A stretch of DNA of 64,000 bases from Cutaneotrichosporon cavernicola (Eukaryota > Basidiomycota > Tremellomycetes > Trichosporonales > Trichosporonaceae). The notes under the pieces are model-generated. The model did not search any database, was not told where the DNA came from, and was given only the letters and a program-made list of their open reading frames with translations. The stretch covers positions 744,001 to 808,000 of the forward strand of contig NC_083398.1 in NCBI RefSeq assembly GCF_030864355.1. The letters are read 5' to 3'. The first letter of the stretch is position 1; every line of letters begins with the position of its first letter. A program made the position numbers and the translations under genes. Shown in pieces: positions 1-64,000 of this stretch.

Positions 1-294
1 CGAGGCGAGCGAGTCGGCACGCGACGCACCCGCATTGTTCACCAGCACGTCTGGAGTTGCGCCGAGTACTTCGAGCTCGTCGATGGCGCGTCGGCACGCC
101 GCGGCGTCCGTGATGTCAAAAGCTAGGCGGTGATGCAGCGGCAGGCCGGCTAGCTGGGTGATGTCCTGGTCCGCTCCCGTGACGTAAGCACCCGCAGAGA
201 CAAAGGCGGCGACGATTGCGCGGCCGAGGCCCCCGCCGGCACCGGTTACGAGGACGTGCTTCCCGGTCAAGCCGAAGGGATGAGGGGTGGACAT
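1..294 (-). CDS. Short-chain dehydrogenase/reductase, N-terminal 98 residues (cut by window edge)
   Basis: The protein starts at the ATG at 294 and runs off the left edge. Seen: a Rossmann dinucleotide-binding start with TGAGGGLG at residues 17-24 (family pattern TGxxxGxG), FDITD at 59-63 where SDRs carry the Asp that contacts adenine, and VNNAG at 85-89. These three elements in order are diagnostic of a classical SDR, an NAD(P)H-dependent oxidoreductase. The catalytic Ser and the YxxxK motif would lie beyond the edge, so the substrate and any defect cannot be judged. No intron is visible in this part. It diverges from RFC2, sharing a 338 bp upstream region. Confidence 0.85.
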   Translation of the reverse strand, partial: MSTPHPFGLTGKHVLVTGAGGGLGRAIVAAFVSAGAYVTGADQDITQLAGLPLHHRLAFDITDAAACRRAIDELEVLGATPDVLVNNAGASRADSLAS

Positions 295-632
295 GAGGGA
301 TGAGTTGAGAAGAGAGAATGAGGGAGTGGGGAGAGCGAGGACCGCGAGGGAGAGTTATATGTGCTGTTGCACAGGCCTCAGTGTGATAGACATGGCTCGT
401 TGAACAGGCGTCAAGATGCAAAGGGTGAGTGAGGCCAACTTGCCCACCACACAGACATCGGCGACCTTGCCGGTGTTAAGGTGGCGACGTCAGTCACAGT
501 TCTCAATCGTAATGCTTAGAAGTTGATAATAAATTTATAATGCCCATAACTATTAGCCCGTGCCTGAGTCCACGCGACTTGACGCGTCGCGATTTCAAGC
601 AATGTCACCTTCCCTCCACTCTCCTCATCATC
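295..632. promoter_or_regulatory. Divergent intergenic region, SDR gene / RFC2
   Basis: This 338 bp stretch separates two outward-facing start codons and must hold both promoters. Pyrimidine-rich leader sequence lies directly before RFC2. The segment near 525-560 is AT-rich (ATAATAAATTTATAATG). No specific operator is recognised. Confidence 0.5.
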
Positions 633-1967
633 ATGGCAACAACGTTTGGAGCACGCCCCGCCGCCACGGCCGAGCAGCAGCAGCGCCTGCAGCCCTGGGT
701 AGAGAAGTAGTGAGTCAGCTGCCTCCTGTGTCAGAGCTGACACCAGCCGGCCCAAGACGATTGACGATGTCTCGTCGCAGGAGAATACGGTTGCGGTGCT
801 GCGCAAGGCGCTGGCGTCGACCAATGTGAGCTATGGCACTGATAGTGGAGCTGACACCAGCTTCCGCACATGCTGTTCTACGGGCCACCGGGGACGGGCA
901 AGACTTCGACCATCCTCGCGCTCGCGCGGCAGTTGTTTGGGTGGGTCCTCGATTGTTTACACACTGCTCGGCCTGTGCCAAGGCGCCCTCCTGCGGCGCC
1001 CAGTTACATCTCCTGGTCATCGAGCTGACACCAGCCCTGACCTCTTCCGCTCGCGTGTGCTCGAGCTGAACGCGTCTGACGAGCGCGGTATCAGCGTCGT
1101 GCGTGAGAAGATCAAGACTTTTGCGCGCGAGACCCCGCGCAACGTCGGCGTCTCGTCCGACGGCAAGGTGTACCCCGCGCCACCGTACAAGCTCATCATT
1201 CTTGACGAGGCCGACTCGATGACGCAAGACGCGCAGAGCGCCCTCCGCCGCATCATGGAGACGTACTCGCGCATCACGCGCTTCTGTCTCGTCTGCAACT
1301 ATGTCACCCGGTGAGCTCCCTGAGCCCGACCAAGCTGACAGCAGGATCATCGAGCCGCTCGCATCGCGCTGCTCCAAGTTCCGTTTCCGTCCTCTCGCGG
1401 CCGACTCGTCGCAGGCGCGTATCGAGATGATCGCCAACGCCGAGGGCGTGAACGCCGAGCCAGGCGTTCTCGAACTGATCCTGAAGCTGGCTAACGGCGA
1501 CCTCCGAAAGGCCATCACGTACCTCCAGACCGCGCAGCGGCTGCACTCTACATCCAACCCCCCAACAGCTATCACCACCATGTCCGGTGAGCTGGTACCG
1601 CAGGATCTAGCTGACATCAGTACACGAGATCTCGGGCATCGTGCCGGGGAGCGTGATCGACCGCCTCGTGCGGTCTATGGGCATCGAGCCTGGAGAAGGG
1701 ATTAGCCCGTCCGCCGCGTCAGGATTTGAGGGTGTGCGGAACGCTGTGCGTGGCGTCGGGCGCGAGGGATGGTCTGCGGGACAGGTGCTGGAGCAGATCC
1801 ACGACGCGATTGTGCCGATGGAGAGCATTCCGACGATGGCCAAGGCGAACGCGGCGATCGCCATTGCCGAGTGCGACAAAGCTTTGTGCGAGGGCGGCGA
1901 CGAGGAGCTGCAGCTGTTCGAGTGCTGTCTGCGGGTCAAGGACGCGATGGAGAAGGCGTACAAGTAG
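633..1967 (+). CDS. RFC2: Replication factor C small subunit, Rfc2 type (human RFC4 type)
   Basis: Subunit of the RFC clamp loader, which uses ATP to load PCNA at primer-template junctions in the nucleus. Six exons: 633-709, 747-825, 861-940, 1035-1310, 1345-1586, 1621-1967, giving 366 residues (yeast Rfc2 has 353). Walker A GPPGTGKT is at residues 60-67, Walker B DEAD at 136-139, and the SRC arginine-finger motif at 178-180 within [18 protein letters not shown] and the [13 protein letters not shown] segment are characteristic of Rfc2 among the RFC paralogues. Four introns are only 34-37 nt and end in GCTGACACCAG or close variants; the third is 94 nt. Every junction restores a conserved family segment, so the splicing model is firm. 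Confidence 0.95.
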
Positions 1968-2301
1968 GGTGAGGCGGGGGAGAGGTCTCGGCCAGGGACC
2001 GCTGGGCCACTGTACTGTATGCATAGAGCTTATCCGCTGTAGGAGGGTGATCTTAGAATCCCTTGACGGCATTGTTCAGATACTGATTTGAAATCTGCTG
2101 TGGCATGGTGAAGGGTCGGTAAGGTGGAAGTTGGACGGAATTGACGTCCGTAGTCACCTTCAAATTGGAATATGAACAGCGCTGTGATGGTCCTTGGTGA
2201 TGCATACCTCACAGCATTATCCGCCATTCCCCGCCTCCACTTTGTAACTTCAACCCAACCTACATATTTGTCACTCACCACCTCATCGTCTCAACAGCAC
2301 A
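1968..2301. other. Intergenic spacer RFC2 to CGI121
   Basis: 334 bp between two genes in the same direction. It must hold the RFC2 terminator and the CGI121 promoter. No conserved site is recognised. Confidence 0.4.
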
Positions 2302-2964
2302 ATGGAAACCTACACGCTCGCCTTTGCGCCTCCCAACCTCTCCCCTCTGCACATTGCGTACTTTGAGGACGTCGAAAACTCGGCCTCCATCAAGCGCCGC
2401 CTCGTATCGGCCGCGACGACCCCCGGTGCGGACGGAGAGCTAGCGCGCGCCGCCGTCGACTTTGCCTTCATCGACGCGGACCTGGTCGTCTCGAAATCGC
2501 ACCTCACCACTGCGCTCCTCGCGACGCTGCTCACCTCTCTTCCCAATGCGCCGAACGCTATGTTGGATGCGCCTCCAGTTCCCAGGACGCGGACACATAA
2601 TATCCATTCAGAGGTGCTCTGTGCGCTGTCGCCGAATAATAATATCAGCGATGCGATTCGCCGCTTTGGCGTCGGCGAGAAGACGACGAGGATGGTCGTC
2701 GTCAAGTTTGGCGGAGAGACGGCGGAGGTTTGGAAAGCGATAGAAGCGGTGGTCAAGGGACGCTTGGAGAGGGTAGACAAGATCGACGAGGTCGACGTGC
2801 CGTGGAGCAGGGTCGATAAGGTATGTCTCGTAGGAGAAAGGCAGAGCTCACACTAGGTGTACAAGGTCGGGGAGATGAACCAGCTCAAAATGCCGGCCGC
2901 AGAGCTCGAGGCAGCAAAGTGCGCCGCTATCGTCAACGCCGTCGCTGTCAAGCATGCCATGTAA
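2302..2964 (+). CDS. CGI121: KEOPS/EKC complex subunit Cgi121 (TPRKB family)
   Basis: Small subunit that binds Bud32 and tRNA in the KEOPS complex, which makes the universal t6A37 modification of ANN-decoding tRNAs and affects telomeres in yeast. Two exons, 2302-2820 and 2857-2964, give 208 residues. The signature SPNNNISDAIRRFG at residues 110-123 nearly matches the conserved SPNNNISEALKKFG block of TPRKB/Cgi121. After the 36 nt intron the C-terminus continues VYKVGEMNQL and ends in an AIVNAVAVKHAM helix, as in the family. The intron ends in CACTAG rather than the common CCAG. Tandem with RFC2 and convergent with the next gene (92 bp apart). Confidence 0.93.
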
Positions 2965-3056
2965 CATTCCAACATTCCCGCTCCCCATTCCCATTACACA
3001 ATAGATCCATTATGTTGTCTACATACTTTTACAAGGATATGTCTAGATGTCATATG

Positions 3057-6000
3057 CTACATCTCGTCGCGCAGCACCTTCTGTCTGATGACCTCGCGGC
3101 GCACGGCCCGCGATGCCGCAAGGGTCTCGCCCACCGTCTCCTGCTCCTTTTCGTCTCCAGCTTGTGCTTCCTCTTCATCTTGCGCTTCCTCTCCAGCTTG
3201 CGCTTCCTCTCCATCTTGCGCTTCATCGCCATCCTGCATGTCCACATCATCGTCCTCGTCGCTGGCAGCCGCACGCTGCTTGGCGTTGACCTTGCCCTTG
3301 CCCTTGCCCTTGCGAGTCTGCAGTGATGCGGGCGCATTCTTGGCGCTGGGGCGTGAGGGACCACTTGTCAGTCCAAGAGTCCTGGAGGTTTGACGTGTCT
3401 GACGAGTGGATGCGCCCTTCTGTGCCTCTGGTGCCATCGAGGCCGCCGACTTGGGACCGCGTCTGCGCGTACGGCCACTCCACACTGACGCGGCTGCCTG
3501 GCTTGACATGCGCGGCCTGCCCTGGCCCTGGTCGTCTTCTTCATCCTCATCGCCGTCATCCTCCGCATCAGCCCCCTTCTCATCATCATCGACCTCTTCC
3601 TCAGCACCGTCTTCGTCCTGCACCGCCGCGCCCTCCGCCTGGATGTAGGTGTAGTGGCGCCGCTTGTATGTCACCTGCGTGCTGCGGGTCAAGCAGCGCA
3701 GGGAAGGTGAGCGTGTTCGCGACTGCTCTGAAAGTGGGGACGTCGCCTGGGGCGCATTATTGTGCGAGTCGGGTTCAGGCGCACTAGACGAACGCCGGTT
3801 CGCCGCGCTTTCGCCTTTCCGGGCCGGCGACGAGCCGGGTTCAGGGGACCCGAGAGGTCTCGTTGAGGCCGCCTTCGGAGGCGGCGCGCGAAACTCCTCC
3901 TCAGACTCGAGGTCGGGTGGAAGCTCCTCGTCAGAGTCTTGCAGCTCGTCCACCTCCTCTGGCAGCTCGTCTCCTTCCTCCATGAGCTCGTCTTCCTCAA
4001 CCTCCTCTGGCTGCTCCTCCGCTCTCTGATCCAAGAGCTCGTCTTCCTCGTCTTCCTCTTCTCCCTCCTCCATGATCTCGTCGAATACCGTGCGTTGCGA
4101 AGGTCTTGGGCGCGCCTTACGCATCCGCCCCGGCGCGGACTGGCGGCGACGGAGCGGCTCGGGCGTCGACGGTTCAGGCGAGGATGGTGGCGAGGTTGGA
4201 GGTTGTGGGACATAAAAGGGTGGCACGTGGGCAAAGTCGGTGGCTCGGCGGCGGTGGTAGCGTAACATAGCGTCCGAGTCAGACTCGGCGTCGGTGTCTC
4301 TCCGTGACCGGCTTGTGGCGTCACGACGCCGGCCCGCGGCGTTAGGTGACTGACTTGGGGCGTTGCGGGGCGCATCGTCATTGCCTGGGTCTCTCAGGCG
4401 GACTGATATTGACCGCGCCCTCTCAGCGTTCTGTTGCCTGAGACGGCGCACAGGTATCTCGACGTACGCGCGGTTGACGGGCATCCGGCGCTCAAGGATG
4501 GGATGACACTCTGGCGTGCGCTGGAGATGCCGACGCTTGGGTGGCGGCTCGTCTTCCTCCTCCTCCTTGATCTCGTCGACAAGCTCATCCACCTCCTCCT
4601 CGCGCTCATCACCCCATTCCTCCTCCTCCTTGAACGCCAACTGCTCCTGTTCAGCAGCCCAGAACGCGGCCTTGTCATCCTCATAGTTCTGCCGCACCAC
4701 ATACCTGGGCGGCAAGAACATGCGTGCACGTCCCTCGATTAGCAGCCCGCGGTTCATGCGCGTCTCGCACATTGTGACTAGTCGCGAGCGCATGTGCTGC
4801 TTGTTGTACCAGGCGAGCGCCTTGGAGCGCAAACCAAACTCGCCGTAAAAGTAGGCTGCCACGTCGACGGGGTTGTCGACGCTCATGGGTACCTTCTGGA
4901 TGGTGCGCCACAGGAGGAGTGACTCGACCTCCGAGAAGAACGCCCTGCGCCCGTTGAGGCGCGAGTACTTGAAGGTCTGGCCGGCCTTCTTGCCGTGGAT
5001 CCGCGACTTGGGTGGCGCCCAGTTAGGGGGAACGATGTAGTCGCTGTCCGGGCGGAGGGGTAGGCCGTCTTCGTCCACAAGGTAAGGGTCCTGAGGCCGC
5101 AAGGGGATTTGAGGCGATGTGGAGAAGGTGTCGCGGATGAACTCCTCGTGGGACGCGTCGTCAACGAAAGGGTCGCCGTCCACGTCGAGGACGGGCTCGT
5201 TGTCGTGTCGCTCGTCATCACGCGGTTCCTCGTCGGCGTCCAAAGACAGCTCACTGTCGCGTGGCTCGGGCTGGTGGAAGTCATCAGAGGGAGGGTCGAA
5301 GTCAATTTCCATCTCTTGTTCGTTCACCACGACATCGACTTCCTTATGCGATCTTGTGATGGTCGGCCGTCGCTGGCGCGGTCCGTGCAGGATGCCTCGT
5401 GGCTCAGGCACATCCGGCACCTCACCCCGCCGCTCTGCTTCCGTGAGGTCGGCTTCGTCAGGCGGCGCGAAAGCGGTGGGGTCGTCGCGGTTCCGCCTGA
5501 CGCAGGGAGAGATGATCTGGGAAAGTGCGGGCGCGGCGGGCGCGGAGGGGCCAGGTGTGGGCGAAGCGTCGGGCTTAGCGGCCGCCTGGGCCGGCTGCTC
5601 TGGCTCGACGTCGTCTTCAATCTCCTCGTCGCGCTCCTCCTCCTCGATGCGTTCGATCTGCACCTGGACGGTGGTGTCTCCCTCATCCTCGCCTTCGTCC
5701 GCACTGAGCGCGCCCAACACCGCCTCCGCCGCAGCCATCTCAGCGCTGTCTTCAGTGCCTCTGCGCGGATGCTGGGTCCGCTCGAACTGCGAGTCCGCCA
5801 CTTCGGGAAGCGAGTCGGGGTCCTCCTCCGGTGCAGCCTCGAACTGTGACTCAGCAGCGTTAAGCTTCTCCTCGTCCTCGGAAGTCTGCTGGGACTGCGA
5901 GGCTTTACCGGGCAATTGGGGCCGCATGGTCTGTTCGAACTGCGAGTCGGCGGCGTCTGGGAACTCGGCCGCCTCGACCTGCGAGCCGGGGTCCTCGCGG

Positions 6001-6638
6001 CGCTCAGCCTCCTCAAACTGTGAGTCCGCGGGGTGGGGCAGCTCGTCCTCGTCGTCTTCTTGCTCGTAGTGCCTTCGGCCTGTCTCCTCGAACTGTGGGT
6101 CCGTCGGGCTCGGCAGGCCTTCCTCGTCGCCTTCCTCAGCCCGTGGTCGTATCGTCTCGAACTGCGAGTCGTCAATCTCAGGTAGCTCGTGTCCTACAGT
6201 GTCGTGCTCCTCAAACTCGTCGCCCTTGCTACCAGGGTGGCTCTGGTCTGATCCCAACTCGGACTCGGTGCGCGTGTATGTCGCAAACTGGCTATCGTCG
6301 GCGCTGGGGATGTCGTCGTCTTCCTCGTCCCTCGGGGGTTGTGCGCTCGCCTGGCTGCCGATGTGCTGGACGGGTGTGGAGTTGACGCTCTGGCTTCCCC
6401 CCTTGCGTGGGGTTAGGCGTTTGCGGCGCTCGTGGTCGCGTGCAGTTCGGGAGAGGACTGTTGCGAAGAGGTCCCAGTCGACACCGCCTTCGCCAGTTGC
6501 CGATTTGGATGGCTGCGAAGGAAGGGAGGGTTGGGAGGGCCCCGGCAGCTGGGACATCCAAGGTTGCAGCGAAGACTTGGATGCTATCGAGTCGAGTCCG
6601 GATAGTCCGGGCTGCGGCTTCGACGGCGACGACGACAT
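3057..6638 (-). CDS. 1193-residue acidic protein with SQ-rich DSQFE repeats and possible Myb-like core
   Basis: Family not recognised. It is intronless, starting at the ATG at 6638. Residues 1 to about 320 are disordered and hold seven copies of a D/E-[SP]-Q-F motif (DSQFE, ESQFE, DPQFE), spaced roughly 25-45 residues apart in acidic sequence, plus further SQ pairs. This is an SQ cluster of the kind phosphorylated by ATM/ATR-type kinases in checkpoint proteins. A compact conserved-looking region near residues 520-650 contains LNGRRAFFSEVESLLL, YFYGEFGLRSKALAWYN and EGRARMFLPP; its spacing resembles a Myb/telobox helical domain, but this is weak. Long Glu/Asp tracts follow, with Lys/Arg patches that could be nuclear signals and a C-terminal EEAQ-type repeat. 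A nuclear DNA-damage or telomere role is inference only. Confidence 0.7.
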   Translation of the reverse strand: MSSSPSKPQPGLSGLDSIASKSSLQPWMSQLPGPSQPSLPSQPSKSATGEGGVDWDLFATVLSRTARDHERRKRLTPRKGGSQSVNSTPVQHIGSQASAQPPRDEEDDDIPSADDSQFATYTRTESELGSDQSHPGSKGDEFEEHDTVGHELPEIDDSQFETIRPRAEEGDEEGLPSPTDPQFEETGRRHYEQEDDEDELPHPADSQFEEAERREDPGSQVEAAEFPDAADSQFEQTMRPQLPGKASQSQQTSEDEEKLNAAESQFEAAPEEDPDSLPEVADSQFERTQHPRRGTEDSAEMAAAEAVLGALSADEGEDEGDTTVQVQIERIEEEERDEEIEDDVEPEQPAQAAAKPDASPTPGPSAPAAPALSQIISPCVRRNRDDPTAFAPPDEADLTEAERRGEVPDVPEPRGILHGPRQRRPTITRSHKEVDVVVNEQEMEIDFDPPSDDFHQPEPRDSELSLDADEEPRDDERHDNEPVLDVDGDPFVDDASHEEFIRDTFSTSPQIPLRPQDPYLVDEDGLPLRPDSDYIVPPNWAPPKSRIHGKKAGQTFKYSRLNGRRAFFSEVESLLLWRTIQKVPMSVDNPVDVAAYFYGEFGLRSKALAWYNKQHMRSRLVTMCETRMNRGLLIEGRARMFLPPRYVVRQNYEDDKAAFWAAEQEQLAFKEEEEWGDEREEEVDELVDEIKEEEEDEPPPKRRHLQRTPECHPILERRMPVNRAYVEIPVRRLRQQNAERARSISVRLRDPGNDDAPRNAPSQSPNAAGRRRDATSRSRRDTDAESDSDAMLRYHRRRATDFAHVPPFYVPQPPTSPPSSPEPSTPEPLRRRQSAPGRMRKARPRPSQRTVFDEIMEEGEEEDEEDELLDQRAEEQPEEVEEDELMEEGDELPEEVDELQDSDEELPPDLESEEEFRAPPPKAASTRPLGSPEPGSSPARKGESAANRRSSSAPEPDSHNNAPQATSPLSEQSRTRSPSLRCLTRSTQVTYKRRHYTYIQAEGAAVQDEDGAEEEVDDDEKGADAEDDGDEDEEDDQGQGRPRMSSQAAASVWSGRTRRRGPKSAASMAPEAQKGASTRQTRQTSRTLGLTSGPSRPSAKNAPASLQTRKGKGKGKVNAKQRAAASDEDDDVDMQDGDEAQDGEEAQAGEEAQDEEEAQAGDEKEQETVGETLAASRAVRREVIRQKVLRDEM

Positions 6639-7709
6639 ACTGAGTGATATTAGTGATGGGTGTGGGTATTGTTACGGCCGGAGATTGAAGTGGAGGTACA
6701 GTATAGAGGTAGGTTGACGATGTTGTTGCCATGTGGGTCACGTGATCTTGTGTGGCAAATGGACCTCGTTTCCTTTCATTGTCATTTGCCAGCTTTGATC
6801 TGCGCCATTGTCTGTGCCGCTCACATCTGGACGCGGGCGTCATATACGGACATGAACATGAACATGTTACGCCCCAGTCAAAGAAAAACAAGTATGCTGG
6901 ATCGCTGAGAATCTGGGAACTGGCGTGACGGTCTGGTAAAAGTGATGCCTCTCCTCCCCTTGGGACCGTTTCACGAGGCCATGCTACTGTGCCGCGTGCC
7001 GCCGGCACCCCATCTTCGCTCGCTCCGGAATAGCGGTACTCGTTCATTCCCACTGGCCCTTTGTTACCCCGATCGAGCATCATTGTATTGCATCGCCATC
7101 ATTGCACAGATGCATGATACATCCTCCGATGTGATGGAACGGGGTAACGTAAGGGACCTTTGGTATGTAGGAGGGGCCGGAGCCGGAGTGCGCGGAACAC
7201 GACTGCCTCGAGGGTACAGCACGACCGAGCAGTGACGTACACGTGTGCTGCGTCAACTACGACACTCTCCAAGTTCAAGTCCAAGCGTCATCGACAGAAT
7301 TAGCAACCGACAATACGCGGATGTGCACCCCCTCTTCTTTGAATGGAGCAGTTTCAGCGCCGATCGATCATGACATGTTCGTAGTGGCATTGTTTCGATC
7401 TATCGCTGCGGCTACCAGCCTTCCCAAAGCCAGCCCGGCTAGACCGCATCTTCATGACAGACACACGACACGATATCTGCACGCCACCGCACGCCCCTCC
7501 GTCGTCGCCACCATCACACGCTGCATACACAACAAGGATAAACACACGCTTCTCACCCCCCACTCTCTTGTTCACACACTAGTTGTTCATTCGCTCTCAC
7601 CTCTCTTGTCCAATTCGCCCCAGTCTTGAAAAGCGCGCCCCCGCCCCCCCTCTTCATCCTCTCCCCCATCTTCCCTTCTTGATCAAACACCTTCTGATCA
7701 TCAGCCGAC
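6639..7709. promoter_or_regulatory. 1.07 kb divergent intergenic region
   Basis: Separates the 1193-residue protein gene from the arrestin-like gene; both read outward. The right end (about 7430-7700) is strongly pyrimidine-rich on the plus strand, as expected for a leader. A short direct repeat of GAACAT occurs near 6852. No further gene is seen. Confidence 0.45.
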
Positions 7710-9526
7710 ATGAGCGGGCATCATTCCTCCCCTCCAGTCGTCCCACGCTTGCGGGGTACAAGAAGGCGGCGGTTTAGTGCTTCTGCCCCACCCACTATCC
7801 GACGTCCCAAGTCTAGAACAGAGAGAATGCGGTCGCGCCATATGGCTCTGGCGGCACTTGTTGACGTCGAGCTTGAAGATACGGCACTCGAGATGGTCGG
7901 GGATACGAACACGAGGTGAGCCTGCATAATGGAAGGTCTGACTCCAGTACGCATTACTCGCTCCCCGGCCGGGCACGAGTCACCTTTCCCGCCCTCCCAT
8001 CCTCTCTAGGCGGCCGCTTCCGCCTGCTGCACAAAGTCACCATCACGATCGAGGGCAAGGCAGAATACACCGACCCCGAGGGACGGTACACTCCTCTCCG
8101 GGTCTATCGCGCTACTCACGCCCTCCTCCCATCGCCATATACCATTCGGCCTTATTGCTCCTCCTTCGGGAGTATCACTCTCGACCTGTCCTTCGACCTT
8201 CGGGTGCCGGGCTGGCTCCCGCCCTCCCACCTCAGTCGACACAGTAGTACGAATTACGGCTTGGTAGCCGACGCGACTGTGGGTTGGGCCAACGAGACCG
8301 TCTTCTCGGGGTCGGGCGTGTCGGCCACGCCGTTACTGGTGGATGGCCAGTTTGCGCTCGCCCAGATGAGCCGGTCCGCATATGCACCGCTCGAGGTGAG
8401 GAGGCACCGTATTCCCGGTCCCATTCCACGGGGGGGAGCACCACGCCGCCATTATCCGTTTAGGTGCAAGACGCTCCCGGTTGACTTGTCTATTCGTCAC
8501 GCAGAGTACGCCGACCTTGGAGACCCGAAGGGAATCAAGATCGACATGCAGCTGCGTGCGAGCGTGAGCCGGTGGGACGAGCACGAGGCGGGCGTGAGCC
8601 AGCAGGTCGCCCGGGCCCAGCGAGACGCTAGCGAGAGTGCTTCTGAGCGGGGATGCAGCGAGGGTGCAGAGCGTGAATCCAGCGAGCCGGCCTCCAGTCC
8701 CGAGAGCACCGGCCCCGCCGTCGCGCATGTCGTCCACATCGCCATGGAAGTCGAGGAACGGGAGGACGTACGTTCCACCCCAGCAGGCATGTTCCTCTCC
8801 GCCTTCCCTCTCCCGCCTCAAGACGGGCCACTCCTCGGACCATCTCGTGCGCCGACTACACCAGCCACACTCGAACCGGTGCGGCGGCGCGTGGCGCGCG
8901 CATGTCTCCTCCTCCCGAACGGGCAGGCACAGAGCCACACGTTCGACGATCCACGTCCCGTGGGACCCTCCACAAAGCGGATCAAGGGCGCCCTGACGTT
9001 CAATGAGATCGGGCGGTTTCCGGTACCCAACGCCACGGGGCCATTTGTCAAGGTTACCCACTTCCTCAAGACGCATGTTACGTTTGAGCGCGCGGGAGAG
9101 TATTATGTGAGTTTCCAGGAGACGGAGATGAAGAGAAAGGGAAAGGAGAAGAGAAGAGGGAGAAGACGTCGCTCACACCAGACGGAGACGTTCAAGACCC
9201 CCGTCCGGCTCGTCACCTGTCCCACGCCGCGTGGGAGCGTTCCCCCGCCCTATATCACCGTGTTCCACGAGAACGGCGACCTGCGCGACTGCGACCCACT
9301 TCCCCTGTATGCGCCCGCCGAGGACGACGTCGACATGGTCGAGGCACTCACGCGTGACGCCTCGCCGCCCACTGAGGCCGAGTCGTCACCCTCGCCTCCC
9401 TCGTCATCCCGGCCACTTCCCGAGGCGGAGCACCGCAGCGCTGCTGACGACCTGTCGCCCGCGAACCGCAAGCTGTTCGAGCAGTGGGCACGCGAGGCGT
9501 CGGCCCCACTCGAGGGCAACGCTTAG
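7710..9526 (+). CDS. Arrestin-like protein (tentative)
   Basis: Exons 7710-7915, 7948-9106 and 9182-9526 give about 569 residues. The first intron is only 32 nt and is required to join the frames. The second (75 nt) is a multiple of three with no stop; I remove it because it has GTGAGT and CTCACACCAG ends and would otherwise insert an odd Lys/Arg block. The protein has beta-strand-rich segments (LLHKVTITIEGKAEY, FVKVTHFLKTHVTF, TFKTPVRLVTCP) separated by Ser/Glu linkers, with the spacing of an arrestin N/C fold. LPLY near the C-terminus fits the LPxY variant by which fungal arrestin-related adaptors recruit the Rsp5 ubiquitin ligase. A role in membrane-protein endocytosis is inference; no subfamily is assigned. 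Confidence 0.6.
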
Positions 9527-9848
9527 TGAGTGCACCACCTGGCCCCATCACCTCCTGTTGCCATCATACTGTCACGATACTGTCACGATACTGTCAGCCA
9601 ATACTTGACCTGTCTGCAGCCGTACAATGGCGTTGTGCAGACTTGTACAATTAGTGTTGCCATGTAATGTCACGATAGACCTGGCGATGAGTTCCTGTTG
9701 ATTCGTTATATCCTGGACCATGCAGCGTTCACAACAGTTTTCATTACCAAGATGTTGTGCGAAGGGCGTGGCGTGTGAGGACGTGAGAATGGGCGTGGTC
9801 GTAAGCGCAGGGTGTAGGGTCTTCCTATTCAAGCGAGTGTAGGCCTGA
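9527..9848. other. Convergent 3' region with short direct repeat
   Basis: 322 bp between the ends of two convergent genes. ACTGTCACGAT is repeated at about 9568-9598 (two full copies and a partial third). It probably holds both polyadenylation regions. Confidence 0.4.
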
Positions 9849-11857
9849 CTAAGCAATGTTGTTGGCGCTGGAGCGGTGGGTGAGGAAGCGCGAGGGTGCC
9901 GAGCGGTTGCCGAAACCGAGCGACTCGACCTCGAGCATGGCGCTGCGTACATCCGGGTGGAACCTCGATGGTCCGAGCTGGCGTCAGCTGTGTTGCCTAC
10001 AGCCTGAACAGCGGACTTACCGTCTGCGGGATGTCGACGATGCGGAACTGCTCAAGCTGCTGCGGGTGGAGGTGCGCAAAGTAGATGCCTACGCCGCGCT
10101 CCTGGTACGAGTGTACAAGCTCAGCTAGGATCTGGAGTGCGCTGGCGTCGATCTCGTCTACCTGCGCGAGTTAGTGTTGTCCCTCTCCGACTCACGTCGC
10201 CCATATGCAGGATGACTGCCTTGGCAGACTCGCGGAGCGGCGCGTCTGACGGGTGGCTTTTCTGAGGACCGTAGAGCTCGAGACGGCGCAGGCGCTCCTT
10301 GAGGCCGCCGGTGTTTGCGAACGAGAGGGGCTCGCGGATGCGAACAACGAGCTGGAGTCAGCTGAGTATAACAAATATGAGCCGACGCACCACACCTGGA
10401 ATCTCCTCCGACGCCTCGTCGTCCTCGTCGATGGGGACCCAGTCGTCCGTGTCCGGGCGGCGGCCAATAATCTTGATCCGCGGCTTGGTCGAGTTCTGGA
10501 TGACGAGTAGGAGGGAGAAACCAACCGAAGCGACGACTCCGACCTCGATGCTGAACAGGATCGTAAGCAGGAAGGTGCCCGCCATCTGGATAAAGTCGGG
10601 CCATGCGCGCATCCGCCAGTAGTAGATGACGTCGTGCGGTGCCTCGTTGAGGACTGGGGTGAGTGGCTAGTTCAGGAAAGGGAGGTGTGACGTACTGCCA
10701 TACACGACCGTGGTAATGATCGCCGCGAGGACGCACTGACGTTAGCTCATGCGCACAAATACAAGAGCTCACGCGTGGGAGGAAGAACAGCCAGGGAATG
10801 ACGAAGAAAATGGACAAGAGCACAAGCGTAGACGTTATAAGTGACGCCATCTGCGTGCGGCCTCCTGTCTCTCCGTTCAGGCGCGAGCGCGTGGGCGAAC
10901 CGAACACCGGGAGGCAGCCCGTAGACGTGAGTGTCGACGCGACGAGGTTAGTGGCGCCGTAGGCCACGAGCTCGCGGTTCGGGTGGACAGCATAGCTGTA
11001 CTTGGTCGCGTTCTCACGGGCCGAGACCATCGAGTCGACGACGCCGACGAGCGCCATGACGAACGCGGTTGGGAACTGCTGTCAGCTACAAGTTCGTCGC
11101 GTTGAGCTCACCGTCGCGTTGAAGTACTTCATGGTAAGTGACGAGAGCGGGAGGCCGAACGGACTGCCAGTCGTCGTCTGAATTTTGCCGAGGATGTCGA
11201 CGCCGTCAAGATCCCAGCGGAAGATGGACGTGAACACTAATTGTCAGCGTAGCCTTACTCGCACGCACGGGTAGTGAAGATGACAACGAGAAGAATCTCT
11301 GGCACGAAGCGTAACCACGCGCCCCCGGGCGTCTTCTTCACGCGCTGCTTGAGGACCTTGCCGAAGATGAGGAAGGAGAGCGAGCAAGCAGAGAGGGTGG
11401 TCGTGATCGGGTTCGACTGTGTGATATGCCTGATGATAAAGATGAGCTTGGGGATCGGGAGGATCGGCGGGTCGCCAGCGTCGTGCAGGACCTGCGTCAG
11501 GCCGAGAAGCGGGATGCTCTGCTCGATGGAGATGATCTGGGTGAGTTTGATGGCTGTAGGTACACTCACGACGCCGATGGCGGTGATGAAGCCACGGAGG
11601 AGAGCGCGGGAGAGAACGACGTCGAGGAAGCCGAGGCGCAGCAAGCCGAGGACGCCGGTGATAAGGGCGACCTGGAACGTCGCAATGACGGAAATGGCTG
11701 CGGCCTCAAGTTCGGGGTTCTCGGGCGTATTGTGCGGGTCGCCCCATACAAGCTCGGTGATCAGCTGGCCTAACATGAGAGAGAGCGATGCTTCGGGGCC
11801 CATGGACAGCTGGCTGAAGGTTAGCGGGGTGGGAAGGGACAGGGAACTCGAGCAGCA

Positions 11858-11909
<52 letters not shown>

Positions 11910-12706
11910 GAGGAGGAGGAGGAGGAGGAGGAGGAGGAGGAGAGATGGGCGAAGCGGAAGGAAGGAAGGAAGGCGGGAGGAAGGAAGAGAAGCTAGCATG
12001 AAGGCACAAGTGTACGCGCACGCGGCGCAACGTACCGACTAGTACCCAGCAGACCATAGAGGAATATGGGCACCGACGACGACCACAGCCCCGCAACGGG
12101 AGTGAGCTTGGCCAAGCTCGTAGCATAAGACATGGCCTGTGGTCAGCGGCGCGGGAGTAGCAATTACCTGTGGGACCATGAGGCAAGCAACCGAGATACC
12201 AGCTACGACGTCTCCTGCGAACCTTTCATCAGCTCTTCCCCCTCTTATTGACATACAGGGACCAAGAGTATGTCGGCAGCCACTCGGTGACCTTTTGTCA
12301 GCCCTCCCTTCCTTTCCTTCAACCCCAACCCAAACACACAGGAACATAGTACTTGGACCGCTGGCGGATCTTGTGTGCGACCCTCGTGGCCTTCTGCAGA
12401 CGCTGCGTACTCGCCTCAGACGCTTCTGTCAGCCTCTCCGAGAACAGACCCACCAGATCTATGACCAGCCCCACTGCTCCGTCCTCTGCCTCTGTCGTCG
12501 TCGCTGTCCGCCGCGTCCCAGTACTTTGGGTGTTTGGTGGCGAGGAGGCGGCTCGTCTCGCTGGAAGCGGCGAAATTCGGGTCCGTGGCGGCGCGTAATA
12601 GACGCGTAGGGGTTGGCGGGAGGACTGTCAAGTCGAGACGCGAGGAGACGGGTGTTGGTCCACCAGAGTCGGTGGGCGTGCCGGGATCTGGGGTTGAGGG
12701 CGACAT
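9849..12706 (-). CDS. SulP/STAS membrane transporter (sulfate permease-like)
   Basis: Polytopic anion transporter of the SulP family with a cytosolic STAS domain, closest in motif order to the yeast Ygr125w type (vacuolar or internal membrane). Fourteen exons from ATG 12706 to TAG 9849 give about 732 residues. The SulP core reads GDVVAGISVACLMVPQAMSY, TPVAGLWSSSVP and MGPEASLSLMLGQL; the STAS part has VLVVRIREPLSFANTGGL and ILHMGDVDEIDASALQ. Intron lengths are mostly 31-48 nt. The first may be 28 or 49 nt, since two donors keep the frame. The fifth (11814-12035) is 222 nt and carries a long trinucleotide repeat. One 33 nt intron (11537-11569) is in frame and stop-free. Ions carried cannot be told from sequence. 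Confidence 0.9.
11861..11942. repeat. Trinucleotide repeat (GCA)15 then (GGA)12 inside a SulP intron
   Basis: A pure (GCA)n run of 15 units is followed directly by about 12 (GGA) units. On the transcribed strand this reads CUC-type then CUG-type repeats upstream of a CTAACCTTCAG branch/acceptor block. It makes this intron 222 nt, against about 36 nt for its neighbours. Confidence 0.95.
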
Positions 12707-13301
12707 GGGGTGGGGATCGTATGGTGCGATGCGATGGAGAAGAGTATCAGGGTTGGGTGATGAGAGTTGGTGGTGGTGTAGGGTGCTGATATGGTGTTGA
12801 GGAAGGCGCTATGGAGGATAGTGTAGTGGCGTAGAGTAGAGTGTGATGGCGAGTAACAGTCAACAAGTGCAACGGTCCTGGTGCGAGCCATCCCAGCCAT
12901 TCGAGGAAGGGCAGCGTGTTATGTGGATGCCTACCTGGAATTCGGCCCCGCGTCTCACTCCTGGAACGTGGTACACTCAGGGGTTTAGTTCATAGCCGGT
13001 AACCCGCAGCCAACCCAGTCGACCAAAATACAAAGTCGCAAACGTGGGCCATATAGGCTTGTTATTTGCCATTTGGTAGGTGTAAGACGGTCTTCTATCA
13101 GTGAGAATGCAAGTGACGTCGGGCGCAGCTGGTGGGCGGGCCTGGACCGTGGGTGACAATGTGATGAGAGAGAAGGCTTGGCGGGTCTGTCTCGGGAGAA
13201 TGGTTGATCCGGGTGGCAATTCAACGCGCCCGCGCCAACCTGCGCCAAAGTACGTGTGTGGCGTTGGCTGGAACTCTGGAACACTGTGTGCTGCTTTCTG
13301 C

Positions 13302-13337
13302 TTGCTGCGTGCTGCGTGCTGCGTGCTGCGTGCTGCG
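13302..13337. repeat. 7 bp tandem repeat (TGCTGCG), about 5 copies
   Basis: Direct reading shows TGCTGCG units in tandem. They are non-coding and lie about 600 bp upstream of the SulP start. Confidence 0.85.
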
Positions 13338-13511
13338 CGTTCGATCTAACCTACTGCTCTTCTGATCTCTCTCAAAGGCAGAGGACGGCGGAACGGTGGT
13401 ATCGAGGTCCAGTCCCGCTGCAGCCACCAAACCCTTGTCCCCATCCTCGCCCCCATTGCGCCCTTGACGCCTCAATGGTTCGATGTTGAGCTCTCTTTGT
13501 CATCTGTCAGC

Positions 13512-13592
13512 GGTTGCAGAGGTTGCAGAGGTTGCAGAGGTTGCAGAGGTTGCAGAGGTTGCAGAGGTTGCAGAGGTTGCAGAGGTTGCAGA
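13512..13592. repeat. 9 bp tandem repeat (GGTTGCAGA), nine exact copies
   Basis: Nine perfect copies with no substitutions; the next unit diverges as GGTCGCATC. The perfect array implies recent slippage or expansion, so it should vary between strains. Confidence 0.95.
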
Positions 13593-13961
13593 GGTCGCAT
13601 CTCTTAGCCAAACGAGGGCAGCAAGCGCACCCTTGATGACCTTTGACCTCGCCTCGTGCGGGGCATCCGGTAGCTTGTAGCTTGGTAAAGCGAGCAGGGC
13701 AGTTTTGTCACTATCCTTGGATCAGAGGCTAGTGCACACAACACACACCCCGTCGATCATTGTTCATCTCGCGTTGTGGTACACGTGCACATCGGGAGCA
13801 TTTCGTGCGAGTTACCCAAAGTAGATGCACACAGTTGCCATGGCCATCTTGATGCCAGGCTACTGAGTAGCATGTGCCCACTCCAGCTCACCCTAAGGTA
13901 CAACGCATAGCATATTCTCACACCAGTTCTAACAAACACAGATAGGTTCCTCACCCGTGCA

Positions 13962-16739
13962 CTACTTGCCGCGCGCCTCGACGCCCTCCCAACCCCACGC
14001 CGCGCGGCCCACCTCGTGCCCGCACCCGGGACGGTGATCGCGGTCCATGCCGCCGCGCCCGTCGATGCGCTCGCCGTCCGCGCCGCGCCGCCGTGGTCCC
14101 TCGCAGTCCGGCACCGTACAGAGCACACACGGAGGCCGCACAGCCTGAGTGTGGGTGTACAGCTCGGCGTCGGCAATCGCCTGCTTGTACGCGTCGAGGT
14201 ACTCTCTAGGCGTCTCGGGGTGCAACTCGACCAGGCCGACCGTTGGGTCAGTCGCGTCAAAGTCGGGCAGAGGCTCGTCCGGCGTCGCGAAACGATACAG
14301 TCGCACGTCCAAGGCCGGGGGCTTGGCGGTTGTCTTGGGCGCAGGCTTGGCCTTGCCCTTGCCCTTGGCGTTGGATGCCGACTTGCGTGCCTGCACCTCG
14401 CGCCATTCGTCGGCCTTTCTCAAAGCGCGCTCGTACTTCTCGGCCACGTGCACCGCCCAGCCATGCAGCGTCGATAGGCCACCGCGCCAGCCAGCATGGA
14501 ACTCGTCCTCCCACCCGCTCGCCTTGAAGCGCGAGAGATTTGGGGTTTCGCCACCGATGCTCACGCTCTTAAGTGTCGGGAGAGGAGGAAGGACAAAGTA
14601 CGCGCGGTCGCTCGGAGGGAGGTCGGCCGCAGGGACGGTCGTGGAGCCACCGCGACGAGAAGGGCGGTCGCGCAGAGAGAACGGCGCCTGGCCGGCGGAG
14701 CGGTGACCTCTGCGCGAGCGCGCCAGTGCAATCTGGCGCTGCATCTCGTCCCGCGCCGCCTGGGCCTCTCGTTCCGCTCGGCGCTCGGCCCGCGTCTCCT
14801 CGTCCTCGGCATCTGAATCGTGGATCGTCCTACGGACCGCGGCCGCGTGCTCTGCCGCGCGAGCCCGCTCAGCAGCGTCCCATGCGAGGATTTGTCTCTC
14901 ACGCTCCTTGCCACGCGCGAGGCCAGCCGAGACACACATGACGCCAAGCTCCTTGCACAAAGGTGCACCCGACTCGCGCGCCTTGAACCCGAAGAGGTTG
15001 ACGCGGTCGAGCACGAGGTGTTCAAGTCGCTCGTGAGAGCGCAGCAGCGTACACAGTACCGCATCTAAGCGCACGTTGGTGGTCGAGATGTCAAGGTAGC
15101 TGAGCGAGGGGAAGATGCGCGTCTGCACAGGGATAAGGACGCTCGCAATGTCGCGCGATGGGACGTGCAGGCGGAAGTGGGTGATGTGCTTGGCGACAGG
15201 GGATGCGCCAAAGCGTGCGATGCACTTGATGTCGAAGAAGACGATGGGCTGCGCAAACGTCTTGGGCCGGTACTTCTGCATGCGCTCCGAGAAGAAGGGG
15301 AACGGGCCCTTGCGCGTGTACTCCTTGCATGCGGGCGAGTCGTTGTCGTCGACCGACGTCGGCGGGGTCGACTCGTCCGAGACGCTCTCATTGTCGGAGG
15401 ATGATGGCGAGGGCCCTGTGGACGACGCCGCGCTGCCAAGCGTGCTCGCGGGCGTACTGCCAATCGTACTCGCTGCCGCGCTTGGCGCAGCTGTGCCTAC
15501 AGCGCTGGCTAAGCGAGACGGTAAGCGCGACGGGAACCGGCTCTGCCACCCGAGGCTCTTTATGTCGTCGATGAGGCTGACCTCGCTACTGTTGCGCGTC
15601 GGCGGCTCTGTCCCGCGCGGCGGCAGGTCCTGCACAAGACTCAGGTGGGTAAACGACGGCGTCTCGGGCCATTCTCGCAGCGTCTCAATGGCAGTATCAA
15701 AGTACGAGCCTGATGTCAGCTTCAACCTGGCCAGTGCAGCGGACACACCTTTGAGGAACTGGTAGTACGAGGCCTGCTCGACATACGGCCGGAAGCGCAT
15801 CTCCATACGCTCGATACTCTTCCGCGGCGTCTGGAACAGGTCCTGGAGGTGCTCGGGGACAAAGTTTGTGCCGACGTTGAGCATGAGCGTGCGCAGCTCG
15901 GGCAGCCAGCGCAGTAGGCTGGGGTCAGCACCAGGTCCATCGCGTCTGAGCGCCCCGCAGTGCTGTGTGGGGTTCGCGGACTCACTTGTTCAGTACGTCT
16001 GCATCACCGCGCCACGCTTCCTGCGAGTCAGCGAATTGTCAATTGTGAGTGGTGAATTGTCAATCGACTCGTGATCTGCGGCGTGATCTGCGGAGGTGGG
16101 GTGGGGTGGGGAGGGAGGTGGTGCCAAAGGAGCGGGTTGTTGGGATGGGAGGGGGCTTGAGTGTAGGTTCATAGTGGTAGGAAAGGCAGGATGGTGAGGG
16201 AAATAGGACGAGGTAGGGAGTCGTGGTAAGGAAGGTAGGTGAGGGTGAAGAGGACGGAGGTCGCGTCGACTCACAAGTGCAAACGTCTTAACCACGCCCG
16301 TCGACCCGCCCTCCCGCTTCCCCTCCTCCTTGAGCTTGTAGTAAAGGGGCACAAGCTGCCGTGGCTGATGCACGACCAGGTGGTTCCAGAGATGCGCATT
16401 GGAAACGGGATGGTGGGGAAGGACGAGGCGGATGGCTAAAGCAGCGCGTTGCTGGTCCTCGGGGGGGACGTGGTCGAGGATGGCATCGACAAGTTCGGGG
16501 GGGAGGTCGGTAAAGGGTGACACGGCGACGGAGTAGTCGGGAGAGGAGGACGAGGAGGAGGAGGAGCACTCGACAGAGTCGGAGGAAGGTGACGCAAGGG
16601 AGGGAGAGGAGGAAAGAGAGGGCGGAGAGGTGGCGGCGGAAGAGGGAGAGAGTGAAGAATGGGACAGAGAAACAGAATGCGTGGCCGTTGCGAGGTCCTG
16701 CTCAACAGCGAGCGAGTCCTCGCGGCCAGTCGAGTTCAT
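13962..16739 (-). CDS. F-box / leucine-rich-repeat-like protein
   Basis: Putative substrate adaptor of an SCF ubiquitin ligase. Exons 16275-16739, 15986-16020 and 13962-15918 (minus) give 818 residues. A Ser-rich N-terminus (about 75 residues) precedes an F-box-like segment (FTDLPPELVDAILDHVPPED) and a following helix (SNAHLWNHLVV). Leu-rich stretches such as LLRWLPELRTLML, HERLEHLVLDRVNLFGF and LPPLPTLKSVSIGG suggest irregular LRRs. A long charged coiled segment follows, and the C-terminus has a Cys/His cluster (CVLCTVPDCEG, then HRPGCGH) that could bind a metal. The first intron (254 nt) is unusually long for this window and the second is 67 nt. The substrate is unknown. Confidence 0.8.
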
Positions 16740-17964
16740 CTTGGATAGAGTAATGCCAACATCCAGTTCAGTGACAATCTAGTCTTGGCTCTTGCCGGTA
16801 CGCGTTTGCGGTAAGTGGCAGGTAAGCGGCGGTAAATCTGCCCCAGTTCCCCACACTCACATACCCACACTTGCCACCCCGGCTTATGGCCCTAAGGCCT
16901 CTAATCCGACATCCGCCAGATTGCTAGAACACGGTGGTTCGGACGAGGCCGGTTGGCACACACTCTAGCCACTCTTACTCCGCTCACCTTGCTTCTCACA
17001 CACCCATCAGTGGGCCCTTGAAGGAGGCACGTTGCCCCACCCCACCGGCCCACCTCTCCACCTCTCCACGTCCACTGGATCGGATCGGCATCCTACAGTC
17101 CATGTCCAAGCTCGCCATCGCTCACGTGACCTTTGTTTGTGCTTCCGATATACGTGACAGGGGCCGACAAGCGAAGCGAAGCGTAGGCTAACTATAATGG
17201 CGCAGTCGCAGTCGTACTCGCACTCTTTGAGCATGGACGGGGACGTGCGTACATGCATGCACTTGCACATCGTACCTGCGGGGCCAGTCTAGTGGGGGGA
17301 AGTGAAGAAGTGGGGCTTGCGTTGGGTGATACTTGATAGGTGGTAGAGCTAGCTTAGCCGATGTGGCACCAGCATTATTGATGCACTCATGCACGATGGA
17401 CGCAGCACTGGATGCCCAGTCTCACATGCCAGCCTGGCACACCGGAAGCTCATGCTCACCTCTTGCAACACGTCACACTGGCACGCACCGCCTCTCAATA
17501 TCGATCATATCACCACCTTCATGATCGTACACAGCACGATCTAACGCACATATGGGTCCATGTCCATTCCATTCACCCCACTCACTCCACCTCGGCTCGC
17601 CCCCCAGGTCCCAATGCTCCATTGTTCTACCGGCCCATACCATTCCATTCCACGGCCTCAGACCACCTAAGACCTCCAATTGCGCCCCATTCCTCATAGT
17701 CATTTAGTAACCCCAAGTATCTCATCCCTGCCGGTCCTCGCCGCCCCTGTGCTTGCTCACACTCACATATCTGTAGACCAGCTGCATGCAGGGTTATCCG
17801 ATGTGGGTCATCTGTAGTACAAGAACCAACTATGTACTCGACCGTGCAAATGCTAAAGACCAAATGGTATGCGGGATGGTATGGTGGTCAAGGCACCAGG
17901 CCTCTACTGGTGGCGCAGGCGCCAGCGCGCTCGCGAGTCAGAACGTAGCAGACCCAAGCGCGGC
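16740..17964. promoter_or_regulatory. F-box gene upstream region
   Basis: 1225 bp between the F-box start and the 3' end of the next minus-strand gene. Nothing further is recognised. Confidence 0.4.
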
Positions 17965-18983
17965 TCAGAGCTCGATCGAACGTGCATGCTCGTTGGGACC
18001 AACGTTGTAGCGCACAGTCGAGACACCCTTCCCGGCTGATGGCGCGTGGTCGTTGCCGGGGAGCAGGGGAATGGACGGAAGGAACTCAACCCCCGAGCCG
18101 CGCGGGCTCATGAGGCCAGAGCACTCGGTGTCCGAATCGGCGCTCGAGATAAGGCTTGGTGTGCCGACATCAGAGTCCGTGCTCGATTCACGCAAGCGCG
18201 AGAAGAGCAGGAACGGAAGGTCACGAGCCTCAAACTCATCGTCGCCCTCGCTGGCTGTCGCGTCGTCATCGCCCTCGTGGAACGAGGAGCGTGGGGTCGC
18301 TGAAGCGTCATCCTCGTCTGATGACTCGGAAGCCTGGATAGACTGGAGAAGGTTGACGAGGGTGGCTGAGAGGGAGCGGTAGCCCTCGAACTGCGGGTGG
18401 GCATCTCCGTCAAGAGGGCACATGCGGGCGAACATCATGCGACGACGCTCGAAACACTCGTCCCAGTCGCCGCCCTCTTCGCATTCCGATTCAGAGTCTT
18501 CAGGAGTGGCGAAAGGGGAGCGGGGGAGAGCGCGGAGGACTTCTTCTTCGTCTGTGGTGTCGTCGTCGTCGGCATCTTCTTCGTGAAGGCCGACAAATGA
18601 TAGACAGCGAGAACCACGGGAAGGCATGGTGCAAGCGCGTTCTTGCTCCGAGGGTGGAGCCAGAGGCGTGCGGTCATATTCGTCAATGGCGTACGTGTCA
18701 AAGTACTCCTACACAGTGTCAGTTGCAGAACTCGGGATGTCGTGTGCCAGAGGTTACTCACAGTGACAGAGGAGCCATCCTCAGAGTCGATGAAGCGAAC
18801 CGACTTGGACTTGCGCTCAACCCACTCGCCGTTCGAGTCGACAGTGCAGGTGCTCGAATCAGACATGGCGGATACTGGGCGGAACAGGACGAGGTCCTCG
18901 GCGCGGCGCGTCGGCGAGAGGCAAGGGCGGAGCTTCTTTGCCGGTGAGGGCTGAGGAGAGTGCGGGAGGAGATGAGTCGACAT
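17965..18983 (-). CDS. Acidic unknown protein with KSVRF and EYDRTP motifs
   Basis: Family not recognised. Exons 18762-18983 and 17965-18708 (minus) flank a 53 nt intron and give 321 residues. The N-terminal 75 residues contain SPTRRAEDLVLFRP and KSKSVRFIDSEDGSS. KSVRF fits the [RK]x[VI]x[FW] docking motif of protein phosphatase 1. Just after the splice site comes EYFDTYAIDEYDRTP; VRF followed by a YDRTP-type box is a pairing I associate loosely with small fungal regulatory proteins. The rest is acidic and Ser-rich (DADDDDTTDEEEV, SESECEEGGDWDE), with one probably helical part around RRRMMFARM and YRSLSATLVNLLQSIQ. A phosphatase-linked regulatory role is inference. The 4.3 kb upstream space is the largest in the window. 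Confidence 0.75.
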
Positions 18984-21900
18984 GGTTGTTGTCTGGATGA
19001 GAGGATAGGAGGAGGATTAAAAACTAGGGAAGAACAAAGTCGAAGGGGTGGAGTGATGAAGCACGGCGTTGTTGACTTGGTGCTGATGTGGATACTAAAA
19101 CGCTAGACTCGAACTTGATGATCAAAGACCGAGTACAGGTTGCCGACAAGTCGACTTTGCGTTTTAATGTTCCAAAGTCATTGCGTGTAGGGGAGAAAGA
19201 GTTCAAGTAGGGCGTGGGGTTGGGTGTGGAGGATTAAAAGTAATGGGCTGTGGAGCGTCAGTCACCAGGACGACTGCGAAAATGTAGAAATGAGGAGAGA
19301 AGTAGCGTTGGTTGAGGAGACAAGAAGAAGAGAAGGAACAAGTCACGGCAAGGGGTGAAAGGGGAGCGGGGAGCGAGCGACAGTGCGCGATTTTAAACTT
19401 ACATGGATACAGAGTGGAGTACTCTTGTGAGGGGATTGCTGAGGGCGCGTAAAGGCCAGTGCGGTGAATGGAGGGTGGTTGGTTGGTTGGTTGGGTGGGT
19501 GGATAACGTGCTAGGCGTTCGATGGATAGATCGAGCGCACAGGTCGCACTAAATGACTCGTAGAGCGGGATCGGCGGAATGGGAAAATCAAGACGTTGCT
19601 GCTACAAGTAGAAGCAGTAACGAACAATGACGCTCAAAAACGACGTTGGCGCTGGGGCTGGGGCTGGGGCTGTTGGGGCAGATTGTGTAGATATCTCCAA
19701 GCCGGTAGCCGGTAGACGGTGGGGAGGTGCAAGCTGCAAACTTGGTGTTATTGGGAGATTTGAGGCGACTGCCCAAAAAAAGCCGCACGAGGTAGGCGAT
19801 GGTGTGGCTGGATATGAGGACAAGAGTCACACTTGGCCGCGGAGCGACAAGCACGACGAAGACGCCGAACGACGCGTTGCGCACCTAATGCAGGTGGTGG
19901 TGGTGGATGAGTAGTTTGATGGATGAAGAGAATCTTTGGCGTTGATGAAGGGGGGAACCAGGTGGCAGGGTGACACGGCTCGCCTAATAGGAGCAAATGG
20001 TTTGCCCATAGTTTGGCCACCTAGCTGGGCCAGTTGGCCAGTTGGGCGCTCTGTGGGTATCGGGGAGTTTTGTGTGTAGGGTGGGGGCGATGTGCCAAAA
20101 TACATCCGTGCCTCTCGGTCCCGTGCTTTGTTGACGGTGTTGACCTTGGAGCTGTCGAGCTGTTCAGCTGGTCTGCATTCATTTTTACGTGCCTTTGCTC
20201 GGGAATCGTTTTATGCATTTGACCAGAGGATTAAAGGGGCTTACTCCTAGGGGAAGGAAAGGGGTAAGGGATCGGGGATCGCGAGGGAAGGGACGGGTGG
20301 ACACGGCGCGACGGCTGTAAGGCTATACGACACGACAGTTGGGTGGCACAACGGGGTGGGTAAACTCTGGATGTCCGTCTGTCTGTCTGCGTGTGACACC
20401 CTCTATGATTTGGTCCCGCCTTTGAATTTGAGGGATTTGTCAAGGTGCTGTGAGAACTCTGAGAGTACGACCCTGGTCTGAGGGACTAAACTAATACTTT
20501 GGCTGGCTTTTTTCCAAGCAATCTGGTTGGACGACATTTCCCGCATCTTGATTAAAATTCAGTTGGTCACCAACGCAACAAGCACAGCTTGCTTGTGCTG
20601 GCTTATCCAGCTGCCTTGCAGCTGTTTGCTGTTTCATGCGACATGCTACATGCATCGTGACATACCGGCCACAAGCTCACACCACGCTCACTCACGCTTC
20701 CAACTCAACGCACCGATCACGCCTCATTCGAGTTGTAACGGCTCAACTCTATTCACTAACAAGCACACCCGCGGCCGCAAGGTTGGATTGGACAAACAAA
20801 CCCAACCAAGGCGTATCGGAAGCCCAATGCAGCCGCGGATCCGGGTTTCGGCATGAGCCATGGTTTGTTTGGCTGAAGACTGACTGACAGCGGTATGTCT
20901 GTGCGCCGCGCTCCTGAGGCCCCGCCAAGGCTTGTTCCCCCCCACCCTAATGCTATTTTGGCCACACGACACTCGATAACCGACCAGTGGCCAGTGCCTT
21001 TGCTATCGGTTTCTTGTATCGTATCTGGGATGTGATCACTCACTTCGCTCATGATTCGGACATGGGAGTGGGGACGGAACGTGGGCATGGACTTGGTCCT
21101 TGACGATCAGATCCGTGATCCATGATCCAGGCCTTGTGTAAACTTGTAACCTCTAACCCACGCTTTACATCAATACCTCGCTCAGGCTCTTGGTGATCTA
21201 GCCACCAACGACCTATTCCCAAATGGAATCGATGAGAACAGAATCTCGCGGAACGGAGGTGGAGACGTCGTAGCTAATCGGTGGGGGTGCCCCCGTGGAG
21301 CACTAGTTCAACGGTCCATGGCAACGGCTACGACGTATCCGATCCAACTCCGAGAAACCGAGTACAGATCGGAAAGACGCGCTCAGATACTCGCAGTCAG
21401 GTGAGTTTGTTCCCATCGTGCCTCCCGACCCACATCCAATGGCGGTGGTTCCCCCGCACAAAAGGCACTTGGTACACCCGGGGCCCTCTTGGGATGGTGG
21501 GGATGTGGCGCCAGTGTCAGCCAGCGTCAGGCAGGGCTGCTGCCCTGTCTCGCCGTTGCAACAACCCGATGCAGCTGGTCTGCTGGCAAAACGTTGACGG
21601 GCTTTGTGCCGTCTCAATGGGATGATTCAAAGCATTCCTGCCATCCTGCCGAAATCCGCGGTTGGCAGGGTGATGGGTGGGTGGTGGCGTGCGGAATGTA
21701 AACGGAGATGTCATCTTTTCCGCGATTCCAAATGGTTGGCGCAGTGACTGCGCGAGCGCCGTGTCTGAACTCTAACCCTGCAGGTGTACATTGTGCGGTT
21801 TCGTTTTGCGCCGTGTACGCCATTTATGACGCCGTTCATGACGGCGCATATGGTGACGTGGGCTGCGAGAAGTCAGCTGGATGCTGCAGTTAATTGAATG

Positions 21901-23313
21901 CAGCTGCGCATGACCACGCCATGCCATGAGCTCATTGGATCTCGTTCATGACATATTTCATTCATGACAATGCGAGACATCCACCACGAGACATCCACCA
22001 CAACGGCAAGTACTAATCATAGTGGAGATCAACATTGCGTCATGATCGGCGATCAGCTCCAACTTCGGCTTGACGGCATGAAATAGGTTTGACAGTTGTC
22101 ATGATCGATTGTGCGCAGCGCCTTTGCATCTGTGTCGCATGTGAGCAACCATGCGTTGCCACCCAAGCGCTGACTGGTTGTCCTTGAGCATGCGAGTCGC
22201 CACTCAGTGGCAGTGTGGAGGCTGGATGATGGCAGATGGCGCGCATATCTGGTCCTCTGCGTCAGAAACAACTGCCAGACAGACAATTGGGCAACTTAGC
22301 TCGCCACCCAAGTGCTCAAAGAATGGGTCTCTTGTGCAGGCATAGGTGTAGCTGTTACATCAGGTCGCCTGAATTGCAGGTGCGTTCCATCGCAATGGAA
22401 CATGGAACACACAAGCATGTTCCATTGCTTTCCGCTTCACATGCCTCCGCGACGCGTCGTGTTCTCCCGACTTGCCACCTTTCTCCGCGCACAAGCGGTG
22501 ACAGTGGAGACTTTCTTCCAGTGACAGAGGAGTTTGATGTTTGAGGGGATGTGTCTTCTGCACAGCCCCTACAGCTGAACGGCTAGCCGCTCCACACAAT
22601 GACCATATGATTGTCTCCATTTCTCCAAAGATCCAAGGTGTCGTGTTCTGCCAAGCTGGCAAGTCACTTTGTGTAATCTGAAACGAGACGCGATGGCAGT
22701 GCTCGTTGAAACGCCACAAAGCGCTCCTTTCGCGCAAAACGGGGTGGCTGGATCAGATTGCAAGGCCGCCCAGGCGTGTCGGGATCACGGTTAACTGCCA
22801 CACTCTCGTCGCCTCGTTTCAGAACTCACACCTCGCCTCATCCCGATCTCCGACGATCCCGGACACCTGTCCGACTGGCCACCCCGAAGATGACGAGATG
22901 ACGGAAATCATAGCCGCCACGCCAGCCGTCCCCGCAAAGCGTCGTCTACTGACATACCCGGACCCAACGGCCTGCACAGCACACATGAATGGTTCATCGC
23001 CTCTTACATGCTCGTTGCTAGAAACCGGACAGTTGCTGTGTACTCCTGATCACTGTGGTCAAGCTTCATGTCATCATTGAGCTCGTACAATACTGCCTTC
23101 CTTCCGGAGCAGTCGGTTTGTGAGGCCTCCGTCCCCGCCCCCAAACTCACCTCAATACTGTCCTTCTCCTTCGCCTCTGTCTCCCCATCTGCCTTTGCCT
23201 TGGGTTTCCCTTCGTCCTTTGTCTCCTCCTTCCCCTTGACCCCGCCCTCTCCTTCCACCTTAGCCTCTACCTTAGCTCCCTCCCCTCTCTCCGCCTCCGC
23301 ATCCGCCTCCGCC
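18984..23313. other. 4.3 kb gene-free region
   Basis: I found no frame with family motifs and no set of the local donor/acceptor blocks joining open frames. Contents: an upstream region for the minus-strand gene ending at 18983 (GGTTG repeats near 19480), several TTCATGAC copies between 21835 and 21970, a doubled CGAGACATCCACCAC at about 21973-22001, and a 13 bp perfect inverted repeat at 22392-22428. The right end (23004-23313) is purine-rich on the minus strand, beyond the macrodomain stop. Confidence 0.5.
22392..22428. repeat. 13 bp perfect inverted repeat with 11 nt loop
   Basis: GCAATGGAACATG at 22392-22404 is mirrored exactly by CATGTTCCATTGC at 22416-22428. It could form a hairpin or bind a dimeric protein. 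It lies inside the gene-free region. Confidence 0.9.
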
Positions 23314-24249
23314 TCATGGGCTGCGGCTTTTTGCCTCGGGGATCGGGAAGTAGTCCGTTACCAGCTCGTTGTACACCTTCTCGTCCTTCTCCAGGAACAC
23401 GACGTATACGACGTGCTTGATCTGGCGTCAGCTCTAGGCGCTCCGGCAGCTAACAGAGTCGTTCTTCTCGAGGAACTCGCGTGTCGTCTTGAGTGCGATT
23501 TGCGTTGCGTCGCGGATGGGGTAGCCGTCTGGTGTTAGGTGTGCATCATACTCAGCTTCTCCCTCCCCATTATCGCAAGACCCCCTTGCTCTCGCCCTCT
23601 TCCGAACACACTCACAGATACCAGTGGATACGCTCGGGAATCCAATCGACCCTCCTCCGTTCTCCGCACACAGCTCCAGTGCGCTCTGGTAACATGACTT
23701 GAGCAGTCGCGCACTCTCCTCCTTGCGGTCTGCGTGGTATATCGGCCCAACAGTGTGTCCGATGAACTTGGACGGGAGCTGGGGTCAGTCTCTCCCCTCC
23801 TCCATCATCATTCCTCCCTGCTGTTGGTGCACTCACGTTGTACCCCTTAGTCAACTTGGTCTCGCCCGTATTCGCTCCGCCGAGGCCAGCACACTCCTTG
23901 AGCAGCTCCTTGCCGGCGGCGCGGTGGATCGCACCGTCCACGCCGCCGCCACCCATGAGGCTCCTGTTGGCCGCGTTGACGATCATGTCGGCCTTGAGCT
24001 TAGTGATGTCGCCTGGGGTCAGCAGCGGTTGGGGGAAAGGGGAGGTAGGGACAACGGGGAAGTGGACGTAGGTGTGAGGTCGAGGGAGAAGCAGAAGTAA
24101 TGGGTTGGTTTGAGGCACATGAGGAGCTCACCTCTCCAGATGGCGATACGCGCGTTGAGCTCGGCATCAGGCTTGTACTCGTTGCTGCTCCCGTCGGCAT
24201 GTGTGTCAACAATGGAGGGGAGAGTGGCGGGGTCGACAAAGCTGGACAT
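23314..24249 (-). CDS. Macrodomain protein (ADP-ribose hydrolase type)
   Basis: MacroD-type macrodomain that likely removes ADP-ribose from proteins or hydrolyses O-acetyl-ADP-ribose. Exons (minus): 24132-24249, 23837-24012, 23616-23778, 23455-23528, 23314-23421, giving 212 residues. Diagnostic segments are [33 protein letters not shown] and [15 protein letters not shown], the ADP-ribose-binding loops of this family. Introns are 119, 58, 87 and 33 nt; the last has an unusual GTTAGC donor. The start at 24249 is preferred, but an in-frame ATG at 24339 would add 30 residues. The protein ends at the TGA at 23314, yet another frame just downstream is open and Lys/Glu-rich. It diverges from VPS39. 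Confidence 0.9.
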
Positions 24250-24496
24250 GGTACGTGCTCTCTTTGGCGGGGGAGAGGTTCGCAGCGCTGATTGAAAGTA
24301 AGAGAAGACGGATGGGTTCTTGCCTAGTGATGGGGCCATTCCAAGTTGAGAAGGAAGGTAGAAATAGTTGTTGGACAATCCGAGTACCCACGACGTCACA
24401 AATGTCAGCTCAACCTCCACATCGTTCCTCGACTTCCTCCATCCGCCATCCCTCATTCCATCCGCGACGCTCGCTCGCTCGCTCATTGCCGCCGGG
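24250..24496. promoter_or_regulatory. Divergent promoter, macrodomain gene / VPS39
   Basis: 247 bp between two outward-facing starts. It includes a GCTCGCTCGCTCGCTC run at about 24470-24485. No known site is recognised. Confidence 0.45.
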
Positions 24497-27400
24497 ATGG
24501 GAAGCCACGCCCTCCACCCCCTCCTCGCGGCCAAGGCCCGCATCACCACCCTCCACCAACACGGTGCGCACCTTGTCTGCTGACCGCTGACGTTAGATGG
24601 TACACTGTACGCCGGCTGCGCAGACGGGAGTGTCCGGTACTACGACGGCGCCGAGCTCAAGGCATCATACCAGTTGAGTAGGAGGCAGATTGACGCGCTC
24701 GCCGTCCTCCCCGTCTCGGGACTGCTCGTCGTGCTGGCCGGTAAGCCCTTCCTTGTCAAGGCTGATCCAGACCAAACCGTCTCGCTCTACAAACTCGACC
24801 ATCCGAGTAGAGCCAAGGTCCTCACGCAGGCACGCTATGCCCAAGCATTTGCAGCCACGACCTACATGGCCCCAGGCAAGCCTTCCGAAGGAAGTGCTAC
24901 GGCCGCCAAGACCAGACGCGACCTGCTGGTCGTGGGCTGCTCAAAGAAGGTTGTGGTGTATGGTGCCGGCGCGCGTCTCGGCGAGGCATGGGAGCTGACG
25001 CTGCCCCATACGCCGCGCGCCGTCATCTTCCCCGCACCGGTGTACGCCGACCTCCCCGGCGCCGTGCATCTCCTGTACTCTCCGAGCGCCAGCACGCTGC
25101 TGCACATCAAAGCCAGCCCGGCCGCGAATAGGCTCAGTGCAACTGACCTGCCCATGACCGGATACCCCGCGTCCAGAGACGGAACGAGGCCAGCCGTGCC
25201 CGATAGTGGATGGGGACGGTTGGGCGGGTTTATGCGCGGTGCGGCGCTCCCTGTTGGCACGCGGACGGTTGGCGGCGAGGTCGCGCTCGTCCGCGACGAC
25301 CTCGGCGTCTTCTTCTCGTCCGAGGGCAACTTTACGAGGGACGAGTCGCTCCACTGGCCAACGGTACCAGAAGCCTTAGGTGAGATCGGCAGTATGTGGG
25401 TTCGCTAACAACCAGCCTTCTCCAACCCCTTTCTCTACTCGGTTCTTCCTGCAGCGGCGGCCGTCGCTGGTCAGCCTGCATCCCTCCCCACCATCCAGGT
25501 ACACCTCGCTCCGACGCTCACATTGCGAGACACGATCACCTTCCCTGCTCCCACTACTGGGTCGCTCTCCGTTGCCGCCGTCAATGTCGGCGCGACGTCG
25601 ACCGACGGCAGGAAGAGCTCCAAGCTCCTCCTCGTGTCCACGCCGACCGACCGCACCCTCGCGCTAGAAGGCAGCACGATCTGGGAGGTGCGAGGTACCG
25701 ACATCGGGGAACAGGTCGACGAGCTCGTCAGGGAGGGGAGAGTGATGGACGCGATTGGCCTCGTCGAGGCCGTCGGGGACACCGGACTCGAAGAGGTGAG
25801 CTGTACCGCGTGGCTTCAGCTGACACCAGACCCAACGCCTGCCCCGCCTGCGCATCCTCAACGCGTTGGCGCAGTTCGCACGGGGCGAATACCAGCCCGC
25901 GCTCGAGACGTTCACCGTGTTCAACGTCAATCCTGCAAAGGTCATCGCGCTGTATCCCAGAACCGCAATATCTGGTAACCTCGCCGTGCCGAGGGAGGAG
26001 TGGATGAAGCTCTTCGGCGCGGTCGAGGGCGCGAGACTCGAACCTGAGGTCCTGCCAGTCATCGCTTCCCCGAAACCTTCGGTCATCCGCAATGCGCATT
26101 TAGCGTTGGCGAGGAAGAAGAGCAACGACACGATTGCGTCGGTCGCGAGCACCTCTAGAGAGCATCCGGACAGCCCGCCCAAGATCATGTCGCCGCCCCC
26201 GATGGACGATGGTGAGTTAACGCACAAACTTACTCTAACTCGCACAGAGACACTGCCCCGCAAGGCGGTCGACGAGCTGATCTACTACCTCTCCGACCGG
26301 CGACAGAAGCTCGGCGGCGCAATCCCTGCGCTCAAGGACCCACTGCCCGCCGAGGCTGACCTCCCATCACTGTCTGAGGTCCACGCAGCGATGATCCACG
26401 ACCTCCCGGACGGCCCGTTGATCGACCTCGACCCAGAACAACTCCTCCGCACTGCACAGGTCGTGTACACGTCCCTGCTGAAGGTGTATCTCGTCGCCCG
26501 TCCCAGCCTTGTAGGCAGTCTGTGCCGTATCGAGAACTGGGTGGACGTCGCGGAGGTCGAGCCGCTGTTGCGAGAAAAAGGAGTGAGCTCCTGGATGATC
26601 ACAGAAGCTGACACCAGCGTATCGATGACTTGCGGGACCTGTACATGCAGAAGGGCATGCACGACAAGGCGTTGGGGATGCTGTTGGAGTAGGTTATGAC
26701 CAAGACGCTTCTAACCTTCACAGGCAGGCGAAGGAGGAGGACGACCCGTTGGATAGGTACCCGCCAACAGTGCGGTACCTTGAGAAGCTCGGTCCGAAGC
26801 ACCTGCAACTCATCTTCGACTCCTCGCGCTGGATCTTCGAGGAAGACCCGGGGCGTGGCTTGCAGGTCAGTTGTCCTGCCATTTGAGAACTGATGGCAGA
26901 TCTTCACCGCGGACGAGCCAGAGGTCGACGCACTCCCGCGCGACAAGGTCGTTGCCTTCCTTGAGGAGGTCGACTGGAAGGGCGGCATTACCTACCTGGA
27001 GCACGTCTTCGAGCTGGGCGACACTTCCCCCGAGCTGCACGACAAGCTTGTCGAGCTGTACTTGCGGCGCCTGAAATCAGCTACAGGGTCGGAACGCGAC
27101 GAGGCGCTCAAGACGCTCCTCGCCTTCCTAAACGACTCCACGCACTACCGCCCATACCGGCTCCTCTCCAAGCTGCCTGTCCAAAGTGAGTTCCTGCCCA
27201 CTCCCCCCCCCCCCCTTATCCTGCTAAGACAGACGCGCCCGAAGCCCAGGCTGTCCTCCTAGGTCGGTTGGGAAAACATGACGAAGCGCTCCGACTCTAC
27301 ATCTATACGCTGAAAGACTACGCCGCCGCCGAAGCATACTGCGCGCGCGTGCACGCCAAGGAGCCGGAGCGTGGCCTCTTCCTCCACCTCCTGCGTCTGT

Positions 27401-27876
27401 ATCTCCGTCCTGTCAAGGAGGAGGTACTCGTCGCCCCGGCACTTGCACTCGTCGCGCGACATGGGAAACGTATGGACGCGCGGGCCGTGCTCGACCTCCT
27501 CCCGCCCCTCGTCCCGGTTAAGGAGCTACACGACTTCTTCCTCCGCACACTGGGTGATGAGCGCGCTCGCCGTAACGAGCACCGTATCACGCGTGGACTG
27601 CTCGCAGCGCGCAAAGCTCAGGCGGAGCGCCTCGTCGTCGGACTGGAAGTCAAGCGTGTGCGCGTGACTGACCAGCGCATGTGAGCTTAGGAATTGAGAT
27701 GGAGCTGACCCCAGCTGTCCGCAGTGCCAGAAGCGGCTGGGACAAAGCGCCATCGCCGTACATGCGCCAAGGTGAGCTGCACGATTCGATTGGAACAAGC
27801 TGACACCAGGGGCGAAGTCACCCACCTGCATTGCAAGGATCTGTTCTCTGAGCGCCTCGCGCGCGCTCGCGCTTGA
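24497..27876 (+). CDS. VPS39: HOPS complex subunit Vps39/Vam6
   Basis: HOPS tether that binds the vacuolar Rab Ypt7 and drives late-endosome/vacuole fusion. Eleven exons, with introns at 24564-24596, 25380-25415, 25796-25829, 26212-26247, 26583-26617, 26689-26723, 26866-26899, 27186-27232, 27681-27714 and 27772-27809, give 1005 residues (yeast Vam6 has 1049). The N-terminal CNH-type beta-propeller begins DGTLYAGCADGSVRYYDG. The middle and C-terminal helices (LLGRLGKHDEALRLYIYTL, AEAYCARVH) are clathrin-repeat/Vps39 domain-2 segments. The end has CPQCQKRLG ... HLHCK, the degenerate zinc finger typical of Vps39. Introns are 33-47 nt with CTGACxCCAG-type ends. It converges on MSC2 with a 41 bp gap. 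Confidence 0.92.
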
Positions 27877-27917
27877 GTATACGAAACACCCTGCACGATA
27901 TATCCTTATGCATAATA

Positions 27918-30203
27918 CTACGATGTCATGCAGGTGCAGAAGCGCTCGTCTCCTTCGATTTGGAGCACGAGCTCCTTTAAGCCCGGCACGCGAGAGCGCA
28001 AAGCGGCCTCGACCCGTGCCGATACTTTTGCGGGGTCGGCGCCAGGGGCGAGCTGGACGTGTAGGGAGCCGACGAGGTTGGCGCCCTCGCGCGGCCACAG
28101 GCGCGCGGCCGAGTAGGACTTGACGCCGCGCACGGTCGAGACGTCGCCGAGCGCCTTGCGGAGCGTCGGCTCGGAGTACGGTCCCACGTCTAGGACCAGG
28201 ACGCGCGCGGCATCGAGCACGAGCGGGAAGACGGAGGCGAGGATAAGCGTCGCGATGAACAGTGAGGCGAGGGGGTCGAAACCCGTCCACCCCGTCCAGC
28301 GGATCAGGAGGGTGGAGACGATGACGCCGACCGAACCGAGCGTGTCGGCCATGACGTGCAGGAAAACGCCGCGCATGTTGTGTGAATGGGCGTCGTCGTG
28401 GTCGTGGTCATGGTCGTCGTCGTGACCATGGGAGTGGCCGTGGGAGTGGTCGTGTGAGTGAGAGTGCCCGTGGACGTGGTCGTGCGAGTGCCCATGAGAG
28501 TGGCCGTGACCGTGGGAGTGGCCGTTAGCATTGGTGTGGTCAGAATGCTCCCCATTCTTGTGGTCATGCTTGTGATCATGTCCGTGGCTGTGCTCGTGCC
28601 CATGTCCACCATCACAGCCATCATTCTCGTGCGCCATGCCGTTGAGGTGATCCGTCTTCTTGTCGTGCACGATGTGAGCGTGGCCGTTCCCGTTGGTATG
28701 CTCGTGTGCATGACCATGGTCGTGTGCGTGACCAACCCCGTGCGAGTGTCCATGACTGTGGCCGTGGTGGTGGTGCCCGCCAGTGGCCCACATGCCAAAG
28801 AGGTTAATGAGCAGGCCGATCGTACTGACAAGGAGAAGTTGGCGCGTCTCCATCTCGGGCGGGTTCAGCACACGCTGGATCGCCTCAAAGATGATGAAGA
28901 TCGAGATGAGGATGAGGAAGCAGCCTGGTGTCAGCTCATCGCCAAGTATCATCAGCTGGATACTCACCGTTGATGAATCCCGACAAAGTCTCGACGCGCG
29001 AGTAGCCAAACGTGTACTGCCCGTCTGGCTTCCATGTGGCCGCGACGGATGCCCATAGCCCGACGCCGATACCGAGGCAGTCGAACAGCATGTGGATGGC
29101 TGATGTCAGCTTATTCTGCAACAGGAAGCTGTGACTCACCGTCCGAAATCAGGCCTAGGGAGTTGGTCGCAATTCCATACGCCATCTGCACGCCCATGTA
29201 TGCGAGGTTGAGGCATAAGAAGCCGAAGATGCGTCGGCTCGCCGGCGTGCGGATCACCGTGAGGAGGTGTGGCCTCCAGGCTGCCGGCAGCAGGGCGAGT
29301 GGAGTATGGAGGGAGAACCTTGGGCCGGTCGAGACGGACGGCGTGGACCGGGGGAAGGCCCAGCCATTCAGTGGGATGGCCTGCTTCTGGGCGAGGATGA
29401 CGGCTGGGACGACGGCCGCGAGGTCCACCAGCGGCGGACGGGGCGGGAGAGCGAACATCTGCGCGAGGGCCAGGTACGCAAGCCCGCTGGGGGAAGGGAG
29501 GGCGAGCGAGGTCAGCCCATGGAGGGGAAGGTAGGATGCCAGCGCCGCGACCGCGGAAAGGGCCCCGAGGGGGAGCGAGAGGGACTGACGTTAGCTCGGA
29601 GTGGCAACCAAGAGCTCACCGAGAAGACGAGGATGACGGCGCTGCCGGCCACAGCCGCCGCCAGCATTGGCACGGCCCACCCATCATCGCGCCTCCGTTT
29701 GGCGCCCAGCTTCCCCGCGACGCCGGAGATGGCTGCGAGCGCTGCAAGAGAACCGGCCGTCACCTCATCCCCAAACGCCGTGACGAAAGTGAGGGCAGCG
29801 ACGATAGCCGCTGCGCTCGCCGCGCGTGATGTCAATGTCGATGCGTTGGCTGCCGAAGAGGAGAGGAAGACGATCATGGTCGGACTGGGGTCAGCTCGAT
29901 CGGCTGCTGACCTTAACCCAATCTCTGTACGTACCGTAGTGGGCCGACATGCCTCGTCGCGAGGCCCCAGCATATTGTCTGGAGCACGCCGAGGCCAACG
30001 CCTAGCCCGTCTGCCGCGGCCTTTCGTCGCTTGTCCTTCCGTGTGATGCCGAGCTCTGCGCCCAATGCCCAGAGGCAGCGGAGGAGGACGAGAGCCGCGA
30101 CGGAGGAGACGGCCGTATCGGGGGCTGTGTCAAGCCCTCGTGGGGGGAGACGGGTGACGAGTGCGCGGGCCGATAGTGTGGCTAGAGGAGGGAGGAGCTG
30201 CAT
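27918..30203 (-). CDS. MSC2: Msc2-type zinc transporter (cation diffusion facilitator)
   Basis: CDF-family zinc transporter related to yeast Msc2 and human ZnT5, expected to move zinc into the ER/Golgi lumen. Exons (minus): 29935-30203, 29620-29884, 29140-29584, 28968-29099, 27918-28924; 705 residues (yeast Msc2 has 724). Many hydrophobic N-terminal helices precede the CDF core [19 protein letters not shown], whose HxxxD binds zinc; [12 protein letters not shown] supplies the second HxxxD. Between them lies a loop of about 140 residues dominated by HSHGHDHxH repeats. A CDF C-terminal cytosolic domain follows. Introns are 35-50 nt. Its 3' end faces VPS39 with 41 bp between stops. Confidence 0.92.
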
Positions 30204-31065
30204 CGCGAGGGTGGGGTTGTTGGGAAGGAGCGAGGGAAGGAGCGGGGGAAACGGGGGGAGGCGGTGTCTGGGGATGAGGCGGTGAGCCGTAGAGTGAAGC
30301 AGGTAGAGGCTGGACGATAAGAAAGCAAGATTAGGGCCGGGAGAAAATGGGCGAAGGAAGGAGTGGAAAGGAGGGTGATCGTTCGAACGTGTGTGATCGC
30401 GGTCCGGAACGCGACGCGCGCTTCAACTGACGGGTCGACTGACGATCTAACGAAACACCTGCTGGCGGCTAGTGGACTGACGGAGTGCAGGGCCTGTTGA
30501 CGTCCGAGTGGGGTCGGGCAGTCTAGTTTGTGCAAGGAGCAAGTTGAAGAAGAGATGAATCAAGATGCCAAGTCCCAAGCCCAAAGTCCCAAGTGACGGG
30601 CGATGGCGATGGAAATCCCTGTCTTTGACTTACCAGACAGGCACAGCCCGTGGAACAGTACTTGTGCCCTGGACGCGATCGACCAACTTGTTCTTGGTTT
30701 CGGGCGCACGCAGTTCGACAGCCGTCCTATTTACTGTGGAGCAGCTAGAATGGGCAGAGTCGAGAAGTGCCGAGTTTACCGAGACGTGGATGGATACAGG
30801 CCTGATGGTACATGTACTTTGCCACATGCCGACGCCACTGCGCTTGGACTGCTGGGCATTGCATTGAGCGGGACAAAATACGGGGCCCGTGGGCGTACAT
30901 TGGCGCAAGGCCGGATACGGTACCATTATCCACTTCAAGAGAATTCATGTCAATCGTTCCTTGCACACTTCCAACTCGCCTCTGCTACTAGCTCAAACAC
31001 ACTTCTTACATCCGAACACCTACTTGTACAACCAGGCTCACGCTCTATGTATACGGAACGACATT
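30204..31065. promoter_or_regulatory. MSC2 upstream / RIM101 3' region
   Basis: 862 bp between the MSC2 start and the RIM101 stop, both on the minus strand. Plus-strand open frames here have no family features and lack a plausible promoter. No zinc-response element is recognised. Confidence 0.4.
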
Positions 31066-33415
31066 CTAGGCGATGACCATGGGCGCCACGGGCGTCGGGG
31101 AGCGCTCGCGGTCACGGTCGACGCGGGACATTTCCGCGACTTGGCGACGCTTGAACTCGAGGTTGACAGCGAGGAGCCAAGCGCGGATGAGGGCCGCGTG
31201 GCGGCGGCGCATGTCCTCTGGGTTGGCAGTCGACGAGCGGCTGTCGTCCTCGAGCGAGAGGGGCGAGTCGGAGCGCGTGCGGTCCTCGAGCTCGAGGCGC
31301 TTGACACCGTGCACGAGCGTGTCGTCCGTGTGCCGCTTGACAGGAGGGTTGCGGGCGGGGGAGATGCCGCGGCGCAGCGAACGGAGTGACGGGAGCGGTG
31401 AGCTGTCGCCGTCGTGGTTGCCGATCGCGGGGAGCTTGAGGCTGGGGTGGCCCGAGCACAGGGCGCCGATCGGTATTCTTGGGCTGATGGTGTCGTCCGA
31501 CGACGTGTCGGACGCAGAGTCCTCGTCGTCGGCGACGGTCGAGCGTTCGCTGCTTTCGGTGTGGGGCGCAGCACCAAGAGGTGCAATGTGCCGGAAAGTC
31601 CGCTTGTAGAAGTCGCGAGGGGCGAGGGTCGCGGCGGGCACGGACGAGCGCGAGCGCGAACCGAGCGAGTCAAACGAGGCATAGCTCTGACCCTCGCCGT
31701 TGGCGGGCGAGACGTTCCACTCGGGGATCTGGGGGTACTGCGAGGCCGAGACGCCGCCGTAGAGCTGGCCGTGACCCATCTTCGAGGCAGCCGAGTGGCT
31801 GCCTGATCGGGGGAGGCCGGCGATGGGGCGGCGCGTGTGCTCGAGCTCGTTGACTGAGCCTGCACGCGGACGACCGTTGTCCATCCCGTCGAGTGAGGGG
31901 TAGAGCGAGCCGAGCGACACCGAGCCGTTGGGCGAGGGCGTCGACGTAGGGATACCCGGCATGCCGGCGAGGCCGAGCGATGCAAGCTCAGAAGGGTTGA
32001 AGAGATCCTCGATGGGCGAGTTCTCCGCCACTGAGAGCGGCGAGAGCGAGTTGCGCGACGACGAGGTACTCGAGCCTGAGTCGAGGCTGGGCATGCCGGC
32101 GGCGGTCTCACGACCGAGCGAGACCATGAACTGATTGAACATGGTGAGGTCCTGCTCGGTACGGATCTCGGGGATCTGGATAGGTGGGACTGAAGGAGTC
32201 TGACCGTTGTGACCGTGGCCGATGTTCGGGAGCGACGGGTATGAGAAGGGGGAGATGTTGCTCGGCAGGCCGGGGTTGCCGCCAAGCGACGGCATGTTGT
32301 ACGCGGTAGGAAGGCGGGGAGGCATAAGCGTGTTGAGGCGCGAGATCATTTCGACGTCGTAGACGGGGTCCATCTTGCGGCGCTTCATGTCCTCGATAAA
32401 GATGTCAAACGACTCCTCGTTGCCGCGCTTGACACCCTTGCCGAGGGCCTCCGACTGGAGCTGGACAGCAAGCGCCGACGACTGCTGCTGCTGGTACGCG
32501 AGCTGCTGGAGAGCAATGAGCTCACGCTGCTGGTAGGCGGCGAGCTCCTCGTGCTGCTTCCTATGGAGGGCGGCGATGACCAGCGGCGACGGTGCACCGT
32601 AGCCGTGAGAGGCCGAGGGTGGGACGCCGAGGTATTCTTTGGGCGAGTGCGGGTCGTGAGCTGACGATGAGGGCGAGAGCGAAAACGCTGGCGAGCGCTG
32701 GTGAGGAAGGCCGCTGCCATTCGACATGCGGCGGTCATCACGTGCCATAGGGTAACGCGCGTTGAAGTCGGGATCATTCGAGGTGGTGGCCTTGGACAAC
32801 TTGTGCAGCTGGTGGTGTTCCTGGGTGTGAATACGCTCGTGCTTCTTGAGGTCCTGGGGACGCTTGAATGTCTTGCCACAAACCTGGCACGGATGGGGCT
32901 TGAGAGGCGTGTGGACTGGGTTAGGTCAGCAATGGCGGCTAATGTGCGCTTAATCTCCGACGCGCGCCGAGTTCCGCGTCCGAGTGGCGGCGTCGGGCTA
33001 TGGATTATACGGACTACTCACCACGCAGGTGGGACGTGATGTGATCACGCTTGACACACTTGACACCACAGCCTTCCCATGCACAGGTCAGGCAGAGGTT
33101 GTTGGTCGATTTGCGGCCAATGTGCTTCTCGCACAGGTGCGTGTACAGGTCCTCTGGACCTGGAGCCGAGTACGTGCAGTCCTTCCACTTGCATCTGATG
33201 CCCTCGTCCAGCGGTCCCTCCTTACAAGGAGCGGCACGCTCTGGAACGTCGGGGTCTAGTTCGTCACGTTCCTCGACATCAGGAGGTGATGTGCGCGAGC
33301 GAGTGGTGGCGGTCGAATTGGGCGTGAGAGGGTCAACGCTGGACGCCGAGTCCGAGGCCGACGAGCCCGTCGGCGTACGTAGATATTGCGATGAGGGTAA
33401 GGGTGGGTATGCCAT
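31066..33415 (-). CDS. RIM101: pH-response zinc-finger transcription factor Rim101/PacC
   Basis: Transcription factor activated by proteolysis at alkaline pH; it controls pH response, ion homeostasis and cell-wall genes. Exons 33022-33415 and 31066-32915 (minus) with a 106 nt intron give 747 residues. Three C2H2 fingers are in the PacC arrangement: [13 protein letters not shown]...LYTHLCEKH, then [23 protein letters not shown] split by the intron, then [21 protein letters not shown]. Gln-rich ([13 protein letters not shown]) and Ser/Pro-rich regions follow, with an NLS-like MKRRKMDP. The C-terminal helix ([18 protein letters not shown]) may be part of the processing control. The start at 33415 is the first ATG before conserved sequence; the open frame upstream of it is leader. 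Its upstream region is rich in its own family's binding core. Confidence 0.94.
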
Positions 33416-33772
33416 GGTGTTTGGTGGGAGGCAAGGTGGGATGAGAATGAGGGAGGGTGGAGCGGGATGTGAGAGCGACGCAGGCGGCGTGCTGGGGTTG
33501 ACGTAGGCCGAGGTTGAGGATTTGGTGTTGGGGTGGGTGTCTCGGGGGCTGTTGGGCTTGAATGGGGCAGAGATAGAAGTGATAGAGAATGGTGTAGCGT
33601 ATTGAAACGACGTGAAAGAAGGAGAGTGTAGTTGGGAAAGAGTCGTAGAGAGCCGTTGATTGTTGAGGGAGTGGCGGTGCGGGTGGTGAGAGTTAGAGTA
33701 AGAGAGAGAGGAAGAGCAGGGGAAGGAGAGGAGAGGAGTAAAGGGGGTGTTCGACCAGTCTGTGGGTGGAAG

Positions 33773-34801
33773 GCCAAGAGAGTGCCAAGAGCAAAAGCCT
33801 GTTGCCAAGCTGTTCAGGGTAATCCAAGGGACCATACAAGGCACTGACAAACCACCGAACCCCATTCGAGCCTTGGGAGCCAAGCAGGCATGCAGGCACA
33901 TTGTACCCAACATCTTCCCTCTGCTCTTATGCCCATATACCAATATGCTTGTTGGGTGGTGCCAAAACTCATTTGGTAGCGCCACTCACCTTGCTATGGC
34001 TCGGATCTCGCTTGACATCCACGCCATCCTCTCCAGATCTTCATCCTCCGTGCAATCAACCAACCTGGAATCCTCACGGCCCAGCCCGTTGCTCAAGCCA
34101 ACTGGCCAGTTGATGACCTGTCGCCTACTCCCATGTTCTATCTTCAGACTCCACGCTTACGCAGCGCAGCCACGCAGGCTTACCGCACCCCATTAGTCTG
34201 CGCAGCCAGTGCTATGTATGGCGCGATTTCTCCCCGGCCCCCGTGGTCCACGTCTTCAGCCGAGGGTGTTTGTCGGACATTAATCAATCTCCGTAAATGT
34301 CAGACATATACATTCCACGTAGGGCCACGTACGCTTGGCAACCGGCGAGGCCAAGCATTGCCAAGTCTTGGCGGCTTGGCACACTTGGCGTCTAATATGG
34401 ACTGCCTTGTGAAATGAGCCATTGGGTGTGGTCTGGACACCTGATCAGGCACATCTACCGAAGATGTTGGAGCGGCACGGACTCGGCATTTTGCCGGTAC
34501 AATCGTGTGGCACCGTGCAGGGCAACAGAGCCTCCAAATGGTAGTGGCACCTGACTTGTGACTCGATGACTGAAAAACATGCACTCTGATGAAACCGGCT
34601 GGCACAGCACTAGCTCCTCTGTTTTGGGAACAACCAACACACTACATGCCAGTAGAGAGCTATAGAGAGAGCAATGTGAGAATCGGTCATCCCTGAACAA
34701 TACGGGAGCTTCTTACTAGCACAAACAGACATGACGCCAAGCACCCCTCACGCGCCAAGTGATCGGCCAGACAGCGAGGGGCAGACGTCACGTGGGCCAA
34801 G
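33773..34801. promoter_or_regulatory. Cluster of 13 GCCAAG (PacC/Rim101 core) sites upstream of RIM101
   Basis: GCCAAG occurs at 33773, 33784, 33804, 33879, 34350, 34360, 34736, 34754 and 34796. The reverse complement CTTGGC occurs at 34334, 34367, 34375 and 34384. PacC binds GCCARG; chance expectation for this hexamer on both strands in about 1 kb is about 0.5. The cluster begins about 360 bp upstream of the RIM101 ATG, with a tight triplet at 33773-33809 and a group of six at 34334-34389. Autoregulation is inferred. Confidence 0.7.
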
Positions 34802-35100
34802 ACAATGGTGATTTTATGACGGTGATGTGGATGAGACATGGTGCCGGCATGGTTGGCCAAACCATACAGTGATGACGAGTGGGAGTGGGAAGACGTAACC
34901 CCATCTTCCTTGGATCGAGACCCATAGGATAGGTGGTGTGGCGACCATCTGTGATTTGCCTCAAGCAAAAGCCCAACTGGAACAGATTGAGGAACCATTC
35001 GGCATGCGCAACGCGACATCTTGTGAAGTCGCCATTTCAGTTCGGCAGACTCTGTCTGCATGCACCACATCAAAACCATACAAAAGCGAGACAAAATGAG

Positions 35101-35207
35101 GGCTTCTCCGGGACTCGAACCCGGGTCAAGCACAGTCGTGTTCACGACGGGACAAGCCAAAGCTTACGTAACCCGAAGCGCTTATCTTACCCCTGGACCA
35201 AGAAGCC
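35101..35207 (-). tRNA. tRNA-Pro(CGG), intron-containing
   Basis: On the minus strand, acceptor arms GGCTTCT and AGAAGCC pair over 7 bp. The T arm is CCGGG-TTCGAGT-CCCGG. The anticodon stem AGCGC pairs with GTGCT across an intron, and the loop reads TTCGGG before the intron, giving anticodon CGG (Pro, CCG codon). The intron is about 37 nt, inserted after position 37, and contains CCCG able to pair with the anticodon, as expected for fungal pre-tRNA. CCA is not encoded. Confidence 0.9.
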
Positions 35208-35735
35208 GTCGATGATTTTCATTCCCGGTGGATTGTTCATGTTCTGATAACGAGTGGGAGGCGATGCGATAGTCAGTTCTTCGGAGGGCTCGGTCTTCAA
35301 GAGGCCTTGGATGTTGGGAACCACCAACTTTTCCCGCGACTCTGATCCTACCAAAGGAAGGTCGCTGACATTGAGTATGTCAATGGCCCGGCTCCCTCCT
35401 CCAATTCTTTCGAGCTTGCGGGCTGGCTATTTATTAGAACAATGAAGGGGCTAAAGGAGGACGGCTAAAGGAGGCGAAGATTGAGAGTGATTTTACTGTC
35501 AGACAGCAGGAGAGTGGAGGGAATGAGACATTCGAAGGGTGACGGAGAAGATATTATTGAAAAGGAGTAGAGAGTAGGGTTGGATGGAGGAAGGTGGGGT
35601 AACGAGGATGATGAGAAGAGGGACCTTGAGTTTAAATACGTTATCAATGTACGCTGCATCGAAGGTTGCGAAGAAGGTACTGTAGGCTCGGTGACGAAGG
35701 TGAGTATGGCAAGCTAAGATGTAATTGAGCGTTGT

Positions 35736-36251
35736 TTACAAGATGTTGCTGTGTTTGCCGCTTCGGGTTCGGCTACCGGCATTGGCTGGACGTGAGATGT
35801 CGCTCGGTGTGTTAACAGTTGTGCTGTCAAAGCGGCTGTTGGTGTCTACGGTCTGGGTCCCACTATGGTTTCCGCGTACGGACAGCCTCTCTAGTAGAGG
35901 TGACTCACTCCTACTTGCACTTCGCAGCCCACACGTAGGACTCGCTCGTCTAGCGATACCAACGCGTCAACTCACACCACGCTCATTGGGAACGGCATCG
36001 GTATTTGGGTGATTATTCCCTCGGTAGCCAGTGGTGAGGCGAAGAGGATGCTTCTCAAGACTCCTCTCGAAACATGGATGAACCGGCAATATCGCGGCCA
36101 GATGTGGGCGGACGACAGGAGGGAGGATAGCTGAAGGTAGCTTTAAGTATGCCGTTAGTCGTGCTGCAAAGCAGATCGCGTAGGATATGGTCGCTTGCAC
36201 GAACGCCTGCCAAAGCTGCCAACACTGTGTGACTTCAAAAACCTTACATCC
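35736..36251 (-). pseudogene. Possible decayed coding segment (single frame, one internal stop)
   Basis: On the minus strand one frame stays open for about 172 codons apart from a single TGA near 35976. The first half includes a hydrophobic part (ATISYAICFAARLTAYLKL) and the second half is Ser/Thr/Arg-rich (LLERLSVRGNHSG, STTVNTPSDISRPANAG). The TGA sits inside GTGAGTTGA, so an intron is an alternative, but I found no acceptor that keeps the frame. The plus strand also has an open frame at 35928-36134 preceded by a CGCAG acceptor-like site. The family is not recognised; it may be a relic, a spliced gene on either strand, or chance. Confidence 0.25.
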
Positions 36252-36283
36252 CTATTGCGAAAATACATCACCTCGCTCCCAGT

Positions 36284-37425
36284 CTAGAGCTTGGCCTTGG
36301 ACGCAGGGCGGATGAGTGCACGGCCATTCGAGAGGCAGACCTTGCCGCCCTCGACCTTGGACTCGAAAATGATCTCCTCAAACCCGTCCTTGTCGAACTT
36401 GCCGGTCTTCCAGGCCGACGTAACCACCTTCGCGCCGGGAATGACAGGCGAAGCAAAGCGGCACTGGTACTCCTTCAAGTTGGTGGCGTCGCTCCCACCG
36501 AACGCCTTGAGGAGGCCGTGGGCAGTGGCGTTCCAGCTGTACAGGCCGTGGATAATGGTCTTGTCGCCAAAGCCCATCTTCTTTCCGGGCTCGGGGTCGG
36601 CGTGGAGCGGGTTGTAGTCACCGTTCAGGCGGTACAGGAGGGCGGTGTTGGCGTCCGTCTGGTCCGAGAAGGTCGTGTCAGGAGCCTTGCCCTTGGGCGG
36701 GGGGAAGGCAGCGTTTGACGGGCCCTTGGGACCGCCCCACCCTCCCTGACCGACGAAGAAGGACGAGCTGTCGATGGAAGCGTACACGTCGCCGGTCTCA
36801 ACGTCGACAATGTCGCTGCGCGTGTCGACGACCGAGCCGGGCTTGCCCTTGTCCCACACGCCGGTAACGGTCTGGCGAATCTCAAACTTGCGCCCCTCCG
36901 AGGAAGTAGGGAGCTGCTTGAAGACCTTGATGTGGCGCTGGCCGTCGACGACGCGGCGCGAGTCGAACTTTGGCACATCGGGGATGGCGACTGCGCGCTG
37001 GCTCGCGTAGAAGTCGATCACTTCAGGCGTGTCCCTCTTGAAGGGAAGGATGATGGGGTAGGTGGGGAAGACCTGGAAGTTGGGGTGGAGCTCCTGTCAA
37101 GTCAGCGAGGATCTTTGGCAGCTTGGCACGGGGAATTGGGCAACGCTATTGCTTCCCACCACCTGTGCCCTGTCAAGGAAACTGAGGTGTGGCGGTGAGC
37201 TGCACGGCATTCCCTCTAGGTGATACGCCGATCAGAGGCCCAGAGGAGCTGCCCTGTGGACAGTCATGGCCAGACCGCTGGCAGCTTTCCCGCTCGTGAA
37301 CTCACATAGAGGAGGTGCAGCTCGTCCGCGGTCGCGCCGATCGAGTTGGCGAAGAGGAGCGCATCGCGCTTGAGCCAGGTCACGGGGACCGGGGGGTACT
37401 GGAAGCCGACACCGGGGTTGGACAT
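36284..37425 (-). CDS. Peroxisomal enoyl-CoA hydratase 2 (MaoC/hot-dog)
   Basis: Hydrates trans-2-enoyl-CoA to (3R)-hydroxyacyl-CoA in peroxisomal beta-oxidation. Exons 37306-37425 and 36284-37093 (minus) with a 212 nt intron give 309 residues. The catalytic hydratase-2 motif is in YRLNGDYNPLHADPE (Asp-x-Asn-Pro-x-His), followed by GFGDKTIIHGLYSW. The double hot-dog length fits the stand-alone form of the hydratase domain of multifunctional enzyme 2. The last three residues are AKL, a type 1 peroxisomal targeting signal. It diverges from POM152. Confidence 0.92.
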
Positions 37426-37817
37426 GATTGTTTCTGAGAGTGAGAGAAATGGAGAGATCAACGTTAAAGCAACAAGTGGGCAGGTAATATGGTGTGCTGG
37501 TACTTGTGGGAGTTGCCGGCTTACGGACGGGATATAACCGGCTGCGTGCTGCAATGATCATCTTCGGAGGTCAGTCATGACATGCCACGACGCTCAAGCA
37601 GGCCCTAAACCGACCAAATACACGTGGCTTGTAGGCCCGTTTTTCTAAACAGGCAAAAGAAAGCCAAAGGTGCCTGTTGAATACCAATGGCGAGCCTATT
37701 ATCCACGCGACTCTGATGATCTCGTCGTTCTGCTCCCGCCGGGGCCCATTCCATCTCAAAGTTGGCGTCCGTCACGACGAACAACATCAACAACTCCACG
37801 AGACAGATGCCGCAGCC
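37426..37817. promoter_or_regulatory. Divergent promoter, hydratase / POM152
   Basis: 392 bp between two outward-facing starts. No peroxisome-proliferation or oleate element is recognised with confidence. Confidence 0.4.
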
Positions 37818-40800
37818 ATGAGTACATCTACACCTGTCAAACAGGGTACTCCGATCACTCCGGTCAAGCGGGAACCGCCGCTACTCCCGGCTCAGCTCGA
37901 GCCCGTGATCCCGACAGCATGGCTCGCGCCCGACGAGCAGCGCCGCCTCGTGCTGTGGACGTTTGGGTTGATCGAGGTGCGTCGCCCCGCAGCGGAGCTG
38001 ACGTCAGGTGATGAAGGTGTGGGACTCAGTCGCGCCGCACTTCACTGAGCTCCCCACCACTCTGAGTACAGTGACGCGCGTTCGCGGCCCGTGGAGCGCC
38101 GCGATATGGACTGCTATCGAGGTGACTGCCGTGCTTTCCATCTCGCTGCTTAGGATACCGAACCTCTCCCCAGAACGGAGGAGTTTGATCATCATGGTGC
38201 CATTATTCACGCTGTGGAACATCGTGTGCTGGTTCCTCGCAGACGTAAGCTAACTAAACGTATACCGCCAGCTGACGCCAGCCCGCTGCCTTCATCCCCA
38301 AGGCCTCCATGTTCGGTGAGCTGACTTTATTGTATCGCGGGCTGACCCCAGGCCCGATTCACCTCGGCGAAGAAGGATTCTTCTGGGGATGGCTCTCCTT
38401 GGGCGGTCACTGGCTCTCGCGCCTGGTCTTCGGCCCGCCCGAAAACATCAGCGGCATGTACAAGATTCGCCTCCTCCCCTTTTCGACCGCGACCCTCAAC
38501 CCCCTCTCGCTCACGTACTGCCTGCCACCCGGGTCGCGCGAGCCAACCTACATCCCCGTCGTGTTCAACAATTCCGCTCCGTACCAGGTGTCGTTCATCC
38601 TGCACTCTCTCGAGACGCAAGGGCTCGAGGTCGAGAGCGTGTTTGCCGACAAGATGGTCGTCGCACCCGGATGGCACAGCATCCGCCTCGAGGGCGAGGA
38701 GGATGAGGACGCCGACGCTCACAACCTCCAGAAGATGGTCAGGCGAAACAAGATCCTTGAGCTTGAGCGCTACCACTCCGTGCGGCCCAGCGAGGCTCTC
38801 AGCGTCATCCCGCCCGACCTCAGCGCGTCCGAGACGCTCCTCTTCCTCGTTGTCCGTAAACCGGGCGTCATCACGCTCAACCGAGTCGTGGACCGGCGGG
38901 GCGACCAGTTCAACCTCGCGCCTCACAGGGAGGCGGTGGTGATCGAGTGTCCGTCTGGCGGCGACTTTGTGCTCGACGAGAGCAAGGGCGGCAAGCTAGT
39001 GCCGTACAAACCCAAGGCCAAGCCCGTCGTCCGCTGCATAGGCCAAGAGGAGGTCATCATGTTCAGCGCGCGTGGTGTTGCACCTCTCAAGGCGCTGTGG
39101 AAGCAATGGATCAACGGGGTGCTCGTCAACCAGGGGGCCATCGAGGGCATCGAGAGCACCAAGGCCATCTCGGATGGTGAGATAGGTCACTTCCGCCCAG
39201 ACAAGGCGACCAAGTCGCACGTTGTACCTCTTCGCGTCGAGCACAATAGAGCTGGCAAGCACCGCGTGTCCCTCACGGGCGTCGTCGACGCTCTGGGCAA
39301 CACGTACACGCCGGGCAGCAACGCGTCAACCATCGAGTTTGATGTGCTGAACCGCCGCTCTGTGTCGTTTGACTGCCCCCGCCCCATCCAATTACTTGTT
39401 GGCGGCACGGCCCGCCTGCCCATCAAGGCCGATGGGCCTGTCGAGCACCCGATGGAGATCAGCTACCGCGTCATCGCGCCCAACGGAGACCAGGAGGTTA
39501 AGAGTATCACGGTCGACTCGGGCGACAGTGGCATTGTCGTCGACAAGCCCGGCTCGTTTGCCCTCCTAGACGTGAGTGGCACGTGCCCCGGCACGATACT
39601 GGAGCCTGCCAAGTGCTCCGTCCAGCTTGTTCAGCAGCCGACCGTCGACATCAACGTCGTCACCATTCACGAGTGGTGCGTACCTACTATTAGAACGTAG
39701 TTGAGCTAACCTCAGTGCTGTCGACGTCGGCGTTAGCGTCACCTTCGAGTTCACGGGCACGCCTCCTTTCACCGTCCACTGGACCGAGAAGCGCAAGGGC
39801 GAGAAGCCTACGGAGAGGCGCAACCTCTTCAACAGCCCTGTGGGACAGCTCGACCTCCGACCCGACAAGGAGGGCAAGTACACCTACACGTTTGATTCGC
39901 TCTCGGACAAGCGTTACGACAAGATTGCGCTCAACCGCGCGCCGATCACGCAGGTCGTACACCCACCTGCGAGCGTCGAGATCCTTAGCAGCCGCCGGCT
40001 CAAGTACTGGGCCTGCTCGCCCGACGAGGTCAACATCGATCTGGCCATCAAGGTGAGCTCAAAGCTCCCTTTGACCTACTGACATCCAGGGCAACGATCC
40101 GCTGCAGCTCACGTACCGCGCGTCGTGGGAAGGCAACACGCACAACATTACTACTTCCGTCAAGTCGGGTAACCAGCGCCTGACGGTGCCCGTACCCCAG
40201 AAGCTCAACTCGAACTCGGGCAACGTCGGTACGATGACTGTCACACTCGTGTCGATTGAGGACGCCAAGGGGTGCATTAAGCGCCTGCCCTCGCACCAGA
40301 TCGACGTTGACATCGACCGCCAGCTGCCCACCGTGCAGTTTTCGCGTCCGCAGCAGGTCACTGTCAAGGAGGGCGAGAAGGTCGACGTGCCACTGCGCCT
40401 GAGTGGAAATGGTCCGTGGAAGGTCACATACACCCTCGATGACAAGGAGCAGAAGCCCGTGTCTGTGCGCTCGTCCAACAGCCCACTCACGTTCATGAAC
40501 AAGGGAACGTACAAGCTTGTCAAGGTCGAGGACGCACACTGCGCAGGTATTGCAGACCCCGCCTTCTTCTCGATCGCGCACAAGCCGCACCCGGCGGCGT
40601 CGTTGACAGGCTCTGGGCTTGCGACGCGCGACGGTACCGTGTTCAAGCACAAGGGCTTCTGTGCAGACGAGAGTGACGCGGTCGCGGTCGCGTTCTCCGG
40701 CGCGTCGCCGTTCGTGCTCAGCTACAAGTACAAGTTTGACGGTTTGCCAGCCAAAGAACGCACACTCAACAGCGCGCAAGACATGGGTGTGCTGCACCTC

Positions 40801-41766
40801 GACACTGCGCCTGGGCATCACTTGTACGAGTTTGGCACCGTTAGCGACTCAAACTACCAGAAGACACCGGTGCACTTCTCACTTGAGCACGACGTGCACT
40901 CACGGCCCTCGGCGACATTCGCCAAGCAGAACTCCAAGTCTTTATGCCGCGATGCAGCGCTGCTCACCGATGCGCGCATCAAGCTCACCGGCAAGGCGCC
41001 GTTCGTTTTACATCTCGGTGTCAAGGGTCCGGCTGGCGCCGACGTCCATTCCTACATGGTCCAGGTCCCGGGTTCGGAGTGGAAGGTCGAACTGCCCAAG
41101 GTGATTCTGGCCGACGTGGGGCGGTACGAAGTCTCGCTCCTGGAGATGAGCGACGCGAGCGGGTGCGGTTACGCGTTCGAGGACGCCGCGGTCCTCTCTA
41201 CTTCCGTGGATGTGGTAGATACGGCGCACGTTGTGCCCATCTCGCACGACGTTGACGTGTGCGTTGGCGACACGCTCGACTTCCTCTTGCAGGGCACAGC
41301 GCCGTGGATTGTCGAGTATGCGTGGGACTTGCAGACGTATGCGGTCACATCGAGCGCGCCGCGATTCAGCCGCTCCGCCGACGAGCCCGGTACTTTCTCC
41401 ATCACGAGCATTGCGCTCAAGGACCGCGCCGGCAACCCACAGTGCGAGCGTTCCGTCGAGGGACTCGTACGTAAGGTGCACCCGCTGCCAGAGGCACATA
41501 TCGAGAACGGCATCAACCACCTTCATGAGGGCGACCGGCCCGCCTTGTTCTACGTCAGGCTCACGGGCACACCGCCCTTCACATTCTCCTACACCAGGTC
41601 GGAGGTGCACTCTGGTCGGCCGCGGGTCGTCGAGACCCAGACCATCACAGACATCTGGACGGATACGTACTTCATTAGCTCGAGCGCGCCAGGCGACTAC
41701 ACCGTCACGAGCGTGTCGGACAAGTACTGCCGCTTCCCACGGCTGAGTCGGCGCGACGACGTCTAG
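37818..41766 (+). CDS. POM152: Nuclear pore membrane protein Pom152
   Basis: Integral pore-membrane nucleoporin that forms the lumenal ring of the nuclear pore. Exons 37818-37976, 38008-38244, 38282-38315, 38352-39675, 39716-40052 and 40090-41766 give 1255 residues (yeast 1337). The short N-terminal part faces the pore; hydrophobic segments near AIWTAIEVTAVLSISLL and IIMVPLFTLWNIVCWFLA cross the membrane. The long C-terminal part is a chain of Ig-like beta repeats with recurring phrases such as GTPPFTFSY, GTAPWIVEYAW and GKAPFVLHL. IPVVFNNSAPYQVSFIL opens the lumenal part as in Pom152. All five introns are 31-40 nt. Confidence 0.92.
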
Positions 41767-41871
41767 TGATGCCAAGTACGTTGCCAGCCGCAGGCTTGTG
41801 CCGGCCACCAGATCGCCAGATGAAGAGATCGAAGCCCATAGACCGCATTACAGTTACATGCATACAGGTAG

Positions 41872-43328
41872 TTACGCGACGAGTGGCACGAAGCACGAGT
41901 CAAGTGCGCGGAGTTGTGCGAACTCGTGTGTCTTGACAGAGGGACACTGCGCCGCGACTTCGGCGTATACGTCGCGCGTGAGGCCGAGGACGTCATCGGC
42001 TGTGGCTATCGTCAGCTCTGAAGAACCCAGGTAGCTAACCCTTTTCCTTGCCTGAATACCCGTACTTGCCTACTTGGACCCACACGCGCGCCACAACGTC
42101 AAGGATCCGCCCACGCCACCTGTCGACCCTTCCAGCTCCCCGGAGAGTCTTGAGGAGGGCGAGGAGAGTCGACAGATTGGCAGCGTACAACCCGAGCCTA
42201 TTTGGCGTGGGTTCGTGCTGCAGCGGCGCGAGGAGGGAGGGTACAATAGACTGGTGTCAGCTGTGATGACGGCCTTTAAGCTACCTTGAGCCACCGTGCG
42301 ACACCAGCCCCAAGGACGCCGATGAGCGCTTCCGCATTCTGCGCAATGTCAACCAGCACGGTGACGGCAGAGGAGCTCGCATACGTCCACCCAACCACTA
42401 GCGCGCGGTCCACGATGTCAGCGTATGCCAGCGCCTTCCTCTCTCCCTCCAAATGTTCCGCAATAGAAAGGGTGACGGGGAAGACGTGGTATAGCGGCGG
42501 GTCGTTATGCAGGCTCAGTGTGTGTGTGAGGCTCTTGAGCAGGAGCGTGTCGAGTCCTCGCCGCCGCAGCTCTTCCGGATCGACCTTGTCGATCCAGGAG
42601 GCGAGGACGCGTGCACCCCTGTCCCGCCACATGGGCTGCCAGTCGTCCATCATCGTCAGCGTCGGTGGAAGGAGCAGGCTCAGATGCCGCTCTACCTCGG
42701 AGGCCGAGAGCTGCGATGCGCACCACGCCAGCGCGTTGTCTACTCCGGGCGTCTTCCATGCGCTGTCGTCGTGCAGGTCGTCCATGGCATTTGGGCCGCC
42801 GTGTGGACGGGAGCGCGCGCGCGTTCCGGCCGAGAGATGGGGGTGGGAGAAGGTGGTGCGGAGGGGGTGTTGGAGGAGGTGGAGAGCTAGGGACGAGGCG
42901 TCAGGCGGGGTGGGGATAACGAGGGGTTGAGAGGAGGGAGAGGAGGGGGGCGAGAGGGGAGAGGGGAAGTTGAGCAGGATTGCGGGGAGGAAGGCTGCCG
43001 ACTGGTCTTCACGACTGAGCTTGTCCCATTCTGGCGAGGTTACGGCGGTAGCAAGTTCTCGTAGTGCCGCAGCGGCGGTGCGCTGGAATGCCGGACCAGA
43101 GGCTGGGGTCAGTTCAGAGGGCGTTTATAGCTCACGGTCATCTGGTGGCACAAGACGGGAGGCGATAGCCTTGAGCTGCGCCGCGAAGGAGCTGTCGGGG
43201 GGTGGTGCAGTCGCCGACTCCGTCGATGGCTGCGGCTGAGCCTCACACGGAGAATCTGGGAGCTCTTCGATCGTCACGGGCGGCTGGCGCCTCGTGTGAG
43301 AGCCGGTGACCTCGTCGATGATGGCCAT
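41872..43328 (-). CDS. TTI2: Tel2-interacting protein 2 (TTT complex)
   Basis: Component of the Tel2-Tti1-Tti2 co-chaperone that matures PIKK kinases (TOR, ATM/Tel1, ATR/Mec1, Tra1). Exons (minus): 43136-43328, 42285-43102, 42040-42250, 41872-42005; 451 residues. The conserved Tti2 core is WKTPGVDNALAWCASQL, then LLLPPTLTMMDDWQPMWRDR and GARVLASWIDKV, followed by ELRRRGLDTLLLKSL; the LLPP-LLDD-RG pattern is the family signature. The N-terminus is Pro/Ser-rich. Introns are 33, 34 and 34 nt with GCTGACxCCAG-type ends. It shares a 150 bp divergent promoter with COG1. Confidence 0.85.
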
Positions 43329-43478
43329 GGCAATGTTGCAATGTCAACAATCTCGGTCACCTCCACCTCAATCTGACCTCACCCCTTTCCCACGGTCACT
43401 TCCACCTCCACGCACCAGCTCATGCCACCCGAACACCTAACGTCAACACCATTCCATCTACTCACGTAGCTCAAAACC
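43329..43478. promoter_or_regulatory. Compact divergent promoter TTI2 / COG1
   Basis: Only 150 bp separate the two start codons. The COG1 side is pyrimidine-rich. This is the tightest divergent pair in the window. Confidence 0.5.
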
Positions 43479-46160
43479 ATGGCAACAGCGCCGCCCCGCC
43501 GGCAAAGCGGCGCGTCGCTTATGTCGCCGACGCCAGCTGGGCCATCCTTCCGCCGCTCGCCCATACCCCGGCGGCCATCCACCATGACCCAGAACTCGGA
43601 CGCTTCCTCCCGTGGACACAGACGCCGCCCTGCGCTCGGGAAGGAGGCACCGGAAGAGGTAGACTGGGCTGTAGTCGAACCAGACGACGTGTTCCGCCGC
43701 CTCCCCGTGCACGAGGTCAAGCGTGTCGAGGCCAAGATGCGCGCCGACGCGCTCAACAAGCAGTCCGAGCTCCGATCCATGGTTGGCACGCGGTACCGCG
43801 ACCTCCTGACCTCCGCGTCACAGATCACTGCCCTTCACAGCTCGTCGCTTAGGCTCAGTAGCAGCTTGAAGGCTGTAGGTACGGCGTGTGCCAACCCCGC
43901 GGTCGAGGTTCCCGAGGTCGAGGGCGAGGGCGTTTCGGAACTCTTGCCTGTAGCGGCTCACGTCAAGCTCCTCCTCGACACGCCGGAGGCGCTGTACTCG
44001 CTCCTCGCACACCATGCGTTCCTGAACGCCGCGATGTTATGGCTGCTCGCTCGTATCGTCAAAGACGGCCTGAACGATATGCCCGAGGAGGTCAAGGGCG
44101 TGAGTCCACAGCCCCGCTCCTGCTCACCCCAGCCCTACGTCGCCCTCATGCAGAAGCAATGGGAGGCCCTCCTCCCATTCCGTGGGCAAATCGTGTCGCG
44201 AGCCACATCTGCTCTCCGTGCTCGCGAACTCCTCGAGAAGCAGCACACAGCAGACACACTCCTCGCCCTGATCATCCTCGACGGTCTCAGTGTCGACGAC
44301 GCACTCGAGCTCCTCCTCAGCCAGCGTCTCCGCGCCCTCCGAGACATCCTCGCTCACTCTTCCGGAAGGAGGAGGTCCTCAGCCCGTCGCGAGTCTGTTA
44401 CCGCCAAGGAGCCACCAAAGGATGTGGACAAGACGCTCGCGGAGGCTCTCCTTTGCATTCTGGATGCGGAGGGGCTCGCACACGCGCTCTTCGAGTCACG
44501 CCGCCGCGCAGACGGCGAGAGTCTGATTCAGGAGGCGATACGCCTTGTCCAGGCCGGTGACGAAACACCAAAGCCCACGCCAAAGAGCCACAACCGCCGG
44601 GCGTCGCGCATCGCCTCCATCTCCCTCCCCCTCCCCCCAATTTTCCGGTCCGCCTCTGGACCATCAACCAGCGCCCGGCGCGTGCTCTCGACCCTCCCTG
44701 CCTCCCAGATCCTCCTCCGCTACCTTCCCACTACCGTGACAGGCTTCACGCCTTTCATCGCGCCCTCCCCCGCCCCACTCCTTTCCGACCGCCTATCTCC
44801 ATGGGAGAGCCAGGTCGTCGCCGTGCTCCGCGAAGCTGTGCCCGCATGGCTCGCAGGTCTCACTTCAGTGGCGGATGTGTGGGCCCTCCGTGCCGCGACA
44901 CGCGACCTCCTCCCCGACAAGGGCATGGGGTCGCGCATCCGCGACGCCCTCGAGGACGAGTGGGGTGCGCGCGTACAAGCCATATGGACGGCCAAGCTCG
45001 ACGCGCTCGTCACCGGGGCACGGGACGCCGTTCAAACGGCTGCGGACAAGATCCGCTCCGGTGCTGAGGTGCAGGACAACGATCCAGCGACTTACACGTT
45101 CGCGGACGTGGCGTTCCCGAGCGCGTCCGCGCTCGCGGGTTCCAGTGGAGCTGGGTTCGCCACTTTCCTCCGCAACCTGAAGAAGCGCGCGGCGCGTCGC
45201 ACACCCCTCCTCGACTCGGTACTGGACGGCCTGGAGGCCGCGGCGGACGACATCGCAGCGGACCTCGCTGGTCTCCCCAAGAACTTGGGAGATGACTACA
45301 GGAGTAAGCTGGGCGGTGCACTCGGAGCGCTCGTGCACGCGCTCAACGACGCGCTCTCCGAGGCGGGCGGACACAGAGACAAGACTGGCAGCATCGAGGC
45401 CGAGCTCTTCATCGGCAGGATAGCCCTCTTCCTCGCACACGCGAGTCCGTTCCTCTCAGACCTCGGTGCGGACGAGTCCGATCTGCCAAGGGCGCAGGTC
45501 GCGCTGATGGAAACCCACACCGAGAGCACAGTACAGTGGCAGGCTGCGGCGGTTGACGCAGCTCGGGCCGCCATCCTACCGCTATTCGACGTGCATCGTG
45601 GACCAGCGCAAGTCCGAGCGTCTTGGCAAGGGCCTCACCCGACCGCGCCGAGCCCACAACTCCTCACGTCGCTCACCCTTCTAGTTGCGGCTGTGCGGCG
45701 TCTAGGCGTGCCACCGGTCGTAGAGCTTGACAGTGTGCCGCGCCTCCTCCGTGCCTTCCGGACCGAAGCACGCGATTTGGAAGGATGGGAGGCGTCTTCG
45801 GGCGAGGGCGCAGGTGAACTCGCCGCCCAATCGGCATTCGACCTCGCCTTCCTCGACCTCTTGACTGGGGACGACATTAGCTCGGATCCTATCATCAAGA
45901 GTCTGCTCGACGACGTTGCTGGCGACTTTGGCCAACGCTTGCCCGAACTCGTGGGCGAGGCCCTCCGGCGTACACAGGTCGTGCTTCACCCTCTTGTCGA
46001 GCATCTGGTCCCTGCTGAACGGGGGAAACGCGAACGCACCGGCGCCCTCCTCCGCCTTGGGGCGCCGGCACTGCGCGGCGGCGTTGGAGCCGAGTTTAAG
46101 AGTCCGCTCGCGGTTGCGAGGCCAGGGAAGCGGTTTGGTATGCTGTCTATCGTTGCGTAG
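43479..46160 (+). CDS. COG1: Conserved oligomeric Golgi complex subunit 1
   Basis: Subunit of the COG tether for retrograde intra-Golgi transport. 893 codons are open, but 44100-44132 is a 33 nt in-frame intron (GTGAGT ... GCTCACCCCAG); removing it joins a helix to PYVALMQKQWEALLPFRGQI, a segment conserved in Cog1, and leaves 882 residues. The Vps51/Cog1 N-terminal helix reads DDVFRRLPVHEVKRVEAKMR, then SMVGTRYRDLLTSASQI. The preceding 60 residues are disordered and Arg/Pro/Ser-rich. The rest is mostly helical. It converges on the next minus-strand gene, 591 bp away. Confidence 0.88.
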   Translation: MATAPPRRQSGASLMSPTPAGPSFRRSPIPRRPSTMTQNSDASSRGHRRRPALGKEAPEEVDWAVVEPDDVFRRLPVHEVKRVEAKMRADALNKQSELRSMVGTRYRDLLTSASQITALHSSSLRLSSSLKAVGTACANPAVEVPEVEGEGVSELLPVAAHVKLLLDTPEALYSLLAHHAFLNAAMLWLLARIVKDGLNDMPEEVKGVSPQPRSCSPQPYVALMQKQWEALLPFRGQIVSRATSALRARELLEKQHTADTLLALIILDGLSVDDALELLLSQRLRALRDILAHSSGRRRSSARRESVTAKEPPKDVDKTLAEALLCILDAEGLAHALFESRRRADGESLIQEAIRLVQAGDETPKPTPKSHNRRASRIASISLPLPPIFRSASGPSTSARRVLSTLPASQILLRYLPTTVTGFTPFIAPSPAPLLSDRLSPWESQVVAVLREAVPAWLAGLTSVADVWALRAATRDLLPDKGMGSRIRDALEDEWGARVQAIWTAKLDALVTGARDAVQTAADKIRSGAEVQDNDPATYTFADVAFPSASALAGSSGAGFATFLRNLKKRAARRTPLLDSVLDGLEAAADDIAADLAGLPKNLGDDYRSKLGGALGALVHALNDALSEAGGHRDKTGSIEAELFIGRIALFLAHASPFLSDLGADESDLPRAQVALMETHTESTVQWQAAAVDAARAAILPLFDVHRGPAQVRASWQGPHPTAPSPQLLTSLTLLVAAVRRLGVPPVVELDSVPRLLRAFRTEARDLEGWEASSGEGAGELAAQSAFDLAFLDLLTGDDISSDPIIKSLLDDVAGDFGQRLPELVGEALRRTQVVLHPLVEHLVPAERGKRERTGALLRLGAPALRGGVGAEFKSPLAVARPGKRFGMLSIVA

Positions 46161-46751
46161 CGATGCATGTTGCTTCCCAGATGACACGGCGTCGTCGTGT
46201 TATGGATAGACATGGAGCGCTGACGGATGAAGATGGACAGTGCCGTGGGGGATGGCTGTGGTTGCGCTTTCACAGGGCTGTTGCTGTTCATCCAGGAGTG
46301 TGAACCACGCGTGAAAGTGTGTAACTTCCGATTCTGTCCGTGTACGAAGCTCTCACTGTCTACAGCTATGTTCAGTTCCCATGTGAACGACGCCGAAAGA
46401 CACTCATATGGTGTTCCGATCACAACGCTGTTCAGAAGGTTGAGTCGCCGAGTTACACCAAGCCCTTGGACCCGAGAAACTGCTGCCGCTCAGACGACCC
46501 GCACGAAACCCATACATCACGCGGGGGCTGTTGAAGTCAGATACAAATCCAGGATTTACGTTCGATATACTTGTCTCATGTTCGTGATCACAGTCCCCGT
46601 CTCGGTATCCTAGAGTCAGCTGCTTACGTGAACAACAATGGAGCTCACTTATCCCATCCGTCGTTCGCCCTGAAAGCTCTGGCGTCAGCTGACAGCAACT
46701 CCGGGAGCTCACCTCGCAGACCATCGTTTGTCGTCTCGTTGACCGCGTTCA
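46161..46751. other. Convergent 3' region
   Basis: 591 bp between the COG1 stop and the stop of the next minus-strand gene. Only non-conserved short frames are present. Confidence 0.4.
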
Positions 46752-49457
46752 CTACCCGTTCTTCGGCCCAACACCACCCCTGACGTGCACACTCAAGCGC
46801 CACGAGTCAGCCCAGTCATCGTCGTCATCGTCGTGGTGGTCGGCCGGCCCAATCGAAGGCCCGGGGCCGAGCGAGCGTGGTGTCGCGTAAGGGTTGACAC
46901 CACTCCGGGGCTGGTACGAACTCGATCCCCCGCGAGAATGGGGTGGGTCGAAGTATGGCGCCGGCCGAGAGCGATGAGGCGTCGAGTCGGGGTAGAGCCC
47001 GTTCTGCTCAGGGCTTGGCTCGCCCATGCACTCAAGAACACGCATGTTTGACGGCACGTAACCGCGCTGAGTTGTGCTGCTGGACTCGGCAGCTGGCTGC
47101 TGGCTGAGGGCGCTCGGGGTCCACTTGGTGATGGTGACCCCGCCGGTGTACAAGGACGGCTCGTTGTTTGACGGTGGAGACTGCGCAAGCGGGTCGGGCT
47201 TCTGAGACGGCAGCTTGCGGCCCGAGAGCAGGTTGATTGGGAGGCGGAACTTGGAACTCTTGCCTCGCGACAAGTTGGGGTGTATCGTGACCCGCTGGCG
47301 TTTGGTTGGGAGCGTCGACCACTCCTCGTGGGCTGGTGGAGGACTTGGCGAGCCGAGGACCTTGTGCCATGAGCCCGCGAGGGGCTTGCTCTCACGTCGT
47401 TTGGCCTGAGTGTATGCGTGAGTGGGCGTGATGGGGCCCTTTGCGTTGGCGAGAGACCTAGGGCTGTAGTCAGAAGAGCGATCAGTGCGCCCAACAGGTG
47501 CTCTGAACGGAGTGCGGTACGCATCCGAGGTGATGGTCCTGTGATGATGGTGTGTACTGTATTGCTGGGGTGGGCTGTATTTCTTCGGTGCAATACGGGT
47601 AGGGGCTCTCATCGACATCCCGTGGATTGTGCCCTTGCGGGTGAACAGGTCGTTTGGGGATGGAACGCGAGCAAGACGAGTGGGAGCTCTTGCTACGCTT
47701 CCACACTCGCCTCGGCTCTGTGGGTCGTACCGGTCGCCAGGCAGCCTCTGAACGTGGTTGTGGCCTCCGGCCAGGCTCGACGGCCCATGATTGACCTCGA
47801 CGTCGTAGTCCTGTCGCCGTTCCTGACCCCAGAGACCGTCCACCCCACGATCGGTGGGTTGCTGCCAGTCTTGATCGGCGAATTCGTGCCCACTGTAACC
47901 GTCCTGCTGGGGGCCATCTTGACCAGCCAAGTCCGGGTTGCGATCGCTGGGTCCAGGTTGCCTATCGTTCGCGTAACCGCCGTACTCGCCCGTCTGGTCG
48001 TCCTGCTGCCAAATGGGACGCTGCTTGTACATGAAGACGACGTCTGTCCCCAGATCGATAACATCGTGTTCAGGGCGCCCGTCGAGACCAGGCCGATCGT
48101 AAAGGCCGTGATGCATGGGGAACGCCGTCTCAACATCTCTCTGGGGAGGTTGGTAGGTGTTTCCGTGGGGCGCAGAGCGCTCTGGAAGCAATGAAGCCTT
48201 CTTGGACTTTGCACCTGAAAAGTCGTGCTCTGCAGCGAGCGTCTCCAGGAGCTCAACGGGGTTGTGACGCACAGCAATCGGTTGTATTATCCTATTAGGC
48301 TTAGGGGACCTGACGTGGCCCCGATCGGAGGAGAGGCTCTTGTTGCGAGGACTTGTGTTAACAGTGGGGTCAGGGGAGGTGATGTCGATGATCGCAGGTG
48401 GGCGCGTCGCTGCTGCCAAAGGGGGACCGAACTTCAACATGCTGACCGGAAGGTCGGCTGGCCTCGCCGAAGTCTTGAAGGGCCCAGGGGTGGGTCTCGA
48501 TAACCCAGCGGTCGAGGTGAGCTTGGACTTGGTGACAGGCTTGGAAGGACCACGATTCTTAAGCATGCCAAACTCCTTGTAGAGGGCAGCGGAGAGGTCG
48601 GGGTTGGTTGACTCGGTTTCCGCTGGTGATGGCGTTCTAGAAGGCGGAGGTGCCTTCGCCTTCGTCTTGTGCCGGTAGCCGCCAATGAGGGCATCGAAGT
48701 CGAGCTTGGTCTGGGGAGGCTTGAATGAGCCAGCCGACCCCCTGGCCGGAGCATCAATCGAGGTCGTAAGGGGACTATCCTTCTTGGCCGGCTTCTTCTT
48801 CGGCAAAGAGCGCTGGCGCTCCAGCCCAGCTAGGATGGGAAAGTCAGAGTGGGAGGTGATAGTGGCTACATGTCAGCTGTAATCTGTGTCAAGAAGCTCA
48901 CGGAGCCTGTGGAACTCGACCTTGTCGTCCGAGTTCTTGCATTTCTTGCGCTTGGGCGGGGCCTTGCGCGCTGGCACATCCTTCCTCACCTCCTTCTTCG
49001 GCTTGCTCTTCACCTCACTCTGTTCCCCCTGTACCCTCTTGCCTTTCTTGCGAATCGGGCCCGCATCGAGCGCCGTCCCGCTGCTGTCCGTCCACCCGGT
49101 GTTCATCGTGCGCCGTTTCTTCGGCGCCGAGGTTCTCGGGTCGTCGACGATGAAGGGAGATTCATCCGAGCCGTCGGCGGTACGGATAGACCCACCAACC
49201 CGTCCCTTCTCGCGTGCGCTTGTTCTCACCTTCTGCGCCTGCTGCTGCACGCGGAGATTGGCCAGCGTGAAAGGCGTCTCCTTGACGATGGCGTGGTCCT
49301 CGCGCCGACTGAGGTCGAGTTCGTTTGCGAGGTCGTTGTCGCGCGAGAGCTGGACGAAGCCATTTACGGTCACAAACTCGTCTGCGTTAGAGGAAGTGGG
49401 GGAGGGGGTGCGAATGATGCCGGCGTTCCAGGGATCGTTGCCCTCGTCGCGCGACAT
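46752..49457 (-). CDS. 877-residue disordered, probably nuclear protein
   Basis: Family not recognised. Exons 48902-49457 and 46752-48829 (minus) with a 72 nt intron give 877 residues. The N-terminus has conserved-looking blocks (DPWNAGIIRTPSPTSSNAD, FVTVNGFVQL, KETPFTLANLRVQQQAQK), then basic clusters APKKRRT, RKKGKR and PPKRKKCK that look like nuclear signals. After the intron comes KPPQTKLDFDALIGGY, which resembles a PCNA-interacting motif without the aromatic pair. The remainder is low in hydrophobics and rich in Pro, Ser, Arg and Tyr. The C-terminus holds DDDDDDWADSW, an acidic-Trp block. A DNA-repair scaffold would fit, but that is inference. It shares a 390 bp divergent promoter with TAF5. 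Confidence 0.75.
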
Positions 49458-49847
49458 CGTAAGAAATGAGAGTGAAGAGAGTGAGTGCGATGGGACAGAG
49501 GAGATGAGAGATCAGTGGAAGGAAGGAAGGAAGGAAGGAAAGTGATAGGAGAGAGGGTGAGTCAACCGAGCAGCAATACGATGAGGAAGGTTGTGATGCA
49601 GAATGAGAGGGATACTAGTGTGATGGAGGAAGGCGTAGAAGCAGCAAATGTCAGTCGCGTGCATTGATGAATGGAGCTTGTTGTACGGTCACGTGACTGT
49701 TCACCCCTCCACCCTCCGCCCGCCATGCAAAGCAACGTCTCAACAACACTTCTCCATTCACATCAACCAACAAACCTAGACTCAAACAGTGCATCCACAC
49801 CGCCACGCGCTCACAGCTACCTCTGGGACATCCACGCACCTTCCACC
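49458..49847. promoter_or_regulatory. Divergent promoter, 877-residue protein / TAF5
   Basis: 390 bp between two outward-facing starts. A (GGAA)n run at about 49517-49540 is on the left side. No known element is assigned. Confidence 0.45.
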
Positions 49848-52356
49848 ATGTCAGACTCTCCGGCTCCGGCAGCCGGCGCGGCCGCTGGCCCGGCACGCGC
49901 GTCCGCAGAGCTCCTGCCATCCGCGGTGATGGAATATCTCCAACAACACGGTTTCGACAAGGCTTTGCAGGCACTACAAACAGAGCTGCAGCAGACTGGC
50001 GGCGAGAAGGAAGCGGATGGCGAGGCGGAGCCTATCGCCAACGCCAATCTGGAGGCGGTCTTCCGCGCGCCGGGCGCGATCCCACTCGAGACGATGGTTA
50101 AGCGCAACATCCCGCAGGCCACGACCGTCTCAGTCTCGACTATGTCTGATCGGATTACGCCCGAGTTCATCGCGCAGTCCAAGTACATCATCGAGAAGCT
50201 GCAGGCGCGCCTCGAGGAGCAGGCGGATGCTGAGGAGGGCCGCGCGTCCGGCATGAGCCAGGCGAGCTTCATCGACCCGAGTGACCGCGTTGAGGGGTAT
50301 AAGCGCTACCGGCGATGGGTTAGCGACGGCCTCGACATGTGGAAGGTGAGTGTGGGTTGGGATGCGCTGACGGGAGTTCGAATTGGACAATGTGTCGTTC
50401 CCATTGTTCGCGCACACCTTCCTGGACCTGATCGACTTTGGGTTCACCGAGGCCGCGCAGAAGTTCTACAAGGACAACTGCGAGCACCACAGGGTATCCC
50501 ACTCGTCAGAACTCTCGTATTTGGCCGGCATCAACGCACCGCACCAGATCCTGCTGGACCCGTACTGCCAGAGGTTGCGGAGTGAACGGTACCAGCTTCC
50601 GATGTCGCGCAACTCATTCGCGCTGCTCGTGCAGTGGCTGAGCGGATCGGGGCTCGACGAGGAGTGGGAAGCGGGGCTGCACAGTGCGCCAGGACGTGCG
50701 AAAGAGGCTGTCCGCGCGATTGTGCACCAGCGCCTTGACGTCAAGGGTGAGTAACCACTCAGCTGAGCTGATGCAGTCTCCGACTCTGGGATGCCAGTGG
50801 ACAAGATCTCGATCGCATCAGCCTCTGGTCTGTTGGCAGGCCTGCTGCCGCCCGCTACAACTGCGGACGAGTTCAACGGAGCTACGCAGCTCAAGTTGGG
50901 CCAGCCAGCCATGCTGGACAAGTTGAAAGAGGAGGTGATTCGTGTTGTGCGGGAGGAGGACGAGGCAGTGAACGGTGCACCCGACACGCCAGCAGACTCA
51001 ACGATCAACGGCTACGCCAACGGGACGGACGCGAACGGCGACGTGGAGATGGCCGACGCGCGCTCGCCAGCGAAGCAGGTCAAACTCGAGCCAGACGCGG
51101 ATCCAGATGTCGTCGCGCCTGACCCGACAGAAACGTTACCCCCGCAGGCGACGTTCTACAAAGTCACGGATGTCAAGCGCGAGGTCGAAGCGGTGCGCGA
51201 CAAGCGCAAGATGATCCGCCTTGGCGCGTCGGGGGAAGACAGCACCGGCACCTCCACAACGTTGCCGTCCATCGTTGCGTTTACAATGTTCGACGGCGGC
51301 GAGAACATCACGTCGGTCGAGTTTAGCCCAGACTCGAGCCTCATCGCGGCGGGCTCTGCGGAGAGCACTGTGAGGTTGTGGAGCTCACGGGGCGAGAAGC
51401 TCAAGGCGAAGTCGCTGGACTCATATGGCAGCATCATCGAAGACGAGGGCATGGCGATGCGCAAGCTGGTCGGACACTCGGGTCCTGTATACTCGATGTC
51501 ATTCGACCCAATATCCGGCTCAGGCGGGCCACCGCACGCCCTCCTCTCGTCGTCCCAGGATGGAACAGTCCGCCTGTGGAGCATGGACACGTACAGCAAC
51601 TTGGCTGTTTACCGTGGCCACGGGCGCGAGGCAGTGTGGGATGTGGAGTGGGGTCCCTTCGGCGTGTACTTTGCCTCTGCGAGCCGCGACCGCACTGCGC
51701 GGCTGTGGAGCTCGGACCGGCTAACCCCCCTACGGATGTACACGGGACATCTCGGCGATGTGAACGTGAGTTCTCACTCTGTCCGTTGCTAACTTGAGTG
51801 CGTAAAGTTCCACCCGAACACGATGTATCTCGCGACGGGCTCGAGCGACAACTCCTGTCGGTTGTGGGACGTTCAGCGGGGCGCGTGTCTACGTCTTTTC
51901 CTTGGCCACACGGACGCCGTCACGACACTCGCAATCAGCCCCGACGGCAAGATGATGGCGTCCTCGGGTCTCGACTGCTCAATCTACCTGTGGGACCTGG
52001 GGAGCGCGCGCCCGATCAAGAAGATGAGCGGGCACACTGGGCCTGTGGAGAGTCTGTCTTTCAGTGCGGAGAGCAGCGTCCTCGTCAGCGGTGGGCTGGA
52101 CTGCACCGTGCGCTGCTGGGACGTCAAGAGTGCCGGCGGACCGCGGCCGCGTGGATACAACGACCCGTTCCAGGGTAGCAATGGGGCGTTACCCATGGGT
52201 CCCGGCGAGTTGGAGTGGGAGGGCCTGGGCCAGACTGCCGACCTGCTGGGTACTTATACAACTAAGCGTACACCCGTGATTAAGACGCACTACACGCCGC
52301 GCAACTTGTGTATGGTGGCGGGCTCGTTTGTGCCGCCGGCTAACAAGGCGGCGTAG
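49848..52356 (+). CDS. TAF5: TFIID/SAGA subunit Taf5 (LisH-WD40)
   Basis: Scaffold of TFIID, shared with SAGA in yeast. Exons 49848-50345, 50377-50746, 50777-51765 and 51808-52356 give 801 residues (yeast Taf5 has 798). A LisH helix pair (LLPSAVMEYLQQHGFDKALQALQ) is followed by the Taf5 NTD2 domain FPLFAHTFLDLIDFGFTEAAQKFY. A disordered acidic linker precedes six or seven WD40 repeats ending in WD-type pairs such as STVRLWS, GTVRLWSMD, RTARLWSSD, NSCRLWDV and CSIYLWDLG. The first intron is 31 nt. The second may end at 50776 (30 nt) or 50797 (51 nt); both keep the frame, and the longer intron drops seven residues. Convergent with RTT109. Confidence 0.95.
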
Positions 52357-52504
52357 CGAGCGGGCGAGCGAGCTTTGAGCGAGCTTAGCGGGCCTAGAAT
52401 TGCTTGGTAGCTGGGAGGCGGAGTCGCGGCAGAGACATCATATCATATGACAGTGGCAGATGCATAGTTGTAGATGCTACAGAGGACAGACATGACTGGT
52501 GGAA

Positions 52505-54088
52505 CTACACGCGCTTCTTCTTGCGCGGCTGGAGCATTGTCACGGTTTCCTCCTTGCGTTTAGGTGGAGGGGCGACGGCCGAGCCAGCCATGGCTTTAGG
52601 CGCGATTCTGGCGGTGCTGGCAGTCCACCCATCCTCGCCGACTTCGTCGATCACGAGTGCCCGCGTCGAAGCGAGCCACATATCGGTACCAGCGTACGCG
52701 AGTGCCCGAGTCCCAAAGTCGGTATTGAGCATGCTAGTGAGGATCCGCTCAACAAGGGGTTTCGAGACGGCGTATGGCGTCCGGGGAGGCTCGTACCGTC
52801 CCACCTCTTCTACGGAGGGACTGCGCTCCTTATCCTCCTTGCTCTCTGGCCCAACGCGTGCGCTAAAGAAACCAGTCACGTCCCCACTGGCACACTCCTG
52901 TCGGAACCCCATACGTTCCCAGAATTCGTCGACTGGGATTCTGGCGAGCGCGCCATGAGCCCTTCGACGCTCAGCCTCGTCCTCGGCCGCCTCGACGTCT
53001 TTTCGGGACCGTTTACCCTCTTTCTCTTTCCCGTCCTTGTGTGTTGCCGGGGTATCGAGGGCAGAACTAACGAGCTCCTCGAGGAACCTTGTCTTCGGAT
53101 CGTCCGGCAACGACGGAATGAGCGTTGCCAAGTTCCTCTTGGCGCGAAACATTGGTACCTGGAATGGCGGGGCATATGTCCATTCCGCCCCTTGGCGGCG
53201 GGCTCCGAGAATACCCTTTGCTTCAGACGCCGAATACGAAGGGAGGAGGTACGCCAATTCCACGTCTCCAACTAATCGGGCCGTGTCTTCAAAGACACTC
53301 TTCCACCATTGACAGAGGCCTAGGCCGCCCAGCACGCGTTTACCACCGCCCTCGACCGAGTTGGGGAAGAGGTATTGGCCTTGGGAGCGGGCGAAGAGGG
53401 TTGCCGTGACTGAGCCGAGTGGGCCGCCGGGTCGCGTTGTGGGTGAGAGGAAGTAGGAGAGGAGGCCGGAGGCGAGGGCGCGGGTTAGGGGGGAGGGAGG
53501 GGCGTATCCGGATGAATCGACTTTGGAGATGTAGAGGATTGAGGTGGGTTCTGGCGAGGGGAGGGTGTATAGGTGTGCGGAGATTGCGGCTGCGAGGACG
53601 CGCGGCGCGGGAGGGTGGGTGGTGGACGTTGGGCTGGGGGTGGGGGTGGGTTTAGTCTGGCTGGTGGGATTGGACTCGGTAGTTGGGGTGGACTCGGCGG
53701 CGGGCGAGGGTTGAGTGGAGGGGATGGACTGGACAGAGATGTTGGGCTGCGCGGGCGCTGTGGAGGACGCGGTAGCGGCAGTTGCTAAGGTGGCGGAGCC
53801 GACCTGTGAAGCGTGAGAAGCGCCAGTCGCCCCTTCCGCCACCCCCGGCGCACCAGAATGCATGACGACGAGATATTCCGTCTCCCAGCAGCGCACGCTC
53901 GCGCTCGGCGCGTGCGGAAAGAGGGCGGTTGTGCGTTTCGGCGCGGAGACGAGGATGGTGAGGCCGAGCTCGGCTGCGTTGGGGAGCGCAGCGAGGTGCG
54001 ACACGAGCGCGTCGCGGAGCCTAGATGAATCAGCTCACTTTACAGACTTGCTGGCTGAATTGGAGACGGAAGCTCACAATGTGGTCAT
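52505..54088 (-). CDS. RTT109: Histone H3K56 acetyltransferase Rtt109
   Basis: Fungal-specific acetyltransferase that, with Asf1/Vps75, acetylates H3 K56 (and K9/K27) on new histones during replication. Exons 54078-54088 (11 nt) and 52505-54020 (minus) flank a 57 nt intron and give 508 residues. ILYISKVDSSGY and the following helix match the Rtt109 core. DDPKTRFLEEL corresponds to the yeast DDPK block holding catalytic D287/D288 and the autoacetylated K290. A Ser/Thr/Pro-rich insert of about 70 residues (near 60-130) interrupts the fold. The C-terminus ends in a basic QPRKKKRV tail. The tiny first exon is chosen because it gives MTTLRDALVSHLAALP, like fungal Rtt109 starts. Confidence 0.9.
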
Positions 54089-54611
54089 TGCCGTATGGAC
54101 AAGTTTGGAATGATGAGAGATGGATGGATGTGGAATGTTGGGTGACTTGGCGCGAAATTAAATGAAGTACACACGACGCGTCGCGTGGCTCGTGCCTTGT
54201 GACGCGCTCTACTCTTATCAACCCCACACGTCCCACACTCTCCATTCATCAACTTCAAGTCTGATAGCGAAATGAAGCTTATCGCCATCAATAGCAGCTC
54301 TCTCAGTAACCCATTCACCACCACACCATCATCCCTCCCTAGTCGTCTTCTTGCAGCGTAACGTGCAATCTACAGCACTACAGCTCTATATCTATGCGAG
54401 GCCCGGCTGCTACAACAGATGACAACGGAATGCTGGTGTTGACTGGGGGTGCGGAGTGACGAGTTGCAGCACAAGCTGGGCACTCAAGTCAAGGTTCTAG
54501 ACATGGGCACCACGCAACACCTTCTTCTTGGCGCGGAAGAGACCGAAGCGCGCGTTCGTCGACATGTCCTTCAGCTCCTTCTTGAATCCTTCTTTGACCG
54601 AAGGCCTGATA
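54089..54611. other. RTT109 upstream region
   Basis: 523 bp between the RTT109 start and the 3' end of the next minus-strand gene. A 29-codon open frame at 54271 (MKLIAINSSS) has no supporting evidence. Confidence 0.4.
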
Positions 54612-56875
54612 TCAGCCAAGCTTCTGGGCGCGCAGCGCACGCTTTACCCACCGCCACTCCTCGGGCCGACCGCCCAGGTCGCCATGCCGACCGCCCCACT
54701 CCCGGGGCCGGTACTGATCCTTGTCTTGCTCGGTGAGACGGAGATGGCGGTCACCGCTCGCCCAGCGCGAAGGAAGATAACCACCGCCTCTCTCCTCGAT
54801 GATCGTACTTGGCTCCTTGCCAGAGCCGTCATGCCGTAGGCTTCTTGTAGAGCTCGAGTTGTCCTCTACTCGTCGGCCCGAGTGCGACCCGCTAGGCGTG
54901 CGTATGACATGGTCGAAGCGTGTCTGGATCCGCGTCGAAGGCCCATTGGGCGGAAATACTATTCGCGGGTCGTCGTCGTCCACGATCTCAATCTCGGGCA
55001 GTATGCGCGAACGGCTCGAGGTGCCCGGTTTGACCGAGTCGGCAGCCAGCTCGCCAACCCGTGTTCGCCCAGCACGCAGGTTGCGCCGCTCCTGCTCCTC
55101 GCGTTTCTTGGCCTGCGCGGGCGTCTCGGGAAATAGCTGCTCTCGTGGGCGAGGTTTTGGCCTCTGGCGAGCATCGGCATGGTCCCGCTCGGAACTGCGC
55201 GAACTCGCGCCGCTGAACACCGACTCAGAGCCCAGCCTTCGCGACTGCAGGGACTGTGACACTGGCATCGGCCGGGCCGGTCCCGCGTCAAAGCCCATGA
55301 CACGCGTGGCGCCGCTCGGGGCGCGCTCTACCCTCGCCTGCACCGGCGTGTCCGGTAACCGTTTGTCGACAACGATGGTTGGAGCTTTCGGCAACAACGT
55401 GACCTGATGTCGCGTGTCGCCGTTGACGATCTTCTTCTGGCGCACAGGTTGTGGTACCAATGTGGGGAGCTCCCTCTTCTTGAGGCGGAGCTGTGGCGTG
55501 ATTCCCCTGTCTGCTTCTGCTTCTTGGTATTGTGGAGGAGGAGCGTCATCGAATGAGGCGTACTCATCTGAGCCAACTTCGGATCCCCCTTCCTCGTCTT
55601 CCTCCTCTTGCAAACCCTCTTCCTCGTACGCGTCCCGGTACTCCCCTTCTTCTTCTTCTTCTTCTTCTTCCTCCTCCTCCTCTTCCTCCTCCTCCTCCAG
55701 TGGTTCGTCGTCATATTTGGACTCTGGCGGAGCGATCTTGACGATGGGTCGTTGAACCCCCGACGACGACGTTGAGACGTTCCGGCTATGTCCGTGCAGA
55801 GGAGAAGGGGAAGCTTGGACCGTCTCGGTGTGTTTTCGAGGCGACTCTTCGCTATTGGCCACGTTGGACCTTCTATTGGATGAACCGCCAGACACGGCCG
55901 ACTTCTCGTCGAGAGTGGGCGATGTTGGAAGGTGGGAATGGCTCAGACGCGACGTTGAGCGACCGTTGGCCATTGGTATTGCATCGTCGTAGTCGCGGCC
56001 AGACCGCATACTGGGTGTCGCGCGCCCAGAATAGAAGCCGCTCGCGCGATCGCTCATCACGCTTCGCCGCCGGGCGGCCGCGTACAGGGAGACCTCGTCG
56101 AGCTGGAGGCGCTCGGCCTCTGTCCGACGGCGGTACTCCCGTTCTGGCTCCTCTAGGAGTGCACGCTCGGAGGTGTTCATTCTGGGATCGTACTCAACCG
56201 AGCTGCTGGACGAACTGCCGCTTGAGCTGGACGCACGACGCTGGTCGCGGCCAAAGGCGCTCCGCCGCTTCGACTTGCGGCGCGAGACGGCGGCGACACC
56301 TGCGAACGGGTCGAACTCGGTGTCGTGCATGCGCCCCGACGAGTCTATGTAGACGCCTGGACCCTTCGAGTCGCGCTGAAAGCTTGACGTAGAGGCGTTT
56401 GCCCGCGCTACCTCGTCCTTGTCTTTCCTACGCCCCGTGAGAGCCGCGAAACCGCCTGCAGTCCTGGTGGATAACCTGCTGGGGCCTGCGATCGAAGTGG
56501 CGTCGTCGTCACGCGCCGCCGCTCCGGTTGACTTGTAGCCGGGCTCGAGCATGTGGTTGATCTCGTTCCGTTGGCCCATTGCAACCTGCTCCTTCTTCTG
56601 CTTGCGGCTTGGCAACGGGCCAAACGACGACGAGCCGGCATGTGGTTCTTGCAAACCCTGCCGCCGAAAGTGCATGTCGGTGTAGGCTTGAGTCAGCATG
56701 GTCGGCGGCGCGACGTACAGGGCCGAAAGGTCTTTAGCAACCTGTCTGGTGGCGGCGCTTGTTGCCGAGTGCTAGGCCCCCGCATGGCGTAGGGCGTCGT
56801 GCCGATGGCCGATAGGCCTTCTGCGTCGTGCCCGACATCCCTGTACGAGCGCGATGGCCTGCTGAGGAAGGTCAT
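54612..56875 (-). CDS. 743-residue disordered protein with poly-Glu run and PPxY motif
   Basis: Family not recognised. Exons 56719-56875 and 54612-56686 (minus) with a 32 nt intron ending GCTGACTCAAG give 743 residues. The splice joins LLKTFRP to SYTDMHFRRQGLQ. The protein is Ser/Arg-rich, then has an acidic block with a long run of Glu, then DDAPPPQYQEA, whose PPQY fits the PPxY site bound by WW domains (for example Rsp5). The last 130 residues look more ordered (LPEIEIVDDDDPRIVFPP, FDHVIRTPSGS, EWRWVKRALRAQKLG) and may be the conserved part. No membrane segment is evident. A cytoplasmic or cortical adaptor is possible, but unproven. Confidence 0.72.
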
Positions 56876-58238
56876 CTTGCCCGGCGGATGCGGAGCCGCA
56901 ATGCAGAGTCGACGAGGTGGGGTAGTTCACGAGCGATCGCGAGCTGAGCTGGGTGTCGGTTGACGGGGGAGAGAGACGATTCGATGTGATGGGATGGGAG
57001 AGGGCGAGAGAGAAATAGCTGTCGGGTTGTCTGTTCTGCGAGTGGGTTGCCGAGAATTGATGTCAAGAATCGGAGGAGAAACAGGCGCCGGCGCCTCAGA
57101 GATTGGAGAGAAGACGGACAAGAAACGCGCAACTCTTACAGCCTGCTTGCAAGTGATGAAGGGAGACGAATGAAGAACCAAGTCGGTCTGTGAGAATGAC
57201 GTGTGGAGATGCACAAGCGAGTTGGGTGATGTAGTTTGTTGGTTGTTGAGAAGGAGGCGCCTGCGCCTTGGGATGGGCAAGGAGGTTTGGTGGAGAATGG
57301 AGAGAGTGGGGTTTGCTGGAGTGCTAGAGTGATTCGAAGGCGGGCGGTGCAATGCAGGTCAAGGGGCTTTGTTTTGTGCAGGAGAATGAAGATGGATAGA
57401 GTGTGAGACGTGAGAAGTGTGTATGCAGCGATGAATGAGAAAGGAAAGAGAGTGGTAAAACCGAGTGGAATGGGGTTGGTTGGATTGACGATGAGGGTGC
57501 AAGAGGTGTCCCAGAGGTGGGAGGTGGGTGGTCGGTGGTGGTCGGTGGTGGTGGCTGGTGATTGTACGTACATAGGAGTGAATGAGCTTAGGGGAGGGAT
57601 GGAGGGACTGCGGTGAGGTGGTGGATGAGGCTGTGGCGTACCATCCTTCGGGCCCCAGTCCCCGCAAAACTATACTATGGGTTTAGGGTCTCCCCTGTCT
57701 GGGTAACCAACATGACGAGCGGGACCAGAAACGCATAATTCTCCCTTCCTATTGACGTCATCCCCATCATGACGGCTTCTGACATGATTACCATCCTCGG
57801 TTACAATCACTCGGTCCAACATTAGAAAGTGGCTCAACACCGGCCCGTGTGCGTAACTGTCCCCCACTACCCCCACTCCGAAACTAAATTTCGATGAACC
57901 CTCTCCCTCGGACGGGTCCACGTAGTGCCCTGCTTCTGGCGTAACCGCGGTATCGGGTATAGGAGAGGGCGTGGCAATGCGACAATGACAGGTGAGGCGG
58001 ACGCTTGTTAACCACAGAAGGCGGTTCTAGTGCCAAGCACCACATCGGACGGATAATACGGCGACTAAGACTTGAGAGTGGACCGCTACCAGGAACGAGC
58101 AGTTCGAGAATCTGTCATTAAAAGCACATGGCAACAGAGCAGTCAAGAGGGAGTAGTTGAGGCAAGGCGAGCAAAACACTGTAGCAACGTCCCCAATTGT
58201 GGGGTATATATCAAGAGCAAAAGAGACAAAAAATTACA

Positions 58239-58328
58239 GGTCACGACGGGGGTCGAACCCGCGATCTCCTGATGACGAACAGTGTTACGTTATCGTAGTC
58301 AGACGCGATGCCATTTCGCCACGCGACC
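58239..58328 (-). tRNA. tRNA-Arg(ACG), intron-containing
   Basis: On the minus strand, acceptor GGTCGCG pairs with CGTGACC (one G-U). The D-arm and anticodon-stem sequences closely match fungal tRNA-Arg (TGGCGAAATGGCATCGCGTC). The anticodon stem TCTGA pairs with TCAGG; the loop reads CTACGA before the intron, giving anticodon ACG (read as ICG). The intron is about 19 nt after position 37 and includes TTCGTC, which can pair with the anticodon. The T arm is GCGGG-TTCGACC-CCCGT. Confidence 0.9.
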
Positions 58329-59030
58329 CTGCTAATTTGTTATTTTCTCCTGATCATTTTGGATATATGTCAGCCCTCGTCCACTTGACCCAAGTCCTTC
58401 GATTGCCACTGCTGAGCATGGAGTGCAGCAGGTACGCAGGCTGTGTTTAAAGAGGGCCATGTGGTGTTGGGCCATGTGGTGTTGCCTCCAGATCGATGTG
58501 ATGTACTGACCGAGGTTACTTTGCAGTTGTCCCAGGTCAGTCCTATTGCGCCAAGCTGAAACGCGCTATGGCACAGAGCACAGTCACTTGGCAGCCACCG
58601 CGTGGGCGAGCACGGTCATGAGTGCACCGCCGATATCCCTTGCAGCTAGGACGCAAGTGGCTGCGCTTAATGCAGAACGGTGGTACCGAGCTGTATTTGA
58701 GGGGTTGAGGCGCTGATGCTGGTCCGAAAGAGGCAGATGGATCATCGGAACTGGGCGGGTTGATTTTGACGCGTGCGATTGACTTTCTGAAACAAGCAAG
58801 TATGCGTCCCGGGTGGCCAATTCTCGCCCTGATCCCCACACCGATAACCCAGGGCGAAGGGGAGGTCCGAGCTCAACCACAAATCAATCCAGCTAATACA
58901 ACCTCCCAGCCCTCGGCGCCATCCTGACGCCACCAATGCCGCTCCTCTGATCTCTCCTGAACAGACCCGGAAACCACTTGGAGCCGCACTTGAGGTCAAA
59001 CGGATTACTGCTTGCAGTTAGTGTCGGCGT

Positions 59031-59105
59031 CTGCATGGCCGAATTGTTAGGTCATAAGCTGGCTATGAATGTTCCCACAGGAACAGGTTCTGAGTGAGAA
59101 GCATG
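59031..59105 (+). other. tRNA-Ser/Leu-like relic (class II)
   Basis: Reads TGCATGGCCGAATTGTTAGG like an A box, then a perfect TCATA/TATGA stem with a 7 nt loop, then a GTTCC-CACA-GGAAC variable arm, then AGGTTCTGAGT like a poor B box. The loop lacks the universal T33 and no acceptor pairing is found, so it is probably not a working tRNA. Confidence 0.3.
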
Positions 59106-59262
59106 GTAACAAGGGGAAAGTAGAAAATAGTGAGGCAGAGGTTGGGTGCCCTGGTTGTCACGTAACGTGCATCAACAAAATGACCTTATGGATGGGACCA
59201 CTTCAAGGAGTAACAGGATTAACGAGATCAAGACTAGGCCAAGCCAAGACGCACCTAATCCT

Positions 59263-59287
59263 CCCCCCCCCCCCGCCCCCCCCCCCC
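59263..59287. repeat. C12-G-C12 homopolymer tract
   Basis: Twelve C, one G, twelve C, about 410 bp upstream of the RhoGEF start. The opposite strand is G-rich and could form a G-quadruplex. Confidence 0.9.
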
Positions 59288-59695
59288 TCTCTACCCCCTC
59301 CTCTTGAATCGTCTTTCATCATTGCTCTACATCTTCATCCTCACAAACCGCATTGGCAAATACATTGCCTCTACGCCGTACGCCGTGCACAAGGCGTTGC
59401 ACACGACTGGCATTTTGGTAGCTGTGGCTGAAAACAAGCTAGCAAGGTTAAATTCAGCCTCCGCCGCTCAAAACAAACACTCCCTTGTCCTTCCTCGGTC
59501 TTTAACAGTGTGTTTCAATCCTCGACCCACCAAACACCCACACCCACCACACCCACTTGGTTGCTGTAATATCCACTCTTGCACCCCATTAGTTTACGAC
59601 ATCCATCGCCAGCCTCACACCCTCACCACAATCGGGGTGACCATCTCCCGTCACCCCACAACGTCTCTCCTCTTTCCCACCACCCCAAACACTCA

Positions 59696-62600
59696 ATGAA
59701 GTCGCTCTGGGGTCGCTTCAAGCCCGCCCAAGCTGGCCCGAGCACGTCACGCCCGTCACCCGACGTCGCTGTGGCGGACCGTTCCGACGACACCATCAAG
59801 GTCGGCAAGACGCGCTCGTTCCGCCGCCCAAGACTCACCGATGTGCATACAGAGACGCCCACCTCGGCTAGCGGCGATGCAGAACACTCGCACTCACACG
59901 ACTATTCGACTATATCACACTCGTCCCTCACCAAAGAGCTCCCACCGCGTCCGGTAACCCCGGGTGCCCTTGCCAACCTCAGCCCACCCGTGTCTCCCAA
60001 GGACAGCCATGACTTGCCCAACGCCATCGAGGAATGGCGCGCGCAGCAAGCGCGCGCCTCGAACTCGACCGACAATGTCAAGAAGGTTGCGTTCCAGTCA
60101 CCCCAAAGGCCTCATGGCACCAACTCGGATGGCGACTTGCGGGGGAGAGCGGCTGGAAGTGCTGGGCCCTCGGTGAGTTGTCTGTACAACAGGAGCTGAC
60201 TCAAGCGTCAGCGCGAACACTCGCCAACGTCACGCTCGTCCTCGCGAAACTCGGTGCACGGCTCGACTCCCCTAGACATGCGACGGGGCTCTGCGTCGAC
60301 GTCGCAAGCTAGTCTGACGCATATGGCACATTCGCCCACTAAAAGCACGCTCTCGCAAGTGACGCTCGCCCCGAGCGAGAGCAGTGCAACGAGCGCACAG
60401 AGCTACATTCCTCTGCCAGAAAGTTGGACCGCCGCGATGGACGACGAACTCATTGCCAACCTTGGTCCTCGTGAACGAGCGCGCCAAGAGGTCTTGTGGG
60501 AAATCGTCAACTCGGAGGAACGGTAAGGATCTCTGGCGATGCAGGCTGACGCAAAGCTATGTGCAGGATCTCGCCAAGCTCAATGAAACATTCTGCCTCG
60601 CCCTACTACCTGCGCGCGAATCGCCGCCCCTGGGCCTGGGAGACCCTCTGGTCCTGACGCGCACGACGTCACCCGTCACAAGCTCGGGCTCTCACGACAT
60701 GCAAGATTTTTTGCCCATTGCGTCCCAGTATTCTGCGGCCCGCCAGAGCACGGACTCGTTTCGCTCCGACGACGAATCGTCGGCGGCGAGAATGAACGCC
60801 CTCGCCGCCCTGACAAGAAGCACCGTGTCTTCGCAACCCTCATCGCACCCACAAACCATCTCACACAACGCACACGACCGCAACCATGGTGGCCGCTTAC
60901 ACGGGCAGGCACGCACGCTGCCGCTCAATAGGGCGTCGCGCGGCAACCTCCAGAATAAGGATGACGGCCACTCGCGCATTACGTCTCGATCGAGCATCTC
61001 GTCCATGCTCAACGGGCCTATGACGCTCCCCGACGATCTCGAGCAGGTGCTTACTTCCATCTCGTCAGGCATCCTCCAGGGGCATGTCAAGCTTGTCACG
61101 GCCCTTCGCAAACGATATGACGAGCAGTTTCCGCTGGTGCGCTCGCTGGCGGACGTGTTTATCTCTCACGTTAGTTCTTGATCAATTTCACCTACTGACT
61201 CCAGTCCGACATCCTTCGCGAGTATGCCACGTACATCCTGCACCTTGAGCGCGCGCTCGCACAGATTGACGAGGCGGCGGCGTTGTCGGCGTCGATAGCC
61301 ACTGGCAGCCGCAGCCGTCGGAGCTCGCGTCGACTCGAGGAGACGCAGCAGGGCCGCCTCAGCAAGAGGCTTGCGCAGCTTGAGGAGCTTGCTGCGCAGC
61401 GCGGGGAGGCTGGCATGGCCATTTCCTTATCCAAGCCGTTCCAACGTCTGCTCAAGTACCCGCTCCTCTTCCAGAACCTGCTGTTCAACACGTCGCCTTC
61501 GACACGCGAATACGAGGCCACGCTCGCAATGGTTGACGAAGTTGAAACGATTGTGCGAAGCATCGAGGACGAGAAATCGTCGTCTGAGGAGCGTGAGCGC
61601 GCGCGTGATGCGTGGGCACGTATCGAGGGCATCGAGCGCCACAAGCAACTTATGGCACCCAAGCCCACTCGCCTGCTTGTGTCGGAGACCCTCGTTCCAC
61701 CCACGGAGAAGAAGGGCAAGGCGTCGCACCGGTTGAGCGAGATGCTCAAGTACCGCAACATGGAGCAGTGGATTGTTCGCTTTACGGACGTGTCGCTGCT
61801 CTGTGAACGAACCGGGTACACGTCTCTCCCTACGTCGTCCAAGAACCGACTCAAGTCCGAGTCGCAGACGGACCTGAGTATACGCCGCTTGAGCTCGTCC
61901 AAGCGCGGACAAAGCTTGAAGCAGCGCAACATGTACCGCTTCCTGAAGGTGTACGAGTGGCATGAGCGGGTGCTCAAGCCCGAGACGCCACCACCGCGCC
62001 TCAGCCTCGACTACAAGCGCACATCTCTCGACGTAATGCGTCGCGCCAGCGTTGACCACTACCGTCGCCCAAGTCTCGACCACCACCCGACGCTCGATAA
62101 CCTGCTCGAAACGCCGCGCGCGACCGGCTCTGCTGTCACACCGCGCAAGGTGCCGATGAAAACAGTGGACGGGAGTCCGAGCAAGCTGACTCCGCGGCGG
62201 CGCGCCAGCAGTCCGGCACGCACCGACGATGCGCAGAGCGAAGTCATGAGTGTTATGTCGTTCGCGTTCCGCGGCGAGGCGCGACCCCTGGCCCGTGGGA
62301 GCATAGGCCGCGCCCGCGGCGGAGCCACGATGGGCGGGCCATCGCAGCGCACGACGAAGCTGGCTGAGCGCAGGGCCAGCGGGAACATGAGCAGCTCGGC
62401 AGCGGCGAACGCCAAGTTTGCACACCGACTGCGCTCGAGCGAGGAGCTTTCGCAGTCTGCTCCGACTATCCGCCCGGCGTCGCGGGTGCGCCGCTCCCTT
62501 CCGCCTGCGATGGCGCTCACGCCTGCCGGCGGACGGCGGACCACCACGCCCGCCTCTCAGCGCCCACCGTGGAACAACAGCATGCGGCCGATCAGCGCGC

Positions 62601-63049
62601 GTGAGGAGCGCGAGCTCGAGCAGGACAAGGAGCGCCGTCCTCCGTCGGCCACAAAGGTGCGCCCAAAGCGGCCCGAAAGCGCGGCGGCACGCTCCCGCTC
62701 CAGTGCGAGTGAGCGCGAGCCCTTCGGCGATGCGGCGAATGGCAAGGACAAGATGAGCGATGCGAGTAGCGCGAGCAGTCGCGCGGCCAATGCCACCATT
62801 AGGGGGCCGCCGATTGCCAAGGCCAATGGTGGAGTGAAGGCGAAGGGCCGTGGGAGTGACATTGAGAATGTCCCCCAGGAAGAGGAGGTGCCGCTCGAGC
62901 AGCAGAAGGGCTCAACCGCCGTCTCGGTGAGCAAGACGAATGTCGAGGTTGTGGTCGACAAGGCGGACAAGCCCGCGGCCAAGACGCTTACTGGGGTCGC
63001 GGCACGCATTGCCGCGCTCGAGGGACGCAACCGCGGTCGGCACATATAA
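59696..63049 (+). CDS. RhoGEF (DH domain) protein
   Basis: Guanine-nucleotide exchange factor for a Rho/Cdc42-type GTPase. Exons 59696-60172, 60212-60522, 60557-61169 and 61205-63049 give 1081 residues. A disordered Ser-rich N-terminus of about 240 residues precedes the DH domain, which begins RQEVLWEIVNSEERYVQDL; this first conserved region crosses the 34 nt second intron. It continues SDILREYATYILHLERAL and ISLSKPFQRLLKYPLLFQNLL, the latter the hallmark last conserved helix of DH domains. A PH-like segment follows (WIVRFTDVSLLCERTGYTS ... NMYRFLKVYEW). A DH insert rich in Ser/His separates its conserved regions. The C-terminal 350 residues are Ser/Arg/Pro-rich and disordered. Introns are 39, 34 and 35 nt. 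Confidence 0.92.
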
Positions 63050-63796
63050 TGGACGGACCTGTTGTACATACTAGCTGCCACTCTGTAGCTCGTCTGATAC
63101 GCTGTCACGTCGGACGAGGCCCGAGCCGAGTGAGGCTGTGACAAGAGTGGCGACTGACGCTTGGTGGATGTGGCTACGTGTTGACGGCGTTTTGCGAGGA
63201 ATGAATGATGCGGCGTACAAATTCAAATGCACTTTTCTACATTGCTCATCACCCTTGAACCTCATCTGTGCGGCCACGCTCTGACCCTCACCCTCGGCAC
63301 AAAGACCAACCAACAACTGACAACTGACGACTGACTGGGTCTAGCAGGTCGCAGGCCGCAACCTGTAGCTCGACAGGACAAATTGGCATTCACATGTCCA
63401 GTATCCTTGTTACAGTACCAGGCTTCCGAGATCTGCATGGCGACCTCACAACCAGTCGATCCGTGATCAACACGGACCGTGCATTGCGCAACGGGTGGAG
63501 GAAGCGGCCGCCCGATCCGCTCGCGCCGCTGGCTGGGGACGCCTGAACGCCTCGACCCCGATACCATCAAGCTCAAACGGATACAGTAACATGTTTCCAT
63601 TCCCTCTTGATCCTCCACGTCTATCTTTCTCCTCCTCTCCCTCTCCATCCACTCTGTCCACACCACCACACCACACCGCTCAATCAGTCCGCGCTGTACA
63701 TCCTGTACACTCTGTACAGTCCTCCTCCTCCGAGTAAAGCCCTTGGACACCACACCTGCTACTTTCAACTAGCGGCAAGGCCTGTTTCTGTCGGCC
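63050..63796. promoter_or_regulatory. RhoGEF 3' region and upstream region of the right-edge gene
   Basis: 747 bp. The right side is pyrimidine-rich and contains three TGTACA palindromes at 63695, 63704 and 63713, about 9 bp apart, in the likely leader of the next gene. Confidence 0.45.
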
Positions 63797-64000
63797 ATGA
63801 CTCCTCAGCCGCCCTTATCCCCCCTAACTATACCAACCCACCCCGTCTCAGCCCCCTCCAGTGCTGTCGACGTCCATGACCAGCTGCCTCTTCATCGCCC
63901 AACTGCACGCCGCCACTCGCAGCCCCTAAGCCCGTCTCCCACCCCAGTTAGGGCGCCCTCTCCAATCCGTCGCCCATCTCACCCCTCGCCAGACGGTAGA
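63797..64000 (+). CDS. Pro/Ser-rich N-terminus of a gene cut by the right edge
   Basis: Starting at the ATG at 63797 the frame is open for 68 codons up to the window edge. It begins MTPQPPLSPLTIPTHP and continues Pro/Ser/Arg-rich with SP and TP pairs (PLSPSPTPVRAPSPIRRPS), typical of disordered fungal regulatory proteins with proline-directed phosphorylation sites. A long pyrimidine-rich leader before it supports a real start. No domain is visible, so no function is proposed. Confidence 0.55.
   Translation, partial: MTPQPPLSPLTIPTHPVSAPSSAVDVHDQLPLHRPTARRHSQPLSPSPTPVRAPSPIRRPSHPSPDGR

What the first reader, a model, noticed from the sequence alone, without database searches (positions are those of the whole stretch)
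33773..34801. Thirteen GCCAAG sites upstream of RIM101: likely autoregulation
The PacC/Rim101 core GCCAAG occurs 13 times on both strands in about 1 kb, against about 0.5 expected. It forms two tight groups: three sites in 37 bp and six in 56 bp. The nearest coding target is RIM101 itself, whose encoded fingers bind this core in other fungi. Such density suggests a feedback switch or a pH-dependent repressor array.
Basis: partly seen in the sequence, partly recalled or inferred. Interest (0 to 1): 0.8.

Follow-up and report, generated by a model that had tools for sequence, protein, structure and literature searches.

The report
pH regulator's own binding-site array
The stretch of DNA in front of a yeast's acid/alkali control gene carries thirteen copies of the short sequence that this kind of control protein is known to bind, so the protein very probably controls its own gene, as it is known to do in related fungi.

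Summary
[quoted passage not shown] The expected number is 0.9-1.2, not 0.5, but 13 is still far outside chance: 0 of 2000 shuffles reach it, and the maximum is 8 in 198 kb of background from the same genome. GCCAAG is the region's most enriched hexamer, and the flanks are no more alike than chance, so the array is not a tandem duplication. Of two ENA genes (a known Rim101/PacC target), one has a significant cluster (6 in 1 kb) and the other a weak one (3); BRO1 and chitin synthase genes show none. No other pol II promoter target is evident. Best reading: a directly autoregulated RIM101 promoter, more likely positive than negative feedback, as stated for Cryptococcus neoformans. This is a dense, well-resolved example of a known kind of feedback. 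Binding, sign and conservation in relatives could not be tested here.

The parts
33773..33884 (.). Proximal group: four GCCAAG (33773, 33784, 33804, 33879), all on the + strand, -358 to -469 from the RIM101 ATG
34334..34389 (.). Middle group: six GCCAAG in 56 bp on both strands (34334-, 34350+, 34360+, 34367-, 34375-, 34384-), including the palindrome GCCAAGTCTTGGC (34360-34372); centres 16, 10, 7, 8, 9 bp apart; -919 to -974
   Evidence: with 5 of 46 genome-wide mixed-orientation triple matches it is the richest of 34 such loci
34736..34801 (.). Distal group: three GCCAAG (34736, 34754, 34796), all on the + strand, -1321 to -1386
33416..33815 (-). C-rich, G-poor stretch on the gene strand just upstream of the ATG (C 41-53%, G 5-16% per 100 nt; no ATG in the last 419 nt): probable 5' leader / core promoter
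   Evidence: the function is inference
33022..33415 (-). RIM101 exon 1 (ATG at 33415), fingers 1 and 2
32916..33021 (-). RIM101 intron (GTGAGT...CAG)
   Evidence: the spliced protein is 100% identical to C. cavernicola CcaverHIS019_0603080
31066..32915 (-). RIM101 exon 2, finger 3 and C-terminal part; 747 aa protein in all
35100..35207 (-). tRNA-Pro(CGG) gene with 37-nt intron; bounds the intergenic region
   Evidence: ARAGORN, eukaryotic intron settings; not found by the default ARAGORN or Rfam runs

Best explanation
The 1.03 kb upstream of RIM101 is a homotypic cluster of Rim101/PacC binding sites through which the Rim101 protein directly regulates its own gene. Inferred mechanism: at neutral/alkaline pH the processed, nuclear Rim101 occupies the proximal, middle and distal groups and raises RIM101 transcription (positive feedback), so that the regulator is supplied as long as the pH signal lasts. 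The many near-adjacent sites in the middle group would make occupancy steep with Rim101 concentration. Shown here: the sites, their statistics, the identity of the gene, and the close match of fingers 2 and 3 with C. neoformans Rim101. Inferred: binding, sign and cooperativity. The confidence given is for direct autoregulation of either sign; positive sign alone is about 0.5.
For: 13 sites against 0.9-1.2 expected; 0 of 2000 shuffles; maximum 8 in 198 kb of background. The most enriched hexamer of the region is exactly the PacC core, and GCCAGG is absent. Flanks of the 13 sites agree at 25-26%, i.e. chance, so the hexamers were gained or kept one by one; a true tandem cluster elsewhere (L015) has 89%. 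The gene is RIM101/PacC, and all 12 C2H2 ligands are invariant in 10 of 10 aligned basidiomycete proteins, C. neoformans Rim101 among them. Of two ENA-type ATPase genes (TIGR01523 over cut-off) one (C4) has 6 sites in 457 bp, 6 in the first 1 kb upstream of the predicted ATG (P 0.0014); the other (C8) has 3 in 108 bp, 3 in 1 kb (P 0.12). A. nidulans enaA and enaB have 5 and 6 GCCAAG in 1 kb (PMC7459330, passages). C. neoformans: 'Rim101 induces its own transcription' (PMC4393102, passages). N. crassa PAC-3 binds its own promoter at alkaline pH (PMC4996508, passages). Y. lipolytica Rim101 stimulates its own transcription (PMC8265631, passages).
Against: No binding or expression data exist here. 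The hexamer is short and common (24,030 in the genome), and the window edges fit the sites, so the P values are after the fact. The ENA support is mixed: C8 alone is not significant; three of the six C4 sites are a CTGCCAAG tandem, so they are not independent; and a non-ENA P-type ATPase (L044) has four sites in about 230 bp just beyond 1.5 kb upstream, while L043 has three within 1.5 kb. Upstream of the two BRO1-domain genes (Rim20/Bro1 type) there are only 3 and 1 sites in 2 kb. 0 of 7 chitin synthase loci have a listed site triple in the 3 kb before the match (by eye). In A. nidulans the feedback is negative, by full-length PacC (PMC4832277, section 6 read). No related species could be examined.
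Confidence: 0.75

Rival explanations
1. Negative autoregulation (the other sign of the best explanation, included in its confidence): full-length or processed Rim101 binds the array and represses RIM101, and alkaline induction comes from relief of repression, as in A. nidulans pacC.
For: A. nidulans: pacC is repressed by PacC72 and alkaline-expressed by derepression (PMC4832277, section 6 read). The four proximal sites lie close to the likely leader, where bound protein could block transcription (position; the argument is inference).
Against: The nearer relative C. neoformans is described as self-inducing (PMC4393102, passages). GCCAAG clusters also stand upstream of an ENA gene here, and PacC activates enaA and enaB in A. 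nidulans (PMC7459330, passages).
Confidence: 0.25
2. The sites serve another regulator that reads GCCAAG (or a longer motif containing it), and RIM101 is only one of its targets.
For: GCCAAG-rich stretches also lie near genes with no link to Rim101 known to me, e.g. L028 beside an MFS transporter exon (9 sites in 1029 bp), L010 beside a sugar transporter (7), L009 (7) and L022 (7).
Against: The hexamer equals the published PacC/Rim101 core, fingers 2 and 3 are strongly conserved across basidiomycete Rim101, and one of two ENA genes has a significant cluster. The 13 flanks show no shared longer motif.
Confidence: 0.13
3. Chance or neutral accumulation (base composition, tandem duplication) with no regulatory role.
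For: The hexamer is frequent (1.19 per kb genome-wide), and at least one other cluster is a plain tandem repeat (L015, flank identity 0.89; L026 is at 0.56).
Against: 0 of 2000 shuffles reach 13; maximum 8 in 198 kb; flanks unrelated; one search finds only two two-copy direct repeats and one inverted pair in 33400-35110.
Confidence: 0.05

Closest known systems
Autoregulated RIM101 of Cryptococcus neoformans (PMC4393102, passages seen; the primary paper it cites, O'Meara 2014, is not held)
   Same: Same class of fungi, orthologous gene; the protein is stated to induce its own transcription.
   Different: Number and layout of GCCAAG in its promoter were not seen here; no comparison of promoters was possible.
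pac-3 of Neurospora crassa (PMC4996508, passages seen)
   Same: The factor binds its own promoter, at alkaline pH only, at sites of the same core (BGCCVAGV); 9 of the 13 sites here fit that longer form (read by eye).
   Different: Ascomycete; the number of its sites was not read.
pacC of Aspergillus nidulans (PMC4832277, section 6 read)
   Same: Gene regulated by its own product in response to pH.
   Different: Feedback is negative and by the unprocessed protein; the site count in pacC was not read.
enaA / enaB promoters of A. nidulans (PMC7459330, passages seen)
   Same: Several GCCAAG (5 and 6 in 1 kb) in genes that need PacC; the two ENA genes of this genome have 6 and 3 in 1 kb.
   Different: Target genes, not the regulator; RIM101 here has 10 in the first 1 kb and 13 in 1029 bp.

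Membership tests
Rim101/PacC transcription factor (the encoded protein) | Three C2H2 fingers of the PacC type with conserved ligands | tested here: met
   All 12 Cys/His ligands (C75, C80, H93, H98, C111, C116, H129, H133, C141, C144, H157, H161) are invariant in 10 of 10 aligned proteins. Pfam finds fingers 1 and 3 over cut-off; the double-finger model is below its cut-off.
Rim101/PacC transcription factor (the encoded protein) | Full-length similarity to proteins named PacC/Rim101 | tested here: met
   Trichosporon asahii 'transcription factor PacC', 62% identity over 99%; C. neoformans 'pacC/RIM101', 40% over 98%. NCBIfam (a prokaryote library) matched none of the 3 proteins given.
Rim101/PacC transcription factor (the encoded protein) | pH-dependent processing by the Rim pathway | not testable with these tools
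   Needs protein work; two BRO1-domain genes of Rim20/Bro1 type are present in the genome
Rim101-autoregulated promoter | Core sites GCCAAG in excess upstream of the gene | tested here: met
   13 in 1029 bp; 10 in the first 1 kb
Rim101-autoregulated promoter | Other known Rim101/PacC targets of the same genome carry the same sites in clusters | tested here: inconclusive
   ENA C4: 6 in 1 kb (P 0.0014, three of them in tandem); ENA C8: 3 in 1 kb (P 0.12). In the 3 kb fetched before the first matched exon: ENA 9 and 7; five other P-type ATPases 2, 3, 0, 5, 6 (within 1.5 kb: ENA 7 and 4; others 0, 1, 0, 3, 1). BRO1 genes 3 and 1 in 2 kb; chitin synthases 0 of 7 with a listed triple.
Rim101-autoregulated promoter | Occupancy by Rim101 in vivo | not testable with these tools
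   ChIP needed
Rim101-autoregulated promoter | Expression of RIM101 depends on Rim101 | not testable with these tools
   Expression data needed
Rim101-autoregulated promoter | Array kept in related species | not testable with these tools
   By their descriptions the DNA collections with scans left are bacterial, archaeal, viral, phage or plasmid, and the metagenome cap is 0; none was scanned for this. Relatives were seen as proteins only.

The most novel reading that the evidence does not exclude
In this lineage the strength of Rim101 control is written as site number: RIM101 itself has the densest array found, a capsule-type mannosyltransferase and an ENA gene come next, and the closely packed middle group makes RIM101 a steep, memory-like positive-feedback switch that sets the order in which the alkaline programme turns on. 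It would also make a CMT1/CAP59-type glycosyltransferase a direct Rim101 target, whereas in C. neoformans such capsule genes depend on Rim101 without having its sites (PMC2824755, passages).
Probability: 0.15. Interest if true: 0.5.

Novelty: new member of a known kind. Interest (0 to 1): 0.33.

Why it matters
It gives a precise cis-element map for likely feedback on the master alkaline-pH regulator in the Trichosporonales. Two searches listed no paper on Rim101 in Trichosporon or Cutaneotrichosporon, judged by title and start of abstract (15 of 16 papers listed, 10 of 391 listed; open-licence PMC papers only), so this is weak evidence of a gap. The groups are compact, so mutating them one by one would test directly whether the feedback is positive or negative, a point on which the species studied disagree.

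Tried and rejected
Considered and dropped. (1) Tandem duplication as the source of the array: flank identity is at chance and no repeat family covers the sites. (2) A second coding gene in the interval: the 130-aa frame 34687-35079 (-) has flat codon-position GC (0.55/0.50/0.54) and no Pfam match. (3) A longer Rim101 protein starting at 33913, which would put the proximal group inside coding sequence: the frame is open, but the database protein (747 aa) starts at 33415 and the Tremellomycete relatives aligned start with the same M-x-YPxLP type of N-terminus. (4) A preferred inverted-pair spacing: among the 50 of 98 genome-wide GCCAAG-N0..12-CTTGGC places that were listed, spacers 0 (8), 12 (7), 1, 3 and 11 (5 each) are commonest and none clearly stands out. 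(5) Chitin synthase and BRO1 genes as further Rim101-type clusters: none found. (6) A solved PacC/Rim101 structure: 92 PDB sequences match the fingers, and none of the 60 listed is named PacC or Rim101.

Limits. That should bias the background upward, against the finding. Only 12 of the 33 other mixed-triple loci and 7 same-strand ones were examined for density, and the same-strand list shows 100 of 161 places, so a denser array elsewhere is not excluded. The twentieth locus (L017) was aimed off its target.

Full report
WHAT IS THERE. The two-exon gene at 33415-31066 on the minus strand encodes a 747-aa protein identical to CcaverHIS019_0603080 of Cutaneotrichosporon cavernicola (Basidiomycota, Tremellomycetes, Trichosporonales), with named PacC/Rim101 relatives in Trichosporon asahii and Cryptococcus neoformans. 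All 12 zinc ligands of its three C2H2 fingers are invariant in 10 of 10 aligned basidiomycete proteins. From residue 100 to 174 (fingers 2 and 3) it matches C. neoformans at 70 of 75 positions by eye; finger 1 is more variable. Upstream lie 1.7 kb with no convincing coding frame, then a tRNA-Pro(CGG) gene with an intron (35100-35207, minus strand), then a MaoC/hydratase gene on the same strand. RIM101 is therefore the only protein gene whose promoter the interval can be, as far as the sequence shows.

THE SITES. Thirteen GCCAAG hexamers stand at -358 to -1386 from the RIM101 ATG. There is a proximal group of four in one orientation, a middle group of six in 56 bp in both orientations with centres 7-16 bp apart and one perfect palindrome (GCCAAGTCTTGGC), and a distal group of three.

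CHANCE. Shuffles of the region keeping dinucleotides give 0.92, with 0 of 2000 reaching 13 and a maximum of 5. In 198,320 bp of background the highest of 3126 overlapping windows holds 8. Among the hexamers present in the region GCCAAG is the most enriched (P 8e-10; the next, at 4e-5, overlaps it). The allied core GCCAGG is absent. The flanks of the sites agree at 25-26%, so the array did not arise by copying one unit; L015, a real tandem cluster of the same hexamer, shows 89%. These P values are after the fact, because the region edges fit the sites. With the fitted negative binomial (5e-7 per window) and about 20,000 such windows in the genome, a window like this would be expected by chance about 0.01 times genome-wide (my arithmetic, overlap ignored).

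GENOME CONTEXT. Mixed-orientation site triples (spacers up to 30 bp) give 17 + 16 + 13 matches in the genome, forming 34 loci. The RIM101 array has 5 of these 46 matches, more than any other locus, and is one of two loci with all three arrangements. Twenty loci were fetched: 12 of the 33 other mixed ones, 7 same-strand triples, and L017, which missed its aim. The best count in 1029 bp among them was 10 (L019), then 9 (L028). L019 faces a CAP59/CMT1-type mannosyltransferase gene: the Pfam match is in one exon, the exon before it and its ATG are my own prediction, and 9 sites lie within 1 kb upstream of that ATG. This was found after the fact, from the cluster list.

TARGETS CHOSEN BEFORE LOOKING. 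Three classes were tested. ENA Na/K ATPases: two genes pass the family cut-off. One (C4) has 6 sites in the first 1 kb upstream of the predicted ATG (P 0.0014), three of them in a short tandem; the other (C8) has 3 (P 0.12). In the 3 kb before the first matched exon the two ENA genes have 9 and 7 sites, and five other P-type ATPases have 2, 3, 0, 5 and 6; within 1.5 kb the counts are 7 and 4 against 0, 1, 0, 3 and 1. One of these controls (L044) has four sites in about 230 bp just beyond 1.5 kb. So ENA leans the expected way, but not cleanly. A. nidulans enaA and enaB have 5 and 6 in 1 kb (PMC7459330, passages). BRO1-domain genes: 3 and 1 in 2 kb, nothing special. Chitin synthases: 0 of 7 loci have a listed triple in the 3 kb before the match (by eye; one search lists 100 of 161 places, but those cover contigs C1-C4, where all 7 loci lie).

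MECHANISM. Shown: sites, gene identity, statistics. Inferred: Rim101 binds the array and regulates its own gene. For the sign, the nearest studied relative is C. neoformans, where 'Rim101 induces its own transcription' (PMC4393102, passages, citing O'Meara 2014, which is not held). Y. lipolytica Rim101 also stimulates its own transcription (PMC8265631, passages). N. crassa PAC-3 binds its own promoter only at alkaline pH (PMC4996508, passages). A. nidulans is the counter-case: full-length PacC represses pacC (PMC4832277, section 6). I therefore favour positive feedback at alkaline pH (about 0.5), with negative feedback as the main rival (0.25). The C-rich, ATG-free 400 nt next to the start codon look like the leader. 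On that guess the proximal group flanks the transcription start, and the middle and distal groups act as upstream elements.

VERDICT. Autoregulation of RIM101/pacC is already known in several fungi; what is new is this instance and its layout. The array is a good target for a direct test of the sign of the feedback.

Noticed in passing
L019 (G000:C4:2810300-2820200), sites 4416-5393, predicted gene ATG at 4144 on the minus strand: A CAP59/CMT1-type mannosyltransferase gene has 9 GCCAAG in the 1 kb upstream of its predicted start and 10 in 1029 bp, with unrelated flanks (0.26): a possible direct Rim101 target related to capsule or cell-surface glycans.
   Followed up: partly
L038 (G000:C4:1086600-1089600), sites 666-1122: ENA-type ATPase gene with six GCCAAG in 457 bp upstream of its predicted ATG, three of them in a CTGCCAAG tandem.
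   Followed up: yes
L044 (G000:C4:1935190-1938190), sites 1526-1759: Four GCCAAG in about 230 bp upstream of a P-type ATPase gene that is not ENA by the family cut-off; taken as a control, it shows that such small clusters are not confined to expected targets.
   Followed up: no
L028 (G000:C1:664900-674800), sites 4720-5735: Nine GCCAAG in 1029 bp beside an MFS transporter exon; the gene served by the cluster was not identified.
   Followed up: partly
window 33940-33944 (+) and 34421-34425 (-): Two CCAAT boxes stand among the GCCAAG groups upstream of RIM101. In C. neoformans HapX is required for full RIM101 induction (PMC4393102, passages), so an iron input next to the pH input is possible.
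   Followed up: no
window 35100-35207 (-): tRNA-Pro(CGG) with a 37-nt intron, missed by default ARAGORN and by Rfam at gathering score, found with eukaryotic intron settings.
   Followed up: yes
window 33014-33913 (-): The reading frame of RIM101 exon 1 stays open for 166 codons upstream of the accepted ATG, with in-frame ATGs at -498, -486, -450 and -420; relatives give no support for an extended protein.
   Followed up: partly
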